From: Flavobacteriia bacterium
GTDB taxonomy: Bacteria; Bacteroidota; Bacteroidia; Flavobacteriales_D; Crocinitomicaceae
DNA: 64,000 nt
Direction: 5' to 3'
Assembly: GCA_947450325.1 (NCBI GenBank)
Contig: CANFUT010000004.1
Span: forward strand, 1 to 64,000
Positions 1-64,000 of the stretch are shown in pieces. Within the stretch, counting starts at the first letter, position 1. Every line of letters begins with the position of its first letter. The translations under genes were made by a program, and so were the position numbers. The notes beneath the pieces are model-generated. The model did no database searches and was not told the origin of the DNA. It was given only the letters and a program-made list of their open reading frames with translations.

Positions 1-148
1 CAAACGCTTCGGCGGAATCATTTAATGCAAAAATAAAAGCTTTCAGAGCTCAATTTAGAGGAGTCAGAAATGTTGGATTCTTTTTATTTAGATTAACCCA
101 AATTTATGCTTGATTTTCTGTGAAGTCCACAGAATTTTGACATGATCC
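1..148 (+). mobile_element. Right end of an ISAon1-like insertion sequence
   Basis: The window opens inside an insertion sequence. It holds the last codons of a transposase (stop at 111-113) and about 35 bases of non-coding end that finish near GACATGATCC at 139-148. The right boundary is inferred: a recombinase-like reading frame begins immediately after it. The left end and target-site duplication lie outside the window, so the exact terminal repeat cannot be confirmed. Confidence 0.6.
3..113 (+). CDS. ISAon1-family transposase, C-terminal fragment
   Basis: Only the last 36 residues are present; the gene starts before the window. The fragment reads NASAESFNAKIKAFRAQFRG followed by a VRNVGFFLFRLTQIYA tail. 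This matches the conserved C-terminus of ISAon1-like DDE transposases common in Bacteroidetes, where the Glu of the SAESFNAKIK stretch belongs to the catalytic region. The protein would cut and rejoin the ends of its own element. Whether the full gene is intact cannot be seen here. The family call rests on this short but characteristic tail. Confidence 0.75.
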   Translation, partial: NASAESFNAKIKAFRAQFRGVRNVGFFLFRLTQIYA

Positions 149-447
149 AAATTGATAGTAGTATCGAACTACTTTCAAACATCGAAAACCTATACTTGCA
201 AAGAGATACAGCAACAAAGCAACGTATAATTGGTTCGATTTTTCCTCGGAAGATGGTATTTGAGAAAAATTCAGTTCGAACCCTCGAAATGAATCGGGTC
301 GTTTCTCTTATACTCAATGCTGATAAGACTTTTGGAGGGGGTAAAAAAGGAAAGCACACCGATTTTGGTGTGCTTTCCTGTGGAGTGGGAACGGAGGGAA
401 TCGAACCCCCGACACAAGGATTTTCAGTCCTTTGCTCTACCGACTGA
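142..447 (+). pseudogene. Serine-recombinase C-terminal remnant cut by the IS
   Basis: The frame directly after the IS end encodes LSNIENLYLQ, KQRIIGSIFPRKMVFE, then an RT-x3-NRVVSLIL segment and a GGGKKGK tail. This looks like the C-terminal end of the large serine recombinases common in Bacteroidetes (typical motif KQ-IIGSIFPEK-F). Only about 60 relevant codons remain; the catalytic N-terminus is missing, so it cannot be active. The frame then runs antisense through the tRNA-Phe terminator and tRNA gene (giving EGIEPPT) to a stop at 445-447, and that last part is probably not real protein. I infer that an element integrated next to tRNA-Phe and was later broken by the IS. Confidence 0.6.
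343..378 (-). terminator. Intrinsic terminator of tRNA-Phe
   Basis: On the minus strand a 12-bp perfect stem (GGAAAGCACACC paired with GGTGTGCTTTCC, 349-360 and 367-378) with a 6-base loop is followed by six T. It sits 7 bases after the 3' end of the tRNA-Phe gene, as expected for its terminator. Confidence 0.9.
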
Positions 448-458
448 GCTACGTTCCC
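386..458 (-). tRNA. tRNA-Phe (GAA)
   Basis: The 73-base gene on the minus strand has acceptor stem GGGAACG, D-arm, anticodon GAA in the loop CTGAAAA, and the T-arm GGTTCGATTCC. Discriminator base is A; CCA is not encoded. It lies between coaX (divergent) and the recombinase remnant, which points to this tRNA as an integration target. Confidence 0.95.
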
Positions 459-538
459 GCCTCAATTGTGGGTGCAAATATAACAACTTTATTTAATATG
501 GAGTTTTAAAAATAGATTTTTTTTCATTTTTTTACTCG

Positions 539-546
539 TATCTTTG
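539..546 (+). promoter_or_regulatory. Bacteroidetes -7 box for coaX
   Basis: TATCTTTG matches the Bacteroidetes -7 consensus TAnnTTTG. It ends 6 bases before the ATG at 553, so the transcript would be leaderless or nearly so. No TTG stands at -33; a T-rich stretch is there instead. The box also rules out the upstream TTG at 544 as the start codon. Confidence 0.65.
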
Positions 547-552
547 CAACCA

Positions 553-1284
553 ATGGTTAAAAATAAAAGGTATTTGGTTGTTGATGCGGGGAATACACGT
601 ATCAAAGTCGCTGTTTACAACAACGATAAATTGGCCGAAATTCACTTATTTAACAGTGATGAACTCACACAATTGAAATCTTTTTTGATTGATAACCGTT
701 TTCACGAAGCCATTTTATCTTCCGTTCGTTCGCAAAAAGAAACAAAGTGGATGCTGCAATTGATGCAGGGAGCAAAGTTGTTTAAAACATTGTCCAGTTA
801 TCCAATTCAATTGAATTACGATACACCTGAAACGTTGGGTGCTGATCGTTTGGCAAATGCAATCGCTGCTTTTTCCAAAGCGAAAGGAAATGCCTTGGTG
901 GTGGACATCGGAACGTGTATCAAATTTGATTTTGTGAGTGAAGATGGCGTTTATCAAGGTGGGTCGATTTCTCCCGGAATCCAAATGCGCTATAAAGCGA
1001 TGAATCAATTTACAGCGGGACTTCCATTGGTAAATAATTTAGACCAACCAAAATTAATTGGAAAATCTACCGTTGATTGTATGCATACTGGCGTGATGCT
1101 CGGAGTAGAAGCTGAAATCAGTGCTTTTATTCAAGATTATCAGTCAAAATATGACGGTTTAACAATTTTTATTACCGGCGGAGATGCTCAGTATTTTGAT
1201 TTCGCATCAAAAAACAACATCTTTGTAGACGAAAATTTGACCTTAACGGGTTTATTCATTACAATTCAAGCACATGCACATTAA
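553..1284 (+). CDS. coaX: Type III pantothenate kinase
   Basis: CoaX phosphorylates pantothenate, the first committed step of coenzyme A synthesis, in the cytoplasm. The 243-residue product has the ASKHA-fold motifs in order: phosphate-1 DAGNTRIK (about residues 11-18), GADR (96-99), DIGTCIKFD (about 118-126), GGSISPGIQMR and TGGDA. Length is normal. ATG 553 is chosen over TTG 544 because a TATCTTTG promoter box overlaps the latter. The stop overlaps the next gene's ATG by 11 bases, suggesting translational coupling. This kinase type is potassium-dependent and insensitive to CoA feedback in known members. Confidence 0.93.
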   Translation: MVKNKRYLVVDAGNTRIKVAVYNNDKLAEIHLFNSDELTQLKSFLIDNRFHEAILSSVRSQKETKWMLQLMQGAKLFKTLSSYPIQLNYDTPETLGADRLANAIAAFSKAKGNALVVDIGTCIKFDFVSEDGVYQGGSISPGIQMRYKAMNQFTAGLPLVNNLDQPKLIGKSTVDCMHTGVMLGVEAEISAFIQDYQSKYDGLTIFITGGDAQYFDFASKNNIFVDENLTLTGLFITIQAHAH

Positions 1285-2629
1285 ACTATTGACGTTTATT
1301 TTTATTGGTTTTTCACTTTTGACTAGCGCTCAAAAGTTTTCAAATTCACCTTTCAGTTCTTACGGAATTGGAGAGTTTGGTGGGTTGGACAATGCGATTT
1401 TTAGTGGAATGGGAAATACTTCAATCTCCAATCTAGATTCTACGATTTTAAATATTACAAATCCATCATCTTATGCATCACTGGCGCATGGACAACCGCT
1501 TTTTTCAACAGGAATTTCCTCTCGTTTTTCTGAATTTAAATCTGGAAATGCAATTGCAAATGCAAAATATATAGGTGTTGAACAATTTGCCATTGCCATC
1601 CCTTTTGGTAAAAAGTTAGGTTTAGCATTTGGTTTGAAACCTTATTCTAGAACAGGTTATGATTTCTACGATTTACAAACTTTGCCTACGCAAGAAGAAA
1701 TGAAATACATCTACAGAGGTTCGGGTGGAACAAACCATGTTTTTGTTGGATTTGCAGCAAATTTATTTGAGTACAAAGGTCATAAGTTAGGAGTTGGTGG
1801 AAATTTCGGTTATATCTTCGGAACAACCTTGAATGAAAAAATTTCTTACATCAATGCCAATTATACATCAACTGATTTAATCGCTGGTGGTGTAGAAAAT
1901 AGAACTTACAAAGTAAAATCTTTTAACGTTGATTTTGGATTGAACTATTCATGGAAAATGAATAAAAACCGAACGTTAATTGTAGCAGCAGTTTTAACAC
2001 CAGCTCAAAAATTAAGTGCCTACAGTTCTCAGTTTTTGGCTTATTCTGCTGATGTTAATAATTCAAACAAGTTTGTCTATCAAGCTCCAGCTACAAATTA
2101 CAAAGGATATATCGGAATGCCTTCCATTTTTGGATTAGGTGCAACTTATGTGATGAGACCCAAAAATATTCAAAAATCAAAGAAGATTTATCAATTGACA
2201 TTGAACGCTGAATTTAAAATGGCTAATTGGTCAAATTATGAAGCAAGGTTTAATGGAGTTTCGTCCACCGAGAAATTTGCAAATACTACTTCGTATGCTG
2301 TTGGTGCACAATTTACGCCTCACAATGATTACAAAGATAAAACGGTAGGTTTCATCAATAGAGTTCGTTACAGAGCGGGAGTTCAATATGGAACTTTACC
2401 AATAGTTTCTCTGAACAAACAGCAAACCAATATGGCGTTTACCGCAGGAATTGGACTTCCATTTGCTACACAAAGATCTTCGTCATCTTTGAATTTTGGG
2501 TTTGTTTTTGGCAAACAAGGTACTGGTGATGCTCAGTCAATAAATGAACGATACATGGGAATTAATTTTGGAGTAACCATTTCTCCGGGAATAAATGATC
2601 GTTGGTTCAGAAAATTCAAAATCGATTAA
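1274..2629 (+). CDS. Outer-membrane beta-barrel protein of unknown function
   Basis: The 451-residue protein starts with a signal peptide ending near TSAQ. It then has the NSPFSSYGIGEFGGLDNA and GMGNTSIS segments common to Bacteroidetes outer-membrane proteins of the OmpP1/FadL-like type. Alternating hydrophobic stretches rich in Gly, Tyr and Phe fit a beta-barrel, and it ends with a barrel-like strand. It overlaps coaX by 11 bases and is followed by lptC. From memory, this coaX-barrel-lptC order recurs in Flavobacteriia. The substrate is unknown; a link to envelope transport is inferred from context only. Confidence 0.7.
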   Translation: MHIKLLTFIFIGFSLLTSAQKFSNSPFSSYGIGEFGGLDNAIFSGMGNTSISNLDSTILNITNPSSYASLAHGQPLFSTGISSRFSEFKSGNAIANAKYIGVEQFAIAIPFGKKLGLAFGLKPYSRTGYDFYDLQTLPTQEEMKYIYRGSGGTNHVFVGFAANLFEYKGHKLGVGGNFGYIFGTTLNEKISYINANYTSTDLIAGGVENRTYKVKSFNVDFGLNYSWKMNKNRTLIVAAVLTPAQKLSAYSSQFLAYSADVNNSNKFVYQAPATNYKGYIGMPSIFGLGATYVMRPKNIQKSKKIYQLTLNAEFKMANWSNYEARFNGVSSTEKFANTTSYAVGAQFTPHNDYKDKTVGFINRVRYRAGVQYGTLPIVSLNKQQTNMAFTAGIGLPFATQRSSSSLNFGFVFGKQGTGDAQSINERYMGINFGVTISPGINDRWFRKFKID

Positions 2630-2652
2630 TTTATTTCATTTTGCAAAGTCAA

Positions 2653-3216
2653 ATGGTTTTTAGTAAAAAGAAAATCTTTCATTTATTCCTTTTGACTTGC
2701 TTTGGCAGTTTGATGACCGCTTGTGTAAACGATTTGGATTCCATCCGAAAAGTTACATTTAAAGCAACAGATCCAGATGAAAGAACGACCAATTTGAAGG
2801 TTTTTTATACTGATAGCGGGTATGCCCGCGTTCAGATTTTTGCAAAATTGGCCGAAACTTATTCTAAACCAGAACCAGTAATCAAATTGAAAGACGGTGT
2901 AAAAATCAATTTCTTTTCTGAAAATGGTGAAATAGTTTCTGTCCTTACAGCGTTATATGGTGAAATTCAGCAAGAGCGAGGAACGATGTTTGTGCGCGAT
3001 TCTGTTCAACTTTATAACTTTAATAAAAAGCAACGATTAGAAACTGAAGAGTTATTTTGGAATCAAAGAGATTCATCTATTTTTTCTGAAAAACCAGTCA
3101 TTGTGCGAACACCTGAAGCGGTACTTTTTGGTCAAGGAATTAGAACCAAACAAGATTTTTCAGCTTACGAATTTTTGCAACCTCGAGGTCAAATGAAAAT
3201 GAAAAACAATTTGTAG
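2653..3216 (+). CDS. lptC: LPS export lipoprotein LptC
   Basis: The 187-residue protein begins with MVFSKKKIFH and a hydrophobic segment ending in the lipobox LMTAC, so Cys24 would be lipidated. The remainder (CVNDLDSIRKVTF, DSGYARVQIFA, FFSENGEIVSVLTA, PVIVRTPEAVLFGQGI) matches Bacteroidetes LptC proteins. These pass lipopolysaccharide from LptBFG to LptA across the periplasm. ATG 2653 is preferred over an upstream TTG (2602) because it places the signal sequence at the N-terminus. Unlike E. coli LptC, which has a membrane anchor, this one is predicted to be a lipoprotein, as is usual in this phylum. Confidence 0.83.
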   Translation: MVFSKKKIFHLFLLTCFGSLMTACVNDLDSIRKVTFKATDPDERTTNLKVFYTDSGYARVQIFAKLAETYSKPEPVIKLKDGVKINFFSENGEIVSVLTALYGEIQQERGTMFVRDSVQLYNFNKKQRLETEELFWNQRDSSIFSEKPVIVRTPEAVLFGQGIRTKQDFSAYEFLQPRGQMKMKNNL

Positions 3217-3278
3217 CTCAAAATTTGAGATAATTGATTGAATCATGCACAAATCAACCACAATTTAAAACTTGTTTT

Positions 3279-3286
3279 TAACTTTG
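3279..3286 (+). promoter_or_regulatory. -7 box upstream of small membrane protein gene
   Basis: TAACTTTG matches TAnnTTTG and lies 19 bases before the ATG at 3306. No TTG is present at the expected -33 distance, so this is a partial promoter match. Confidence 0.5.
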
Positions 3287-3305
3287 CATTCAAAAGAAAA
3301 TAATC

Positions 3306-3539
3306 ATGGGAATTTATAACAAAGTAATGCTTTATTTTTGGCTCGTAATGGCCATTTTTATTTTTGTTGCGGTAACTGTAATGGGCTTAAAGTCAGGCTT
3401 TGAAAGATGGTATCATTTTTACCTTTTTGGAGGAATTTCTTTGTTGATGTTTTTTGTCAGAAAATGGATGTTAAAACGCATGGAAAAGCACATGTTGTTT
3501 TTAGAAGAGCAAAAAAGACAAGCTGAAAATAAAGCTTGA
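3306..3539 (+). CDS. Small two-helix membrane protein, unknown function
   Basis: The 77-residue protein has two predicted membrane helices (about residues 7-27 and 40-55) and a charged C-terminal tail (KRMEKHMLFLEEQKRQAENKA) that should form a short coiled coil in the cytoplasm. It has its own -7 box and about 146 bases of spacer before the next gene. I do not recognise a named family. Good codon structure, a clear ATG and flanking same-strand genes support it as real. Confidence 0.65.
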   Translation: MGIYNKVMLYFWLVMAIFIFVAVTVMGLKSGFERWYHFYLFGGISLLMFFVRKWMLKRMEKHMLFLEEQKRQAENKA

Positions 3540-3685
3540 TTTCCATTTATCACGAAAATAGAACTTTCTTAAGAATCATTTAGCTTTAAACACAATCTTG
3601 AAATAGTTCATTTGCTTTTTTTTATTTTTGATAAACTTTATTGCGGCAATTTTGTTACTTTTTGTTTTCTGAGGATTCTTAACTT

Positions 3686-6181
3686 ATGAAACTACTTAAA
3701 ATCTTTCTTTCATTACTTTTTTTGTTATCACTTTCAAATGGCTTTGCTCAAAGATTGCTTTCTGGAGTCGTAACGGATGAAAAAAAGAATCCAATTCCTT
3801 TCGCAAAAGTATATGTCAAAACGAGTGCTGACTTAAGAACGCAAGCAGACGTCAACGGATATTATGAAATGCGTTTATTTGAAGGAGAATATTTTTTGGT
3901 TTTTTCTGCAACCGGATATGAGGACCGTGAATCTTATGTGGTCATAAATCCAATGGATTCTAAAAGAGACATTCAACTATTTCCGCTTAAAATACAAGAA
4001 TTAGAAGGTTTTGAGGTAACTACCAAAAAGACCAATCCTGGAAGGGAAATCATGTTAAAAGTGGTCGACAAACGTGACAAAATTAATCCTTGGAATGTTC
4101 CACATACCGTTGATGTTTATATCAAGGCAACAGAAAAAATCACCAGAACTGGAAAGGAAAAAGGAAAAAAGAATGAAGTCGAAAACTCCAATGGAAAAGA
4201 AATTGAAGATCCTTTTGAAGCTGAAAAGCGAAAAATAATTGCAGAATCAAACAACATGAACTTGTTGGAAGTTCAAATTCAAAGGAATTTTGCCCCACCA
4301 AGCAAGGTCAAAGAAATTCGAAATGCTTATACCTTGAGAGGAACCGATAAGCAATTGTATTATACAACTACGGTAAAATCTAATTTCAATTTTTTTGAAA
4401 ATTTATTGCATCTCAATGATTTGCATCAATCTCCTGTAAGTTCACCAATTTCTGGTCCTGGAATTTTGTCTTACAAATATCGATTAGAATCTCAACATGA
4501 GGAAAATGGGCAGAAAATCCACAAAATAAAAATCATTCCTCGAAGTACCGCGACAACCACTTTGTCAGGTTACATCTATGTAATTGATTCACTTTGGTTG
4601 ATTCAAAAGCTTGAATTATCGATGGAAAAAGGAAATTTGTTGAAATATGATTATTTTAAAATCGAGCAAACCTTCAGTCATCCTGGGGATTCGATGTGTG
4701 TATTAACGAATCAAGTTTTGACATACGGAACGAAGTTTAAGGATGAAATTTCAGCTTGTAAAACCGAAGCGACTTACAGCAATTACGTTTTTAACCCGCA
4801 ATTTTCAAATAAATTTTTTGGAAATGAAGTTGCGATCACAGCGCAGGAAGCTTACGAAAAAGATACTTCCTTTTGGGCTACCGCTCGCACAACAACGTTG
4901 ACACAAGAAGAACAAGATTTCATCATTTTGAAAGACAGTTTGCGTGATAGATTGAATCGAAAAGAATATTTGGATTCAATAGATGCGGTTTTCAATAAAG
5001 TTACATTTTGGAAAGTGGTATGGTTTGGTGTTGATCACCGAAATCGAGAGAAGCAAACACAGTGGACAATCAACTCTGTGGCAGCTTCTTCTAGACCGGT
5101 TTATATCGCTGGATCTCGGGTTGCTCCAGGTTTTAGTTATTTCAAAAAATGGAAAGACCAACGGGCCATTGACATGTACACAGAATTGTCTTATGGTTTT
5201 AGGAATGAGGACCTCAAAGGTCGAACATGGTGGCGATATCGCTACGATCCCTTTCATTTAGGCACAATCGGTTTTGGCGCATCCCATGATTTTGATGCCA
5301 TCAGGAGTTATGATGCCATTTCTCAAATTTTCAAACGATCCAATTTCATTGAAACTACTTCGATGAAAGTTTTTGCAGAATATGAAATTTTCAATGGCTT
5401 TTATATCAACCCTGAAGTAAGTTTCACCGAAAGAAGAAGTTTAGATACGAATAGATACAAGTTCAATCAAATTTTAGACAATGCGCTGAAAAATGATAAT
5501 CCAACTTCCTTTGCATCTTATCAAGCGGCCTTAGCAGAAATTACAATTAGCTATATTCCAAGACAAAAATACATGCGTGAGCCTTATCGAAAAGTAGTTT
5601 TGGGTTCCCGTTGGCCAACTTTTTATGCCTATTATCAAAAAGGAATTCCTAAAATTTTCGGGAGCGACATTGACCATGATTACTTATTGTTTGGAATCAT
5701 GCAAACTTTTAAAATAGGTACTTTGGGCACTTCTAATTACCATATAAAAACGGGAACATTCATCAACTCCAGGCAATTGAAAGATGCGGATTTGAAATAC
5801 AACCGCAGAAGCGACCCATTTTGGTTTTCAAATCCTTTGTATTCTTTCCAAGGATTGGATACACTTTTACCGACCAAACGCAGGATTTTCGAAGGGCATT
5901 TTATCCATCATGACAATGGAGCGATTTTGAATAAGATTCCATTCATGAAAAAGACTGGTGTAGGCTTGGTTTTTGGCGCAGGAGCATTGTATGTAACAGA
6001 ATACAAATACCAACATTACGAAGTATTGGCAGGATTAGAACGCAATTTCAAGTTTTCAAGACGCCGATTGAGAATTGGAATTTATGGTGTATTGTCAGAT
6101 GGAAATCACATCAAGCCAACGGCAACCTGGAAAATCTCCTTTGCAGTGTTGGATGATAGAAATATGAAGTGGAATTTTTAG
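3686..6181 (+). CDS. DUF5686 protein with carboxypeptidase-regulatory-like domain
   Basis: The 831-residue protein has a signal peptide (cleavage near GFAQ). A CarboxypepD_reg-like beta-sandwich follows at about residues 24-105 (LLSGVVTDEKKNPIPFAKV ... YYEMRLFEGEY), then a long region typical of DUF5686. Its C-terminal half is rich in aromatic beta-strands ending in WNF, consistent with an outer-membrane barrel. Family members are widespread in Bacteroidetes and lack a known function; a role at the outer membrane is inferred from the signal peptide and the barrel-like C-terminus. It stands alone with spacers on both sides. Confidence 0.8.
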   Translation: MKLLKIFLSLLFLLSLSNGFAQRLLSGVVTDEKKNPIPFAKVYVKTSADLRTQADVNGYYEMRLFEGEYFLVFSATGYEDRESYVVINPMDSKRDIQLFPLKIQELEGFEVTTKKTNPGREIMLKVVDKRDKINPWNVPHTVDVYIKATEKITRTGKEKGKKNEVENSNGKEIEDPFEAEKRKIIAESNNMNLLEVQIQRNFAPPSKVKEIRNAYTLRGTDKQLYYTTTVKSNFNFFENLLHLNDLHQSPVSSPISGPGILSYKYRLESQHEENGQKIHKIKIIPRSTATTTLSGYIYVIDSLWLIQKLELSMEKGNLLKYDYFKIEQTFSHPGDSMCVLTNQVLTYGTKFKDEISACKTEATYSNYVFNPQFSNKFFGNEVAITAQEAYEKDTSFWATARTTTLTQEEQDFIILKDSLRDRLNRKEYLDSIDAVFNKVTFWKVVWFGVDHRNREKQTQWTINSVAASSRPVYIAGSRVAPGFSYFKKWKDQRAIDMYTELSYGFRNEDLKGRTWWRYRYDPFHLGTIGFGASHDFDAIRSYDAISQIFKRSNFIETTSMKVFAEYEIFNGFYINPEVSFTERRSLDTNRYKFNQILDNALKNDNPTSFASYQAALAEITISYIPRQKYMREPYRKVVLGSRWPTFYAYYQKGIPKIFGSDIDHDYLLFGIMQTFKIGTLGTSNYHIKTGTFINSRQLKDADLKYNRRSDPFWFSNPLYSFQGLDTLLPTKRRIFEGHFIHHDNGAILNKIPFMKKTGVGLVFGAGALYVTEYKYQHYEVLAGLERNFKFSRRRLRIGIYGVLSDGNHIKPTATWKISFAVLDDRNMKWNF

Positions 6182-6203
6182 GTTTCAGTTTCATTTGAAT
6201 GAT

Positions 6204-6211
6204 TATTTTTG
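6204..6211 (+). promoter_or_regulatory. -7 box for lipoprotein gene
   Basis: TATTTTTG fits TAnnTTTG and is 24 bases upstream of the ATG at 6236. It overlaps the alternative TTG start at 6209, supporting the ATG. No clear -33 TTG. Confidence 0.5.
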
Positions 6212-6235
6212 TTGAACATTCCATTAATCAATCAA

Positions 6236-7171
6236 ATGAAAAAATACTACTTTCTCCCAATATTATTTTTTGCTCTAGTTTTTGCATCTTGTAAAAAGGA
6301 TAAAAATACACCAGCAGTTTATGAACCAAAATTGATTTTCTTATTGGATTTTGATTCTACTCAAGTGAGATTGAATAATCTTGGTCAACCTTCAACAATT
6401 CCTGCAGGACATGCAACTCAAAATCCGAAAATGAACAAAATGAGTGCGCATTACATTGAATTGGCGCAATCTGCATTGACTCAAATTGGAAGCGGTGTTG
6501 TCGTTTACCATGCGCCAGAAACATCAATTGGAGGTGGAATTGCGATAGATTTTAGCAAAGCGGTTTTGGTTGGAAAAGGAGAAAAATTTTTTGAAATCCC
6601 ACTCAAAAATGTCGCTGTTGGCGAATATGAATATTTAAGAGTTTCTATTGGTTATCAAAATTTTGATGTAAAACTGCATGTAGATACAACTGTGAATATT
6701 GCTGGTATTGGAAACGTAAATATTGTAAAAGATTACCCTTCAACCGTTGCAAGTTTCGTTGGATTCAATACTTACATCACTAATTTTTTAATCAAAACGG
6801 ATAATATTGCTGTAAATGCAAATAAAAGTCAAGGTTATTGGGGATTTGAAATGAAAGGATCTTACAGTGGTTATCCAATCAATTACACAGGAACAGGACA
6901 AGCGCCAGCAGGAGCCACAACAGTTGTCAATCCAATTGCTTCAACATCACCCAATCCAACAGGTTCTTGTTTAGTTACTGGACCATTCAATGGTGGAAAA
7001 TTGAAAATAACAGGTGTAGAGACCAAAGATATTGTCGTTAGAGTATCCATGTCAACCAATCAAAGTTTTGAATGGGTCGATAACAATAGCAACGGAAAAT
7101 GGGAACCTTCAAAAGGTGAGGCAGTTGTGGATATGGGATTGCGTGGAATGATTCCTTTTGTTCAATACTAA
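6236..7171 (+). CDS. Hypothetical lipoprotein
   Basis: The 311-residue protein has a short signal sequence ending FASC, so Cys19 should be lipidated; KKDK follows. The mature part is rich in beta-strand-forming sequence and reads like a Bacteroidetes secreted lipoprotein (LIFLLDFDSTQVRLNNLGQP, with GPFNGGKLKITG near the C-terminus). DNNSNGKWEPSKGEAV near the end resembles a calcium-binding loop. I do not recognise a characterised family. Surface or periplasmic location is inferred from the lipobox. ATG 6236 is chosen because it begins the signal peptide. Confidence 0.75.
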   Translation: MKKYYFLPILFFALVFASCKKDKNTPAVYEPKLIFLLDFDSTQVRLNNLGQPSTIPAGHATQNPKMNKMSAHYIELAQSALTQIGSGVVVYHAPETSIGGGIAIDFSKAVLVGKGEKFFEIPLKNVAVGEYEYLRVSIGYQNFDVKLHVDTTVNIAGIGNVNIVKDYPSTVASFVGFNTYITNFLIKTDNIAVNANKSQGYWGFEMKGSYSGYPINYTGTGQAPAGATTVVNPIASTSPNPTGSCLVTGPFNGGKLKITGVETKDIVVRVSMSTNQSFEWVDNNSNGKWEPSKGEAVVDMGLRGMIPFVQY

Positions 7172-7200
7172 ATAACTTTTCGTTTTCTAGAAGCTTTGAT

Positions 7201-7208
7201 TATTTTTG
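7201..7208 (+). promoter_or_regulatory. -7 box for coiled-coil secreted protein gene
   Basis: TATTTTTG, identical to the box of the preceding gene, lies 20 bases before the ATG at 7229. No clear -33 TTG. Confidence 0.45.
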
Positions 7209-7228
7209 ATGTAAAAATTACTTTGAAT

Positions 7229-8443
7229 ATGAAGATTTTTGCTTTAATTTTTAATTTATTTCTAGTTTTTTCATTGTCTGCACAGAAGACAATGGATGTA
7301 AAATTAATCTTGAAATACAGAAATAATCCACTTTGTAATTGGGATGTCACTATCAAACACGGAGATGTGACGATTGCCAAAAGTAAATCCAACGAAAATG
7401 GCGAAGTAACTTTCAATAGTGCAACGATTTATTCATTGAGTATTGATGCATATGGATACAAAGCTTTTCAGGGTGGTGACAAAAAGTGGGATGTCAAAGG
7501 CTACATTCAATTGAACGAACAAGGATTCGCATCTTTTGATTTTGAACCTTTGGTAAAAGAAACTGGAATGCCAGCATCCATGCTAGAGGCTGCTTGGGGA
7601 TTGACTATAAATGATTGTGGTCAAGTTGGAAGTGCACCAAAAAGTGAAGAAAAAAGTATGTCAAATACTCCAACTAAAACTACCGAAGAAAAGCCTGTGA
7701 AAGAGGTTAAAGAGGAAAAATATTCTATGGAAGAAATGCAACAAGACATGAAGGCCGGAATGGATAACATGAAATTGATGCAAGAAAATAAAATTGCTAA
7801 TTTGAACTCCAAAATTGAGAAGAAGACTAAACAAAGAAATGATTTAGACCCACAATCAAAAGAATACAGTGAACTTTCTTATGAAATCAAAGATTTAGAA
7901 TTGGAACGAGAAATTTCTAAAATCAAGTTGGAAAAAGTTAATCTTCAAATTTCAAAAGGCTACAAACCCTTGAATAAATCTGAAAAAGAGCCACTGGAAA
8001 GTAAGGAAGACGCATTTGCTGAGGAACAAAAATCTTTGAAAAAGAAAGAAAAAGAAGGTTATTTCTATGGAACTTCTGAATTGATTGAAACTTCGAAATC
8101 GAAGTCTACTGAAGAACCTAAAAATGAGGAAAAAAGTCAAAAAGAGGAATCAAGTACAGAAAGCAATAAAGAGGATGAGAATTCCGAAGATAACAGTGAA
8201 ATAAGCAGTGAAACAACATTTTATTCCGAATCAGAATTGTCAGAAATGAGTATTTTGGGTTTAAAAAAATACAAATTAGAGTGTAATGCCATCATTGCTA
8301 AATGGAAATTGACATTAAAAACAAAAAATGCCATGCTGACACCAGCCGAAATTGAAAAACTTAAAGCCGATATTATTTTGTTAGAGGGTGAAATTACATT
8401 GATTGAAAATGAACTTCAAAAAAGGGCAGCATCTAAAGAGTAA
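7229..8443 (+). CDS. Secreted protein with long charged coiled-coil region
   Basis: The 404-residue protein has a signal peptide ending LSAQ, then a small beta-rich domain (about residues 20-130; NPLCNWDVTIKHGDVTI) that resembles a carboxypeptidase-regulatory or PEGA-type fold. About 240 residues of Glu/Lys/Ser-rich low-complexity and heptad-like sequence follow. The C-terminal 60 residues (LSEMSILGLKKYKLE ... ENELQKRA) form another predicted coiled coil. No family is recognised. The 3' end overlaps the convergent mtnC gene by 11 bases with no terminator in between. Confidence 0.7.
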   Translation: MKIFALIFNLFLVFSLSAQKTMDVKLILKYRNNPLCNWDVTIKHGDVTIAKSKSNENGEVTFNSATIYSLSIDAYGYKAFQGGDKKWDVKGYIQLNEQGFASFDFEPLVKETGMPASMLEAAWGLTINDCGQVGSAPKSEEKSMSNTPTKTTEEKPVKEVKEEKYSMEEMQQDMKAGMDNMKLMQENKIANLNSKIEKKTKQRNDLDPQSKEYSELSYEIKDLELEREISKIKLEKVNLQISKGYKPLNKSEKEPLESKEDAFAEEQKSLKKKEKEGYFYGTSELIETSKSKSTEEPKNEEKSQKEESSTESNKEDENSEDNSEISSETTFYSESELSEMSILGLKKYKLECNAIIAKWKLTLKTKNAMLTPAEIEKLKADIILLEGEITLIENELQKRAASKE

Positions 8444-9122
8444 TCTCTGAGAAATCATTTACATATTTTTCCCATTTGGCTGTATTTCCAGGTCTAACTA
8501 ATTGAATTGTTTGAAATTGAGCTTCTTTCGCTGCTTCTAATTCTTCAACTATATCAGATAAGAATAAAATGGAATTTGGGTCTAGATTTAAAATTTTCGC
8601 AATTTTACCGTAAGTCTCTGTTTCTCTTTTTCCTCCAGTTTTGGTGTCAAAATAAGCGGAAAAATAAGGTCTTAAATCGCCGCTTTCACTGTATCCGAAA
8701 ATCAATTTTTGAGCGGCCACTGAACCTGATGAAAAAACACCCAACTCAATTCCATTGGATTTCCAAGATTGAAGTGATGTTGCAACATCGGGGTAAACAT
8801 GCCCTTTAATTTCACCAGATTTGTATCCTGCTTCCCATAAAATTCCCTGCAACGTTTTCAAAGGCGTAATTTTTTTGTCTTCCAAACTCCATTTCAACAA
8901 TTGCCCAATTTGATCGTCAAGATTTTCTAATTCAACACCTTCCTCCAACGCCAATTTTTGCGTTTGTTCCAATGCTTCTTTTACTTCTTCAAGGTGAAGC
9001 AAATTTTTTATTTGCTGAATGTTATTTCTAAAATATGGAAATAATTGTTCATAAACAAAAGAAACAGAGGTCGTTGTGCCCTCAATATCTGTTAAAATAA
9101 ATTTAACGTTGGAAATTTTCAT
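8433..9122 (-). CDS. mtnC: Acireductone synthase (enolase-phosphatase E1)
   Basis: MtnC is a HAD-family enzyme that enolises and dephosphorylates 2,3-diketo-5-methylthiopentyl-1-phosphate in methionine salvage. The 229-residue product has the hallmark LTDIEGTTTS with catalytic Asp12 and Glu14, the FSSGSVAAQKLIFG motif II region, a GGKRE segment with the motif III Lys, and FLSD for metal binding. Length matches the family. No other salvage genes are nearby, so its partners must lie elsewhere. The -7 box TATCTTTG ends 4 bases before the ATG, suggesting a leaderless message. Confidence 0.93.
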   Translation of the reverse strand: MKISNVKFILTDIEGTTTSVSFVYEQLFPYFRNNIQQIKNLLHLEEVKEALEQTQKLALEEGVELENLDDQIGQLLKWSLEDKKITPLKTLQGILWEAGYKSGEIKGHVYPDVATSLQSWKSNGIELGVFSSGSVAAQKLIFGYSESGDLRPYFSAYFDTKTGGKRETETYGKIAKILNLDPNSILFLSDIVEELEAAKEAQFQTIQLVRPGNTAKWEKYVNDFSEITL

Positions 9123-9126
9123 GATG

Positions 9127-9134
9127 CAAAGATA
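9127..9134 (-). promoter_or_regulatory. -7 box for mtnC
   Basis: On the minus strand TATCTTTG is followed by CATC and then the ATG. The same arrangement, TATCTTTGCATCATG, occurs before rlmB at 59714. With so short a gap the transcript should start at or next to the start codon. Confidence 0.6.
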
Positions 9135-9143
9135 AGGTGAAAA

Positions 9144-9339
9144 TAGACATTAGACTAAAGACATTAGATGAAAGACCATGAAACACATTTAAAATATTAA
9201 AAATCAGAGTATAAGAAATAAAATATTGATTTTCGAAAAGTAACTTGTCTAACAAACCAACATTCTAATAATCTGTAATTAGTCTAATAGTTGCGAAGCA
9301 ACGGTTCTAATGTCTAATATCTAATAGCGTAGCGGGTCT
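9144..9339. repeat. Inverted TCTAAT-rich repeat pair
   Basis: The mtnC-dus spacer is bounded by related sequences in opposite orientation: 9144-9177 (its complement reads TCTAATGTCTTTAGTCTAAT) and 9303-9339 (TCTAATGTCTAATATCTAAT). Inside lie further TCTAAT copies and a small perfect hairpin, GTTGCGAAGCAAC, at 9290-9302. The segment is non-coding. It may be a small non-autonomous repeat or decayed element; its copy number elsewhere is unknown. Confidence 0.45.
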
Positions 9340-9342
9340 TTT

Positions 9343-10278
9343 TCAATTTAGCGAAGCAATAAAATCCTGATAAGACTTCAAATTTTTGATTTTTTTGAGC
9401 GGTTTGGCTAACCGACTTCCTTCTGGCAAACCTTCGGCGAAATATTCCCAATAGTGTTTCATTTTGATTAAAATATTGCCTTCATTCGAAGTTTCCTTCA
9501 AATAACTTTCAAGCAATAATTCCAAAAATTCGCTGAAAATTTCTCGCCAATCTTCTGGAAATTCTTCGCTGTCTTCTTGTATCATTTCAAAAAGAAACGG
9601 ATTTGAAATTCCACCTCGACCAATCATCCAGCGACTGATAGAAGGAAAACGCGCTTTCAATTTTCTGAAATCTTCCACAGTGCAAATGTCACCATTGTAC
9701 ATTAAATTGTGTTTTGTCAAAGGAATAATTTCTTCAAAGCGATCTAAATCGCAAGGTCCGTTATACAGTTGTTTTCCATAGCGCGCATGAACGATAATTT
9801 CCGTCAATGGAAAATCGTTTAGCAAAGGAAGTAATTTCAAAATGTCAGAAGTATCTTCATAACCCATGCGCATTTTGATTCCAATTTTCAAATTGGTTTT
9901 CGTGTAAACGTCTTGCAATATTTGCACAATTTTTTCTGGTTTATTCAAAATCCCAGATCCTAAATCGCGTTTGGCAACCATCGGGTAGGGGCAACCTAAA
10001 TTCCAATTGACTTCCAAATAACCTAAATCAGCAAGGTAATTTGCCATCAAAAGAAAATCTTCAGTGCAACAAGCCATCAATTGGGGAATGATTGCTTCGA
10101 ACGGATTATTTTTTGGCAAAACATCCAATTTTGGTCCTTCTTTGATTGTTCCATCGTTCGACATTTTCAAATAAGGCGCATAAAAACCGTCCACATCTCC
10201 CAACACTTGTTGGAACGCATTGCGAAAATGATGATCCGTAAAACTTTGTAATGGTGCTAAATAGAGGAAATCTCTCAA
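9343..10278 (-). CDS. tRNA-dihydrouridine synthase family protein
   Basis: The product (311 residues from TTG 10278) is an FMN-dependent Dus enzyme that reduces uridine to dihydrouridine in tRNA D-loops. Visible motifs are LAPLQSFTDHHFRNAF at the N-terminus, VNWNLGCPYP with the catalytic Cys, KIGIKMRMGY, VHARYGKQLYNG, YNGDI and IGRGGISNPFLF (phosphate binding). The start needs care: the first in-frame start (TTG 10305) overlaps a TATCTTTG promoter box, so the TTG at 10278 (RDFLYLAPLQ) is more likely. Which uridine it modifies cannot be told from sequence alone. Confidence 0.88.
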   Translation of the reverse strand: MRDFLYLAPLQSFTDHHFRNAFQQVLGDVDGFYAPYLKMSNDGTIKEGPKLDVLPKNNPFEAIIPQLMACCTEDFLLMANYLADLGYLEVNWNLGCPYPMVAKRDLGSGILNKPEKIVQILQDVYTKTNLKIGIKMRMGYEDTSDILKLLPLLNDFPLTEIIVHARYGKQLYNGPCDLDRFEEIIPLTKHNLMYNGDICTVEDFRKLKARFPSISRWMIGRGGISNPFLFEMIQEDSEEFPEDWREIFSEFLELLLESYLKETSNEGNILIKMKHYWEYFAEGLPEGSRLAKPLKKIKNLKSYQDFIASLN

Positions 10279-10292
10279 CTGATATTTTTTTG

Positions 10293-10300
10293 CAAAGATA
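10293..10300 (-). promoter_or_regulatory. -7 box for the dus gene
   Basis: TATCTTTG on the minus strand lies 14 bases before the TTG at 10278 and inside the longer possible reading frame. It forms a divergent pair with the DUF2851 promoter at 10312-10342. Confidence 0.55.
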
Positions 10301-10311
10301 AGCAAGACTTT

Positions 10312-10342
10312 TTGGCGAATGGATATTTTTTGCTTAACTTTA
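10312..10342 (+). promoter_or_regulatory. Promoter of the DUF2851 gene
   Basis: A -33 TTG (10312-10314), a 20-base spacer and TAACTTTA (10335-10342, one mismatch to TAnnTTTG) lie 28 bases upstream of the ATG at 10371. Confidence 0.5.
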
Positions 10343-10370
10343 GGTAACAGACCTTAAAAATACAACACAA

Positions 10371-11600
10371 ATGAGAGAGGAATACCTACATCAAATTTGG
10401 AAAACCAAGCGGCTTCCAATGCACGATTTACAATTAATTGACGGGCGAAAATTAACTATTCAGCAAGTTGGCTGGCACAATCACGAAAGTGGACCTGATT
10501 TTTTCAACGGTTCAATCGAATTGGACGGAATCAAATGGAATGGAAATATCGAGATTCACATCAAATCTTCGGATTGGTATGCGCACCAACATCAAATCGA
10601 TCCCGCTTATGGCAATGTGATTTTACATGTTGTTTACCAATACGATAAACCGGTTATTGTGAATGGTGAAGAACTACCGACCTTGGAATTGAAATCTTAT
10701 TTAGATCAAAATGATTGGTCGAGTTACGATTCTCTGATTAAAAATCAAACTTGGATTCCGTGTGAAAAATCAATTCAAGAAGTGGATGAATTATTTGTTT
10801 CCATGCAAATTGAAAATGCGTTGATTGAACGATTACAGCGAAAATCAATGCAAATAGAATTGCGGTATCAATTGTTAAGCAGAAATATACAACAATTACA
10901 ATATGAAGTCATTGCGCAATCATTTGGTACAAAAATCAATGCTTTGCCTTTTGTAGAATTGACGCAACACATGCCTTTAAAAATTTTGTGGCGAGAAGGA
11001 AATGAAGCAGTAATTCCTTTGTTGTTGGGCGCGAGCGGCTTTTTAAATGAAGAACAAGATGAAGTTCAACTTCAAAAGTGGCAAAAAGAATGGCGATTTA
11101 TGGTGATGAAACACCGATTTACAACGATGGAAAAATCAACTTGGAAGTGCAAAGGTTTGCGACCACCTGGATTTCCGAAAGTCAGAATCATTCAGTTTGC
11201 AACGGTGATTTCTAGTTTACAAGCAGACTTTTCTATTTTTTCGAAATCAGCGGATGAATTGCTTCTATTCTTTAATTTCCACAATTCCATTTCTGAAGAA
11301 ACAAATGAAGTAAAATCAATGACTGTTTCTTTTCAATATTCAGTAATTATCAATTCAATAGTTCCACTTTTGTGGTGGTATGGAAATCATGTTTCAAACG
11401 AGATTTTCAAGCAAAAAGCGTTGATTTTATTGGGGAAAATTCCAGCCGAAAAAAATGAAATTATTCAATGCTGGAAAAATTTAGGAATTGGATGTAAATC
11501 TGCGGAAGATTCTCAAGGATTATTGGAATTAAAGAACGAAATTTGTACAAATAAACTTTGTTTGACATGCAAAATTGGCAACAAAGTTTTGGGACGATAA
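10371..11600 (+). CDS. DUF2851 family protein
   Basis: The 409-residue cytoplasmic protein matches the uncharacterised Bacteroidetes DUF2851 family. It begins EEYLHQIWKTKRL and has GWHNHESGPDFFNGSIELDG, then WNGNIEIHIKSSDWYAHQHQ and NVILHVVYQYD. It ends with a CxxC-type cluster (CTNKLCLTCKIGNKVL) that may bind metal. The function is unknown; the IEIH...DW...H pattern is reminiscent of metal-dependent active sites, but that is speculation. The PspC-like gene starts 10 bases after its stop, a pairing I recall from Flavobacteria. Confidence 0.85.
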   Translation: MREEYLHQIWKTKRLPMHDLQLIDGRKLTIQQVGWHNHESGPDFFNGSIELDGIKWNGNIEIHIKSSDWYAHQHQIDPAYGNVILHVVYQYDKPVIVNGEELPTLELKSYLDQNDWSSYDSLIKNQTWIPCEKSIQEVDELFVSMQIENALIERLQRKSMQIELRYQLLSRNIQQLQYEVIAQSFGTKINALPFVELTQHMPLKILWREGNEAVIPLLLGASGFLNEEQDEVQLQKWQKEWRFMVMKHRFTTMEKSTWKCKGLRPPGFPKVRIIQFATVISSLQADFSIFSKSADELLLFFNFHNSISEETNEVKSMTVSFQYSVIINSIVPLLWWYGNHVSNEIFKQKALILLGKIPAEKNEIIQCWKNLGIGCKSAEDSQGLLELKNEICTNKLCLTCKIGNKVLGR

Positions 11601-11610
11601 ATTGAATTGT

Positions 11611-11847
11611 ATGAGAACCATTCAAAAAATTATTTTCTTTTTCGAATTACGGTCTTATGGCGTTTGTTCATGGTTGGCTCGCAAATTGGGAATCAGTTCT
11701 TCTCGTGTGCGTTTAGGATTCATTTATGCTTCTTTCGTTACGCTTGGTTCGCCTTTGTTGATTTATTTGCCGATGGCTTGGATTTTGGAACACAAACATT
11801 TTTTCAAATTTCAGCGCAAAAGACGTTCTTCTATTTGGGAGCTTTAA
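11611..11847 (+). CDS. Short PspC-domain membrane protein
   Basis: The 78-residue product has the PspC-type sequence GVCSWLARKLGISSSRVRLGFIYASF followed by a membrane segment (TLGSPLLIYLPMAWIL) and a basic tail. PspC domains occur in phage-shock envelope-stress proteins; this short stand-alone form is typical of Flavobacteria downstream of DUF2851. ATG 11611 gives the usual length; an upstream ATG at 11575 would lie within DUF2851. Whether it regulates transcription is not known. Confidence 0.75.
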   Translation: MRTIQKIIFFFELRSYGVCSWLARKLGISSSRVRLGFIYASFVTLGSPLLIYLPMAWILEHKHFFKFQRKRRSSIWEL

Positions 11848-11865
11848 ATTCCAGGATTTTTCATT

Positions 11866-12351
11866 ATGCGAATCATAATCACAGGCTCAAATGGAGTTTT
11901 AGGTCAAAAATTGGTTAAATATTGTATCGCTAATCGATTGACTTTTATTGCAACTTCCAAAGGTTTGAATCGCAATCCAAATTGTCCTGATTATTTGTAT
12001 TTGTCGATGGATGTTTGCAACAAACTAGAAATCAATCAGGTTTTTGACACTTTGTATCCAACGCACATTTTGCATGCCGCAGCGATTTCAGATTTAGACT
12101 TTTGTGAAAAGCATCCTGATTTGTGTCATCAAGTGAATGTGGAAGGAACAGCGCTACTTTTCCATGCTTGTCAACAATTTGAGGCACATTTCAAAATGAT
12201 TTCTTGGGATTTGACCAAAAATTTAGATTCAGAATATTCCAAATCTAAAGTTGTTGCGCAAAAAAATCTTGAATCGAGTGATTACAAAAATTGGTCTCTC
12301 GCGAATCTAGAGCAAGATTCAGAAATTGAATTCTTGTTCAAATTTGACTAA
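11866..12351 (+). CDS. Truncated SDR / RmlD-like protein
   Basis: The 161-residue product starts with a Rossmann NAD(P) motif (ITGSNGVLGQKLV). It keeps the ILHAAAISDLDFCEKHPDLC segment with VNVEGT, and a possible catalytic YSKSK. RmlD-like reductases are usually about 280-300 residues. Here the STDxVFDG segment reads MISWDLTKN, the following loop is deleted, and the C-terminal substrate-binding half is missing. The stop overlaps the convergent porin gene by 4 bases. It is either a decaying gene or a minimal dinucleotide-binding protein; I favour decay. Confidence 0.65.
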   Translation: MRIIITGSNGVLGQKLVKYCIANRLTFIATSKGLNRNPNCPDYLYLSMDVCNKLEINQVFDTLYPTHILHAAAISDLDFCEKHPDLCHQVNVEGTALLFHACQQFEAHFKMISWDLTKNLDSEYSKSKVVAQKNLESSDYKNWSLANLEQDSEIEFLFKFD

Positions 12352-13457
12352 AACCAAACTGTTAAGTTGGCAATCAATAAATTACTTTCCTTTATTGGAT
12401 TTCCTGATCTACTTTGGTAAACCTTTTTTGGAGAAAAGAAAAACCTGTTTTCAAGTCTAAAAATCGCATTGTCTGAAATCTTGAGATTAAAACAGCCGCT
12501 AGTGCTAAATGATTCAAATCCTTTTGCATAAGTAATCGGTGCAATCTGAACGGATGAAGGATCTGTAAAGTACTCAGCTCTTGCAGAAATAGAAATTCTT
12601 TTGGTAATTTTATAATCCGCAACGACATTTGCTTGTCCCCAAAATAAGTGACTTTTTTGTCCGATAGAATCTACAATATCTTGTCTTCCAACGTAAACAC
12701 ATGAAGTCATCGACCATTTTTTCTTCTTCCAAATGATATACAAATCAGTAAAATACCTTGTTCTATAATTTGGCAAGTTTGCAGAATATTCATCACCAAC
12801 ATAAGTATCCCAATTGAAAAGGATATTTTTATTGGGGCGATATTCAATTTGTGTACCAATCGAAAGTGGGTTGTTATTGTCTTGGATTTGCTGCCAACCA
12901 TTGAGAATGTATAGATAACTACTCCATTTTTCATTAAATGGGACTGATAATTTTACGCCTGCAAGGTAATAAGGTACAAATTCTGGTGCAAATGAACGAG
13001 TGTACATCAAATGGTCTTTGGAAATGGCCGATTCGTTGGTATAAGGCGAGCTTAAAATTCCTGCATCTACCCAAATTTCTTTCTTTTTGGAAAGTTTTAC
13101 ACCGACATTTGCCTCTATTAGGTTTTTCAATGATCCTTTTTCAGAACTGTAATTGTCATTGATATATGTGCCGAAGCCAGGAACTAAATGGGCACGAACA
13201 TGGTTATTTTTATATTTTAAGTCAATGTAAGCCAAGTTGATATTGATTTCATTGTGCCTTGCAGAAGATACACAATATGGTCGAAGTGAGCCTTTTGGTT
13301 CATTGAAATCAAAACCATAATAGGTATCCACTAAACCACCTATGGACAATTTGCCAACCTGAACTGAGTCAAAGTTGTCTGTCACTCCAGTATTAATAAT
13401 TTGAGCTTCAGAAAGGAAAGGAATAAGTAGAAATAAGTATTTCCAAAGATTTTTCAT
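12348..13457 (-). CDS. BBP2-like outer-membrane beta-barrel porin
   Basis: The 369-residue protein has a signal peptide ending SEAQ, then GGLVDTYYGFDFNEP, typical of the OmpL-like beta-barrel porin-2 family. Further family-like segments are RHNEININLAYIDLKY, HLVPGFGTYINDNY and VDAGILSSPYTNESA. Repeated amphipathic strands end in a C-terminal LTVWF, with the terminal Phe expected for outer-membrane barrels. It probably forms a channel; the substrate is unknown. The 3' end abuts the truncated SDR gene. Confidence 0.78.
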   Translation of the reverse strand: MKNLWKYLFLLIPFLSEAQIINTGVTDNFDSVQVGKLSIGGLVDTYYGFDFNEPKGSLRPYCVSSARHNEININLAYIDLKYKNNHVRAHLVPGFGTYINDNYSSEKGSLKNLIEANVGVKLSKKKEIWVDAGILSSPYTNESAISKDHLMYTRSFAPEFVPYYLAGVKLSVPFNEKWSSYLYILNGWQQIQDNNNPLSIGTQIEYRPNKNILFNWDTYVGDEYSANLPNYRTRYFTDLYIIWKKKKWSMTSCVYVGRQDIVDSIGQKSHLFWGQANVVADYKITKRISISARAEYFTDPSSVQIAPITYAKGFESFSTSGCFNLKISDNAIFRLENRFFFSPKKVYQSRSGNPIKESNLLIANLTVWF

Positions 13458-13562
13458 AGATTCAACATTAACTGCGATTACGAAGGTGCTATTTTTAAAT
13501 CAATTTTGCTGTCTATTTCATGCAAAACTAATTTCCTTCATTAGCAATCAGTTAAGGGATAA

Positions 13563-13587
13563 TAATCTAAAACTCTTAAAATAAGAG
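13563..13587 (-). terminator. Weak possible terminator for the three-paralogue operon
   Basis: On the minus strand CTCTT-ATTTT-AAGAG (13573-13587) is followed by TTTTAGATT. The stem has only 5 bp and the T-run four bases, so this is tentative. It lies about 75 bases downstream of the last paralogue's stop. Confidence 0.3.
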
Positions 13588-13663
13588 ATTTGGATGTTTT
13601 TTTTGATTTTCAAGAAATTTTTTTAAACTATCTTCAAATTTAAAATTCCACAGCCCAGATTAA

Positions 13664-14686
13664 TTATTCCAAAATAAGACTGCCTCCCCATTCTATTACT
13701 GTAAAACCATTTCTTCTCAAAGGTTTCACATCAAGTGGCCTGTTGACAAATTGGTTTGAAATGATAGTTACTTCATTGAAAATCGCATAAACTCGTCTCA
13801 GATGATCTGGTTTTGGAGTGATTTCTAATTCACCAATTACCTTGCAATTTTCATCGATAAAAATCTGAACTTGAATAACCTTGAATTTTCGCAATTTTGG
13901 CGCCCAGTAAGTGATGAAATCTGTTCTTTCTCTTGCGTTTAATCCAAGATTTGAAAGATTTTTTTCCAAAAAAGGAATCAAATCATTTTGCGCTATAATT
14001 TCATTTGAATTTGATTTTTTGTCACGAAGCAAATATGCGTTTTGATTTGATTCCCAAAATAAGTAAGGATAAATTGAACCATTGGCAGCGGTTAAATTTC
14101 CGCTTTCATCCGCCTTCATTTTCCAAGTATTGTCAGGTGAAAGTTCCGGATAATTGAAGGTCATAATGCCTTGTGGATTAACTTTTAGCATAAAATCCAT
14201 CGGATTTTCACAGTAAGCATAAATGACAGGTTTATCGACCATGATGTTTCTTCCAGAATATTTTAAAGGAATGTAAACTGAAATGTCCATTTTGTGCTGA
14301 CTTGTAAATGCATGATTTTCAAAATAAATTTTTTCGTACAATGAATCTTTGTCTTGTTCTTTGCTGAAAAGCAAATATTTGGTTGATTCGTTCACCAAAA
14401 CTTCAAATTCGCCCAAAGCATTGGTTGAACCGATTTTTTTTCCATCCACATCATAAATGAATTGAACTAATTCCGAAGCTAGAATAAAATCTGTTGAATA
14501 TGGATCCATTTCAACTTCATAAAATACTTTTCCTTTGATCAAACATTTTCCTTTCGCAATCGTCAAATCTTCAACATCGGAGTTGACTATCACTTGTCTA
14601 AAAATCCTTGATTCCTTCATATCTCGTTCTTTTGCAAAAGAGGACCAAGCTATTAAAATGAAAATAAAACTAAAAATTGATTTCAT
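13664..14686 (-). CDS. Secreted KPVIYxY...WGG protein, paralogue 3
   Basis: The 340-residue protein starts at ATG 14686 (MKSIFSFIFILIAWSSFAKE, a signal peptide), 10 bases after the upstream paralogue. An N-terminal carboxypeptidase-regulatory-like domain (GKCLIKGKVFY ... GSTNALGEFEV) is followed by a conserved module: DKPVIYAYCEN, TFNYPELSPDNTW, YPYLFWES, RTDFITYWAPKL, ITPKPDHLRRVYAIF and PLRRNGFTVIEWGG. I know this C-terminal module as a widespread uncharacterised family. It is the most divergent of the three copies. Function unknown; periplasmic or surface location is inferred. Confidence 0.75.
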   Translation of the reverse strand: MKSIFSFIFILIAWSSFAKERDMKESRIFRQVIVNSDVEDLTIAKGKCLIKGKVFYEVEMDPYSTDFILASELVQFIYDVDGKKIGSTNALGEFEVLVNESTKYLLFSKEQDKDSLYEKIYFENHAFTSQHKMDISVYIPLKYSGRNIMVDKPVIYAYCENPMDFMLKVNPQGIMTFNYPELSPDNTWKMKADESGNLTAANGSIYPYLFWESNQNAYLLRDKKSNSNEIIAQNDLIPFLEKNLSNLGLNARERTDFITYWAPKLRKFKVIQVQIFIDENCKVIGELEITPKPDHLRRVYAIFNEVTIISNQFVNRPLDVKPLRRNGFTVIEWGGSLILE

Positions 14687-14696
14687 AATTTGAGAA

Positions 14697-15728
14697 TTAA
14701 TTGGTTTTTTCCGAGACATAATAATTAGATAAATCAATTTCTATTCCGCCCCAATCTACGAAGTAAAAACCATTTCTTTCCAATGGCTTCAATGGTTGTG
14801 GAACGACTTCAAACGGAAACTTAGGTTCTATGTTTCCAGCAAAAAGCATGTAAATTCTATTTAAGTGATTGGGGGTTGGATTGATTTTATAATTGGCAAA
14901 TTTGTCACATCGGCTATTTTGAACAAATTGAATCAAATAATAATTTTCCTTTTGCATCTGAGGCGCCCAGAAAGTGATAAAGTCAGTTTTTTCCTTGAAA
15001 TTGAATCCCAAAGCGGTCAATGTTGAGTCTAAATAGGAAACGATATTTGCTTTCGAAATGATTGATCCACAAATTTCATCTTTACTTTGTTTGATACTTG
15101 CCAATTCAAAGTTGATGTTTTTTTGTTTGCTTTCCCAAAACAAATAAGGATAATTTTGCTGTGAATTTTGGTCTGAAAGTACATTGTTTTCAAGTTTCAT
15201 TTGCCAAGTATGAGTGCTGTCTAAACTTGGATATGCAAACGTTAATTCCCCTTTTGAAATCAATTGAAAATCAAACTTTGTATTTTGATCTGAATAACAA
15301 TAAATAACTGGTTTTTTAACCATAAACTCAGTTTCTTGTTTGGTTTGGGTCATAAAAATTCTGAGTTTGATTCGGTGCTTATTTTTCAACGAATAATTTT
15401 CCAAGTAAGATGAATTATAATCCATCAGCACAAATTTCAAGACAGAATCTTTGAGTTGATTCGTCATTCTGAAATAACCTTTTGAATCACTGCGCGTCGT
15501 TTTTTCACCGGCACTTACAACGACATTGCTCAATTTATCTCTCATTTGATTGTCATTGTATTTGTAATCATAAATTGTTCCTTCAATCAAATATTTCCCA
15601 TTCGGGATTTTTGCGTCATATTTATCTGAAATAATTTCATAACTAAAATGATAGGGAATGTACTTTTCTGAAAAACAATTAATCGATTGAAAAACAACAA
15701 TAAATAAAGCGAGACTTTTCATGATCAT
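14697..15728 (-). CDS. Secreted KPVIYxY...WGG protein, paralogue 2
   Basis: The 343-residue protein has a signal peptide (MKSLALFIVVFQSINCFSEK) and the same layout as its neighbours: a regulatory-like beta domain (GKYLIEGTIYDY ... DSKGYFRMTN), then KKPVIYCYSDQ, TFAYPSLDSTHTWQMKLE, YPYLFWESKQ, KTDFITFWAPQM, INPTPNHLNRIYMLFAG and LKPLERNGFYFVDWGG. The start could be ATG 15728 or 15722. It directly follows paralogue 1 (stop at 15729), so the genes form one operon. Note a Cys at signal position 16; it is not a clear lipobox. Function unknown. Confidence 0.75.
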   Translation of the reverse strand: MIMKSLALFIVVFQSINCFSEKYIPYHFSYEIISDKYDAKIPNGKYLIEGTIYDYKYNDNQMRDKLSNVVVSAGEKTTRSDSKGYFRMTNQLKDSVLKFVLMDYNSSYLENYSLKNKHRIKLRIFMTQTKQETEFMVKKPVIYCYSDQNTKFDFQLISKGELTFAYPSLDSTHTWQMKLENNVLSDQNSQQNYPYLFWESKQKNINFELASIKQSKDEICGSIISKANIVSYLDSTLTALGFNFKEKTDFITFWAPQMQKENYYLIQFVQNSRCDKFANYKINPTPNHLNRIYMLFAGNIEPKFPFEVVPQPLKPLERNGFYFVDWGGIEIDLSNYYVSEKTN

Positions 15729-16730
15729 TTAGTTTACAGGTTCTGTTGAATTTTTCAATTGAATGCCGCCCCAATCGACCATGTAGAATCCATTTCGCTC
15801 CAAAGGTTTGAGTTTTTGTGGATTTGCAAAGTATGGAAATTCATTCGTTTCATTTTCCATAAAAAGCATGTAAAAACGGTTCAAATGATCTGGTTTAGGA
15901 GTAATTTCATAGTTGGCAAATTGTTCACATTCATTGTTTTGCAGGAATTGAATCATATAGAAGTTTGCGTTTTGCATTCTAGGTCCCCAATAAGTGATAA
16001 AATCAGTTTTTTCTTGTGAATTAAAACCTAAAACTGTCAAAGTAGAATCTAAAAAAGGAACAACTTGTGATTTTGAAACCATCGATGCATTGATTTCTAT
16101 TTTGTCTTGTTTGAAAATTTCTCCTTTAAAATAAACGTTTTCTTGCTGACTTTCCCAGAATAAATAAGGATATTTTTGCTTCGATTTGGCGTCTGTCATT
16201 TCATTGTTTTCCAAATTCATACTCCAAGATTGATTTGCATTTAATGCTGGGTATGCAAATGACAAGTTACCTTTTGTGTTTAGCTTCATTTCAAAAGATT
16301 GCGATTTATCTGAATAACAATAAATCACCGGTTTTTCGACCGCTGGTAAATCGTCGTTCATTGGATATTTTTCAATAAATATCTTCATCTTGATATGACG
16401 CTGACTTTGTATGGGATAATTTTCACAATAATAGGTCGGCAAGCTTTTTCTTTCGATTTGCAGATAGTTATCCTCGATTTTGCTTGTCATTTTAAACCAT
16501 CCTTTGGAATCTGTAAGGACTTTTTTTGTACTCGTTTTGACCACGATTCCACCTAATTTCGCATTACCTGGCATTTCATATACTGTCGCTTCAATGATGT
16601 ATTGACCTTTTGGAATTTTGGTGTTCTTTTCATTCGAAACGACTTTGAAACTAGCAGAGTAAGCTATTTTTTCTTTTCCAAAAACGGCGAAAACGAAACT
16701 AAAGAATATGATAGAGATTGCAATTTTCAT
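15729..16730 (-). CDS. Secreted KPVIYxY...WGG protein, paralogue 1
   Basis: This 333-residue protein is the first gene of the minus-strand triplet. A signal peptide (SFVFAVFGKE) precedes a regulatory-like beta domain (GQYIIEATVYEM ... DSKGWFKMTS, to about residue 115). The conserved module starts with EKPVIYCYSDK near residue 130, continues with LSFAYPALNANQSW, YPYLFWESQQ, TDFITYWGPRM, ITPKPDHLNRFYMLF and LERNGFYMVDWGG, and ends near 320. It is closer to paralogue 2 than to paralogue 3, implying two successive duplications. Function unknown. Confidence 0.75.
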   Translation of the reverse strand: MKIAISIIFFSFVFAVFGKEKIAYSASFKVVSNEKNTKIPKGQYIIEATVYEMPGNAKLGGIVVKTSTKKVLTDSKGWFKMTSKIEDNYLQIERKSLPTYYCENYPIQSQRHIKMKIFIEKYPMNDDLPAVEKPVIYCYSDKSQSFEMKLNTKGNLSFAYPALNANQSWSMNLENNEMTDAKSKQKYPYLFWESQQENVYFKGEIFKQDKIEINASMVSKSQVVPFLDSTLTVLGFNSQEKTDFITYWGPRMQNANFYMIQFLQNNECEQFANYEITPKPDHLNRFYMLFMENETNEFPYFANPQKLKPLERNGFYMVDWGGIQLKNSTEPVN

Positions 16731-16811
16731 GGTTTCAAGTTTTTATACATGATTATAAATTTACGCTTTTTATCGATACAATTAATCACAGAATTCGTTC
16801 AATTAGAAAGT

Positions 16812-16819
16812 TATTTTTG
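16812..16819 (+). promoter_or_regulatory. Possible -7 box for the HTH protein gene
   Basis: TATTTTTG fits TAnnTTTG and lies 47 bases before the ATG at 16867. No -33 TTG at the usual distance. Confidence 0.4.
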
Positions 16820-16866
16820 TTGGTTTAAATAGTACTTTTATCAATTCAATTCTCGGCGTATAAATT

Positions 16867-17877
16867 ATGAAGGAAAATATTCAAACGACCTTATTTCAGT
16901 TACTCAAGCAAAAAATGGCTGGCGATGATTCCTTGGGAAATGCCTTGTCTGATTTGTTAAGTATTTCTCCCGATGCAGTTTATCGCCGCTATCGAAATGA
17001 AACGCCACTCACTATTCAAGAATTGAAGAAAATTTGTAATCATTATTCGATTTCATTTGATGCTTTGTGCGAAATGGGAGAAGGGAAAGTGGTATTTTCT
17101 TATCCGCCACTAAATACGTTTGATTTCAGTTTAGAATCTTATTTGGAGGGAATTTTGCAAGCTTTTCAAAAGTTAAAGTCACTTTCAAGTCCTGAAATAA
17201 TATTGTCAGTAAATAATGTTCATTTGTTTCAATTGTTGAATTTTCCGCAATTGGTTCGTTTCAAATTGTATTTCTGGGCCAAAACGCATTTGCAAATCCC
17301 TGATTATAAAGACAAACCTTTTCGACATGAAAAGACGAGTGAAAATGCATTCGCATTAGGGAAAGAAATTTTGCAGATTTACAATTCTATTCCTTCCAAA
17401 GAGATTTATGACTTTGATTTCATGCGTGGATTCATGCGTCAAATTCAATATTACTATAAAGCACATCATTTCGAAGATCCAGAATATGCTTTATTTCTGT
17501 TTGATCGTATGTTGTTGATGTCAAATCATTTGAAAGAACAAGCCAACGTTGGCAAGAAATTCATGTTTGGAACCCAAGCGCCTGCTTCTGGAAATTCGTT
17601 TGAAATGTATTTGAATGAAACGATTAATTCTGACGTGACTTTCTATTACAAAAGCAAAGAACAACAAGGTTTGTATTTGACACACAACATTATGAATTAT
17701 CTAGAGACGACCAACCAAAGTTACGTTTCTGATTCAAGGTTGATTATCGATAAACAATTGGCAAGTTCTAGTTTAATTAGCATCGTGAACGAAAAAGAGC
17801 GCAATCATTTCTTTTATGAATTCGACCGAACAATTCATCTTTTCAGAAAGAAAATTGAAGCTGATTTAGAAAGTTAA
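16867..17877 (+). CDS. HTH-domain protein, possible transcription regulator
   Basis: The 336-residue protein carries an N-terminal XRE/BetR-like helix-turn-helix (about residues 10-70: LGNALSDLLSISPDAVYRRY, then TIQELKKICNHYSISFDAL). The all-helical remainder of about 260 residues shows no motif I can name. Similar HTH-plus-helical proteins occur in Bacteroidetes as predicted regulators without known targets. It is divergent from the three-paralogue operon, so regulation of that operon is an attractive guess from position only. Confidence 0.68.
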   Translation: MKENIQTTLFQLLKQKMAGDDSLGNALSDLLSISPDAVYRRYRNETPLTIQELKKICNHYSISFDALCEMGEGKVVFSYPPLNTFDFSLESYLEGILQAFQKLKSLSSPEIILSVNNVHLFQLLNFPQLVRFKLYFWAKTHLQIPDYKDKPFRHEKTSENAFALGKEILQIYNSIPSKEIYDFDFMRGFMRQIQYYYKAHHFEDPEYALFLFDRMLLMSNHLKEQANVGKKFMFGTQAPASGNSFEMYLNETINSDVTFYYKSKEQQGLYLTHNIMNYLETTNQSYVSDSRLIIDKQLASSSLISIVNEKERNHFFYEFDRTIHLFRKKIEADLES

Positions 17878-17986
17878 AGCTTATTATTTGCGTATTTCGC
17901 AACTCAACTAAAGTCACCTGCTGAATTCAGTTTTCAAATACGGGATTTTTACAGAAATATTTGTTCAATCAAAAAACAAATAAAGT

Positions 17987-19213
17987 ATGAAAACAAAAAT
18001 CTTTTTTTCAGTATTAATTTGCTTTTCATTTTTAAAAGTGAACGGCCAAGAAAAAACAAATGAACCAACTACTTCAACAAATCTTCCAACACTTGCTGTT
18101 GCAAATCCTTATGTTAATGGATTGACTTTCAAAGCAGAAACTGTTTCCAAAATGATTCGTTTGGAATTAATCAAAATGAAAAAATACAAAGTGTACGATG
18201 TTTTCGACATGGCAGATGTATTGAAAGGAAATGCTGAATTTTTGAATGAATGTTATGGTCAAAACTGTTTGGTTAAAATGGGCAAAGAGTTGAATGTGGA
18301 TTATGTGATGTGCGGTAGTTTTGACGGTTTGGGAAACAAAATTGCCATCACGATCAAAATTGTCGATGTAAGAAATCACACCATTTTAAAATCTGCGGTA
18401 AAAGAATTTGACAACCAAGAGTTGGAATTGCAACGCATGATTGAAATTTTATTGAAAGAAATGCATGATATCGAGTTTTCAAAAGAAACGAGTGACCGCT
18501 TATCTTTTAAAAATGAACTCATCACTTCAAACAACATTGGTAAAATCAATAATTCTGGTCCGAGAATTGGGATGGCTTATTTATTGGGTTCTGTAAATGA
18601 ATTTGCCGTGCGACCAGAATCTCAAGGAGGATTGGGTATTTTTCCTGGTGTGAGTATGATTGGTTATCAGATGGAGAAACAATATGTTGGTACAGAGAAT
18701 TTCTCGTCACTTGTTGAATGTGTCGTCAATGTATCAGGATTAGAACAAGGACAATTTATTCCTTCTTTGACGTTAATGAATGGTTTTCGATTTGGAAAAT
18801 CAGGCTGGGAAATTGCCTTCGGTCCTGGATTTGGGATCAAACAAACTTCGAATGGATTTTTTGACAAAGACAATTTGTTCAGCGACAATCAACAATATTT
18901 TTCTGAAGATGATTGGGCAAAATATGCTGAAAGAAATTATTCTAATTTACCTGAATACAATACTACAGGAACATTTGTAGCGCCAACTCCAGACAAATTC
19001 AATCACACTTATAATTTCGACAAAAAGTTTGGGGACACGAGAGGAAAATATTCTATGAATACGATGTTTGTTTTCGGAGTAGGAAGAACTTTTAGAGCAG
19101 GTGCACTAAATATTCCAGTGAATGTTTTTTATTCATCGCAAAAAGGCGGCGGAATGACAGGTGTAAATGTTGGGTTCAATGTTCAAAAAAGAAAGAAGAG
19201 AATCAATGATTAA
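17987..19213 (+). CDS. Secreted CsgG/LpoB-like domain with C-terminal beta-barrel
   Basis: The 408-residue protein has a signal peptide (ending KVNGQEK). A domain at about residues 30-165 reads like CsgG/LpoB/TolB-N-type proteins: LELIKMKKYKVYDVFDMADV, CLVKMGKELNVDYVMCGSFD, IKIVDVRNHTILKSAVKEF. The C-terminal part (residues 190-408; NSGPRIGMAYLLG, GVSMIGYQMEKQY, FGPGFGI) has strand patterns of an outer-membrane barrel. The combination suggests an outer-membrane protein exposing a CsgG-like domain to the periplasm. Function unknown. A strong terminator follows. Confidence 0.65.
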   Translation: MKTKIFFSVLICFSFLKVNGQEKTNEPTTSTNLPTLAVANPYVNGLTFKAETVSKMIRLELIKMKKYKVYDVFDMADVLKGNAEFLNECYGQNCLVKMGKELNVDYVMCGSFDGLGNKIAITIKIVDVRNHTILKSAVKEFDNQELELQRMIEILLKEMHDIEFSKETSDRLSFKNELITSNNIGKINNSGPRIGMAYLLGSVNEFAVRPESQGGLGIFPGVSMIGYQMEKQYVGTENFSSLVECVVNVSGLEQGQFIPSLTLMNGFRFGKSGWEIAFGPGFGIKQTSNGFFDKDNLFSDNQQYFSEDDWAKYAERNYSNLPEYNTTGTFVAPTPDKFNHTYNFDKKFGDTRGKYSMNTMFVFGVGRTFRAGALNIPVNVFYSSQKGGGMTGVNVGFNVQKRKKRIND

Positions 19214-19231
19214 AAGAGTAAAAGAATAAAA

Positions 19232-19265
19232 GAAAATCGTTCTGCTACAGGACGATTTTCTTTTT
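19232..19265 (+). terminator. Intrinsic terminator
   Basis: An 11-bp stem with one wobble pair (GAAAATCGTTC with GGACGATTTTC, 19232-19242 and 19250-19260), a 7-base loop, and five T. It ends the CsgG-like gene and sits just before the convergent PAS-SpoIIE stop at 19278. Confidence 0.85.
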
Positions 19266-19277
19266 ATTAAGTATTTC

Positions 19278-22200
19278 CTATTCTATTTTTATCCCGACAA
19301 CAATTACATCATCTACTTGCTCTTCCGTTCCTTGCCATTCTATGAAAAATTTGTTTAGCATTTCCTTTTGGATGCTCATCGGCAAATTTGCATTTTGTTC
19401 AAGCAATTCAAGGTATCTTCTTTTCAACATTTTCTTCCCTTTTAATCCTCCAAATTGGGAATAATATCCATCTGAATTGAGGTAAACGATATCTCCGACT
19501 TTTGATTGAAAAGTGACTTGCGTATAAATTTCCGGTTCTGTGAGATTCGAGAATCCGCCAATTCCTTCGTCATTTCCTGGAATTTCTTGCATTATATTTC
19601 CGTCGAAAAAATACATCGGTCTTTGTGCACCTGCAAAAGTTATTTTCAATGTCGCTTTTTCAAATCTAATCAAGGCGATATCCATTCCATCTTTCACTAA
19701 ATCATCTTTTTGGTTCAATGATTTTGTGATTGATTTATGTAGTTTAAAGAGTATATCACTTGGTTCATCGTGGTGATTTTTAATGATCACTCTATTGAGA
19801 GTCTGATTCGCGATAATACTCATCAACGCACCGGGTACGCCATGTCCAGTGCAGTCAACCGCCGCAACATATTTGTATTTTTCATCTTCATGACCCCAAT
19901 AAAAATCACCTGAAACGACATCTTTTGGCAGCCAAAGAATAAAACTATCAGCAAACATGGAAGGTAAATCATCTACTTTTGGAAGAACTGCTTTTTGGAT
20001 TCCATTGGCGTAATTGATGCTGTCAGAAATTTCTTGATTGTGAGTCTCTAAAATGAGATTCATATTATTAAGTTCTTTTGTTCTTTCCAGGACTTTATCC
20101 TCCAGAATTGACATCGTACGTTCGTAAATTTCCTGTTTTTCTTGCTCAGCTAATTTTCGTTCAGTGATGTCGGATCTTATAGAAACAAATTGAGTTGGTT
20201 TTCCATTTTCATCCAAAAAGGGAACAATAGTAGTATCAACCCAATAGTAAGTGCCATCTTTTCTTTTGTTTCGAATTTCATTTTTCCAGATTTTCCCAGA
20301 TGAAATCGTTTGCCAAAGATTATTGAAAAAAGTTTCAGAATGATATCCAGAATTAATAATTCTGTGGTTTTGACCAATTAATTCAGCATAAGAATATTTT
20401 GAAATCTCGCAGAAATTTTTGTTTACATGCGTTATAGTTCCTTTTGTATCAGTAATGGCTACGATAGATGCTTCATCTAGCGCATTTCGATAATCGGAGA
20501 TTATTTTGAAACTAGATTTTAAATCTTCTTCTGAAGAAATTCGAGATGTAATATCTCTATAATTCACAATAAAAGATTTGATATTTTCATCCGTTAAGAG
20601 ATTGATGACAGATCCTTCCACCCAAACAATCCCGCTATTTTTGTGTTTGATTCTCAATTGAAATGGAATTGAAATTCCGGGTTCATTTTTAGCTTTTTCA
20701 AATTTCTCCAAACTTAGAGCTAAATCTTCTTCGTAAACAAAGTCTATAAAATTTTGATTGTCAATTTCTTCGTGTAAATAGTTTGTGATTCTTTCAACAG
20801 CTGCTGAACTATAGGTGACTAAACTGTTTTCGTTAATTAGGATAATTGCATCACTAATATTTTCAGTTAACGCCTGAAGTTTGTGGTAACTTTTCTTTAA
20901 TTCATCGTCCGTATTTTTCTTTTCGGTAATATCAGTTGTAAAAATCATCACATGATTCACTTGCTCTTCGCTAATCATGGCAACAAATCTTGATTTTGTC
21001 CAAAGCGTACCTAAAAGTGATTCAACTTCTTGATTGTCTCCTGTTTGAAAGCATTTTGAAAGTGCTTCTGATATAACTTTTCTACTGACTTCTGGTAAAA
21101 CTTCGATACAATCTCGTCCAATTAAATCTTCAACTGGTCGACCCCCAGGAATTGTGCGGTTTATGGATTCGATTTTAAAAAATTTGTTTATTATTAAAAT
21201 GATATCAGGTGAATTTTCAAATTGATATTCATAAAGTTCCTTGGCTTTCATTTGTTCGGTGATCACTTCGGTTAACATGATGATACCGCCAACCTCACCA
21301 GATGATGTATGCCAAGGTCTGATTTCCCATCTCAACCATTCCTTTCTTCCATCTTCTCTTATGAAATAGTCTTCATCACTTCTCTCTATTGCTCCCCGCA
21401 AGCATTTTTGATGTATTTCTTTCCATCGATCTGTAATTTCAGGAAATATTTCGTAATGTGTTTTTCCTATAATATCCTGACCATATAGTCCATAATCGGT
21501 GATCCATCGACGACTTCTTGCAATGTATCTCATTTCGGTATCCAACATGGCAAGTGAGGCAGGACTGTGTTCGATAAATAAAGCCAGTTGTTCTTTACTT
21601 TCTTTCAGTGCAGATTGAGTTTTTTGTTCTTCACTAATATCTCTGGCAAGTGATAAGATGGCATTTTTGCCATTGTAAATAATTTTATGAGATGAAATCT
21701 CCATCTGCAGTACCAAGCCGTTTTTGGTTAGGTGTCGCCATTTGTTTTTAGATTCATACAATTCATCTTTGGATTTCATTTGTTCTGCAAAATCTTTGAT
21801 TAATTGATGATCTTCAGTTGGTCGAATATCAAGCATATTCATTTTAGACCATTCTTTTTCCGAATATCCATACTTTTGAAGAACGGAGTCATTTACCTCC
21901 AGCACTCGCAAAGTTTCCACGTCCCAAATAATAATAAATGCCGGAGCTTTGCTGAACAGATATCGGTATTTTTTTTCAGATTCTTTAATTGCTAATTCTG
22001 CCTGTTTTTGTTCAGTTATATTTCTTATGATAGCAATAAAACCCAGGTCTTCTTGAAGATAATTTCGAATTTCAACAAATACGTGGTTTCCATTTTTTGT
22101 CACAATGTTTCGTTCAGTGATTCCAACTTTGTTTTTCCTAATTTCATTTAAAAAATCTGCTTGGTGCTGCATTTCTTCTTCGGTTTCGACCAGCCTTGAA

Positions 22201-23039
22201 ATGTGTAATCCGATTATTTCTTCGTCTGAATATTCTAATAATTTGTAAGCAGCTGGATTTGCATCGATTATATTTGCATTTTGGTCTAAAATGAGAATAA
22301 TGTCATCTGATTTTTCAACAAAAAGCTGCAATCTAAAATCTTTCTCAGCAACTTCTTCACCTCTCGAAGCAAGAGCAACAAGGATATTCTTAGTGTTTAA
22401 AAACACAAATATTACCAAAGCTAAAATCAAAATAAAGGAAATTGAAATTGAAATAATCAAATTTCTTTCGATGGAAGCGTATGTTTGTTTATTGGATCGA
22501 TCAATATTCTTGATTCCATTTTCTTCAAATTTTATTAATCTACTTACATTAATTATTGCTGTATCAATAGCTGGAGTAAGTTGGGATTCAATTATTTTTT
22601 GAAGATTAATTTTTCGTTTCGTTTTAAATTCATTTTTGATTAAATCAATTGAATGAATTGAACGATTGATGGCCTTATCGGTTTTTAAAATTAGCTTTTT
22701 TTCAAAGGGATTACTTTCTTTTGATTTAAAAATAGTCCAACATTTTAAAATTAATTTTTCTTTAGATTCAACTCTTTTTAAAGCTTCTTCAAAATCAATT
22801 TTTGAAATATTTGCTTCGTGTGAATTTTTTAAAATACCATGACTCAACGAAAAGCGTATGGTAGTCAAATTTGGTTCAGGCAAAATTTGATTTTCGTAAT
22901 TTTTTTCAGTTTGAGTATTGATGTTATTTAATTCAATTACACAATAAACACTAACACTAAAGATTAACACACAAAAAAACAATACCAATAAAGCAGGTTT
23001 AATAGATTTATTCGGAATGATATTTTTTCTTTTTTCCAT
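19278..23039 (-). CDS. Six-PAS membrane sensor with SpoIIE/PP2C phosphatase output
   Basis: The 1253-residue protein has membrane helix 1 (about 15-35), a helical extracytoplasmic domain of the four-helix-bundle type, and membrane helix 2 (about 195-215). Six PAS domains then begin near residues 245, 365, 490, 608, 727 and 855. A coiled coil (about 975-1030) leads to a SpoIIE phosphatase (about 1035-1253). Phosphatase motifs are DVVSGDFYWG, DCTGHGVPGALMS, DGMDIALI, GAQRPMYFF, NSDGYYSQFGG and EQVDDVIVVGIK, with the metal-binding Asp residues in place. It probably dephosphorylates a serine of an anti-sigma-antagonist-like protein, but no partner is encoded nearby. Confidence 0.88.
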   Translation of the reverse strand: MEKRKNIIPNKSIKPALLVLFFCVLIFSVSVYCVIELNNINTQTEKNYENQILPEPNLTTIRFSLSHGILKNSHEANISKIDFEEALKRVESKEKLILKCWTIFKSKESNPFEKKLILKTDKAINRSIHSIDLIKNEFKTKRKINLQKIIESQLTPAIDTAIINVSRLIKFEENGIKNIDRSNKQTYASIERNLIISISISFILILALVIFVFLNTKNILVALASRGEEVAEKDFRLQLFVEKSDDIILILDQNANIIDANPAAYKLLEYSDEEIIGLHISRLVETEEEMQHQADFLNEIRKNKVGITERNIVTKNGNHVFVEIRNYLQEDLGFIAIIRNITEQKQAELAIKESEKKYRYLFSKAPAFIIIWDVETLRVLEVNDSVLQKYGYSEKEWSKMNMLDIRPTEDHQLIKDFAEQMKSKDELYESKNKWRHLTKNGLVLQMEISSHKIIYNGKNAILSLARDISEEQKTQSALKESKEQLALFIEHSPASLAMLDTEMRYIARSRRWITDYGLYGQDIIGKTHYEIFPEITDRWKEIHQKCLRGAIERSDEDYFIREDGRKEWLRWEIRPWHTSSGEVGGIIMLTEVITEQMKAKELYEYQFENSPDIILIINKFFKIESINRTIPGGRPVEDLIGRDCIEVLPEVSRKVISEALSKCFQTGDNQEVESLLGTLWTKSRFVAMISEEQVNHVMIFTTDITEKKNTDDELKKSYHKLQALTENISDAIILINENSLVTYSSAAVERITNYLHEEIDNQNFIDFVYEEDLALSLEKFEKAKNEPGISIPFQLRIKHKNSGIVWVEGSVINLLTDENIKSFIVNYRDITSRISSEEDLKSSFKIISDYRNALDEASIVAITDTKGTITHVNKNFCEISKYSYAELIGQNHRIINSGYHSETFFNNLWQTISSGKIWKNEIRNKRKDGTYYWVDTTIVPFLDENGKPTQFVSIRSDITERKLAEQEKQEIYERTMSILEDKVLERTKELNNMNLILETHNQEISDSINYANGIQKAVLPKVDDLPSMFADSFILWLPKDVVSGDFYWGHEDEKYKYVAAVDCTGHGVPGALMSIIANQTLNRVIIKNHHDEPSDILFKLHKSITKSLNQKDDLVKDGMDIALIRFEKATLKITFAGAQRPMYFFDGNIMQEIPGNDEGIGGFSNLTEPEIYTQVTFQSKVGDIVYLNSDGYYSQFGGLKGKKMLKRRYLELLEQNANLPMSIQKEMLNKFFIEWQGTEEQVDDVIVVGIKIE

Positions 23040-23064
23040 AAACTCCGTTTATTTCTAAATAATT

Positions 23065-23072
23065 CAAAAGTA
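23065..23072 (-). promoter_or_regulatory. -7 box for the PAS-SpoIIE gene
   Basis: On the minus strand TACTTTTG fits TAnnTTTG, 25 bases before the ATG at 23039. No TTG at -33. Confidence 0.45.
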
Positions 23073-23350
23073 GTTAGTAGGTGAAGTAGTTTAATTTAAA
23101 ACGATTCAAAATCTGAAAGGTCAAAAAATGATATTTTTTTCTGTTTTTTTTTCGTGTTGAACAAATGAAAGGTTTTACCAAAAATAATGATTAAATAATT
23201 GTGAAACAAATTTTTGTTTTGAATATTTAAATTATAAATAATGTATGTGTATTTCTTCAGAATCTTAACGTAAAAGTTAAATTTTTAGTGCTAATTGAAT
23301 TTTAATACTAATTATTCTTTCTAAGAAAGCTTTTAACATTTTTTGTCGTT

Positions 23351-23358
23351 TATCTTTG
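23351..23358 (+). promoter_or_regulatory. -7 box for the first amino-acid transporter
   Basis: TATCTTTG fits the consensus 77 bases upstream of the ATG at 23436, leaving a fairly long AT-rich leader. A second weaker match, TATCTTTA, follows about 15 bases later. Confidence 0.5.
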
Positions 23359-23435
23359 AAAAATTTTATCTTTACCGACTAAATAAAAATCAACAAAAAA
23401 TTACTTTTTTTTATTAGAAATTCATTTTCAAAACT

Positions 23436-25055
23436 ATGTTAGGAAAACTATTCAAAAAAAAATCAATTGATTTACTTCTTAAAGAAGCCGCTGCAAACGA
23501 AGGTGGATTAAAGAAAACATTGGGTGCTTGGTCTTTGATTGCACTTGGAATTGGAGCTATTATCGGCGCTGGATTATTTGTAAATACTGCAAAAGCTTCC
23601 GCAGAAGCTGCTGGATCTGGAGTAACATTGTCTTTTGCTGTTGCAGCAATTGGTTGTGCTTTTGCTGGGTTATGTTATGCTGAATTTGCGTCAACAATTC
23701 CAATTGCAGGAAGTGCATATACCTATTCTTATGCAACTTTAGGTGAAATTGTCGCTTGGATTATTGGTTGGGCCTTGGTTATGGAATATGCTTTAGGTGC
23801 AGCAACTGTATCCATTGCTTGGAGTGAATATTTAAACAATTTGCTCGGCGGAGCCATACCCTATGAATGGTGTCACTCTCCTTTTGAACATGTAAATAAA
23901 GTTATCGGAAATGATAATATCATGCAATTCTCTGCAAAATTGGCTTCTCATGCAAAACAAGGAGTATTAATCTTGACTGACGCTGAACTTTCTAAAGTTA
24001 CTCCAGCGCTTAAAAACTTGGTCCACACAACGAATGGATTGGTTAATTCTCCAGCACTTTTAATTCTTGTTGCGGTTTCTCTTTTATTAATCAAAGGAAC
24101 ACAAGAATCAGCATTCTTTAATGGAATCATGGTTTTCATTAAAGTTGCAATCGTTCTTATTTTTATTGTAATTGGTTGGAGTTATATCAAACCAGAAAAT
24201 CATACGCCTTATTTGATTCCAGAAAGTACTATCGGTCATAACGGAATTTTCAAATGGGGTTGGGGTGGAGTTCTTGGTGGCGCTGCTATCGTTTTCTTTG
24301 CTTTCATTGGTTTTGATGCTGTATCAACTGCCGCTCAAGAAGCAAAAAATCCAAAAAGAGATATGCCTATCGGTATTCTAGGATCTTTGGTTGTTTGTAC
24401 GATTTTATATATCCTTTTTGCACATGTTTTAACTGGAGTAGCGCATTGGTCAGAATATGGCGCTGCTGGAAAAGAAGCTTCCGTTTCATATGCGGTTAAT
24501 ACCTACATGAAAGGGTATGGTTGGTTAGGAACCAGTATTACAGTCGCCATTCTAGCAGGTTTTTCTTCTGTGATTTTAGTGATGTTGATGGGACAAACAC
24601 GTGTTTTTTATTCAATGTCAAAAGACGGTTTGATTCCTAAATTGTTTTCAGATTTACATCCAAAATTTAAAACACCATACAAATCGAATTTGATGTTGTT
24701 GTTGATGGTTGGTTCATTTGCTGCCTTTGTTCCAGGAAGTGTTGCAGGAGATTTAACTTCATTTGGAACCCTATTTGCCTTCATCATTGTTTGTGCTGGT
24801 ATTTTGGTAATGAGAAAAAATTTCCCAAATCTTCATCGTCCATTTAGAACACCATTGGTTCCTTTAGTTCCAATCTTGGGGATTTTGGTTTGTTTGATGA
24901 TGATTCTAGCACTTGATCTAACAACACTAACAGTTGCTGGAATATGGATGGTAGCTGGTTTGTTTATTTATTTTGGATACAGTAGAAGACATAGTTTGCT
25001 AAATAAGCAAAGTGAGGATTCTACAAAAGATTCAATTGAAACTAAAGAAGATTAA
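23436..25055 (+). CDS. APC-family amino-acid permease (CAT-like)
   Basis: The 539-residue integral membrane protein belongs to the cationic-amino-acid-transporter branch of the APC superfamily. It begins with a cytoplasmic LKKTLGAWSLIALGIGAIIGAGLFV, the substrate-binding unwound helix 1, followed by PIAGSAYTYSYATLGEIVAWIIGW and FFAFIGFDAVSTAAQEAKNP. About twelve to fourteen helices are visible. It should import amino acids with protons; the substrate cannot be fixed from sequence. It has its own promoter box and a terminator before the next permease. Confidence 0.88.
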   Translation: MLGKLFKKKSIDLLLKEAAANEGGLKKTLGAWSLIALGIGAIIGAGLFVNTAKASAEAAGSGVTLSFAVAAIGCAFAGLCYAEFASTIPIAGSAYTYSYATLGEIVAWIIGWALVMEYALGAATVSIAWSEYLNNLLGGAIPYEWCHSPFEHVNKVIGNDNIMQFSAKLASHAKQGVLILTDAELSKVTPALKNLVHTTNGLVNSPALLILVAVSLLLIKGTQESAFFNGIMVFIKVAIVLIFIVIGWSYIKPENHTPYLIPESTIGHNGIFKWGWGGVLGGAAIVFFAFIGFDAVSTAAQEAKNPKRDMPIGILGSLVVCTILYILFAHVLTGVAHWSEYGAAGKEASVSYAVNTYMKGYGWLGTSITVAILAGFSSVILVMLMGQTRVFYSMSKDGLIPKLFSDLHPKFKTPYKSNLMLLLMVGSFAAFVPGSVAGDLTSFGTLFAFIIVCAGILVMRKNFPNLHRPFRTPLVPLVPILGILVCLMMILALDLTTLTVAGIWMVAGLFIYFGYSRRHSLLNKQSEDSTKDSIETKED

Positions 25056-25077
25056 AAACTAAATTTTTAACAATAGA

Positions 25078-25107
25078 AAGTCAGTCAATTTTTTTGATTG
25101 ACTTTTT
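25078..25107 (+). terminator. Intrinsic terminator between the two permeases
   Basis: Arms AAGTCAGTCAA (25078-25088) and TTGATTGACTT (25094-25104) form an 11-bp stem with one G-T pair and a 5-base loop, ending in TTTTT. Confidence 0.8.
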
Positions 25108-25127
25108 GTTTTTATACCCCAATTTTT

Positions 25128-26570
25128 ATGTCACAAAATCAAGAATTAAAACGCACGCTCGGACTTTTTGATGCCACTAGTATTGTCGCTGGTTCGATGA
25201 TTGGTTCGGGAATTTTTATAGTCACAACCATCATGGCACGTGATATTGGTTCTGCTGGTTGGTTGTTGGTTTTGTGGGTTTTGACAGGATTAATAACAGT
25301 TTTCGCGGCCTTGAGTTACGGTGAATTGGCTGGAATGATGCCAAATGCTGGTGGCCAATATGTCTACATTCAGCGAGCGTATGGGCGAATGATTTCATTT
25401 CTCTATGGTTGGACAGTTTTTACTGTCATTCAAACTGGTGTAATTGCTGCAGTTGCAGTTGCATTTGCGAAGTTTACGGCTGTTTTTTTTCCTGAATTGA
25501 ATGCAGTCATTTTTCAGTTTTCTAAATCTTTTGCGCTTACTTATGCCCAATTATTAGCCATTTTCTCTATTGTGTTTTTGACATTCATCAACACTCGAGG
25601 TATCCAAAATGGTAAAAGAGTGCAGTTGATATTTACATCTGCTAAACTCATTGCGCTTTTTGCATTGATTGTTTTGGGATTGGCATTCGGATTAAAAACA
25701 GATACTTTGGCAAATAATTTTCACGATATGTGGACGGCAAGTCAAACAATCGTTGATAAAGGAAGTGTAACTGTTATCCCATTGGCTGGTTTTGCTTTAT
25801 TGGGCGCCATGGGTGCAACGATTATCAATTCACTTTTTTCTTCAGATGCTTGGAATAACGTAACTTTCATCGCTGCGGAAATCAAAGAACCTAAAAAGAA
25901 CATTCCAAGAAGTTTGTTTTTGGGAACATTGATTGTTACCATCATTTACATTTTAGCAAATTTAGCCTATTTGGCGCTGCTTCCGCTGCATGGAAGTCAT
26001 GAAGCAACTACAATTGTTGGAAAAGGAATCATGTTTGCAACTGACGATCGCGTTGGTACGGCAGCTTCTTCTGTGATTTTTGGGGATATTGCAGTTTATT
26101 TAATGGCAGGACTCATTATGATTTCAACGTTTGGTTGTAACAATGGGTTGATTTTAGCTGGATCAAGATTGTTTTATGCGATGTCAAACGACAAATTGTT
26201 TTTTAGAAAAGCAGGAATCTTAAATAAAAATCAAGTACCAGCAACTGCGCTTTGGTTGCAATGTATTTGGGCATGTGTACTTTGTATATCAGGCAAATAT
26301 GGAGATTTGTTGATGTATTCAACTTTTGCATCTTTGATTTTTTACATTTTAACAATCGGAGGGATTTTTATCTTGCGTAAAAAAGAACCTGATACAGAAA
26401 GACCTTATAAAGCTTTTGGTTATCCATTTATTCCAGCGCTTTATATTTTAGTAACATTGGCTATTTGTGTTGATTTACTAATTTATCAACCAATCAATAC
26501 TGGTTTAGGCTTAGGAATCGTTTTGCTAGGAATTCCTATTTATTATATGACTCAAAAAAAATCTAATTAA
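25128..26570 (+). CDS. APC-family amino-acid permease
   Basis: The 480-residue permease starts at ATG 25128 (MSQNQELKRTLGLFDATSIV). Its helix 1 motif is GSMIGSGIFIV; helix 3 begins with PNAGGQYVYIQRAYG and FFSSDAW-type sequence (SLFSSDAWNNVTFIAAEIKEP) marks helix 6. It resembles LAT/YfnA-type transporters. It is only about 25% like its upstream neighbour by eye, so this is not a recent duplication. The substrate is unknown. A longer start at 25098 would lie inside the terminator stem and is unlikely. Confidence 0.87.
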   Translation: MSQNQELKRTLGLFDATSIVAGSMIGSGIFIVTTIMARDIGSAGWLLVLWVLTGLITVFAALSYGELAGMMPNAGGQYVYIQRAYGRMISFLYGWTVFTVIQTGVIAAVAVAFAKFTAVFFPELNAVIFQFSKSFALTYAQLLAIFSIVFLTFINTRGIQNGKRVQLIFTSAKLIALFALIVLGLAFGLKTDTLANNFHDMWTASQTIVDKGSVTVIPLAGFALLGAMGATIINSLFSSDAWNNVTFIAAEIKEPKKNIPRSLFLGTLIVTIIYILANLAYLALLPLHGSHEATTIVGKGIMFATDDRVGTAASSVIFGDIAVYLMAGLIMISTFGCNNGLILAGSRLFYAMSNDKLFFRKAGILNKNQVPATALWLQCIWACVLCISGKYGDLLMYSTFASLIFYILTIGGIFILRKKEPDTERPYKAFGYPFIPALYILVTLAICVDLLIYQPINTGLGLGIVLLGIPIYYMTQKKSN

Positions 26571-26623
26571 ATCTTTGCTGATTATTCGATAATATGTATT
26601 TTTAGATATTTAGAATCAAATAG

Positions 26624-27490
26624 ATGCAAAATCCTATTCATTTTTCAAAGAGATCCCGGCGAGCAATAATCATTTTTACTGTAACAATGATTGTTGTTGT
26701 TTTGATTCCAAGATTCTATTTTTTGATCAATCCTCCTCAAAAATTCACTTTCTCACAAACAGCTTTTCAAAAAGAACATTATAAAAACGTTGAATTTAAA
26801 AAACGAGAGAAGAAACAATATTATAAAAAGTCATCAAAATTCAAGGTTCCACAAGCTAAATTTGACCCGAATAAATATAGCGAAGCAGATTGGATAAAAT
26901 TAGGTATGAGTCCTAAACAAGCTGCAATAATTTTGAAATTTGGCAAACGAGGATTTTATTCGCCAGAAGATTTGAAGCGTGTCTTTGTAATTTCGGATCA
27001 ATTTTACAATGTAATCAAAGACTCATTGATTTTTCCTACTAAACCAGCTTTCAACAAATTTGAAAAATCAGAATTTGAAGTTAAAAAAGTTGCCAAGATT
27101 GAAATAAATACTGCTTCAGAAGAAGAATTGCTTACTGTAAAAGGAATCGGACCATTTTTTGCTAAACAAATAATCAAGAAACGAACAGAATTAGGTGGAT
27201 TTATTAACAAAGAACAATTGCTCGAAGTTTGGAAATTTGACCAAGAAAAATTGGATATTATCAGTCCTAACATTTCTATAAGCCCAGGTTTAATTCAAAA
27301 AATCAACATCAATACTGCAACCGTTGAGATTTTAAAGGCGCATCCATATATCAGATGGAACATTGCAAATTCAATTGTAAAAATGCGTGCACAAATTGGG
27401 TCGTTCAAAAAAATAGATGAATTAAAAAAGTCTGTTTTAATTACGGATGAGGTTTTTGAAAAGTTGAAACCTTACGTTACCGTTGAATAA
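26624..27490 (+). CDS. Helix-hairpin-helix (ComEA-like) protein
   Basis: The 288-residue protein has one N-terminal membrane helix (about 14-35) and a basic linker. Tandem helix-hairpin-helix units follow: LGMSPKQAAIILKFGKRGFYS, EINTASEEELLTVKGIGPFFAKQIIKKRTELGGF and KININTATVEILKAHPYIRWNIANSIVKMR. HHH motifs bind DNA without sequence specificity; ComEA-like proteins do so at the membrane during DNA uptake. In Bacteroidetes such proteins are common and a competence role is not proven. Orientation of the single helix suggests a periplasmic C-terminus. Confidence 0.78.
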   Translation: MQNPIHFSKRSRRAIIIFTVTMIVVVLIPRFYFLINPPQKFTFSQTAFQKEHYKNVEFKKREKKQYYKKSSKFKVPQAKFDPNKYSEADWIKLGMSPKQAAIILKFGKRGFYSPEDLKRVFVISDQFYNVIKDSLIFPTKPAFNKFEKSEFEVKKVAKIEINTASEEELLTVKGIGPFFAKQIIKKRTELGGFINKEQLLEVWKFDQEKLDIISPNISISPGLIQKININTATVEILKAHPYIRWNIANSIVKMRAQIGSFKKIDELKKSVLITDEVFEKLKPYVTVE

Positions 27491-27655
27491 AGAATTACGC
27501 TCCAAAAGAATTGGCTAAATTCCAACGAATAAGAATTGTTCTTCTATAAATTCTTCGTAAAATTGTACCCTAAAATATTCCATAGTTGATTTGTTTTTAG
27601 ATTAAATTTTTCTCAAATCAAATGGATCACAATTGTAAAATATATTCATAATTCA

Positions 27656-28183
27656 ATGATTGAAAATCAAATAAAAGCGGTAATTCGTGATGTTCCTAAT
27701 TTTCCAAAGGAGGGAATTATTTTCAAAGACATCACACCTATCATGATGAATCCAGCTTTGTCGGCTGAGATATTAGATCATTTGGTTGAAATGTACAAGG
27801 GCCAAAAAATCGATAAAATTGCTGGAATTGAAAGTAGAGGTTTTTTATTTGGTTATCCTTTGGCAATCCGATTGGGTATTCCGTTCGTTTTGATTAGAAA
27901 ATCTGGAAAATTACCCTACGATAAAATTGGTTATTCTTATGACCTAGAATATGGAAGTTCAACCATCGAGATGCACACAGATTCAATTGAAGTAGGTGAG
28001 AAAGTGCTAATTCATGATGATTTATTAGCAACTGGAGGCTCGGCTGCGGCAGCTGCTGAATTGGTAAAAATGTGTGGAGGTGAAATTTTAGGCTTTAACT
28101 TTCTTGTTTCGTTAGATTTTTTAAACGGTGAAGAAAAATTGAAACAATATACTGAGAATATTGTTAATTTAGTGCGCTATTAA
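27656..28183 (+). CDS. apt: Adenine phosphoribosyltransferase
   Basis: APRT makes AMP from adenine and PRPP in purine salvage. The 175-residue product has the family's [17 protein letters not shown] at the N-terminus, [21 protein letters not shown], and the PRPP-binding loop [16 protein letters not shown] (about residues 116-131). Length is standard. It is followed after 44 bases by an acyl-CoA dehydrogenase gene, and no functional link is evident. The 165-base spacer upstream has no clear promoter. Confidence 0.95.
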
Positions 28184-28227
28184 GCAAAATTGATAAAAAA
28201 CAAAAGTTTACCCCAATACACATTAAA

Positions 28228-29367
28228 ATGAATTTTGATTTAAACGAAAACCAAAAAATGATTGCGCAAATGGTGCGTGATTTTGCAGAAAAAGAAATCC
28301 GTCCAAACTTTATGGAATGGGACGAAACGCAAGAATTCCCTGTTCACGTTTTTAAAAAACTAGGTGAATTAGGTTTGATGGGCGTTTTTATTCCTGAAGA
28401 ATACGGAGGTTCTGGATTTGGTTACGATGAGTACATAACTGTTGTTTCTGAAATCTCAAAAGTTTGTGGATCAATTGGTTTGTCAGTAGCTGCACACAAT
28501 TCACTTTGTACAGGACACATTTATTATCACGGTTCAGAAGCGCAAAAGAAAAAATATTTGCCATTGTTAGCGAGTGCTGAATGGATTGGAGCTTGGGGAT
28601 TAACTGAAACAGGAACTGGATCTGACGCAGGTGGAATGAATACAACTGCTGTACTTGAAGGTAACGAGTGGGTTTTGAATGGTTCGAAAAACTTCATAAC
28701 ACATGGTAAATCAGGAGACGTTGCAGTTGTTATTGCTCGTACTGGTGAAAAAGGAGATTCAAAAGGAATGTCTGCTTTCATTATAGAAAAAGGTACACCA
28801 GGATTTTCTGCTGGAAAAAAGGAAAATAAAATGGGAATGCGTGCATCAGAAACATGTGAATTGATTTTTGATAATTGCCGTATACCAGCCGAAAATTTGA
28901 TCGGCGAAAAAGGAAAAGGTTTCCAACAAGCCATGCAAATTTTAGATGGAGGTAGAATTTCGATTGGCGCTTTGGCTTTAGGAATTGCAAAAGGTGCTTA
29001 TGAAGCTGCGGTTAAATATTCAAAAGAAAGAGAACAATTTGGAAAACCAATTTCACAATTTCAAGCAATCGCTTTCAAATTGGCTGATATGGCAACTCAA
29101 ATTGAAGCAGCAGAATTGTTATTGTATCAAGCTGCATATTTGAAAAACAACAAGAAAAATTTGACAAAAGAATCAGCAATCGCGAAGTATTATGCTTCTG
29201 AAGTTGCAGTGACTGTTGCCAACGAAGCAGTTCAAATTTTTGGTGGATATGGTTATACAAAAGATTTCCCAGTTGAGAAGTTTTACCGTGATGCTAAGCT
29301 TTGTACCATTGGTGAAGGAACGTCTGAAATTCAAAAATTAGTAATTTCTAGAGAAATTTTAAAATAA
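28228..29367 (+). CDS. Acyl-CoA dehydrogenase
   Basis: The 379-residue flavoprotein catalyses alpha,beta-dehydrogenation of acyl-CoA in fatty-acid or branched-chain amino-acid breakdown. It shows [12 protein letters not shown] (FAD and substrate binding), [32 protein letters not shown] and the C-terminal [20 protein letters not shown] followed by IGEGTSEIQ, where Glu363 is the expected catalytic base. Its sequence is closest in character to short-chain or butyryl-type enzymes, but chain length cannot be assigned safely. Confidence 0.92.
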
Positions 29368-29369
29368 AC

Positions 29370-29399
29370 TTGTTTTTTCAAAAATTGGAAGTATCTTTG
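29370..29399 (+). promoter_or_regulatory. Promoter of rpsU
   Basis: A -33 TTG (29370-29372), a 19-base spacer and TATCTTTG (29392-29399) form a complete Bacteroidetes sigma-ABfr promoter. It begins just after the acyl-CoA dehydrogenase stop and lies 35 bases before the rpsU start. Confidence 0.85.
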
Positions 29400-29434
29400 C
29401 AACCCAATTAGAAAGAAATTTAATAAATCAAGAT

Positions 29435-29626
29435 ATGTTAATTATTCCTGTAAAAGAAGGCGAAAACATCGAGAGAGCGCTTAAAAAATACAAAAAGAAA
29501 TTCGATAAAACGAATGTAATGAAAGAATTGAGAGCTAGAAAAGAGTTCATCAAGCCTTCTGTTATCAATCGTCAAGAAAATATCAAAGCGGCTTATAAAG
29601 AAAAAATGATTTCTGCAGAAATGTAA
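29435..29626 (+). CDS. rpsU: 30S ribosomal protein S21
   Basis: The 63-residue basic protein (MLIIPVKEGENIERALKKYK, then FDKTNVMKELRARKEFIKPS) is the Bacteroidetes form of bS21. It sits near the anti-Shine-Dalgarno region of the 30S subunit. In this phylum bS21 helps hide that region, which fits the weak use of Shine-Dalgarno sites seen throughout the window. It has its own complete promoter and a terminator 26 bases downstream. Confidence 0.95.
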   Translation: MLIIPVKEGENIERALKKYKKKFDKTNVMKELRARKEFIKPSVINRQENIKAAYKEKMISAEM

Positions 29627-29651
29627 GAAACTTTTATTCTAAAATAACGTT

Positions 29652-29677
29652 AAAGGAGTCTATATGGCTCCTTTTTT
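29652..29677 (+). terminator. rpsU terminator that overlaps the xerC start
   Basis: Stem AAAGGAGTC (29652-29660) with GGCTCCTTT (29666-29674; one T-G wobble), loop TATAT, then a T-run to 29677. The left arm contains the AGGAG-like sequence and the loop plus right arm contain the xerC ATG (29664), so folding would both stop transcription and hide the xerC start. Confidence 0.75.
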
Positions 29678-30557
29678 CGTTTTAGAAGATTTCAAGAATT
29701 ACTTACTCACTGAAAAGCGGGTATCGGAACATACAATTACGGCATATATCAATGATTTAAATCAATTCCTTAATTTTGCTAGTATAACTACTATTTCAGA
29801 ATTGAAGGAGGTAAATCATCAATTAATCCGATCATGGATTGTTGAATTGATAGAAGCAGACATCGACAAGAGATCTGTCAATCGCAAACTTTCAACTTTA
29901 CGTTCTTTTTACAAATGGGCACAAAAGCAATCTTTGGTTGAAAATAATCCGATGCTCAAAGTTCAAGGCCCAAAGCAAGAGAAAAGGCTACCTTCGTTTG
30001 CCAAGCAAAGTGAAATGTCAATCGAAAAAACGGAAGCAATGTTCGGGCAGGATTTTGATGGAATCAGGGATCACTTGATTGTTGAAATGTTTTATCAAAC
30101 GGGAATTCGTTTGTCTGAATTAATCGAATTAAAACAAAAAGATGTTTCTTTAAGAAATATTAAGGTTTTGGGAAAACGCAATAAAGAACGAATTATTCCT
30201 ATTACAGATGGCTTGAATGTCTTGATTCAAAAATATTTAGCGTTTAAAAGTCAAATGGGGCTAGATTCAATTTATTTTTATGTTCTACAAAACGGAAATA
30301 AGTTGTATCCAAAGCTTGTTTATCGGAAAATAAATTATTACCTTGGTAGTGTAACGAGTTTAGATAAAAAAAGTCCCCATGTTTTGAGACATTCTTTTGC
30401 AACACATATGTTAAATAATGGTGCTGGGTTGGAAACATTAAAAGACTTATTAGGTCACGCAAATTTATCTGCGACGCAGGTTTACACGCATAACTCGTTT
30501 GCACAGTTAAACAATATTTATTCACAAGCCCATCCACGTGGGCACAAAAAAGAGTAG
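29664..30557 (+). CDS. xerC: Tyrosine recombinase XerC-like
   Basis: The 297-residue enzyme resolves chromosome dimers. An N-terminal SAM-like DNA-binding domain (about 1-85) is followed by the catalytic domain with the full residue set: Arg149 (TGIRLSEL), Lys171 (GKRNKER), His239 and Arg242 (HVLRHSF), His265 (LGHANL) and the nucleophile Tyr274 (QVYTH). The start codon lies inside the rpsU terminator hairpin. hpf follows after 2 bases. The lack of mobile-element genes nearby favours the housekeeping XerC over an integrase. Confidence 0.92.
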   Translation: MAPFFVLEDFKNYLLTEKRVSEHTITAYINDLNQFLNFASITTISELKEVNHQLIRSWIVELIEADIDKRSVNRKLSTLRSFYKWAQKQSLVENNPMLKVQGPKQEKRLPSFAKQSEMSIEKTEAMFGQDFDGIRDHLIVEMFYQTGIRLSELIELKQKDVSLRNIKVLGKRNKERIIPITDGLNVLIQKYLAFKSQMGLDSIYFYVLQNGNKLYPKLVYRKINYYLGSVTSLDKKSPHVLRHSFATHMLNNGAGLETLKDLLGHANLSATQVYTHNSFAQLNNIYSQAHPRGHKKE

Positions 30558-30559
30558 TT

Positions 30560-30850
30560 ATGGACATTAAAATTCATTCAATCCATTTCGATGCGGATCA
30601 AAAATTGTTAGATTACATCAACGACAAAGTTTCAAAGCTTTCATTATTTTTTGATCACATAATCGCAGGTGAGGTGTTTTTAAGATTAGATAAAAGCAGT
30701 GATAAAGAAAATAAGATTACAGAAATAAAGATTTTAATTCCAGGCAAAGAGTTGTTTGCAAAAAAACAATGCAAATCTTTTGAAGAAGCGGCAGATTTAG
30801 TCGTTGAAGCATTGAGAAAACAAGTTGTTAAGCATAAAGAAAAAGTTTAG
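30560..30850 (+). CDS. hpf: Ribosome hibernation factor HPF/RaiA family
   Basis: The 96-residue protein is a short-form HPF/YfiA: MDIKIHSIHFDADQKLLDYI, then KISKLS-type helix and a basic C-terminus (KKQCKSFEEAADLVVEALRK, QVVKHKEKV). It binds the 30S decoding region in slow growth and prevents translation. The long-form C-terminal dimerisation domain is absent. It is 2 bases after xerC, in the order xerC-hpf that is common in Bacteroidetes, and is followed by a strong terminator. Confidence 0.9.
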   Translation: MDIKIHSIHFDADQKLLDYINDKVSKLSLFFDHIIAGEVFLRLDKSSDKENKITEIKILIPGKELFAKKQCKSFEEAADLVVEALRKQVVKHKEKV

Positions 30851-30874
30851 TTATTTATTGAAAATTAGAATATT

Positions 30875-30908
30875 AAGGTGGGTGGTATTTTGTCACCCAC
30901 TTTTTTTT
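30875..30908 (+). terminator. Terminator after hpf
   Basis: A 7-bp GC-rich stem GTGGGTG/CACCCAC (30878-30884 and 30894-30900) extended by AAG-TTT pairs, followed by eight T. Confidence 0.9.
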
Positions 30909-30942
30909 GAAATAAATTTTTAAAAAAAACTTTGAAAAAGAC

Positions 30943-30972
30943 TTGCTACAACAGAAATCTTTCATACATTTG
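30943..30972 (+). promoter_or_regulatory. Promoter of the tRNA-tuf transcription unit
   Basis: A -33 TTG (30943-30945), a 19-base spacer and TACATTTG (30965-30972). This is a full consensus match 66 bases before the first tRNA and probably drives the four tRNAs and tuf. Confidence 0.85.
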
Positions 30973-31038
30973 CAAACCCAAACGGGAAAATAACACAGAA
31001 ATCGTTCTTTAAAATTTTGTATTACCAAATTTCAATGT

Positions 31039-31112
31039 GCCGGTGTAGCTCAGTTGGCTAGAGCAGCTGATTTGTAATCAGCAGGTCGGGGGTTCGAGTC
31101 CCTCCACCGGCT
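31039..31112 (+). tRNA. tRNA-Thr (TGT)
   Basis: The 74-base gene has acceptor GCCGGTG/CACCGGC with seven perfect pairs, anticodon TGT in a CTGATTTGTAATCAG arm, T-arm GGTTCGAGTCC and discriminator T. CCA is not encoded. It is the first of four clustered tRNAs ahead of tuf. Confidence 0.95.
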
Positions 31113-31119
31113 CAAAAAT

Positions 31120-31201
31120 GGGGGTGTCGCATAGTGGCTATTGCAGCAGACTGTAAATCTGTCACCGTAAGGTATCGTTGGTTCGAGTCCATCCACCCCC
31201 A
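31120..31201 (+). tRNA. tRNA-Tyr (GTA)
   Basis: The 82-base class II tRNA has acceptor GGGGGTG/CACCCCC, anticodon GTA (ACTGTAAATCT), an extended variable arm and discriminator A. It starts 7 bases after the preceding tRNA-Thr. Confidence 0.95.
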
Positions 31202-31225
31202 CAACCATTGAAATAAAAATAATAA

Positions 31226-31298
31226 GCGGGAGTAGCTCAGTTGGTAGAGCGTCAGCCTTCCAAGCTGAGGGTCGCGAGTTCGAATCTCGTCTCCCGCT
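31226..31298 (+). tRNA. tRNA-Gly (TCC)
   Basis: The 73-base gene has acceptor GCGGGAG/CTCCCGC, anticodon TCC in the loop CTTCCAA, T-arm GAGTTCGAATCTC and discriminator T. Confidence 0.95.
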
Positions 31299-31321
31299 CA
31301 ATAAAAATTTTAAAGAACGAT

Positions 31322-31393
31322 GCCGGTGTAGCTCAGGGGTAGAGTGCTTCCTTGGTAAGGAAGAGGTCACGAGTTCAAATCTCGTCATTGGCT
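31322..31393 (+). tRNA. tRNA-Thr (GGT)
   Basis: The 72-base gene has anticodon GGT (CTTGGTAAG) and T-arm GAGTTCAAATCTC. Its acceptor pairs GCCGGTG with CATTGGC, so pairs 4 and 5 are G-T wobbles. The first 15 bases are identical to tRNA-Thr(TGT) in the same cluster, hinting at gene conversion of the 5' half. It leads into tuf after about 90 bases. Confidence 0.93.
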
Positions 31394-31483
31394 CAGACAA
31401 AGGATTCATCCACTATTTATGGGTGAAATTTTGTATATTTAAAAGTTAGGCAATTTATTAATAACTAAGTAACAAATAAAACA

Positions 31484-32671
31484 ATGGCTAAGGAAAATTT
31501 TAATCGTTCCAAACCACACGTTAACATCGGGACTATCGGTCACGTTGACCACGGTAAAACAACATTGACAGCTGCAATTTCAAGCGTTCTTTCTTCAAGA
31601 GGTTTGGCAGCAGTGCGTGATTTCTCTTCAATTGACAACGCACCTGAAGAAAAAGAGCGTGGTATTACAATTAACACATCTCACATTGAGTATGAAACTT
31701 TAAACCGTCACTACGCACACGTAGACTGTCCAGGTCACGCGGATTACGTAAAAAACATGGTTACTGGTGCTGCTCAAATGGACGGAGCGATCTTAGTGGT
31801 TGCTGCAACTGATGGACCAATGCCACAAACACGTGAGCACATCCTTTTAGGTCGCCAAGTAGGTGTTCCAAGAATGGTTGTTTTCATGAACAAAGTGGAT
31901 ATGGTTGATGATCCAGAATTATTGGAATTGGTTGAAATGGAAATCCGTGAGTTGTTGTCTTTCTACAATTATGATGGTGATAACGCTCCAGTAATTCAAG
32001 GTTCTGCATTAGGTGCATTGAACGGAGAAGAGCAATGGGTTGCTAAAATTGACGAATTGATGGATGCAGTTGATACTTATATCGAACTTCCTCCACGTGA
32101 TGTTGATAAACCATTCTTGATGCCAGTTGAAGATGTATTTACAATTACTGGTCGTGGTACTGTAGCTACAGGACGTATCGAAACAGGTGTAATCAACTCT
32201 GGTGAAGCTGTAGATATCTTAGGTATGGGTGATGTTAAATTATCTTCTACTGTAACAGGTGTTGAAATGTTCCGTAAAATCTTGGATAGAGGTGAAGCTG
32301 GTGACAACGTTGGTCTTTTGTTAAGAGGTATTGAAAAATCTCAAATCAAAAGAGGAATGGTTATCGCGAAACCAGGTTCAACTACACCACACACTGATTT
32401 CAAAGCTGAGATTTATGTTTTGAAAAAAGAAGAAGGTGGTCGTCACACACCATTCCACAACAAATACCGTCCTCAGTTCTATTTCCGTACAACTGACGTT
32501 ACTGGTGAAATCTTTATGACTGATGGTCGTGAGATGGTTATGCCAGGTGATAACGTAACAATCAATGTTAAATTGATCGTACCAGTAGCAATGGATAAAG
32601 GTTTACGTTTCGCTATCCGTGAGGGTGGTAGAACAGTAGGAGCTGGACAAGTTACTGAAATCATCGCTTAA
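31484..32671 (+). CDS. tuf: Elongation factor Tu
   Basis: EF-Tu (395 residues) delivers aminoacyl-tRNA to the ribosome with GTP. G1 motif GHVDHGKT is at about residues 18-25, then DCPGHADY (G3) and NKVDMVDD (G4). Domains II and III follow ([14 protein letters not shown], then [15 protein letters not shown]), and the C-terminus is typical of the phylum. It is co-transcribed with upstream tRNAs, and a strong hairpin separates it from tRNA-Trp. Confidence 0.98.
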
Positions 32672-32693
32672 TAAGCAACGATTATATAATTTT

Positions 32694-32717
32694 AAAGGGG
32701 AGTTCGCTCCCCTTTTT
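32694..32717 (+). terminator. Intrinsic terminator/attenuator after tuf
   Basis: A perfect 9-bp stem AAAGGGGAG/CTCCCCTTT with a TTCG tetraloop (32694-32715) ending in five T. It finishes 2 bases before tRNA-Trp starts at 32720, leaving no room for a separate promoter between them. Confidence 0.85.
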
Positions 32718-32719
32718 AC

Positions 32720-32792
32720 GCGGGTGTAGCTCAGCTGGTAGAGTAGTGGTCTCCAAAACCATTGGTCGTGAGTTCGAATCTTACCGCCCGCG
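32720..32792 (+). tRNA. tRNA-Trp (CCA)
   Basis: The 73-base gene has acceptor GCGGGTG paired with CGCCCGC (one T-G pair), anticodon CCA in the loop CTCCAAA and discriminator G. It lies between tuf and secE, a placement conserved in many Bacteroidetes. Confidence 0.95.
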
Positions 32793-32807
32793 CAAATACT
32801 GAGAAAA

Positions 32808-33032
32808 GTGTCGAAAATTAAAAATTATATTGACGAAACTGTCAACGAAATGGTTCACAATGTAACGTGGCCAACCTGGAAAGAATTACAGAGCAACACC
32901 ATAATTGTGGTTGTTGCTTCCGTGATTTTTGCGCTTTTGGTTTTTGTAATGGATTTCCTATTTGGAATTTCAGCGAGCGACAAATCTTTTTGGAGAGGAG
33001 CATTAGGTTTTATTTACAATATGTTTAATTAA
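32808..33032 (+). CDS. secE: Preprotein translocase subunit SecE
   Basis: The 74-residue protein clamps SecY in the translocon. It starts with GTG at 32808 (SKIKNYIDETVNEMVHNVTW), has the amphipathic PTWKELQSNT segment, and one membrane helix (about 29-52). The single-helix short form is usual outside gamma-proteobacteria. nusG starts 5 bases after its stop. Confidence 0.93.
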   Translation: MSKIKNYIDETVNEMVHNVTWPTWKELQSNTIIVVVASVIFALLVFVMDFLFGISASDKSFWRGALGFIYNMFN

Positions 33033-33037
33033 GCGTA

Positions 33038-33589
33038 ATGGGAGATATTAAAAAAAGATGGTATGTCGTTAGGTCTGTGAGCGGAAAAGAGAAAAAGGTA
33101 AAAGAATATCTTGACCTTGAAATTTCTCGTTTGAAGCTTACTGATTATGTTGACCAAGTGTTGATTCCAACTGAAAAAGTTTTCCAAATTAGAAATGGAA
33201 AGAAAATCAGTAAAGAAAAAGCATATCTTCCTGGTTATGTATTGATTGAAGCAGCTTTGGTTGGAGAGGTTCAACACGTTATCAAAGGAATTCCAAATGT
33301 TATTGGTTTCTTAGGTACTGAAAAAGGTGGTGATCCAGTTCCAATGCGTCTTTCAGAAGTGAATAGAATCCTTGGTAAAGTGGATGAATTAACAAGCACA
33401 GAGGAAGAAATGAAAATTCCTTTTGTTGTTGGTGAACCAGTGAAGGTAATTGATGGACCATTTAATAACTTCAGCGGAGTTATTGATGAAATCAATGAAG
33501 AAAAGAAAAAACTCAAAGTTATGGTGAAAATCTTTGGAAGAAAAAATCTTCTGGAATTGAGCTATATGCAAGTTGAGAAAGAAGTATAA
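33038..33589 (+). CDS. nusG: Transcription termination/antitermination factor NusG
   Basis: The 183-residue protein has the NGN domain (WYVVRSVSGKEKKVKEYL; LPGYVLIEA) and a C-terminal KOW domain (FVVGEPVKVIDGPFNNFSGV). It binds RNA polymerase to increase processivity and couples it to ribosomes or Rho. Length is normal. An 82-base structured leader separates it from rplK. Confidence 0.97.
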   Translation: MGDIKKRWYVVRSVSGKEKKVKEYLDLEISRLKLTDYVDQVLIPTEKVFQIRNGKKISKEKAYLPGYVLIEAALVGEVQHVIKGIPNVIGFLGTEKGGDPVPMRLSEVNRILGKVDELTSTEEEMKIPFVVGEPVKVIDGPFNNFSGVIDEINEEKKKLKVMVKIFGRKNLLELSYMQVEKEV

Positions 33590-33602
33590 TTGTATATTAA
33601 CC

Positions 33603-33656
33603 GCAGGAGTGGGTAAACGTCATAAAGCTTCCCGTTGGACGTCCATGATTGACTGC
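33603..33656 (+). promoter_or_regulatory. Possible structured leader of rplK-rplA
   Basis: The nusG-rplK spacer is unusually GC-rich and long for this operon. Outer arms GCAG/CTGC (33603-33606 and 33653-33656) enclose GGAGTGGG, an ACGTC/GACGT pair and TCCCG. In E. coli the rplK leader binds L1 protein for feedback control; a similar role here is inferred from position. I did not verify a consensus L1 site. Confidence 0.35.
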
Positions 33657-33671
33657 ACAAATTATAAATAA

Positions 33672-34118
33672 ATGGCTAAAGAAGTAGCAGCATTGATCAA
33701 ATTACAGATCAAAGGTGGCGCAGCCAATCCAGCTCCTCCAGTTGGTCCTGCACTAGGTGCAAAAGGGGTCAACATTATGGAATTCTGCAAGCAGTACAAC
33801 GCTAGAACGCAGGATAAGCCAGGAAAGGTTTTGCCATGTGTAATCACTGTTTACAGTGATAAATCATTTGATTTCGTTATCAAAACGCCTCCAGCCGCGA
33901 TTCAAATCTTGGAACAAGCAAAACTTAAAAAAGGTTCTGCAATGCCTAACAAAACAAAGGTAGGTTCTATGAATTGGGATCAGGTAAAAGCAATCGCAGA
34001 GGACAAAATGGCTGATTTAAATTGTTTTACAATTGATTCAGCAATGACTATGATTGCAGGAACGGCAAGAAGTATGGGTGTAACTGTTAGAGGTGGTGAA
34101 GCACCAAAAACTAAATAA
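33672..34118 (+). CDS. rplK: 50S ribosomal protein L11
   Basis: uL11 (148 residues) forms part of the GTPase-associated centre with 23S rRNA. It shows [19 protein letters not shown] at the N-terminus with the conserved prolines, [10 protein letters not shown], and a C-terminal rRNA-binding domain ([30 protein letters not shown]). It follows nusG and precedes rplA by 10 bases in the standard order. Confidence 0.98.
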
Positions 34119-34128
34119 CTGTTGAGTC

Positions 34129-34824
34129 ATGGGTAGAGTATCTAAAAAGAGAAAAGAAGTTCTTGCTAAATATGATTTAGTGAAAGCTTACACCTTGGGT
34201 GAGGCATGTGATTTGGTGAAAAACATCACAACAACAAAATTCGATGCTTCTGTTGATATCAGTGTAAGATTAGGAGTTGATCCTCGTAAAGCTAATCAAA
34301 TGGTACGTGGTACTGTAGCTTTGCCTCACGGAACTGGAAAGGATGTGAAAGTACTTGTACTTTGTACTCCTGACAAAGAAGCTGAAGCAATTGCAGCAGG
34401 TGCTGAGTACGTTGGATTAGATGAATACATTGAGAAAATCAAAGGAGGTTGGACTGACATCGACGTGATTATCACAATGCCGTCTGTTATGGGTAAAGTT
34501 GGAGCATTAGGTAGAATTCTAGGACCTAGAAGTTTAATGCCTAATCCAAAAACTGGAACTGTAACAATGGAAGTTGGTAAAGCAGTTGAAGAAGTGAAAG
34601 CAGGTAAAATTGATTTCAAAGTTGATAAGTACGGAAATATCCATACTGCAATTGGAAAAGCTAGTTTCGATGGAACAAAGCTTAGAGAAAATGCAATGGA
34701 ATTGATCGGTGCTTTGAATAAATTGAAACCATCTGCTGCAAAAGGTACATACATCAAAAGTGTATTTATCAGTTCAACGATGAGTCCAAGTATTAACATT
34801 GATGCTAAATCTGTGGTAGCTTAA
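34129..34824 (+). CDS. rplA: 50S ribosomal protein L1
   Basis: uL1 (231 residues) builds the mobile L1 stalk that guides deacylated tRNA out of the ribosome. Typical segments include [46 protein letters not shown] and [20 protein letters not shown]. In other bacteria L1 also represses its own operon by binding the leader ahead of rplK. It is 13 bases upstream of rplJ. Confidence 0.98.
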
Positions 34825-34837
34825 AAACTTAGTAATT

Positions 34838-35359
34838 ATGACAAAAGAACAAAAAGCTCAGTACATAGATGAATTAGCAGCAGAATTATCCACGGCAGGT
34901 GTTTTTTACCTAGCCGATACTTCAGAATTGACTGTGGAAACAATCAATCAATTGAGAAGAAGATGTTTTCAATCAAATATTCGCTTGAAAGTTGTGAAAA
35001 ACACACTACTTTCTAAAGCAATGAATCAAGTTGAAGGAAAAGATTACGGTCAATTGCAAGAAGTTTTGGCTGGACCAACATCTATCATGTTTTCAGAAGT
35101 AGGTAATTTACCTGCAAAAATCATCAAGGATTTCCGTAAGAAAAGTGCAAAACCAATTCTTAAAGGAGCATTCATTGACGAGGCAATTTTCATCGGTGAT
35201 GAACAACTTGACACTCTAGTTTCATTGAAAAGCAAAGAGGAATTGGTTGGGGAAATCATTGGATTGCTTCAAAGTCCTGCGAAAAATGTTATCTCTGCGC
35301 TTAAAGGTCAGGGTGGTAAAATCGCTGGAATTCTTAAAACGCTCGAGGAAAGAGCTTAA
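34838..35359 (+). CDS. rplJ: 50S ribosomal protein L10
   Basis: uL10 (173 residues) anchors L7/L12 dimers to the ribosomal stalk. The N-terminal domain (YIDELAAELSTAGVFYLADT, RRRCFQSNIRLKVVKNTLL) and the C-terminal helix for L12 binding (NVISALKGQGGKIAGILKTL) are present. The spacer from rplA is only 13 bases, so a classical L10 leader ahead of rplJ is absent. Confidence 0.97.
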   Translation: MTKEQKAQYIDELAAELSTAGVFYLADTSELTVETINQLRRRCFQSNIRLKVVKNTLLSKAMNQVEGKDYGQLQEVLAGPTSIMFSEVGNLPAKIIKDFRKKSAKPILKGAFIDEAIFIGDEQLDTLVSLKSKEELVGEIIGLLQSPAKNVISALKGQGGKIAGILKTLEERA

Positions 35360-35410
35360 TAACTTCCAACAAATAAATTATTGTAAAATCATTTTTTAAA
35401 ATAAACAAAA

Positions 35411-35785
35411 ATGGCTGATTTAAAGCAAATCGCGGAAACGCTAGTAAACCTTACAGTTAAAGAAGTAAATGAATTGGCAACTATCCTTAAGGATGAGTAC
35501 GGTATCGAGCCTGCTGCTGCTGCAGTAATGGTAGCTGGTAGTGGTGCTGATGCAGGTGCTGCAGTTGAAGAAAAAACTGAGTTCGATGTAATCTTGAAAG
35601 CTGGAGGACCAAACAAACTTGCAGTAGTTAAACTTGTAAAAGAATTAACTGGTAATGGTTTGAAAGAATCTAAAGACTTAGTAGATGCTGCTCCTTCAAC
35701 TTTGAAAGAGGGTATTTCTAAAGACGAAGCTGAAGCACTTAAAGCTGCCCTTGTTGAGGCAGGTGCTGAAGTTGAAGTTAAATAA
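35411..35785 (+). CDS. rplL: 50S ribosomal protein L7/L12
   Basis: bL12 (124 residues) recruits translation factors. The N-terminal dimerisation domain ([20 protein letters not shown]), an Ala/Gly-rich hinge ([20 protein letters not shown]) and the C-terminal domain ([41 protein letters not shown]-like end) are all present. A large hairpin follows before rpoB. Confidence 0.97.
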
Positions 35786-35803
35786 TATTTCTACTTTATA
35801 ATC

Positions 35804-35843
35804 AGGAAAGGTGTCCCGACGAAATGTCGGGATGCCTATTCCT
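35804..35843 (+). promoter_or_regulatory. Large rplL-rpoB intercistronic hairpin
   Basis: TCCCGAC and GTCGGGA form a perfect core (35814-35820 and 35826-35832) around a GAAAT loop; AGGAAAGGTG and TGCCTATTCCT extend it with wobbles and a mismatch. No T-run follows (GTTTATTTAT). It is better placed as an attenuator or RNase processing site than a full terminator, comparable in position to the E. coli rplL-rpoB attenuator. Confidence 0.6.
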
Positions 35844-35897
35844 GTTTATTTATATTAAGTGCATAAAAGTCATTTTTTTGAATTAAATCTTTTAGCC

Positions 35898-38800
35898 TTG
35901 GCAACATCAAGCAATATAGCGACAAGAGTCAATTTTGCATCAAGCAAAAATCAATTTGAATACCCAGATTTCTTGGATATTCAACTTAAGTCTTTTCAAG
36001 AGTTTTTTCAGTTAGAAACTACTCCTGAAAATAGAGACAGTGAAGGATTATTTAAAGTATTCTCTGAGAACTTCCCAATTACTGATACAAGAAATCAGTT
36101 CGTATTGGAATTCTTAGACTACTTCATTGATCCACCTCGTTACACAATCGAAGAGTGTATCGAAAGAGGTTTAACTTACAGTGTTCCACTGAAAGCTAAA
36201 CTAAAATTGTATTGTACAGATCCTGAACACGAAGATTTCGAAACAATCGTTCAAGATGTGTATTTAGGTACAATTCCTTATATGACTCCAAAAGGGTCGT
36301 TTGTAGTGAATGGTGCTGAACGTGTAATTGTTTCTCAATTACACCGTTCTCCGGGAGTTTTCTTCGGACAAAGCCGTCACGCCAATGGTACAAAATTGTA
36401 TTCTGCAAGAGTAATTCCTTTCAAAGGATCTTGGATTGAGTTTGCAACAGACATTAATAATGTGATGTATGCGTATATCGATCGTAAGAAAAAGTTACCT
36501 GTTACTACTCTTTTCCGTGCGATTGGATATGAAACTGATAAAGATATTCTCGAAATATTCGGATTAGCTGACGAAGTGAAAGCTACGAAAGTTAATTTGA
36601 AAAAATTGATCGGTAGAAAACTTGCTGCACGTGTTTTGAAAACATGGGTGGAAGATTTCGTAGATGAAGATACAGGTGAAGTTGTATCAATTGAGCGTAA
36701 TGAAGTATTAATGGATCGTGAAACTGTCATCGAAGATGCACATGTAGACTTGATTTTAGATGCTGGTGTTAAAACAGTAATTCTTCACAAAGAAGATGTT
36801 AATACTGCTGATTACACTATCATCTACAATACGCTTCAAAAAGACACTTCAAACTCTGAAAAAGAAGCTGTTGAGCACATTTACCGTCAATTGCGTAACG
36901 CTGAACCACCAGATTACGAAACAGCGAAAAATGTTTTTGAAAAATTATTTTTCTCTGATACTCGTTATGACCTTGGTGAAGTTGGTCGTTTCCGTTTAAA
37001 TAAGAAACTTCAATTAGAAGATACTGAGACTTCTCGTGTATTGACTAAAAACGATATTATCTGTATCATTAAATATTTGATTGAGTTGATTAACTCAAAA
37101 GCAGATGTTGATGATATTGACCACTTATCTAATCGTCGTGTTAGAACTGTAGGTGAACAACTTTACGCTCAATTTGGTGTAGGTTTGGCGCGTATGGCTA
37201 GAACAATTCGTGAGCGCATGAATGTTCGTGATAATGAGGTCTTTACTCCAATTGATTTGATTAATGCTAAGACTTTGTCTTCAGTAATTAATTCATTCTT
37301 TGGAACGAATCAGCTTTCTCAATTCATGGATCAAACGAATCCATTGTCCGAAGTAACGCACAAACGTCGTTTGTCAGCACTAGGGCCTGGTGGACTTTCC
37401 CGTGAAAGAGCTGGATTTGAGGTTCGTGACGTTCACTATACGCACTACGGTCGTTTGTGTACAATCGAAACTCCTGAAGGTCCAAACATCGGTCTTATTT
37501 CTTCACTTTGTGTATTTGCAAAAGTGAATAAATTAGGTTTTATTGAAACTCCTTACCGTTCAGTAATAGATGGTATCGTTCAAGTTCAAGATGAACCAGT
37601 TTATTTAACTGCGGAAGAAGAAGACGAAAAAATGATCGCTCAAGCGAATGCAAAATTAGATGACAAAGGAAACTTTGGAACAAACTTGGTAAAAGCGCGT
37701 TTCGAAGGTGATTTCCCAGTTGTTGATCCTAAAAACTTGCATTTGATGGATGTTGGAGCAAATCAAATTGCTTCAATCGCGGCTTCTTCTATTCCTTTCT
37801 TGGAACATGATGATGCCAACCGTGCCTTGATGGGATCAAACATGCAACGTCAAGCGGTTCCTTTGTTGAAACCACATTCTCCAATCGTTGGAACTGGTAT
37901 CGAAAGATTGGTTGCACGTGATTCTCGTGTTTTAATTAACGCTGAGGGTAATGGTGTTGTAGAATACGTTGATGCAAATGAAATAGCAATCAGATACGAC
38001 TGGAATGAAGATGATAAATTAGTTAGTTTCGATAGTGAATTGACTCGTTATACATTAACTAAATTCCAAAAAACGAATCAAAGTACGACTATCAACTTGA
38101 AACCAATCGTTAAGAAAGGTGATAAAGTTGAGAAAGGTCAAGTTCTTTGCGAAGGTTATGCAACTCAAGCAGGTGAATTGGCTTTAGGTCAAAACTTGAA
38201 AGTGGCTTTCATGCCATGGAAAGGTTACAACTTTGAGGATGCGATTGTAATTTCTGAGCGTGTTGTACGTGACGATATTTTTACATCTATTCACATTGAT
38301 GAATATACTTTAGAGGTTCGTGATACTAAACGTGGAATGGAAGAATTAACTTCAGATATTCCTAATGTTAGTGAAGAAGCAACTAAAGACTTGGATGAAA
38401 ATGGTTTGATTCGCATTGGTGCTGAAATCAAAGAAGGAGATATCCTGATTGGTAAAATCACTCCAAAAGGTGAAACAGATCCTTCTCCAGAAGAGAAATT
38501 ATTGAGAGCAATCTTTGGTGATAAAGCAGGTGACGTGAAAGATGCGTCTTTGAAAGCTGGTCCATCATTGAGAGGAGTTGTTGTTGAGAAAAAATTGTTC
38601 TCAAGATCAATTAAAGATAGAAAATCCAAAGCACAAGATAAACCAATCTTGGAATCATTGGATTCTGATTTTGATAAAGATTTGGCTGTATTGAAAGATA
38701 AGTTGATTGAAAAGTTACTTCAAATTTTAGGAGAAACTAAATCAGCGGGTGTTTTCAATAATTTTAAAGAAGAGATCATCAAAAAGGGAACTAAATTCGT

Positions 38801-39710
38801 TCAAAAGAATTTATTGGCTATTGATTACTCTATCGTGAATCCAACAAATTGGACAGCAGAGGCAGATTTAAATGCTTTGGTTGGACGAGTGATTCACAAC
38901 TTTAATATTAAAGCTAACGATTTATTAGGAACATACAAACGCAAGAAATTCCACATTTCAGTCGGTGATGATTTGCCAGCTGGAATCGTGAAAATGGCGA
39001 AAGTTTATGTTGCTAAGAAACGTAAATTGAAAGTTGGTGATAAAATGGCTGGTCGTCATGGTAACAAAGGAATCGTTGCGAATATTGTTCGTGCTGAAGA
39101 TATGCCTTTCTTAGCAGATGGAACTCCAGTAGATATCGTTTTAAATCCATTAGGTGTACCTTCTCGTATGAACTTAGGTCAAATTTATGAAACTGTTCTT
39201 GGTTGGGCAGGAGAAAAATTAGGGATTAAGTTTGCTACACCAATTTTTGACGGAGCAACTCCATTAGAAATTGATGAATGGACAGCTAAAGCAGGCGTTC
39301 CACGTTCAGGTAAAACTTACTTGTATGACGGAGGAACAGGAGATAGATTCCACCAAACTGCAACTGTTGGAGTGATTTACATGTTGAAATTATCGCACAT
39401 GGTTGATGATAAGATGCATGCACGTTCAATAGGACCATACTCATTGATTACGCAACAACCATTGGGTGGTAAAGCTCAATTCGGAGGTCAGCGTTTTGGA
39501 GAGATGGAAGTTTGGGCTCTTGAGGCATTTGGTGCTGCCAATATCCTTCAAGAAATCCTTACTGTGAAATCGGATGATGTAATGGGTCGTGCTAAGGCGT
39601 ATGAAGCAATTGTGAAAGGTGATAATATTCCTGAACCAGGAATTCCAGAATCTTTCAACGTATTGTTGCACGAACTTAGAGGTCTAGGACTGAACGTTTC
39701 GATGGATTAA
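35898..39710 (+). CDS. rpoB: RNA polymerase subunit beta
   Basis: The beta subunit (1270 residues from TTG 35898) forms half of the catalytic cleft. TTG is chosen because [19 protein letters not shown] matches the usual Bacteroidetes N-terminus; the longer frame opens at a GTG (35859) just past the intercistronic hairpin. The rifampicin region reads [20 protein letters not shown] then [14 protein letters not shown], with sensitive-type residues at the classic positions (Gln, Asp, His, Ser). The conserved GRHGNKG and the C-terminal [15 protein letters not shown] are present. Confidence 0.96.
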
Positions 39711-39769
39711 TTACCAACGGTACTGCTGAGGCAGTGTCGAGTTGTTGAATTTGAAAACAAGCATGTATA

Positions 39770-42700
39770 ATGGCTTACAGAAAAGAAACACCAAAAAAAC
39801 AAAGTAGTTTTAACAAAATTACCATCTCATTGGCTTCTCCAGAAATTATTCTGGAGCAGTCGAGTGGTGAAGTGTTGAAACCAGAAACAATAAATTACAG
39901 AACTTACAAACCTGAAAGAGATGGTTTGTTCTGTGAAAGAATCTTCGGTCCTGTTAAGGATTACGAATGTCACTGTGGTAAATACAAAAGAATCCGATAC
40001 AAAGGAATCGTTTGTGACCGTTGCGGTGTTGAAGTAACAGAGAAAAAAGTACGTCGTGAGCGTATGGGTCACATTTCATTGGTGGTTCCAGTTGCGCACA
40101 TTTGGTATTTCCGTTCTTTGCCAAACAAAATTGGTTATTTATTAGGTCTTCCAACAAAGAAATTAGATCAAATTATCTATTATGAGCGTTATGTCGTGAT
40201 TCAGTCAGGAATAGCTACTCAAGGTGATGGTTCTTCTTTGAAATACTTAGACTTCTTAACTGAAGAAGAGTATTTGGATATTTTGGATACACTTCCAAAA
40301 GAAAACCAATATTTAGAGGATACAGATCCAAACAAATTCATCGCAAAAATGGGTGCTGATGCATTACATGATTTGTTGAAAAGATTGAATTTGAATGAAA
40401 TGTCTTATGATTTGCGTCACAAAGCGAATACAGAAACTTCTGTACAACGTAAAAATGAAGCATTGAAAAGATTACAAGTTGTTGAAGCGATGCGTGAATC
40501 TCAAACGCGCATCGACAATAGACCTGAATGGATGATTGTTAAAGTTGTTCCAGTTATTCCACCAGAATTGCGTCCTTTAGTTCCATTAGATGGAGGTAGA
40601 TTCGCAACTTCGGATTTGAATGATTTGTACAGACGTGTGATTATCCGTAACAACCGTTTGAAAAGATTGATCGAAATCAAAGCGCCAGAAGTTATCTTGC
40701 GTAATGAAAAACGTATGTTGCAAGAGTCTGTTGATTCATTGTTCGACAACTCTCGTAAATCTTCAGCGGTAAAAACTGAATCAAATCGTCCTTTGAAATC
40801 TCTTTCTGATTCATTGAAAGGTAAACAAGGTCGTTTCCGTCAAAACTTATTGGGTAAACGTGTGGATTATTCAGCACGTTCAGTAATTGTTGTTGGACCA
40901 GATTTGAAACTACATGAGTGTGGTTTGCCAAAAGACATGGCAGCAGAACTTTACAAACCGTTTATCATTCGTAAAATGATTGAACGTGGAATTGTGAAAA
41001 CTGTTAAATCTGCGAAGAAAATCGTTGACCGCAAAGAACCAGTAGTTTGGGATATTTTGGAAAGCATCTTGAAAGGACATCCAGTTCTTTTGAACCGTGC
41101 CCCAACTTTGCACAGACTTGGTATTCAAGCATTCCAACCAAAATTGATTGAAGGAAAAGCAATTCGTTTGCACCCGTTGGTAACAACAGCCTTCAACGCC
41201 GATTTTGATGGTGACCAAATGGCAGTCCACTTACCGTTAGGTAATGCTGCAATCTTGGAAGCTCAATTGTTGATGCTTGCTTCACACAATATTTTGAATC
41301 CTGCGAATGGTGCTCCGATTGCTGTACCTTCTCAAGATATGGTGCTTGGATTGTACTACATTACTAAAGGTAGAACGTCCACTCCAGAAAGAAAAGTAAT
41401 TGGTGAAGGTGGAATTTTCTACTCTCCAGAGGAAGTAATCATTGCACACAACGAAGGAAAATTAGAATTACATGCACCAATTAAAGTAAAATCTTATGAT
41501 TTGAAAGATGGTGTTCCGACGTTGATGATGATCGAAACAACTTGTGGTCGCGTTTTATTTAATGAGCACGTTCCAAGAGAAGTTGGTTTCGTAAATGATG
41601 TATTGACTAAAAAAGCATTGCGTGATATTATCGGAAATGTATTGAAAATTTCTGGTACAGCACGTACAGCGCAATTCTTGGATGATATCAAAGAATTAGG
41701 TTACCACATGGCCTTCAAAGGTGGATTGTCTTTCAACTTAGATGATATTATCATTCCTAAGGAAAAAGAAATCTTGGTTTCTAAAGCTGAAACTGAAGTG
41801 AAAGATGTGATGATGAACTACAATATGGGTCTTATCACAAACAATGAAAGATATAACCAAATCATTGATATTTGGACGCATACTAACTCGCGTTTGACAA
41901 ATACATTGATGGATCAATTGAAAAACGATAATCAAGGTTTCAACTCAATTTACATGATGTTTGATTCTGGAGCTCGTGGATCTAAAGAACAAATCCGTCA
42001 GTTATCTGGAATGCGTGGATTGATGGCGAAACCACAAAAATCTGGTGCTTCTGCACAAGAGATCATTGAAAATCCAATTCTTTCTAACTTTAAAGAAGGT
42101 CTTTCGATTTTAGAGTACTTTATCTCAACTCACGGTGCACGTAAAGGTTTGGCCGATACCGCTTTGAAAACTGCGGATGCTGGTTACTTGACACGTCGTT
42201 TGGTCGATGTATCTCAAGATGTTATCATTAATCAAACAGATTGTGGAACGTTGAGAGGTTTGGTTGCAACAGCATTGAAGAAAAATGATGAAGTAGTTGA
42301 ACCATTGTACGATCGTATTTTAGGTAGAACTTCTGTTCATGATATTTTCTATCCTGAAACTGAAAACATCATTGTTCAAGCTGGAGAATTGATTTCAGAA
42401 TCAGTTGCTGAAGAAATTGAAAAAGCAGGAATTGATGAAGTTGAAATTCGTTCAGTATTGACTTGTGAGATGAGAAGAGGAGTTTGTTCTAAATGTTATG
42501 GACGAAATCTTTCTACACACAGAATCGCACAAGAAGGTGATACAGTTGGAGTTATTGCAGCTCAATCAATTGGTGAGCCAGGTACACAGTTGACATTACG
42601 TACTTTCCACGTTGGGGGTACAGCTTCTAACACAACAGATATTTCTGACTTGAAAGCAAAAGCTTCAGGTAAAATGGAGATTGAAGAGTTGCGTACGATT

Positions 42701-44050
42701 GTAATGAAAACTGCTGAGGGAACTAAAGAAGTTGTTGTTGGACGTTCTGCTGAAGTTAAAATCACAGATGAGAAAACAGGAATTGTTTTAATGACTGCAA
42801 ATATTCCTTACGGTTCTGAATTGATGGTTCAAAACAATATCAAAATCAAAAAAGGTGATGTTATTGTTAAATGGGATCCATACAATGCGGTAATCATTTC
42901 AGAAGTTGCTGGTAAAATCGTTTTCGACTCTGTAATTGAAGGTATTACTTACCGTCAAGAGGTGGATGAGCAAACAGGATTTACTGAAAAAGTAATTACT
43001 GAAACAAAAGATAAAAAGAAAAACCCGGCAATTCACGTAATTGATCCGAAAACAAAAGAGGTTTTAAGAGAGTACAGTTTACCAGTAGATTCTCACATTT
43101 CTGTAAATGAAGGTGATAAAGTTGAAGCAGGTATGATTCTTGTAAAAATCCCAAGAGTTTCTGGAAAAACTGGGGATATCACAGGTGGTTTACCAAGGGT
43201 AACTGAGCTTTTCGAAGCACGTAATCCTTCGAATCCTGCTGTTGTTTCTGAGATTGATGGTATTGCAGAATACGGAAAAATTAAAAGAGGTAACCGTGAG
43301 ATTCAAATCACATCTAAAACAGGTGAGATTCGTAAATACTTAGTTCCATTGTCTAAACACATCTTGGTTCAAGAAAATGACTTCGTTAGAGCTGGTCAAC
43401 CATTGTCTGATGGTGCTGTGACTCCAAACGATATCTTGAACATTGAAGGTCCAACCAAAGTACAAGAGTACATTGTGAACGAAATTCAAGAGGTTTACCG
43501 TTTACAAGGGGTGAAAATTAACGACAAACACTTTGAAGTAATTGTACGTCAAATGATGTTGAAAACTGAAATCGTTGATGCTGGAGATACAAGATTCCTA
43601 GAAGGACAATCTGTACACAAAGCGGATGTGATGGAAGAAAATGATGCTATTTTTGGAATGAAAGTAGTTATCGAAGCAGGAGAATCTACAGAATTACGTC
43701 CAGGTCAAATTATTTCAGCACGTAAATTGAGAGATGAAAATTCTCAGTTGAAAAGAGCTGACAAACAATTGGTTGAAGCACGTGATGCAGTTCCTGCAAC
43801 ATCAACACCATTATTACAAGGTATTACAAGAGCATCTTTGCAAACACAATCGTTTATTTCGGCGGCATCGTTCCAAGAAACTACGAAAGTATTGAACGAA
43901 GCAGCGATTTCTGGAAAAGAAGACCACTTGATGGGCTTGAAAGAAAATGTAATTGTTGGACATTTGATTCCAGCAGGTACAGGTATCCGAAAATTCCAAA
44001 AAATGGTTGTAGCGAACAAAGAGGCGCTCGAAGAGATATCAGCAAAATAA
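39770..44050 (+). CDS. rpoC: RNA polymerase subunit beta'
   Basis: The beta' subunit has 1426 residues. The N-terminal zinc-binding domain uses [20 protein letters not shown]. The catalytic NADFDGD (residues 476-482) holds three Asp residues for Mg2+. The second zinc site is [13 protein letters not shown], and the bridge/trigger-helix region includes [19 protein letters not shown]. It is 59 bases after rpoB, with a small ACTGC/GCAGT hairpin at 39722-39735 in between. A strong terminator follows. Confidence 0.98.
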
Positions 44051-44058
44051 TTAATCAA

Positions 44059-44087
44059 ACGGGACTATTTTTAGTCCCGTTTTTTTT
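44059..44087 (+). terminator. Terminator after rpoC
   Basis: A 9-bp perfect stem ACGGGACTA/TAGTCCCGT with a TTTT loop (44059-44080) followed by eight T including the stem's last base. The next gene starts only 12 bases later. Confidence 0.92.
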
Positions 44088-44098
44088 ACTTTTAGATT

Positions 44099-44410
44099 AT
44101 GGAAAAGAATAACGAAAATCAAATCAACATTGAATTAACGGAAGAAGTTGCAGGTGGAATTTATTCTAATTTGGCAATAATTACTCATTCGCAAGCTGAA
44201 TTTGTTTGTGATTTTGTTCAGATGTTGCCAGGTATGCCAAAAGCAAAAGTGAAATCAAGAATTGTCATGACTCCTCAAAATGCTAAAAGATTGATGCTTG
44301 CATTGATCGAAAATGTTCAAAAATATGAACAAGCTATGGGAGTGATCAATGACCAAGATATGCCGGGTACACCACCAATGAAATTTGGACCGCCGACAAC
44401 CCAAGCATAA
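44099..44410 (+). CDS. DUF3467 family protein
   Basis: The 103-residue protein matches DUF3467 (IELTEEVAGGIYSNLAIITHS, then SQAEFVCDFVQMLPGMPKAKVKSRI and VMTPQNAKRLMLALIENVQKYE). Members occur downstream of rpoC in many Bacteroidetes and are uncharacterised; the sequence resembles gas-vesicle-unrelated small cytosolic proteins with one alpha/beta fold. The start lies 12 bases past the rpoC terminator, so expression may depend on read-through. It has its own terminator. Confidence 0.88.
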   Translation: MEKNNENQINIELTEEVAGGIYSNLAIITHSQAEFVCDFVQMLPGMPKAKVKSRIVMTPQNAKRLMLALIENVQKYEQAMGVINDQDMPGTPPMKFGPPTTQA

Positions 44411-44418
44411 TATTTTTC

Positions 44419-44443
44419 AAGCTTCCTTCGGGAAGCTTTTTTT
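44419..44443 (+). terminator. Terminator after the DUF3467 gene
   Basis: An 8-bp stem AAGCTTCC/GGAAGCTT with a TTCG tetraloop (44419-44438), followed by a T-run. Confidence 0.92.
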
Positions 44444-44593
44444 ATTTTTAGATTTTGTCATTTTGAAATCTTCAAATTTATTTGTGATTTTTTAAATGAC
44501 TATAGCATTTGTTTAAGTGGTTGTAAATTAATTAATTGTGAATATTGATTTTTTTTCAATAATCTAAATGTTAACAAGTATCCACAAAAACCA

Positions 44594-44623
44594 TTGAAAA
44601 TACAGAATACAATACTAAATTTG
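44594..44623 (+). promoter_or_regulatory. Promoter of the zapA region
   Basis: A -33 TTG (44594-44596), a 19-base spacer and TAAATTTG (44616-44623). A full consensus match, 17 bases before the start at 44640. It should drive the coiled-coil gene and zapA. Confidence 0.85.
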
Positions 44624-44639
44624 TAGAAAGCTGAAAGCA

Positions 44640-44951
44640 ATGACAGAGCAGATATCAAGTATTGTCCACCAGATTCAAAGTAAATTTCAAGATTTACATC
44701 AGCAATTAGTTGCTGAGCGTGAAAAGAACGCTTTGCTTGAAACTGAAATTGGACAATCTAAGATGTTGATTAGCGCAAATCAAGCGCAAATTTTTCAATT
44801 GGAAGAGAATAATCAATTTTTGCAAAATCAATTGATTCAGTTAAATGAACAATTAGAATCTCAAAAATCTACTGTTTTGATAAACAAAGACAATGAGATT
44901 GACGAATTGGTGAGGGAAATAGATCACTGCATTAGTCAATTAAAACAATAA
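44640..44951 (+). CDS. Small coiled-coil protein, ZapB-like candidate
   Basis: The 103-residue protein is almost entirely heptad-like (ISSIVHQIQSKFQDLHQQLV, EIGQSKMLISANQAQIFQLE, ENNQFLQNQLIQLNEQLESQ). No signal peptide or membrane segment. It lies 3 bases upstream of zapA under a shared strong promoter. ZapB in gamma-proteobacteria is a small coiled coil that binds ZapA at the divisome; the analogy is by context and fold only, with no clear sequence homology. Confidence 0.7.
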   Translation: MTEQISSIVHQIQSKFQDLHQQLVAEREKNALLETEIGQSKMLISANQAQIFQLEENNQFLQNQLIQLNEQLESQKSTVLINKDNEIDELVREIDHCISQLKQ

Positions 44952-44954
44952 CAA

Positions 44955-45245
44955 ATGAGTAAATTATCTATAAAAGTTGTTGTAGCTGGAAGAACTTATC
45001 CTTTGAATGTTCAAGCGGGTGAGGAAGTGAAGGTACAAAAAGCAGCATCAGATATTAATAGAGCCATTAAGTTATTGCAAGACAATTATGCGGTAAAAGA
45101 TATGCAAGACTTATTGGCAATGACAGCTTTACAGTTGGCCACAAAATCTGGAAATACAACTTCTGTTGTTCAGGAAAAACCTGATTATACGGAGATTGAA
45201 AATTCATTAGGAGATTTGTTGCTAGAGATTGAAAAGCTGAAATAG
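44955..45245 (+). CDS. zapA: Cell-division protein ZapA
   Basis: ZapA (96 residues) bundles FtsZ filaments. The N-terminal strand LSIKVVVAGRTYPLNVQAGE and the helix starting EEVKVQKAASDINRAIKLL match the family, followed by a dimerising helix (AMTALQLATKS) and a coiled-coil end. It is in an operon with the coiled-coil gene just upstream and is separated from rny by a long hairpin. Confidence 0.88.
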   Translation: MSKLSIKVVVAGRTYPLNVQAGEEVKVQKAASDINRAIKLLQDNYAVKDMQDLLAMTALQLATKSGNTTSVVQEKPDYTEIENSLGDLLLEIEKLK

Positions 45246-45264
45246 GTCAATTATTTTTAACGTT

Positions 45265-45310
45265 TCCCACGCTATTGTGATTCAAATGAATTGTAATGGG
45301 TGGGATTTTT
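45265..45310 (+). terminator. Long hairpin terminator between zapA and rny
   Basis: TCCCAC/GTGGGA (45265-45270, 45300-45305) closes a second helix CTATTGTGATTC/GAATTGTAATGG of 12 pairs (several G-T) with an AAAT loop and one bulged G; TTTTT follows. Strong as a terminator; rny starts 13 bases after the T-run, so some read-through is likely. Confidence 0.75.
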
Positions 45311-45323
45311 ATTTTAAACAAAT

Positions 45324-46862
45324 ATGAATACAAATATTTTATTAGGAATTTTAGTCGGCGTCCTTGGAGGAGGTGGATTGGCTTTCTTTATTCAAAACGT
45401 AATCCTAAAGAAGCGCAAAGAGCAAATCTTGAAGGATGCAGAAAATGAAGGTGAAGCCATGAAAAAGGAAAAAATCCTTTCGGCAAAAGAGAAGTTTATG
45501 AAATTGAAAGAAGAGCATGAAACTGCCATGAAAGACCGTGAGCGTAAAATGCAATCTTCTGAAGATCGATCTAAAGCAAAAGAAAAAACACTTTCTCAGA
45601 AAATGGAGGAGGTGACTCGCAAAGAAAAAGATTTGGAAAAAGTTCAATCAGAAATTGATCAAAAACATACTGCGATTGAAATTAAAAATCAGGAATTAGA
45701 TAAAATTCAACAAAAAAGAGTAGCTGAATTATCTAAAATCAGTGGAATGTCTGTTGAAGAAGCGAAAAATCATATCATGGAGGCTTTGAAAGATGAAGCT
45801 AGAACTGGTGCGATGATTCACATCAAAGAAATTACCGAAGAAGCGAAATTAAATGCCAATAAAGAGGCTCGTAAAATTGTGATTCAAACTATTCAACGTG
45901 TCGCTACAGAGCAAGCTGTTGAGAACGCTGTTTCTGTTTTTAATATCGAATCTGACGAAGTAAAAGGAAGAATCATCGGTCGTGAAGGAAGAAATATTCG
46001 CGCCATTGAAGCTGCAACAGGTGTTGAGATTATTGTGGACGATACGCCTGAAGCAATTATTTTATCTTGCTTCGATCCAGTAAGAAGAGAGATTGCCCGT
46101 TTGTCTTTGCACCAATTGGTTTCTGATGGGCGTATTCACCCAGCAAGAATCGAGGAAGTGGTTGCAAAAACTAAAAAATCATTGGAAGAAGAAATCGCTG
46201 AAACTGGTCGTCGTACTTGTATCGATTTAGGAATTCATGGTTTACATCCTGAATTGACAAGAATGGTCGGTAGAATGAAATACCGTTCTTCTTATGGACA
46301 AAATTTATTACAACACTCCCGTGAAGTTGCTAATTTATGTGCTGTAATGGCTGCTGAATTAGGATTGAACGTTAAATTGGCTAAAAGAGCAGGACTTTTA
46401 CATGATATTGGTAAAGTTCCAGACGATGAGCCAGAATTGCCACACGCAATCTTGGGTATGAAATTGGCTGAAAAATATGGTGAAAAACCAGACGTTTGCA
46501 ATGCCATTGGTGCTCACCACGACGAAGTAGAAATGACTACGTTGATTTCTCCAATTGTTCAGGTTTGTGATGCAATTTCTGGTGCAAGACCTGGAGCACG
46601 TCGTGAAATCGTTGAATCTTACATTAAGAGAATCAAAGAATTGGAAACATTGGCACTTTCTTATGACGGTGTATCAAGCGCTTATGCAATTCAAGCAGGA
46701 CGAGAATTACGTGTCTTAGTTGAAAGTGAAAAAGTTACAGATTTGAAAGCGGATGAATTATCATTTGCTATCTCACAAAGAATTCAAACTGAAATGACTT
46801 ATCCAGGTCAAGTGAAAGTTACTGTTATTCGTGAAAAAAGATCAGTGAATTACGCGAAGTAG
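45324..46862 (+). CDS. rny: Ribonuclease Y
   Basis: RNase Y (512 residues) is the membrane-bound endonuclease that starts mRNA decay in bacteria lacking RNase E-type enzymes. An N-terminal membrane helix (about 5-25) is followed by a long Lys/Glu coiled coil (30-190). A KH domain comes next ([20 protein letters not shown], about 212-270), then an HD domain (HSREVANL near 331; metal ligands His359 and Asp360 in LLHDIGK; AHHDEVE). Length and order are standard. Confidence 0.95.
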
Positions 46863-46978
46863 TGAATACTGTTGGAAATTGGATTTTTGTCCTTGTTCCT
46901 TTGGGTTTGTAAAATTGAAGAATATTTTATGGTAGAAAGTAAATCAATACTATTGATCAATTTTATTATTCTTTAAGG

Positions 46979-48247
46979 ATGTTAAAAAAACTAAGAAAAT
47001 CGGATTTCGTTGGCTCTGTTGCAACGCTTGTTTCGGGAACGATTATCGCTCAGTTATTTACATACGCTTTATCACCATTAATTACCCGTTTGTATACAAG
47101 TGAAGACATGTCTTATCAATCTGTCTTCACACGTATTGTTTCTTTATTGGCAATTATCGCTACAGCAAGATTTGAGCTTGCTTTTGCACTTCCGAAGCGA
47201 TTTGAACACGCTTATTCTCTTTACAGATTCTCATTTAGAATTTTAATAATCGTAGTGCTAGTTTGTTTTGTTGCTTCGACTTTTTTCCTTGTATTTCCGC
47301 TTGAAGACAAAATACTCAATAACATCGTATTATTAGTTCCAATAGGCGTATTGTTATCGGCCTTGTATAATCAAGGAATGAATTGGGCAGTGCGTTTAAA
47401 GGATTACAAAAGAATTAGTTACTCCAAGATAACACAATCACTTTCAAATTCTAGTTTGTCCGTTGCGCTTTATCCTTTGGGAGTTTTTGGAATCATTGCA
47501 GCCTATATGCTTTCCATGTTTTCAGGAACATTGTTGTTTGTGAGAGATTTCAAATTTGCTAAGAAGCACATGAAGTCTTTTAAAATGAAAGGACGTGATT
47601 TTGCCATCGCGCGAAGTTATGCTGATTTTCCGAGAATAAATTTACCGCACGCATTGGTAGATTTGATGAAAGAGTTGTTTATCGCAATCTATATGGTTTA
47701 CGCCTTTGAAAAGGGAGTTTTAGGTTTGTATGATTTATCTTTCAGGATGTTGAAATTGCCTATTTCAATTATCGGCTCGTCGATTGGACAAGTATTTCTG
47801 AAAAAAGCAATCGACCAGCGCAATGAAGGAAAGCCAATTTATCCTTTGCTGAGAAAAACCATGCTCATGCTGCTTTTGATTTCGTTGGTGCCATTTACCA
47901 TCTTGATGATTTTTGGAGCGGATATTTTTGCCTTCGTTTTTGGAGCTCATTGGGAAAAAGCTGGATTTTATGCGCAGATTATGGCGCCTTGGTTGATGAT
48001 TAACTTTCTTATTTCTCCTGTTTCGCAAGTGCCACTTATACTTAATAAACAAAGAGGATTTTTTATTCTTGGAATTACCAGTGCAATTTTAATGATTGTA
48101 AGTTTGACTGTCGGTGATTTGTTTCCTAGTTTTCATTTATCTTTCGATCAAATATTGATGATTGTGAGTGCTACTCAATTTGTTTTTTTATCTTTCGTCA
48201 TATTTTGGTTGTTGCGATTAGCAAAAAAGAATGACTATGATTCGTAA
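46979..48247 (+). CDS. Polysaccharide flippase (Wzx/MATE-like)
   Basis: The 422-residue protein has about twelve membrane helices and starts VGSVATLVSGTIIAQLFTYA with LITRLYTSEDMSYQSVFTRI, typical of oligosaccharide flippases. It is the first gene of the surface-glycan cluster and would flip undecaprenyl-linked oligosaccharide across the inner membrane. Its 3' end overlaps the acyltransferase gene by up to 17 bases. A 116-base spacer after rny carries no clear promoter. Confidence 0.85.
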   Translation: MLKKLRKSDFVGSVATLVSGTIIAQLFTYALSPLITRLYTSEDMSYQSVFTRIVSLLAIIATARFELAFALPKRFEHAYSLYRFSFRILIIVVLVCFVASTFFLVFPLEDKILNNIVLLVPIGVLLSALYNQGMNWAVRLKDYKRISYSKITQSLSNSSLSVALYPLGVFGIIAAYMLSMFSGTLLFVRDFKFAKKHMKSFKMKGRDFAIARSYADFPRINLPHALVDLMKELFIAIYMVYAFEKGVLGLYDLSFRMLKLPISIIGSSIGQVFLKKAIDQRNEGKPIYPLLRKTMLMLLLISLVPFTILMIFGADIFAFVFGAHWEKAGFYAQIMAPWLMINFLISPVSQVPLILNKQRGFFILGITSAILMIVSLTVGDLFPSFHLSFDQILMIVSATQFVFLSFVIFWLLRLAKKNDYDS

Positions 48248-48821
48248 TCTATATTTGAAATTTCGTCAATGGCAAGTGACACGCAGGTTACTGAAGTTTG
48301 AGCCGCAAATGATTTATCATTATAAACATTTAGGCGCAGTAATTCCAAATACGAGAATCAGTAATTCAACAGTTATCAACGCAAAGGAAACACTCGTTTT
48401 GGCGGATCATGTATTCATTGGTCACCACAATTTTATCGAAGCTTCCAATGGAATTGAAATTGAAGAGGGAGTTCAGATAACTAATTTTATTTCTATTCTC
48501 TCGCACAGCAGTCATGTTTCAATCCGTTTGTATGGAAATGCTTATCAGCAATATACAAATCTAAAAGGCTACAAGAAAGGCAAAGTTGTCATCGGGAAAT
48601 ATAGTTTTATCGGTCCGCATTCCACCATTTTGCCAGGTACAAAAATTGGGAAAGGATGTTTGATTTCAGCCTATTCAATGCTAAAAGGCGATTACGCTGA
48701 TTTTTCCATTATAGCTGGAAATCCAGCCGTAGTTATTGGTGATACAAGAAATATGGACTCATCTTATTTGGAAGAAAACCCTGAGTTATTGAAACACTAT
48801 CAATCATGGGCAGCGCAATGA
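48231..48821 (+). CDS. Left-handed beta-helix acyltransferase
   Basis: The 196-residue protein has hexapeptide-repeat sequence (TRISNSTVINAKETLVLADH, VFIGHHNFIEASNGIEIEEG, GPHSTILPGTKIGKGCLISA) and ends with the AGNPAVVIGD loop usual in sugar O-acetyltransferases. The first repeats resemble WbbJ-like enzymes. It would acetylate a glycan residue with acetyl-CoA. The start may be ATG 48231 or 48237. The stop overlaps the next ATG (ATGA). Confidence 0.85.
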   Translation: MTMIRNLYLKFRQWQVTRRLLKFEPQMIYHYKHLGAVIPNTRISNSTVINAKETLVLADHVFIGHHNFIEASNGIEIEEGVQITNFISILSHSSHVSIRLYGNAYQQYTNLKGYKKGKVVIGKYSFIGPHSTILPGTKIGKGCLISAYSMLKGDYADFSIIAGNPAVVIGDTRNMDSSYLEENPELLKHYQSWAAQ

Positions 48822-49741
48822 GAATAGTAGTTGTTGGGTTACCTCTTTTTGCAGAACGTTTGGTTGAAAAATTGAAGCGTTTTTCTCCCTCGAACAAGTT
48901 TATTTTTTTGAATACCTACTACAGTAGACTTGATCAACTGAAAGCGCTGTATGAAATTCCACGTGCTGATTTGATTTTTTCAATCAATGGTTCGCTAATT
49001 TCAAGTAAAGTTTTTGATCTTGCTTTGAAACACAACATTCCATTAGTCATGAATTGGGTTGGAACTGATGTATTGTTGGCAACTGAAGCGGTTTCAAAGA
49101 ATAATTTTATTGATAGTTATCGTACAAAAGCCATTCATTTTTGTGAAGTAAAATGGATCAAAGAAGAGTTATCCAAAATCGGAATCGAAGCACAAATTCA
49201 GAATTTTGCAGCTTTTCCTAAGAAATTTGAAATTAAAAATTTCGCTACAGACTCATTGAATGTTTTAACGTATATCAATGACAACAGACAAGACTTTTAT
49301 GGCATACAAGAAATTCTGAAATTGGCGAATCATTTTCCTCAAATTCATTTTTACATCGCAGGAACCAAAGCGGAAGATTATTTACCAATTCCCGCCAATG
49401 TAAAGGTACTTGGTTGGATTGAAAATATGGACGAATATTTTGATTTATGTCAAGTAACGATTCGTTTTCCAGAACACGATGGTTTGGCTACATTTGTACT
49501 TGAATCGCTTGCAAAAGGCAAATTGGTCTTGTATAAATACGATTTTTCGCATTGTATCCATACATCAACTTATGATTCAATGGTAGAACAATTAATGTTA
49601 ATCAACGATTCGTTCAATCAAAAAATGTTGAGTCCTAATATTGCAGGTGTGGAATTTATCAAGAATGAATTTAGTGAAGATGCTATTTTTAATTCGCTCT
49701 TGAATAAATTGGAATCTTTAGTTTCAAAGAAAAATGGATAA
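48818..49741 (+). CDS. Glycosyltransferase, GT4-like
   Basis: The 307-residue protein (ATG 48818, overlapping the previous stop as ATGA; an in-frame ATG also exists at 48806) starts MRIVVVGLPLFAERLVEKL. It has GT-B features: a sugar-nucleotide region FPEHDGLATFVLESLAKGKL with the E-x7-E-like pattern, and VKVLGWIENMDEYF. It lacks a signal peptide. Donor and acceptor are unknown; role in the cluster is chain extension. The stop overlaps the next start by 8 bases. Confidence 0.8.
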   Translation: MRIVVVGLPLFAERLVEKLKRFSPSNKFIFLNTYYSRLDQLKALYEIPRADLIFSINGSLISSKVFDLALKHNIPLVMNWVGTDVLLATEAVSKNNFIDSYRTKAIHFCEVKWIKEELSKIGIEAQIQNFAAFPKKFEIKNFATDSLNVLTYINDNRQDFYGIQEILKLANHFPQIHFYIAGTKAEDYLPIPANVKVLGWIENMDEYFDLCQVTIRFPEHDGLATFVLESLAKGKLVLYKYDFSHCIHTSTYDSMVEQLMLINDSFNQKMLSPNIAGVEFIKNEFSEDAIFNSLLNKLESLVSKKNG

Positions 49742-50957
49742 GACTGTAAAAAAACGCATCGCGCTAATTACTACTTGGTTTCCACCTCAAAAAAGTGTTG
49801 CCACCAATAGGATGGAAGCATTTGCAAAATATCTAGCCGATGATTTTGATTTTGAGGTATTTGGTTTAAATGATCAAAAATCTGAAATCATTTGGAACGA
49901 CAATGTCTTGGTTCATTATAATTCTTCTAATACACTTTTTGATAAACTGAAAAGCAATCAATCTGACGGAAAATGGAAGCATAAGTTCAAAACTTTACTT
50001 CGTGTAATTCTCATGAAATTAAGTAGCAATCCGTTAGCAAAGTGGAAACAAAACACCAAAGTTGATTTGGTTAACAGACACAAATTAGCGCCTTTTGATG
50101 TCATTATTAGTTCATACGCTCCAATTGAACCTCATTTAATCGCGGCAGAAATGGTGCAAGAATTTCCGTCTTTAATTTGGGTAGCTGATATGAGAGACGA
50201 AATGTCAAAAAATCCAGGAATTTTAGCTTCTCAACTGGAATTATACAAATCTGTAGAATCTCTAGTAAATCAATATGCGACAATCATTTCATCAGTGAGT
50301 AAGCCAATTGTTGATGATTTTAGCGTTTTGTGCCCAAATATCAAATCGTCTTTAGAAGTTCGAAATGGTTATGATCACGATTTTCAGCCAAATTCAGAAA
50401 ATAAAATGAATGGTATTTTTACCTTAGGATACTTTGGGAGCTTTTATGGCGTGATTAAACCAGATGTCTTTTTTCAAGCTTTGGTAGAAATTCTAAATGA
50501 CGACAACGAATTTGATTTTGAATTGAATATAGTTGGAGCACATAATAATTTTAATATTCCTGAAAAGATTTTAAGTAAAGTAAATAGGGTTGCGCCATTA
50601 AAATACACTGATGCTATTGAATCGATGTCAAAAATGGATTGTAACGTTTTAATCAATCCACGAAGTACTAGAAAAGGCGTTTACACAGGCAAATTATTTG
50701 ATTACATTTCTGTTCAACGTTCCGTTTTAGCGCTGGTCGATACAGATGATGTTGCCGCCCAACTGGTAAGTGATTTTGATGCAGGTTATATTGCGGAGTG
50801 TTCAGAGATTGAAGACAATAAAAAGGCTATCTTAGCAGCCTATAAAGATTGGCAAAATCAACAGATGAAAACAGCTTCCATAGAAAATATTCAATCGTTA
50901 CATCGTTCTCATCAAGTGAAAATTTTGAGTGACCAATTGAAAAAATTATTGAATTGA
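49734..50957 (+). CDS. Glycosyltransferase, GT-B fold
   Basis: The 407-residue protein starts with IALITTWFPPQKSVATNRME, the N-terminal pattern of GT4-type enzymes. It contains a C-terminal donor-binding part (FTLGYFGSFYGVIKPDVFF, then TRKGVYTGKLFDYISVQRSV). The substrate is unknown. Translationally coupled on both sides: it overlaps the previous gene by 8 bases and ends at TGATG with the next. Confidence 0.8.
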   Translation: MDKTVKKRIALITTWFPPQKSVATNRMEAFAKYLADDFDFEVFGLNDQKSEIIWNDNVLVHYNSSNTLFDKLKSNQSDGKWKHKFKTLLRVILMKLSSNPLAKWKQNTKVDLVNRHKLAPFDVIISSYAPIEPHLIAAEMVQEFPSLIWVADMRDEMSKNPGILASQLELYKSVESLVNQYATIISSVSKPIVDDFSVLCPNIKSSLEVRNGYDHDFQPNSENKMNGIFTLGYFGSFYGVIKPDVFFQALVEILNDDNEFDFELNIVGAHNNFNIPEKILSKVNRVAPLKYTDAIESMSKMDCNVLINPRSTRKGVYTGKLFDYISVQRSVLALVDTDDVAAQLVSDFDAGYIAECSEIEDNKKAILAAYKDWQNQQMKTASIENIQSLHRSHQVKILSDQLKKLLN

Positions 50958-51982
50958 TGAAAGTATTGCAAGTTGGTCCTAATTCAGTTCATGTTTCAAG
51001 ATTCATGAATGCGATTCAATCAAGTGAGTTGCAGCAATACCTATTATCAGAATCGGTAAATACTGAAGTGAAGGTTGAGGAACAATTTGTCGTGAAAGTT
51101 CACACTTTCAATCCATTGAGAATTATTGCTTTTCAAAAAGAAATCAAAAAAATTCTTCAAAAGTTACAACCTGATTTAATACATATTCATCAGGTTAATA
51201 GAATGGCCTATTTTGCAAGTAACATTGCAAATTCATTGAACATTCCAATTGTTACAACTGCTTGGGGAAGCGATGTATTATTGATGCCTGGAAAAAATAG
51301 ATTTTTTTACTTTTTGGTCAAGAAAACCATTGAACGCTCGGCGATTGTCACAGCAGATGCGCTTGAAATGATTACAGTAATGCAGAAAATGGTGCCTGCT
51401 ACTCATTATGAATTGATTCAATATGGCATTGACCCAATTTCAGCTCTAGAAAAAGAAAAAACGATTTACTCAAATAGATTACATGAACCATTGTATAGAA
51501 TTGACCAAATAATCCGTCATTTTTATGAATTCAAAAAGATGAATCCAAATTGGTTATTGAAAATCGGTGCTGAAGGCAGTGAAACAGAAAATTTAAAAGC
51601 ACTTGCTCGTGATTTGGGAATCGAAAATAAAGTTCAATTTTTAGGTTGGTTGGATCATGAAAAAAACAAGAAAGAATACGCACGAGCTTCCATTTATATC
51701 AGTATTCCAGAAAGCGATGGAACTTCAGTAAGTTTATTGGAAGCAATGTCCGCGGGTTGTATTCCTGTTGTTTCAGATTTACCTTCGAATAGAGAATGGA
51801 TTCAAGACGGGAAAAATGGCGTTATAGTTCAGGCCGATTTAAATCCGTTTGAAAGTGCGCTAGAATTAGATATTGAGCAATTGACTCAGATTAATCAGCA
51901 ACTTATTCAAGAAAAAGCAACGCGTCAAGCTTCTGTTTTGAAATTTGTTTCATTCTACCAAAAAGCGATTCATGGAAAATAA
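50957..51982 (+). CDS. Glycosyltransferase family 4 protein
   Basis: The 341-residue protein (ATG 50957, in a TGATG junction) has the GT4 layout: MKVLQVGPNSVHVSRFMNAI at the start, IPIVTTAWGSDVLLMPGKNR, VQFLGWLDHEKNKKEYARAS and the donor motif PESDGTSVSLLEAMSAGCIP with E-x7-E. It transfers an unknown sugar in the cytoplasm. The last 11 bases overlap the O-antigen ligase gene. Confidence 0.87.
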   Translation: MKVLQVGPNSVHVSRFMNAIQSSELQQYLLSESVNTEVKVEEQFVVKVHTFNPLRIIAFQKEIKKILQKLQPDLIHIHQVNRMAYFASNIANSLNIPIVTTAWGSDVLLMPGKNRFFYFLVKKTIERSAIVTADALEMITVMQKMVPATHYELIQYGIDPISALEKEKTIYSNRLHEPLYRIDQIIRHFYEFKKMNPNWLLKIGAEGSETENLKALARDLGIENKVQFLGWLDHEKNKKEYARASIYISIPESDGTSVSLLEAMSAGCIPVVSDLPSNREWIQDGKNGVIVQADLNPFESALELDIEQLTQINQQLIQEKATRQASVLKFVSFYQKAIHGK

Positions 51983-53222
51983 ATCAACATTGAAAAATTG
52001 GTATAGTGCTTATCTAGGAATTTTCATTTTGTTGCTGATCATGGCACCAAAATTAACTTCCATTTTATTTATTTTATTTGTTCCGTTGGCAATTATTGGA
52101 ATGAAGCAACAATTTTTCAAGTTCAAATTAAAACCAATTTCGATACTTTTCTTTTTGATTTATCTTTTCTACTTATTTTATTGTCTTTATTCTAGACATA
52201 ATGACATCGCGTTGAAATATTTAGAATACAAATTGTCATTTATTCTTTTCCCGTTGTTGTTTTCGTTTATTCCTAGGTACAAAATAAATCTTCAACTTCC
52301 CATTCTTGGATTTTTGTTAGCTTGCTTGTACTTAATTGGTTTTGGATTAATTCATTCGATTCAATTATACCAAACGACGAACCTTGGAATATCATCATTT
52401 TTAGTTAGTTATTTTTCATTTATCCATCATCCAAGTTATGCTTCAGCCTATTATATTGTCGCTTTATTTTTGGTTTGGTACGCCTACAAAATGAAATTTA
52501 GTTGGATGAAAATCTGGTTGGCGTTGATGCTAAGTTTTGTTTTTATTTTAGCGACAGGTTTATGTCTGAGTTTAGCAGGAATGCTATTTTTAATATTTGC
52601 AATCGCAGTATTTATTTTAATTCTCGTGTACAAAAAATGGGGTAAATGGCCGACCATTCTGCTGACTTTTGTTTCGCCATTTGTATTATTTTTCATTATA
52701 CAATCCATTCCACAATTTAAAGGCGAATACGAAGGTTCAAAAAAATTCGCTGTAGAATACATAAAAAATCCTAAAGCATTTATCAAGCAGAAAAAATATC
52801 CTATGTCGGGGACAGAAACTCGGTTGGTCATGTGGACGGCTTCTTCCATGGTTTTTAAAGATTATCCATTGGGAGTTGGAACAGGAAATCTTGATGAAGT
52901 TTTGACTGCTTATTTGAATAAATTGGATCAAAAAGAATTGGCAAAACTTCAGTATAATCCGCACAATCAATATTTACAAACAGGAATTGAAATCGGATGG
53001 TTTGGATTATTTGTTTTAATTGCAACTTTATCCTATTGCCTTCTTATTGCCAAAAAGTATTCAAATTGGTTGTTGCTCTTGATTGTAAGTAATTTATTAT
53101 TCAATATGTTATTTGAATCGATGTTGCAACGTCAAAGCGGCATAATGTTTTATACTTTTGGGATTTGTTTATTAATGATGCTTTCAGAATACCGATTGCT
53201 CAATCAAAAAAATATAGAATGA
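51972..53222 (+). CDS. O-antigen ligase/polymerase family membrane protein
   Basis: The 416-residue protein has about ten to eleven membrane helices and a large loop with GTETRLVMWTASSMVFKDYP, GVGTGNL and NPHNQYLQTGIEIGWFGLF, the Wzy_C/WaaL signature (with the conserved Arg and His region). It would polymerise repeat units or ligate glycan to lipid A core at the periplasmic face. ATG 51972 is chosen because the upstream sequence belongs to the preceding gene. Confidence 0.87.
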   Translation: MENKSTLKNWYSAYLGIFILLLIMAPKLTSILFILFVPLAIIGMKQQFFKFKLKPISILFFLIYLFYLFYCLYSRHNDIALKYLEYKLSFILFPLLFSFIPRYKINLQLPILGFLLACLYLIGFGLIHSIQLYQTTNLGISSFLVSYFSFIHHPSYASAYYIVALFLVWYAYKMKFSWMKIWLALMLSFVFILATGLCLSLAGMLFLIFAIAVFILILVYKKWGKWPTILLTFVSPFVLFFIIQSIPQFKGEYEGSKKFAVEYIKNPKAFIKQKKYPMSGTETRLVMWTASSMVFKDYPLGVGTGNLDEVLTAYLNKLDQKELAKLQYNPHNQYLQTGIEIGWFGLFVLIATLSYCLLIAKKYSNWLLLLIVSNLLFNMLFESMLQRQSGIMFYTFGICLLMMLSEYRLLNQKNIE

Positions 53223-53302
53223 TTGAGACTGTTTTACTTTCTGGACGTTTCAAGCAAAGTCAATGTTTTCAAGAAGTTGCTAATAATCTTTTTTAAAATA
53301 TC

Positions 53303-54526
53303 ATGAGATTACTCATTTTGACTCAATATTATCCACCGGAAATTGGTGCGCCGCAAAATAGGTTGCATGAATTAGCTGTGCGTCTGAAAAAAAGTGGAGT
53401 TGATGTTGAAGTTCTCACCGCCATGCCGAATTATCCAAATATGGAAATTCACGAAGCATATAGAAAAGGGAAAATCAAAGAGGAAGTGATAGAAGGAATT
53501 CCTGTTCACCGTTCAAGAATTTTTGTTTCTACTTCAAAGTCAATTGTTAAGCGATTATTGAACTATTTCAGTTTTGTTGTAACCTCTTATTTTAGAGGTA
53601 GAAAGTTACCGAGTTTTGACTTTTTAATGGTTGAATCTCCTCCCTTATTTCTTGGCTATTCTGCCATGGCACTTTCGAAAAAATTGAATGCTAAACTTAT
53701 TTTTAATGTTTCTGATCTTTGGCCCGAAAGTGCTGAAAAATTGGATTTAGTTACCAATAAACGGTTATTGAAATTAGCCTATAATCTAGAGGCAAAGTGT
53801 TATCATTCAGCAGATTTGATTACAGGACAAACTCAAGGGATTGTAAGTGATATTTTGACTCGTTTTCCAAATCGAAAAGTGGTTTGGTTGCCCAACGGCG
53901 TTGATTTATCTTTCTACAATTCAACCATGATATCTAAAAATGGTTTTAGAACAAAGCATGGTTTTTCTGAAGACCAAAAACTATTTTTCTATGGTGGAGT
54001 TGTGGGCTACGCGCAAGGTTTGGACATTATCTTGAATGCGGCGAAGGCCTTTCTTTCCAATTCAACAGTGCAATTTATCATACAAGGAGCTGGACCAGAA
54101 TTGGAAAGATTACAAGAATTGAAAAAAACGTTGAAGGTGCAAAATGTTCATTTTTTACCACCCGTTGCTAAAACCGAAATGCCAAGTATTTTGAAAGAGA
54201 TTGATGTGGCAATTATTCCGTTGAGAAAATTAGATTTATTTACTGGCGCTATTCCTTCCAAGGTTTTTGAAACGTTGGCAATGGAAATTCCAATTTTGTT
54301 AGGCGTTGATGGCGAGGCACGTACTCATTTTGTTGACCGTGCGAATGCTGCGCTTTTTATCGAACCTGAAAATGTAGAAATGTTGATTGAAAAAATTCAA
54401 TTCCTTCTAGATAATCCTGCGATTGCTTTGGAAATGGGAAAAAATGGAAGAGAATATGCCATGAAGACATTTAACAGGGATTTGATTGCCGAGAAATTTT
54501 TGAAAGATTTAGAGTCTTTGTCTTAA
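53303..54526 (+). CDS. WbuB-like glycosyltransferase (GT4)
   Basis: The 407-residue protein matches WbuB-type glycosyltransferases: MRLLILTQYYPPEIGAPQNR at the start, VLTAMPNYPNMEI, KLIFNVSDLWPESAEKLDLV and a C-terminal donor site (IIPLRKLDLFTGAIPSKVFE then TLAMEIPILLGVDGEA). In E. coli O26, WbuB transfers N-acetyl-L-fucosamine; the sugar here is unknown. An 80-base gap from the previous gene suggests a break in the operon. Confidence 0.88.
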   Translation: MRLLILTQYYPPEIGAPQNRLHELAVRLKKSGVDVEVLTAMPNYPNMEIHEAYRKGKIKEEVIEGIPVHRSRIFVSTSKSIVKRLLNYFSFVVTSYFRGRKLPSFDFLMVESPPLFLGYSAMALSKKLNAKLIFNVSDLWPESAEKLDLVTNKRLLKLAYNLEAKCYHSADLITGQTQGIVSDILTRFPNRKVVWLPNGVDLSFYNSTMISKNGFRTKHGFSEDQKLFFYGGVVGYAQGLDIILNAAKAFLSNSTVQFIIQGAGPELERLQELKKTLKVQNVHFLPPVAKTEMPSILKEIDVAIIPLRKLDLFTGAIPSKVFETLAMEIPILLGVDGEARTHFVDRANAALFIEPENVEMLIEKIQFLLDNPAIALEMGKNGREYAMKTFNRDLIAEKFLKDLESLS

Positions 54527-54551
54527 TTACTTCTATTTTCACCCCAAGAGA

Positions 54552-54585
54552 TTGAATTTAGCCTCAAAATCATTTAGTATATTTA
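54552..54585 (+). promoter_or_regulatory. Possible promoter of the aminotransferase gene
   Basis: TTG (54552-54554), a 23-base spacer and TATATTTA (54578-54585, one mismatch to TAnnTTTG). It is 16 bases before the start of the aminotransferase gene. The spacer is at the long limit. Confidence 0.4.
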
Positions 54586-54601
54586 CCACAAAAAATTAAT
54601 T

Positions 54602-55813
54602 ATGATTCCATTTTCTCCACCTCGCATTGATCAAAAAGTTATTGATGAAGTTACTTCAGCTTTGAAAAGTGGTTGGATTACAACAGGACCGAAAACGAAA
54701 TTGTTCGAGAAACAAATTACTGAATATTGCGGAAATAAAGTTTCTGTTGCAGTCAATTCGTGGACAATGGGAATGCAGGTTTTGTTGTATTGGTGGGGAA
54801 TTGGTGAAGGTGATGAAGTAATTTTGCCTGCCTACACGTATTGCGCGAGTGCCAATGTGATTGTGCATTCAGGAGCAAAACCGGTGATGGTTGATATAAA
54901 TGAATCCGATTTTAATATTTCTGTGGATGCCATTCGAAAAGCAATTACACCAAAAACAAAAGCGATTATTGCGGTTGATTTAGCAGGTTTTCCATGTGAT
55001 TACGCTGCTATTATGGATTTGGTTAACGAAGAATCGATTCAAAAACAATTCAATCCACATGGAGAAAATCAAGAAAAATTGAATCGAATTTTGATTATTT
55101 CTGATGCAGCGCACAGTTTTGGAGCAATCTATAAAGGCAAAAGAGCTGGTTCATTGACTGATATTTCGACCTTTTCGTTTCATGCAGTAAAAAACCTGAC
55201 GACAGCAGAAGGTGGCGCATTGTGCTTTGATTTGCCAGAAAATTTTGATCACGATATTATTTACAGAGATTTTTGCACGATGATTTTGCATGGTCAAAAC
55301 AAAGATGCCTTGGCAAAAACGCAAAAGGGGAATTGGAGATACGATGTGGAAGAGCCTGGATTTAAATGCAATATGACCGATTTACAAGCTGCGATTGGTT
55401 TGGTAGAGTTGGGAAGATATCAGGAAAATTTAGATCGACGAAAGGCTATTTTTGAGCAATACGACGCTGCATTTAAGAACGAATCGTGGGCGTTAACACC
55501 ATTGCACACAACCGCTGATAAAATCACGAGTTATCATTTATATCAATTGCGAATCGATGGAATTACAGAAAACCAACGTGATAAAATCATGCAATTGATT
55601 TTTGACCAAGACGTTTCTGTAAACGTACATTTTTTGCCATTGCCAACATTGACCGCCTATAAAAAACGCGGTTACAAAATGGAAGATTATCCTGAAACAT
55701 GGAATAAATACCACAATGAAATCTCATTGCCCGTATATTATGATTTGTCTGATGAACAGGTTCAAACGGTAATCAATGCGGTAATCAGTGCGGTTTCTGA
55801 ATTAATGAATTAA
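54602..55813 (+). CDS. DegT/DnrJ/EryC1 family sugar aminotransferase
   Basis: The 403-residue PLP enzyme transfers an amino group to a keto-sugar nucleotide. It has SGWITTGPKTKLFEKQI, VNSWTMGMQV, DEVILPAYTYCASANVIVHS, SDAAHSFGAIYKG with the PLP Asp, and FSFHAVKNLTTAEGG with the Schiff-base Lys. A short insertion (about 18 residues, NEESIQKQFNPHGENQEKLN) precedes the Asp motif. Adjacent to the sugar-phosphate transferase, it may make an amino-dideoxy sugar used for initiation, but no dehydratase is present here. Confidence 0.9.
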   Translation: MIPFSPPRIDQKVIDEVTSALKSGWITTGPKTKLFEKQITEYCGNKVSVAVNSWTMGMQVLLYWWGIGEGDEVILPAYTYCASANVIVHSGAKPVMVDINESDFNISVDAIRKAITPKTKAIIAVDLAGFPCDYAAIMDLVNEESIQKQFNPHGENQEKLNRILIISDAAHSFGAIYKGKRAGSLTDISTFSFHAVKNLTTAEGGALCFDLPENFDHDIIYRDFCTMILHGQNKDALAKTQKGNWRYDVEEPGFKCNMTDLQAAIGLVELGRYQENLDRRKAIFEQYDAAFKNESWALTPLHTTADKITSYHLYQLRIDGITENQRDKIMQLIFDQDVSVNVHFLPLPTLTAYKKRGYKMEDYPETWNKYHNEISLPVYYDLSDEQVQTVINAVISAVSELMN

Positions 55814-55816
55814 TTC

Positions 55817-56404
55817 ATGAAAAGAATTTTCGATTTATTCGTTTCCATCACCATTCTATTAATTTTCCTCCCGGTTGGAATCGTTATTTCGATATTGATT
55901 GTAACAGGCAGCCGCGGCGGTATATTCTATCGCCAACAACGCGTGGGGAAAAATGGCAAGAATTTTTGGTTACTAAAATTTCGAACCATGAAACCAAATT
56001 CCGACAAACTGGGGCAACTGACAGTTGGAATGCGTGATCCGAGAATTACGAAAATTGGCTATTTTTTGCGCAAAACGAAAATGGATGAATTTCCCCAATT
56101 TTTAAATGTGATTCGCGGGGAAATGAGCATTGTTGGACCACGACCTGAAGTGCAAGAATATGTTGATTTATACACTGATGCACAAAGAAGAATATTGAAT
56201 ATCAAACCAGGAATTACCGATTATGCCTCGTTGGAGTTTTTTGAAGAAAATCGAATTTTAGGCGAATCGGAAAATCCCCGCGAAACCTATATTCATGAAA
56301 TCATGCCAGCGAAATTGTTGTTGAATGAGAAATATTTAGCAAATCCAAGTGTGGGACATGACATTCAAATCATGTGGAAGACATTCCTTAAAATGATAAG
56401 TTAA
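55817..56404 (+). CDS. Initiating sugar-phosphate transferase (PglC-like)
   Basis: The 195-residue monotopic enzyme transfers a sugar phosphate to undecaprenyl phosphate, the first membrane step of glycan assembly. It has a short N-terminal membrane hairpin (about 8-30), QRVGKNGKNFWLLKFRTMKP, DPRITKIGYFLRKTKMDEFP with the catalytic Asp-Glu pair, and LNVIRGEMSIVGPRPE. The size matches PglC rather than the long WbaP form. It starts 3 bases after the aminotransferase stop. Confidence 0.92.
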   Translation: MKRIFDLFVSITILLIFLPVGIVISILIVTGSRGGIFYRQQRVGKNGKNFWLLKFRTMKPNSDKLGQLTVGMRDPRITKIGYFLRKTKMDEFPQFLNVIRGEMSIVGPRPEVQEYVDLYTDAQRRILNIKPGITDYASLEFFEENRILGESENPRETYIHEIMPAKLLLNEKYLANPSVGHDIQIMWKTFLKMIS

Positions 56405-56412
56405 TTTTAGTG

Positions 56413-56447
56413 CAAAAAAAAGCCGATTTCAAATAGAAATCGGCTTT
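56413..56447 (-). terminator. Terminator between the glycan cluster and ahcY
   Basis: A 12-bp perfect stem AAAGCCGATTTC/GAAATCGGCTTT (56419-56447) with a 5-base loop. On the minus strand it is followed by T7, so it terminates ahcY; on the plus strand the T-run is weak but the hairpin may still serve the sugar-transferase gene. Confidence 0.88.
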
Positions 56448-56469
56448 AAAATTATGATTTATCCGCTAA

Positions 56470-57783
56470 TTAGTAACGGTAAGCATCTGATTTGTATGGA
56501 CCAGCAACTTTCACTCCAATGTATGAAGCTTGGTCTTCTGTTAATTCATCCAATTCAACACCAATTTTCGCTAAATGCAAACGTGCTACTTTCTCATCCA
56601 AATGTTTTGGAAGTGTGTAAACATTGTTTTCATAATTAGCAGAATTTTGCCACAACTCTAATTGCGCCAAAGTTTGGTTTGTGAATGAATTTGACATTAC
56701 GAATGAAGGGTGACCAGTCGCACAACCTAAGTTTACCAAACGACCTTCAGCCAATAAAATGATGTCTTTTCCATTTACATTGTACATGTCAACCTGTGGT
56801 TTAATTTCAATTTTAGTTGAACCAAAATTTGAATTTAACCAAGCTACGTCAATTTCATTGTCGAAGTGACCAATGTTACAAACGATTGCTTTGTCTTTCA
56901 TGTTTTCGAAATGACGACCAACAACGATGTCTTTATTTCCAGTTGTAGTTACGATGATATCACCTAAACCAACAACTGTATCTAATTTTTTCACTTCAAA
57001 TCCGTCCATTGCAGCTTGTAAAGCACAAATTGGATCGATTTCAGTAACGATAACTCTTGCACCAGCACCTTTCAATGAAGCAGCAGAACCTTTACCAACA
57101 TCACCATATCCACAAACAACAGCAACTTTACCAGCCATCATTGTATCTGTAGCACGACGAATTGAATCTACCAAAGATTCTTTACATCCGTATTTGTTGT
57201 CAAATTTAGATTTGGTAACAGAATCATTGACATTGATTGCAGGCATTACCAAAGTTCCATTTTTCAAACGATCGTACAATCTCAAAACTCCCGTTGTAGT
57301 TTCTTCAGACAATCCTTTGATTCCAGCAGTTAATTCTGGGAAATGATCAAAAACCATGTTTGTCAAATCTCCACCGTCATCCAAAATCATGTTCAAAGGC
57401 TCACCGCCTTCGAAAGCGAAAATTGTTTGTTCGATACACCAGTTGAATTCTTCTTCGTTCATACCTTTCCAAGCAAAAACTGGAATTCCTGCAGCAGCAA
57501 TTGCAGCAGCAGCATGATCTTGAGTTGAGAAAATGTTACAAGAAGACCAGCTAACTTGTGCACCTAAATCAACTAAAGTTTCAATCAAAACAGCAGTTTG
57601 AATGGTCATGTGTAAACAACCTGCAATTCTAGCTCCAGCCAATGGCTTACTAGCGGCATATTCTTCACGCAATGACATCAAACCTGGCATTTCTGCCTCA
57701 GCCAACATAATTTCTTTTCTTCCCCACGCAGCAAGGCTGATATCAGCTACTTTGTATGCTACTTTTTCTTGTGTGTTATTCAT
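56470..57783 (-). CDS. ahcY: S-adenosylhomocysteine hydrolase
   Basis: AhcY (437 residues) splits S-adenosylhomocysteine to homocysteine and adenosine, relieving inhibition of methyltransferases. It shows [48 protein letters not shown] (with substrate Lys and Asp), NAD-binding [15 protein letters not shown] and the C-terminal KSDAYRY that reaches into the partner's NAD site. Length is normal. No SAH riboswitch was recognised in the 152-base spacer upstream; a -7 box is present. Confidence 0.97.
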
Positions 57784-57814
57784 ATATTTATTTAAATTCT
57801 AGTTTTTTAGAATG

Positions 57815-57822
57815 CAAAGTTA
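57815..57822 (-). promoter_or_regulatory. -7 box for ahcY
   Basis: On the minus strand TAACTTTG matches TAnnTTTG, 31 bases before the ATG at 57783. No TTG at the usual -33 distance. Confidence 0.55.
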
Positions 57823-57935
57823 CAAAACTACTTTCTGAATAAAAAATTCAATTTTTAGATTTGTAATTTACATGCTTGTCAAAGTTGATAACAAGTTGTA
57901 TTTAAAAATGTTTTTTCACTTCAAAAAAATCATCT

Positions 57936-59174
57936 TTATTCATTAACAATACCGCTTTTTGGTTTGTTTGAAAAAGGCTTTCTTTTCTTTTTGAAGTTCT
58001 TTTTCTTTTTGAAACCTTCTGATTTAGTGGTAAATGCAGGACCTTCTCCTAATTCTTCCGGCAAAGTTAATTTAGGAATTTCAGCTTCAATTAATTTTTC
58101 GATGCGTACAAGTTTCGGCATGTCTTTCTCATTCACTAAAGTGTATGCTTCACCTTTGGTATTTGCTCTTGCCGTTCTTCCGATTCTGTGAACATAATCT
58201 TCAGCATCTCGCGGACAATCGTAGTTAATCACCATGTTGATTTCCTTGATGTCAATTCCGCGACTCATTACGTCCGTTGCAACTAAAATTCGGGTACGTT
58301 TAGACCTAAATCCGCGCAAAACTTCTTCTCTTTGGTCTTGGTCCAAATTGGATGAAACGCCTTGGGATTTGAAACCATTTCTTCGCAATGCAGAAACAAT
58401 TTCACTCACTTTCGATTTGGAAGAAGTGAATATAATGATACTTGTATAATCTGGTCTTGAAAGCAAAATGTGCTTCAATAAATCATTCTTTTGATTGTCG
58501 AAAGCCAAATAAACATTTTGTGAAACGCCTGCTGCCGGTTTAGAAATCGATAATGTGATTTGCTCAGGCTCTTTCAATATTTTTTCAGCTAAATTCCTGA
58601 TTTTTGGTGGCATCGTTGCGCTGAAAAGCAAAGTTTGTCTGTTCTTTGGAAGATATGAAATGATTTTTTCTAAATCGTCCGTAAATCCCATATCTAACAT
58701 CTTGTCAGCTTCATCCAAAACCAAATGTTTCACTTTGGAGAAATCGACATAACCCATTTGTAAATGCGAAAGTAATTTTCCAGGAGTGGCAACAATGATA
58801 TCCGTTCCGTCTTTCAATGCAGCTTTTTGGTCGTCCCAATCTTTTCCGCCGCCGCCGCCATAAATTGCTTTCGATCCAACGGAAACGAAATAAGATAAAC
58901 CTTGAATTTCTTGTTCGATTTGTATCGCCAATTCTCTTGTTGGAACAACGACCAAAGTATCAATCGAAGTTTCTGGTTTACCAGTCAATTTATGTAAAAT
59001 CGGTAAAATAAAAGCCGCAGTTTTACCAGTACCAGTTTGTGCACAGGCAATTAAATCGCGATTTTCTAAAATTTTTGGGATTGCTTGTTCTTGAATAGGA
59101 GTTGCATTTTCAAATCCCATGTGTTCTAATGCCTCTAACAAATTTTCGTTGAGGTTTAATTCTTTAAATGTCAT
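57936..59174 (-). CDS. rhlE: DEAD-box RNA helicase (RhlE-like)
   Basis: The 412-residue helicase has the Q motif (FENATPIQEQAI), Walker A AQTGTGKT, PTRELA, the DEAD box VLDEADKML, SAT (FSATMPP), and motifs V and VI (ATDVMSRGIDI, HRIGRTAR). A Lys-rich C-terminal tail (FKKKKNFKKKRKPFSNKPKS) probably binds RNA. RhlE-type enzymes act in ribosome assembly and RNA decay at low temperature. The exact subtype is inferred. Confidence 0.9.
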   Translation of the reverse strand: MTFKELNLNENLLEALEHMGFENATPIQEQAIPKILENRDLIACAQTGTGKTAAFILPILHKLTGKPETSIDTLVVVPTRELAIQIEQEIQGLSYFVSVGSKAIYGGGGGKDWDDQKAALKDGTDIIVATPGKLLSHLQMGYVDFSKVKHLVLDEADKMLDMGFTDDLEKIISYLPKNRQTLLFSATMPPKIRNLAEKILKEPEQITLSISKPAAGVSQNVYLAFDNQKNDLLKHILLSRPDYTSIIIFTSSKSKVSEIVSALRRNGFKSQGVSSNLDQDQREEVLRGFRSKRTRILVATDVMSRGIDIKEINMVINYDCPRDAEDYVHRIGRTARANTKGEAYTLVNEKDMPKLVRIEKLIEAEIPKLTLPEELGEGPAFTTKSEGFKKKKNFKKKRKPFSNKPKSGIVNE

Positions 59175-59223
59175 AATTGGCTGTTAAATTACAACAATTC
59201 TCTGTGATATTCAAATTTTGGTG

Positions 59224-59253
59224 TTGTTACTATTCTATAATTGACTATTTTTG
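59224..59253 (+). promoter_or_regulatory. Promoter of the small secreted protein gene
   Basis: A -33 TTG (59224-59226), a 19-base spacer and TATTTTTG (59246-59253), 21 bases before the ATG at 59275. A full consensus match. Confidence 0.85.
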
Positions 59254-59274
59254 AATGTAGTTAAATAACTTCCT

Positions 59275-59607
59275 ATGAAAAATATTAAAAGATTAGCGCT
59301 TGTTTCATTTATAGTTTCAGGTTTCTTTTTTGGTTTGACTTCTTTTTCAAATCTTTCTAAAAACAATGAAATCGTTTTGAAAAAAGGAAATATCGAGTTT
59401 AAAATCGTTAACGACAATGGCAATGATTTTAAATATTGCGCCAATGGTGGACACAATACTATTAGTAAAGGCACAACAAAATCAATGAGTTTTCCTGCTG
59501 GAACTGAGATTAAATATGTTGACGGTTCAAACTGCGGTCATACTTGGTTTAAAGTGACAAGCGAAATGAATGGAAAAACTTTCAAGATTTCTCAAATGGC
59601 GAGATAG
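59275..59607 (+). CDS. Small secreted protein, unknown function
   Basis: The 110-residue protein has an N-terminal hydrophobic segment (KRLALVSFIVSGFFFGLTSF), probably a signal peptide. A beta-rich mature domain follows with two Cys and several His (FKYCANGGHNTISKG, VDGSNCGHTWFKVT). The two Cys may form a disulfide, and the paired CxxxGH/CGH pattern could bind a metal. It is a single-gene unit with its own strong promoter and terminator. No family recognised. Confidence 0.7.
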   Translation: MKNIKRLALVSFIVSGFFFGLTSFSNLSKNNEIVLKKGNIEFKIVNDNGNDFKYCANGGHNTISKGTTKSMSFPAGTEIKYVDGSNCGHTWFKVTSEMNGKTFKISQMAR

Positions 59608-59628
59608 TCATTCCGAAATTTAATTTTG

Positions 59629-59660
59629 AAACCTGCGTTCGACGGATAGCAGGTTTTTTT
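59629..59660 (+). terminator. Terminator after the small secreted protein gene
   Basis: An 8-bp stem AAACCTGC/GCAGGTTT (59629-59636, 59649-59656) around a 12-base loop, continued by T to 59660. Confidence 0.88.
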
Positions 59661-59713
59661 ATGACTAAAATTACTGTTTAGATGAATTTCAAAATGCATC
59701 AAACAGAAATACT

Positions 59714-59721
59714 TATCTTTG
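59714..59721 (+). promoter_or_regulatory. -7 box for rlmB
   Basis: TATCTTTG is followed by CATC and the ATG at 59726, identical over 15 bases to the mtnC arrangement. The message should be leaderless. No TTG at -33. Confidence 0.6.
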
Positions 59722-59725
59722 CATC

Positions 59726-60526
59726 ATGGAATACAAAAAGAATCCCGGTTTTGGAAGAAAAGACTTCAAACCAAATCCACGCGAAAAAGAAAACAACGAC
59801 ATCATTTTTGGTGTGCGCGCAGTTATTGAAGCCATTCGTGCTGGAAGGGAAATCAATAAATTAATGATTCAAAAAGGAATGTCGAAAGACTTGTTTTTTG
59901 AATTGAAAGCAGAAACAGCTGATAAAAATTATTTCATTCAGTTTGTTCCTGTTGAAAGATTAGATAAAATTACCGATCAAAATCACCAAGGTGTTATCGC
60001 TTACATTGCACCTTTGGCTTACCATAATTTGAATGAAATGGTTGACAAAGCGATGGAAAATGGTGAAAAACCATGTTTCTTGTTTTTGGACCGTTTAACT
60101 GATGTTAGAAATTTTGGAGGAATTGCTCGTACAGCAGAATGTCAAGGTGTTACGGCAATCGTGATTCCTTCTCGTGGATCTGTGCAGGTTACTGCCGATG
60201 CAATCAAAACTTCTGCCGGTGCTTTGAACCGAATTCCTGTTTGTAAAACAGATAATTTGAAAGAAAGCTTGTTCTATTTGCAACAAAGTGGAATCAGAAT
60301 CGTGGCTTGTACGGAAAAAACTGCTGTTCCTTTGTATGAAGTGAATTTGCGTGGTGGTGTGGCAATCATTATGGGTTCTGAGGAAGATGGAATCACCAAC
60401 GACATTTTGAATATGTGCGATATAAAAGCAAAAATTCCAATGAAAGGAACAATTTCTTCTTTGAATGTTGGAGTGGCAACTGGAATGATTTTGTACGAGC
60501 GCACAAGACAAGAATTGTATGGATAG
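59726..60526 (+). CDS. rlmB: RlmB-like 23S rRNA 2'-O-methyltransferase (SPOUT)
   Basis: The 266-residue protein has an RlmB/TrmH N-terminal substrate-binding domain (IIFGVRAVIEAIRAGREINK) and the SPOUT knotted catalytic domain. Motifs are LTDVRNFGGIARTAECQG, GSEEDGITNDI and SLNVGVATGMILYERTRQ. RlmB methylates G2251 of 23S rRNA in E. coli; other TrmH-family substrates are possible. The leader of about 25 basic residues is common in Bacteroidetes. Its stop overlaps the next ATG by 8 bases. Confidence 0.88.
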   Translation: MEYKKNPGFGRKDFKPNPREKENNDIIFGVRAVIEAIRAGREINKLMIQKGMSKDLFFELKAETADKNYFIQFVPVERLDKITDQNHQGVIAYIAPLAYHNLNEMVDKAMENGEKPCFLFLDRLTDVRNFGGIARTAECQGVTAIVIPSRGSVQVTADAIKTSAGALNRIPVCKTDNLKESLFYLQQSGIRIVACTEKTAVPLYEVNLRGGVAIIMGSEEDGITNDILNMCDIKAKIPMKGTISSLNVGVATGMILYERTRQELYG

Positions 60527-62372
60527 AAACGAAAATCAGTCTTTTTGGAAACAACACGGAATGTTTATTTCTTTGTTGGTCATTGGATTGATTTTTAGAT
60601 TTTCTTTCATGTATCACCAAGGTTTGTCGAACGATGAACTGAGCGGGTGGGTAAGAACTCAATTTTCAGATTGGAATTCATTTTGGCATTTTGGCGTGAA
60701 AGTCGGCGATATGCATCCTGTTTTTTATCAAGCTTTTTTGTGGGTTTGGGTCCGAATTTTTGGTGACTCTGAATGGGCATTACGCGGCACAAGCATTTTC
60801 TTTTATTTGCTCAATTCTTGGATGATTTATCAAATTTGCAGGCGATTTTTCTCCAAGCAAATTGGTTTGGCAGTGGTCGCTTTGTATGTTGGTTTGACTT
60901 TCACAATCATTCATACCGTTTTTGCTAGGCCTTACAATTCAGGCACTTTTTTCTTGTTGTTCGCCGTTTGGTCAATTTTTGAAATCGAACGCAGGGAAAA
61001 AGCATTTTCGTTTTGGTTTGTTGGATTGAGCATCGGATTCTTGGGAGCAATGTTGTCTCATTATTACGCTTTTATCACAGCTTCTGTCGTAGGTTTTTGC
61101 GCGCTGTTTTACGTTTCAAAGCCGAATATCAAAGTGATTTTGATTTGCGGAATTGTCAGTATTTTAGCCTTTTTACCGCATTGGCCGATTACCGCATATC
61201 AGCTAAATCAAGGTGGATTGCGTTGGCTTTCTCCTCCAAAATGGAATTGGCTTTTTGATTTTGGCTACCAATTTTTCAATTTTTCGTGGATTTTATTCGC
61301 TTTTTTTGTTGGAATCATCGTGTATTCTTTTGTCAAAGCGGAACATTTCAAAACCAAGCAAGAACGATTTGTAATCCGGGTTTTTCTGTTGACTTATGTT
61401 CTTGGGCATCTTATTTCAGTGTTTTACACACCAGTATTGCGCGAATTGGTGATGCTCTACACTTTGCCGTTTCTGTTCATGTATTTATTCCGCGGATTTC
61501 ATTTTTATTCGGGAAAAGCATACAATTCAGCACTTTTGATTTTTCCAATTTTGATTGGATTGCAAAGTATTTTCGTTTCAAAATTATTGGAACCGAGAAA
61601 TTTTGGTGTTTTCCGTGAAATTGGTCAATCGGTGAATCAAGCAGACCAAAAGTTGGGAAGAGAAAAAATGGATTTTGCTTCGAATTTTAATAGCATTACG
61701 TACTTGAACTATTATTGCAATATTCCGATAAAGGAACCGATTATCGATTGGACAAATCCCGAAGTAGTTTATCAATTGGCGGAACGAGCGAGAACTTCTT
61801 CGAAAAATTATTTTGTTTACAATTGGAGCAACAATTTCCATTTGCCGATGTATTACGAGGTTTTGCGCAATCATTTCCCTTATGTCTATGAACATCAGGT
61901 TTTCTTCAACAGTGCAACAACGATTTTAAGTAAAAAGAAAACGGTTTCTAAATCGATGCAAAAATTGAAATTGAAAGCGAAATTTGAAAATACTTTTCGC
62001 TCGGTTGTTGTTTCAAATGAAGAATTTATTGGAGCGATTATCATTCCCGTAAAAACGTTAAAAGATTACCCAAATGCCGAGTATTTTACTGTCGAAGCAA
62101 AAGGAAAACTTCCCAATGGAAGTCCGTTGTTTTTAGTAGCGACTTTAGAGCGCGATGGGAAAATGTTGATGGCTGGAGAAAATGCGGTTTTGTATGCTGC
62201 ATACGACCAAGTACGGTTGTTGGACACAGCTACAAATGTGAAGTTCTTCAATGCTTTTTCCTTGCCAGAAAATGTGTTGGATTCTGACGTAATTCACATT
62301 TACTTTTGGAATACGAATAAGGAAAAGGTTGAAATCTCAAAACCTGAAGTGTTTCAAGTAAAGATAGATTAA
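60519..62372 (+). CDS. GT39-like membrane glycosyltransferase
   Basis: The 617-residue protein has about ten membrane helices in its first 350 residues and a soluble C-terminal domain. The first loop has SNDELSGWVRTQ, an Asp/Glu arrangement as in PMT/ArnT GT-C enzymes, then GDMHPVFYQAFLWVW and FARPYNSGTFFLLFA. It would use a polyprenyl-phosphate sugar in the periplasm. It overlaps rlmB by 8 bases and ends 1 base from the convergent yjjG-like gene. Substrate unknown. Confidence 0.8.
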   Translation: MDRNENQSFWKQHGMFISLLVIGLIFRFSFMYHQGLSNDELSGWVRTQFSDWNSFWHFGVKVGDMHPVFYQAFLWVWVRIFGDSEWALRGTSIFFYLLNSWMIYQICRRFFSKQIGLAVVALYVGLTFTIIHTVFARPYNSGTFFLLFAVWSIFEIERREKAFSFWFVGLSIGFLGAMLSHYYAFITASVVGFCALFYVSKPNIKVILICGIVSILAFLPHWPITAYQLNQGGLRWLSPPKWNWLFDFGYQFFNFSWILFAFFVGIIVYSFVKAEHFKTKQERFVIRVFLLTYVLGHLISVFYTPVLRELVMLYTLPFLFMYLFRGFHFYSGKAYNSALLIFPILIGLQSIFVSKLLEPRNFGVFREIGQSVNQADQKLGREKMDFASNFNSITYLNYYCNIPIKEPIIDWTNPEVVYQLAERARTSSKNYFVYNWSNNFHLPMYYEVLRNHFPYVYEHQVFFNSATTILSKKKTVSKSMQKLKLKAKFENTFRSVVVSNEEFIGAIIIPVKTLKDYPNAEYFTVEAKGKLPNGSPLFLVATLERDGKMLMAGENAVLYAAYDQVRLLDTATNVKFFNAFSLPENVLDSDVIHIYFWNTNKEKVEISKPEVFQVKID

Positions 62373-62373
62373 T

Positions 62374-63084
62374 CTACCTTCCAATCATCGTCAGCAATAG
62401 CGGAAGCTCATTTAAATTTTCAATCTTTGGTTCGCCTTTTGTTTTTGAATATTGATTCTCAGGATCGAATAAAATCGCTTGCATACCAACTTGCATTGCG
62501 CCGAAAATATCCACTTCGCGATCATCTCCTATCATGAAACTTTCGTTGGCATTGGTTTGCGCTTTTTGCATGGCATATTGGAAAACACGCGGATCTGGTT
62601 TGTTGAAACCAACTGCTTCTGAACAAACAATCACATCGAAAAACGGCGCCAATTTAGAATGTTCTAGCTTGATATATTGCACTTCTTCAAATCCGTTGGT
62701 GATGATGTGCATGTTGTATTTCATGCGCTGCAATTCTTCCAATGTTTCTAAAGTATCTGGAAATAAATTGGTTTGTTTGGGGGAAATTTCTATGTAACCG
62801 TTACTCAACGTGGTTGCGAGCTCAGCATCATGAATTTCGTGGTATTTCAATGTTTCTATAAACCGCGCATCGCGCAATTCTTCTTTTTTCAGTTTTCCTT
62901 TGCCATACAATTTCCAAAGTTCTGCATTGATGCGCGTGTAGGTATGGTGAAAGTGATTGAAATGTTCAATTTTATCATCCAATTTCAAGTCCTTGAATAA
63001 AATTTGAAGTGCTTTTTTGGAGTTTTTTTCGAAATCCCAAAGCGTTCGATCGAGATCAAAAAAAAGGTGTTTTTTAGCAGACAT
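62374..63084 (-). CDS. YjjG-family HAD nucleotidase
   Basis: The 236-residue HAD hydrolase has motif I FFDLDRTLWDFEKNS, motif II ITNGFEE, motif III Lys in GFNKPDPRVF and motif IV GDDREVDIFGA. It matches YjjG-type 5'-nucleotidases, which remove non-canonical pyrimidine nucleotides. Its neighbour upp works on uracil, so a pyrimidine link is plausible but inferred. It begins 6 bases after the upstream gene's stop. Confidence 0.88.
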   Translation of the reverse strand: MSAKKHLFFDLDRTLWDFEKNSKKALQILFKDLKLDDKIEHFNHFHHTYTRINAELWKLYGKGKLKKEELRDARFIETLKYHEIHDAELATTLSNGYIEISPKQTNLFPDTLETLEELQRMKYNMHIITNGFEEVQYIKLEHSKLAPFFDVIVCSEAVGFNKPDPRVFQYAMQKAQTNANESFMIGDDREVDIFGAMQVGMQAILFDPENQYSKTKGEPKIENLNELPLLLTMIGR

Positions 63085-63090
63085 GAAAAT

Positions 63091-63570
63091 TTAGAAAAGT
63101 GATTTAGCGAAATAAGCCAAACTGGTTGTGATCAAACCGGTTGTGCAAATGCCAAGTAAAATCAATGGGAAAGTCTTTTTCTCTTTGCCGTAAAATTTAG
63201 CAGTTACAATCGAACCTAGAGGCACAGAAAGAATAAACGGTGCAAACATCGAAATGCCGTAAATGCCAAATCTACGTTTCAAAACGACAATCAATTTATT
63301 GAATCGGGTGAATTTCTTTTTGTATTTCAATTCGATTCCTGCTTCAATGGCTTTTCTGATTTTTTCTTTTCTCAATTGGTGTGCGCGTTTTAAGAAAAAT
63401 TCGCTGGAGAAATAGAAGATAAATGCTGCTAGAAATGCACCAGCAACGCAAGATAAATAAGTTTCAAAGAAGCTTAGTTTCAAATTCGGACCCACGAAAG
63501 GAGCGAACATGAATTTAATCATGGAAAAACTGAAAAGCGAAAAATAGAGGTGCCACTGCATAATTAACAT
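63091..63570 (-). CDS. Small membrane protein (COG2426-like)
   Basis: The 159-residue protein has about four membrane helices and a basic cytoplasmic segment (KRAHQLRKEKIRKAIEAGIE, KKKFTRFNKLIVVLKRRFGI). It has PFILSVPLGSIVTAKFYGKE near the C-terminus. It looks like the small multidrug-export-like COG2426 family, whose function is unproven. The start may be ATG 63570, overlapping upp by 7 bases, or ATG 63561. Confidence 0.65.
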   Translation of the reverse strand: MLIMQWHLYFSLFSFSMIKFMFAPFVGPNLKLSFFETYLSCVAGAFLAAFIFYFSSEFFLKRAHQLRKEKIRKAIEAGIELKYKKKFTRFNKLIVVLKRRFGIYGISMFAPFILSVPLGSIVTAKFYGKEKKTFPLILLGICTTGLITTSLAYFAKSLF

Positions 63571-64000
63571 TTTACACCGTAAGCCAAATCACCTGCATCG
63601 CCCAAGCCTGGGACAATGTATGATTGAGCGGTTAATTCTGTATCAATTGCGCCCACATAAATGTGAACTGTTTCTGGCAAATGTTTGCGAATGTAATCCA
63701 ACGCTTCAGGCGCCGCAATAGCAGAAACGATATAGACATGCGCAGGTTTACCTTGTTTGAGCAAAGCTTTGTAAACCATGACCATCGAACTTCCTGTGGC
63801 CAACATTGGATCAGAAATAACGACCGTTTTGTTGTCAATCAATGGAGAAGCCATGTATTCCACATGAATTTCGAAATCTTCCGCAGTAGAATGTTTTCTG
63901 TATGCCGATACAAAAGCGCTTTCCGCCTTGTCGAAATAATTCAATAAACCTTGGTGCATCGGCAAGCCAGCTCTTAAAATGGTCGCCAAAACGGGTTGAG
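63564..64000 (-). CDS. upp: Uracil phosphoribosyltransferase, partial
   Basis: This C-terminal fragment of about 145 residues runs off the window; the frame continues upstream (QPVLATILRAGLPMHQG). UPRT makes UMP from uracil and PRPP. Visible motifs are VVISDPMLATGSSM, the PRPP loop, and YIVPGLGDAGDLAYG near the C-terminus, which contacts uracil. The stop at 63564 overlaps the membrane protein gene. Confidence 0.93.
   Translation of the reverse strand, partial: QPVLATILRAGLPMHQGLLNYFDKAESAFVSAYRKHSTAEDFEIHVEYMASPLIDNKTVVISDPMLATGSSMVMVYKALLKQGKPAHVYIVSAIAAPEALDYIRKHLPETVHIYVGAIDTELTAQSYIVPGLGDAGDLAYGVKC

Follow-up and report, generated by a model that had tools for sequence, protein, structure and literature searches.

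Three adjoining minus-strand genes in the window (the whole 64,000-nucleotide stretch of DNA analysed here) encode proteins that share a C-terminal module of ~185 residues, which represents a highly conserved exported-type domain family outside the family libraries searched, with a confident structure model that lacks a credible counterpart in the PDB. We tentatively propose, at somewhat below even probability, that the module is an envelope head domain on exported proteins and that it binds a wall or extracellular glycan. In this proposal, one operon would give rise to three exported proteins, in each of which a rigid transthyretin-like spacer presents the C-terminal head, either within the periplasm or at the outer surface. 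This head would be a self-contained, beta-rich domain with a two-helix insert. Its ligand, a common polymer of the envelope or of the extracellular space and most plausibly a wall glycan or polysaccharide, would be bound at a putative site to which invariant Trp/Tyr, Glu, and Arg residues contribute.

Layout and age of the three gene copies

The three open reading frames, all on the minus strand, are present at the positions originally predicted. Copy 1 (15729..16730) encodes 333 amino acids, copy 2 (14697..15728) encodes 343, and copy 3 (13664..14686) encodes 340 when counted from the ATG at 14686, which is the likely start, rather than the listed TTG at 14737, judging from the signal peptide and from how copy 3 aligns with the other two copies. 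The genes are co-directional, separated by 0 bp (copies 1 and 2) and 10 bp (copies 2 and 3), and look like one operon; sigma-70-type promoters and terminators were no more frequent in a scan of 13400-17000 than in shuffled sequence. Judged by eye, a signal-peptide-like N-terminal stretch occurs in all three copies, as had been predicted (in copy 1 probably residues 1-18, 16677..16730, from reading the sequence), with no convincing lipobox in any of them. None of the three proteins matched any NCBIfam entry at E <= 1, and that library presumably includes the TIGR04183-like C-terminal sorting domain of Type IX secretion.

Likeness among the copies is far above chance, with copies 1 and 2 close (48% identity, E 5e-101) and copy 3 more divergent, as the original prediction stated (35% identity to copy 1, E 1.4e-46), and the same genome holds no further match at E <= 0.001. 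The proposed two-part plan is real: identity in the N-terminal part and in the module is 34% and 57% for copies 1 and 2, 26% and 37% for copies 1 and 3, and 20% and 36% for copies 2 and 3, so that paralogue divergence is larger in the N-terminal spacer than in the C-terminal head. The predicted motifs KPVIYxY and YPYLFWES are present in all three copies, and the other motifs vary slightly between copies (TDFITFW and NPTPNHLNR in copy 2; RNGFTVIEWGG in copy 3). In copy 1, residues ~35-123 (16362..16628, minus strand) have a transthyretin-like (TTR-like) fold, which backs the predicted carboxypeptidase-regulatory-like domain: VIA aligned them to a domain of human carboxypeptidase D (5aq0_B) at Z 9.6 over 80 residues with an rmsd of 2.3, to the SusC NTE domain 9hfj at Z 9.0, and to many other TTR-like structures at Z >= 6.6. 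Profile matches place the C-terminal module at residues ~130-327 of copy 1 (15750..16343, also covered by an AlphaFold model), at 14739..15320 in copy 2, and at 13679..14239 in copy 3, all on the minus strand; a genome search gave 14736-15323 and 13673-14242 for the latter two.

The search for relatives with two to four tandem copies, suggested with the original prediction, found arrays of 2-8 copies in 25 of the 32 related genomes that bear the module. Such arrays with divergent members, and the greater divergence of the window paralogues' N-terminal domains relative to their modules, could indicate antigenic or specificity variation, in which a local array diversifies into variant surface molecules. 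However, the copies are one-to-one orthologous in the congeners that have them and are older than the split of the sampled congeners, while orthologous copies in the genus are under purifying selection in both domains, with dN/dS of 0.07-0.20 in seven pairs (pairwise NG86 estimates without a site model, dS being near saturation in two of the N-part pairs). Diversifying selection among the genus orthologues is rejected on these ratios, the predicted selection for variants was not supported, and antigenic variation, largely refuted for the genus, is very improbable.

An HTH gene (16867-17877) adjoins the array within the genus only, so its position gives no support for a dedicated regulator. Among 59 genomes, counting the source genome itself, 25 have an HTH homologue and 13 of these 25 lack the module; in all nine non-genus genomes that carry both, the two lie on different contigs or hundreds of kb apart. 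Homologues are present in 12/16 module-bearing vs 13/43 module-free genomes (Fisher p 0.003, kinship ignored), and within the family in 11/13 vs 11/23 (p 0.04, kinship ignored). The link between gene and module is weak, and may act in trans given this enriched co-occurrence.

Family and fold searches with the C-terminal module

As expected of the unclassified second module described in the original prediction, the module stayed below the cutoff of every family in Pfam, NCBIfam, and PHROGs (best E 0.024 in PHROGs for the three window proteins) and had no sequence match in the PDB (best E 0.25 and 0.64 for two module profiles). Among 40 diverse members, Pfam and NCBIfam matches at E <= 0.1 were scattered, each family appearing in one or two members, the best being a sub-cutoff match to DUF2750 in two of the 40 (best E 0.0011). 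DUF7878 matched over the module in one of four ~500-residue relatives (E 3.5e-4, 21 bits, cutoff 25), and Cep192_D3 overlapped the module start in one protein, L063, below its cutoff (E 7e-4). Neither DUF7878 nor DUF2750 recurred in a scan of 80 members at E <= 0.01, in which CarboxypepD_reg families were found in 8 and 6 members and other families in one member each. Searches of full-text literature, mostly outside subscription journals, for the motif strings, novel secreted folds, and Crocinitomicaceae tandems found nothing on the module family.

The AlphaFold model of the copy 1 module is confident (pLDDT 93.9), and the structure searches for a well-characterised fold that had been proposed as a check found no credible counterpart among solved structures with either Foldseek (best E 0.23, probability 0.03) or VIA (best Z 3.5). 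Sliding clamps and hot-dog enzymes were rejected as the module fold, being PDB echoes of probability 0.01-0.10 only. The only consistent weak echo is the AP mu-homology domain, which accounts for seven of the nine VIA rows (Z 2.9-3.5) and is a lead at most. The module is a good candidate for an unstudied surface binding or enzyme domain because it has no match among the families and solved folds searched, recurs in distant bacteria, and carries invariant residues.

Distribution and architecture

Relatives of the module were found in 25 of 395 sampled Bacteroidota genomes and also among Bacillota, and a small number of bins with the labels Synergistaceae, Tenericutes, or candidate phyla have them too; fungi presumably also have sequences similar to it. 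A genome scan confirmed at least 570 relatives among the 590 pattern matches listed, some of which may share a gene. Two scans of viral contigs (24 and 1 pattern matches) confirmed no relative, and an origin in phage or mobile elements was set aside on this count. One 'phage' record, MT835506.1, was likewise rejected as a viral carrier, as its neighbours look bacterial and metabolic by eye and it is probably a bacterial contig. A conjugative R. albus plasmid carries one module copy, in a protein with BspA-type leucine-rich repeats and an SH3_3 match just below cutoff (26.5 vs 27 bits).

We analysed architecture in 87 proteins from 89 module matches, leaving out L085:1-300, which is truncated where its contig ends, and L119:4204-5157, a second tandem copy in a long frame that overlaps the first gene, and keeping four proteins with N termini cut by contig ends (L087, L099, L133, L134). 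The module ends within 15 residues of the C terminus in 83 of the 87 (84/88 if L119:4204-5157, with its 5-residue tail, is counted). In Bacillota the module is also found on its own: 17 of the 87 proteins have no more than 70 residues before it (e.g. L081, L091, L113, L131), and by eye 13 of these have lipoprotein-like and 2 membrane-anchor-like leaders. Partner domains are mostly of extracellular kinds: dockerin in 9 of the 87 proteins, SH3_3 in 5, SH3_4 in 1, a Cu-amine-oxidase-like N-domain in 2, and PdaC and DUF3298 in 1 each, and Ig-like partners and CarboxypepD_reg parts also occur. SH3_3 and SH3_4 are domains of the wall-binding type. An SH3_3-like stretch lies directly before the module in all six proteins where it was located (L090, L102, L117, L121, L135, L056), with only L117 and L135 above the Pfam cutoff.

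Bare lipoprotein forms, C-terminal placement, extracellular partners, and the SH3_3 position all argue for a glycan-binding head. Against it, no CBM family occurs among the Pfam matches of the three window proteins or of the 40 and 80 relatives, no conserved neighbourhood points to a glycan pathway, and the SH3b and dockerin partners come from Bacillota loci, with none in the Pfam scan of the window proteins. Clustering of neighbouring ORFs across 80 loci gave nothing module-specific; the largest cluster (17/80 loci) resembles, by eye, the common ABC ATPase superfamily, and the others, of at most 5 loci each, are mostly Flavobacterium synteny.

The strict C-terminal position, the tandem arrays, partners that include LRR, Ig-like, and dockerin domains, and the weak likeness to the peptide-binding AP mu-homology domain would also suit a domain for protein-protein contacts or assembly, as in a surface fibre, an adhesin head, or an inhibitor, whose conservation would then reflect a fold with an unusual core. 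We consider this improbable. Z values below 5 are uninformative, and one module across many phyla and partners favours a common ligand over a single protein partner.

Conserved residues and comparison with known systems

Eleven module positions are invariant in 130-131 non-redundant sequences, consistent with the predicted binding or catalytic site. Trp and Glu are among the near-invariant residues, as proposed, but at the proposed Asp position, column 115, Asp (60%) alternates with Glu (38%). The alignment shows the kind of conservation seen in a site, not in a loose spacer, which argues further for the glycan-binding head; the invariant residues would form a single site, although they may be purely structural.

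The same residues could instead serve catalysis if the module is an exported enzyme, such as a hydrolase of wall or extracellular glycans, with E112 and either E/D65 or E191 as putative acids and R157, R184, and K5 binding substrate. E112, R157, W41, and W120 are conserved in 131/131 and R184 and W192 in 130/130 readable non-redundant sequences, with K5 at 99%, E191 at 98%, and E/D65 at 99%, and one relative (L127) matches GH11 at 30.2 bits against a cutoff of 27 and, by eye, also has a dockerin-like stretch. However, the module matches no enzyme family at cutoff and no fold credibly, no His, Cys, or Ser stands in columns conserved at >= 80%, Glu and Asp swap freely at position 65, and copies 1 and 2 carry Asp at 191. 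An enzyme seems unlikely.

Set more broadly, the module may represent both a novel fold and a novel family of exported domains that bind a ligand or catalyse a reaction through one conserved Glu/Arg/Lys/Trp/Tyr site, a reading we regard as possible if doubtful. It would serve exported proteins as a universal C-terminal head, in Bacteroidota and Bacillota, in a few further phyla, and in one or more giant viruses, directed at a widespread envelope or extracellular polymer. A function, once found, would provide annotation at one stroke for rumen dockerin-bearing proteins, for exported proteins of Flavobacterium, and for a giant-virus protein. Screens for structure and ligands should be straightforward, since the module is small and exists in places as a bare lipoprotein of ~180 residues.

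Each known system resembles the window proteins in part. Copy 1 has the CarboxypepD_reg/transthyretin-like fold of PF13715, PF13620, and SusC NTE 9hfj in its N-terminal ~85 residues, but the copies score below the Pfam cutoff of 32.2 bits for PF13715 (copy 2, 19.9 bits; copy 1, 13.1 bits; copy 3, none) and the domain is joined here to an unrelated C-terminal module, rather than to a TonB receptor or peptidase. AP mu-homology domains (4ikn, 2pr9, 5awu) align with the module over 115-123 residues at an rmsd of 4.0-4.4; however, they belong to eukaryotic vesicle adaptors, are 2-9% identical to it, and give Z values far below a trustworthy level. The Terrestrivirus (Mimiviridae) protein A0A3G4ZNZ8, a predicted structure in BFVD, matches the module at E 3.9e-14, with 22% identity, an rmsd of 4.7, and a TM-score of 0.71 relative to the query, but it is an uncharacterised protein of 406 residues in which the module is recognised by predicted structure. 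Ruminococcus dockerin-bearing proteins (L090, L096:1937-4549, L102, L121) have the C-terminal module in common with the window proteins but carry N-terminal dockerin, SH3b-like, and other regions where the window proteins have a TTR-like domain; for this comparison we consulted a published account (PMC2930009), and we do not equate the module with the flavefaciens FD-1 dockerin proteins.

Two domains in three adjacent genes

Three adjacent ORFs on the minus strand, copy 1 (15729-16730), copy 2 (14697-15728) and copy 3 (13664-14737, with its true start most likely at ATG 14686), are separated by gaps of 0 bp and 10 bp, which suggests that they form one operon. Copy 1 shares 48% identity with copy 2 (E 5e-101) and 35% with copy 3 (E 1.4e-46), and a search of the genome itself found these three paralogues only. 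Each begins with a hydrophobic signal-type stretch, identified by eye. In every window pair the C-terminal module (57% identity for copies 1 and 2, 37% for 1 and 3, 36% for 2 and 3) is better kept than the N-terminal part (34%, 26% and 20%).

An AlphaFold model of copy 1 minus its signal, calculated from an alignment of 80 sequences, had a mean pLDDT of 89.2 and a pTM of 0.78. Its N-terminal domain resembles human carboxypeptidase D (VIA Z 9.6 over 80 residues, rmsd 2.3) and the N-terminal extension of SusC (Z 9.0), and by this modelled fold it is a transthyretin/carboxypeptidase-regulatory-like (TTR-like) domain; Pfam scores for this part lay under cutoff. Modelled alone, the module is predicted to be beta-rich and to carry a pair of helices (pLDDT 93.9, pTM 0.88). 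Both the tandem triplet of related genes and the two-part plan of the original prediction are thus borne out.

The module had also been called uncharacterised, and fold and profile searches retrieved no established fold or family for it. It fell below the cutoff of every Pfam and NCBIfam family, the strongest sub-cutoff matches being DUF7878 (in one relative) and DUF2750 (in 2/40), and PHROGs held nothing close. No PDB sequence matched at E <= 1 with a single query or below E 0.25 with two profiles. Foldseek against the PDB gave no credible match (top E 0.23, probability 0.03), and the top VIA score was only Z 3.5; AP mu-homology domains, which make up seven of the nine listed VIA entries (Z 2.9-3.5), are a weak lead. 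In a library of viral models, one protein, A0A3G4ZNZ8 from Terrestrivirus, a member of the Mimiviridae, is a good match to the module (E 3.9e-14, 22% identity, TM 0.71 when scored on the query), and the fold therefore seems to be present in a giant virus too. Among the families and solved folds covered by these searches none accommodates the module, which by itself is no proof that its fold is new.

Distribution and age of the array

With the window's own genome or the sample's centre genome included in each count, module relatives occur in 25 of 395 genomes sampled evenly across the phylum (24 with a profile in place of a single sequence), in 32 of 119 related genomes, and in 5 of 299 genomes sampled around a Clostridium genome. 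A pattern scan with one genome per species confirmed at least 570 stretches among the 590 matches listed. By record labels, the 80 loci kept from the matches listed comprise 13 from Bacteroidota, 64 from Bacillota or Tenericutes, two from candidate-phylum bins (Falkowbacteria and Saccharibacteria) and one from a Synergistaceae bin; because many loci are metagenome bins, the minor-phylum occurrences are provisional and need confirmation. Pattern scans confirmed no module relative on viral contigs. One public 'Bacteriophage sp.' record (MT835506.1, 380-8958) carries the module beside genes that by eye are decarboxylase- and biotin-carrier-like, and looks like a bacterial contig.

Tandem copies recur among the relatives: 25 of the 32 module-bearing related genomes contain an array of at least two copies spaced ~1 kb apart, in runs of up to eight, and contig ends truncate some of these arrays. 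In the tree, each window copy pairs with its counterpart in the congener G395. For copies 1 and 2 the pairing extends to the congener G398, whose third copy is a contig-end fragment absent from the tree. Supports are 99/95 and 100/98 for copies 1 and 2, and 98/74 for copy 3, which falls short of the star level used by the tool. The first two copies form a sister pair (100/99), whereas the closest partner of copy 3 in the tree is a lone gene from a different genus (100/99). From these groupings, the triplet predates the split of the sampled congeners. Two further congeners, G396 (73% complete) and G397 (99%), hold no module copy. Pairwise dN/dS of orthologues was 0.07-0.20 in both domains over seven pairs, and selection is therefore purifying. 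The proposal that local amplification reflects selection for variants is not supported by the orthologues in the genus, and the array is not a recent local amplification.

Neighbouring genes

No general neighbour gene was found around the 80 module loci. The HTH gene (16867-17877) adjoins the array within the genus only, being present in two of four congeners, the same two that have the array. In a wider sample a homologue occurs in 25 of 59 genomes, 13 of which are without the module, and in the nine genomes outside the genus that carry module and homologue together, the two are far apart or on separate contigs. Co-occurrence exceeds expectation in raw counts that ignore kinship and genome size, both overall (12/16 module-bearing genomes vs 13/43 others, Fisher p 0.003) and inside the family (11/13 vs 11/23, p 0.04). 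Adjoining the HTH gene is a 408-aa exported-type protein (17987-19213) with weak DUF3280/FlgO similarity, two homologues of which adjoin an array in another genus (L141:9180-11499).

In four same-family loci the first gene upstream of the array encodes a ~240-270-aa protein without the module; these are BLAST homologues (L139:9631-10347, L140:8734-9555, L145:6130-6855 and L153:1944-2660), and the one tested, from L139, has a sub-cutoff CarbopepD_reg_2 match. A BBP2-type porin gene (12348-13457, Pfam E 6.9e-68) lies immediately downstream of the window array. In G395 a 161/162-aa gene directly follows the array and the porin's relative (58%) is on another contig, which points to local insertion, loss or relocation of the porin gene. 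The short ORF at 11866-12351 (161 aa) appears by eye sugar-nucleotide reductase-like and truncated, yet its length is almost matched in G395 (162 aa).

Architecture, conservation and candidate function

Architecture was compared over 87 proteins from the 80 loci, with two further module hits left out. In 83 of them no more than 15 residues follow the module, and 17 have at most 70 residues ahead of it; by eye, 13 of these short proteins have lipoprotein-like leaders, two have membrane-anchor-like ones, one (L066) has no evident leader and one (L134) is truncated at a contig end. At E <= 0.001, Pfam assigned 21 partner families, including CarbopepD_reg_2 (9 proteins), dockerin (9), CarboxypepD_reg (7), SH3_3 (5), DUF3221 (3), the Cu-amine-oxidase N-domain (2) and SH3_4 (1), with Big_14, GH11, PdaC, DUF3298 and a TonB plug in one protein each. 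An SH3b-type stretch immediately precedes the module in L090, L102, L117, L121, L135 and a Ruminococcus albus plasmid protein (L056), among which only L117 and L135 pass the Pfam cutoff. One protein (L150) has two consecutive modules.

Dockerin proteins ending in the module occur at several Ruminococcus flavefaciens loci (L090, L096 and L102), and one genome (G515) contains six module matches, one of them partial; together they offer a ready test case for a possible cellulosome role. Proteins of ~470-510 aa ending in the module occur in several related genomes (L147:2439-3941, L148:2036-3556, L152:1718-3196 and L157:2477-3895); three cluster as a tree clade (G402x, G406x and G417x), and among the four Pfam matched only L147, with a sub-cutoff DUF7878 hit spanning the module.

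Conservation was measured on 193 modules plus the window copy, reduced to 131 at <80% identity, a set collected by profile and length filter and so biased toward conserved members. In the numbering of the modelled module, residues P6, Y9, P33, W41, L103, E112, W120 and R157 are invariant in all 131, and R184, W192 and G193 in all 130 readable sequences; K5 (99%), Y11 (99%), L62 (98%) and E191 (98%, although the first two copies of the window have D there) are nearly so. The predicted near-invariant Trp and Glu are therefore present. The predicted Asp holds as an acidic position, D or E at 115 (98%), as at E/D65 (99%). Columns conserved at >=80% contain no His, Cys or Ser. This pattern fits a candidate binding or catalytic site, and an enzymatic module is a close rival reading that we consider somewhat doubtful.

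Our preferred reading, itself tentative, is that the TTR-like domain would act as a spacer carrying the exported module as a head domain, which may bind a polymer of the envelope or extracellular space. Such a polymer would probably be a glycan, given the SH3b, dockerin, GH11 and PdaC partners and the invariant aromatic and charged residues. That the head instead engages other proteins is also a close rival, and rather unlikely. The module family is real, well defined, old, widespread, uncharacterised and of exported type, and we found no description of it in the open-access literature; the exported spacer-plus-head plan is that of an already known kind of protein.
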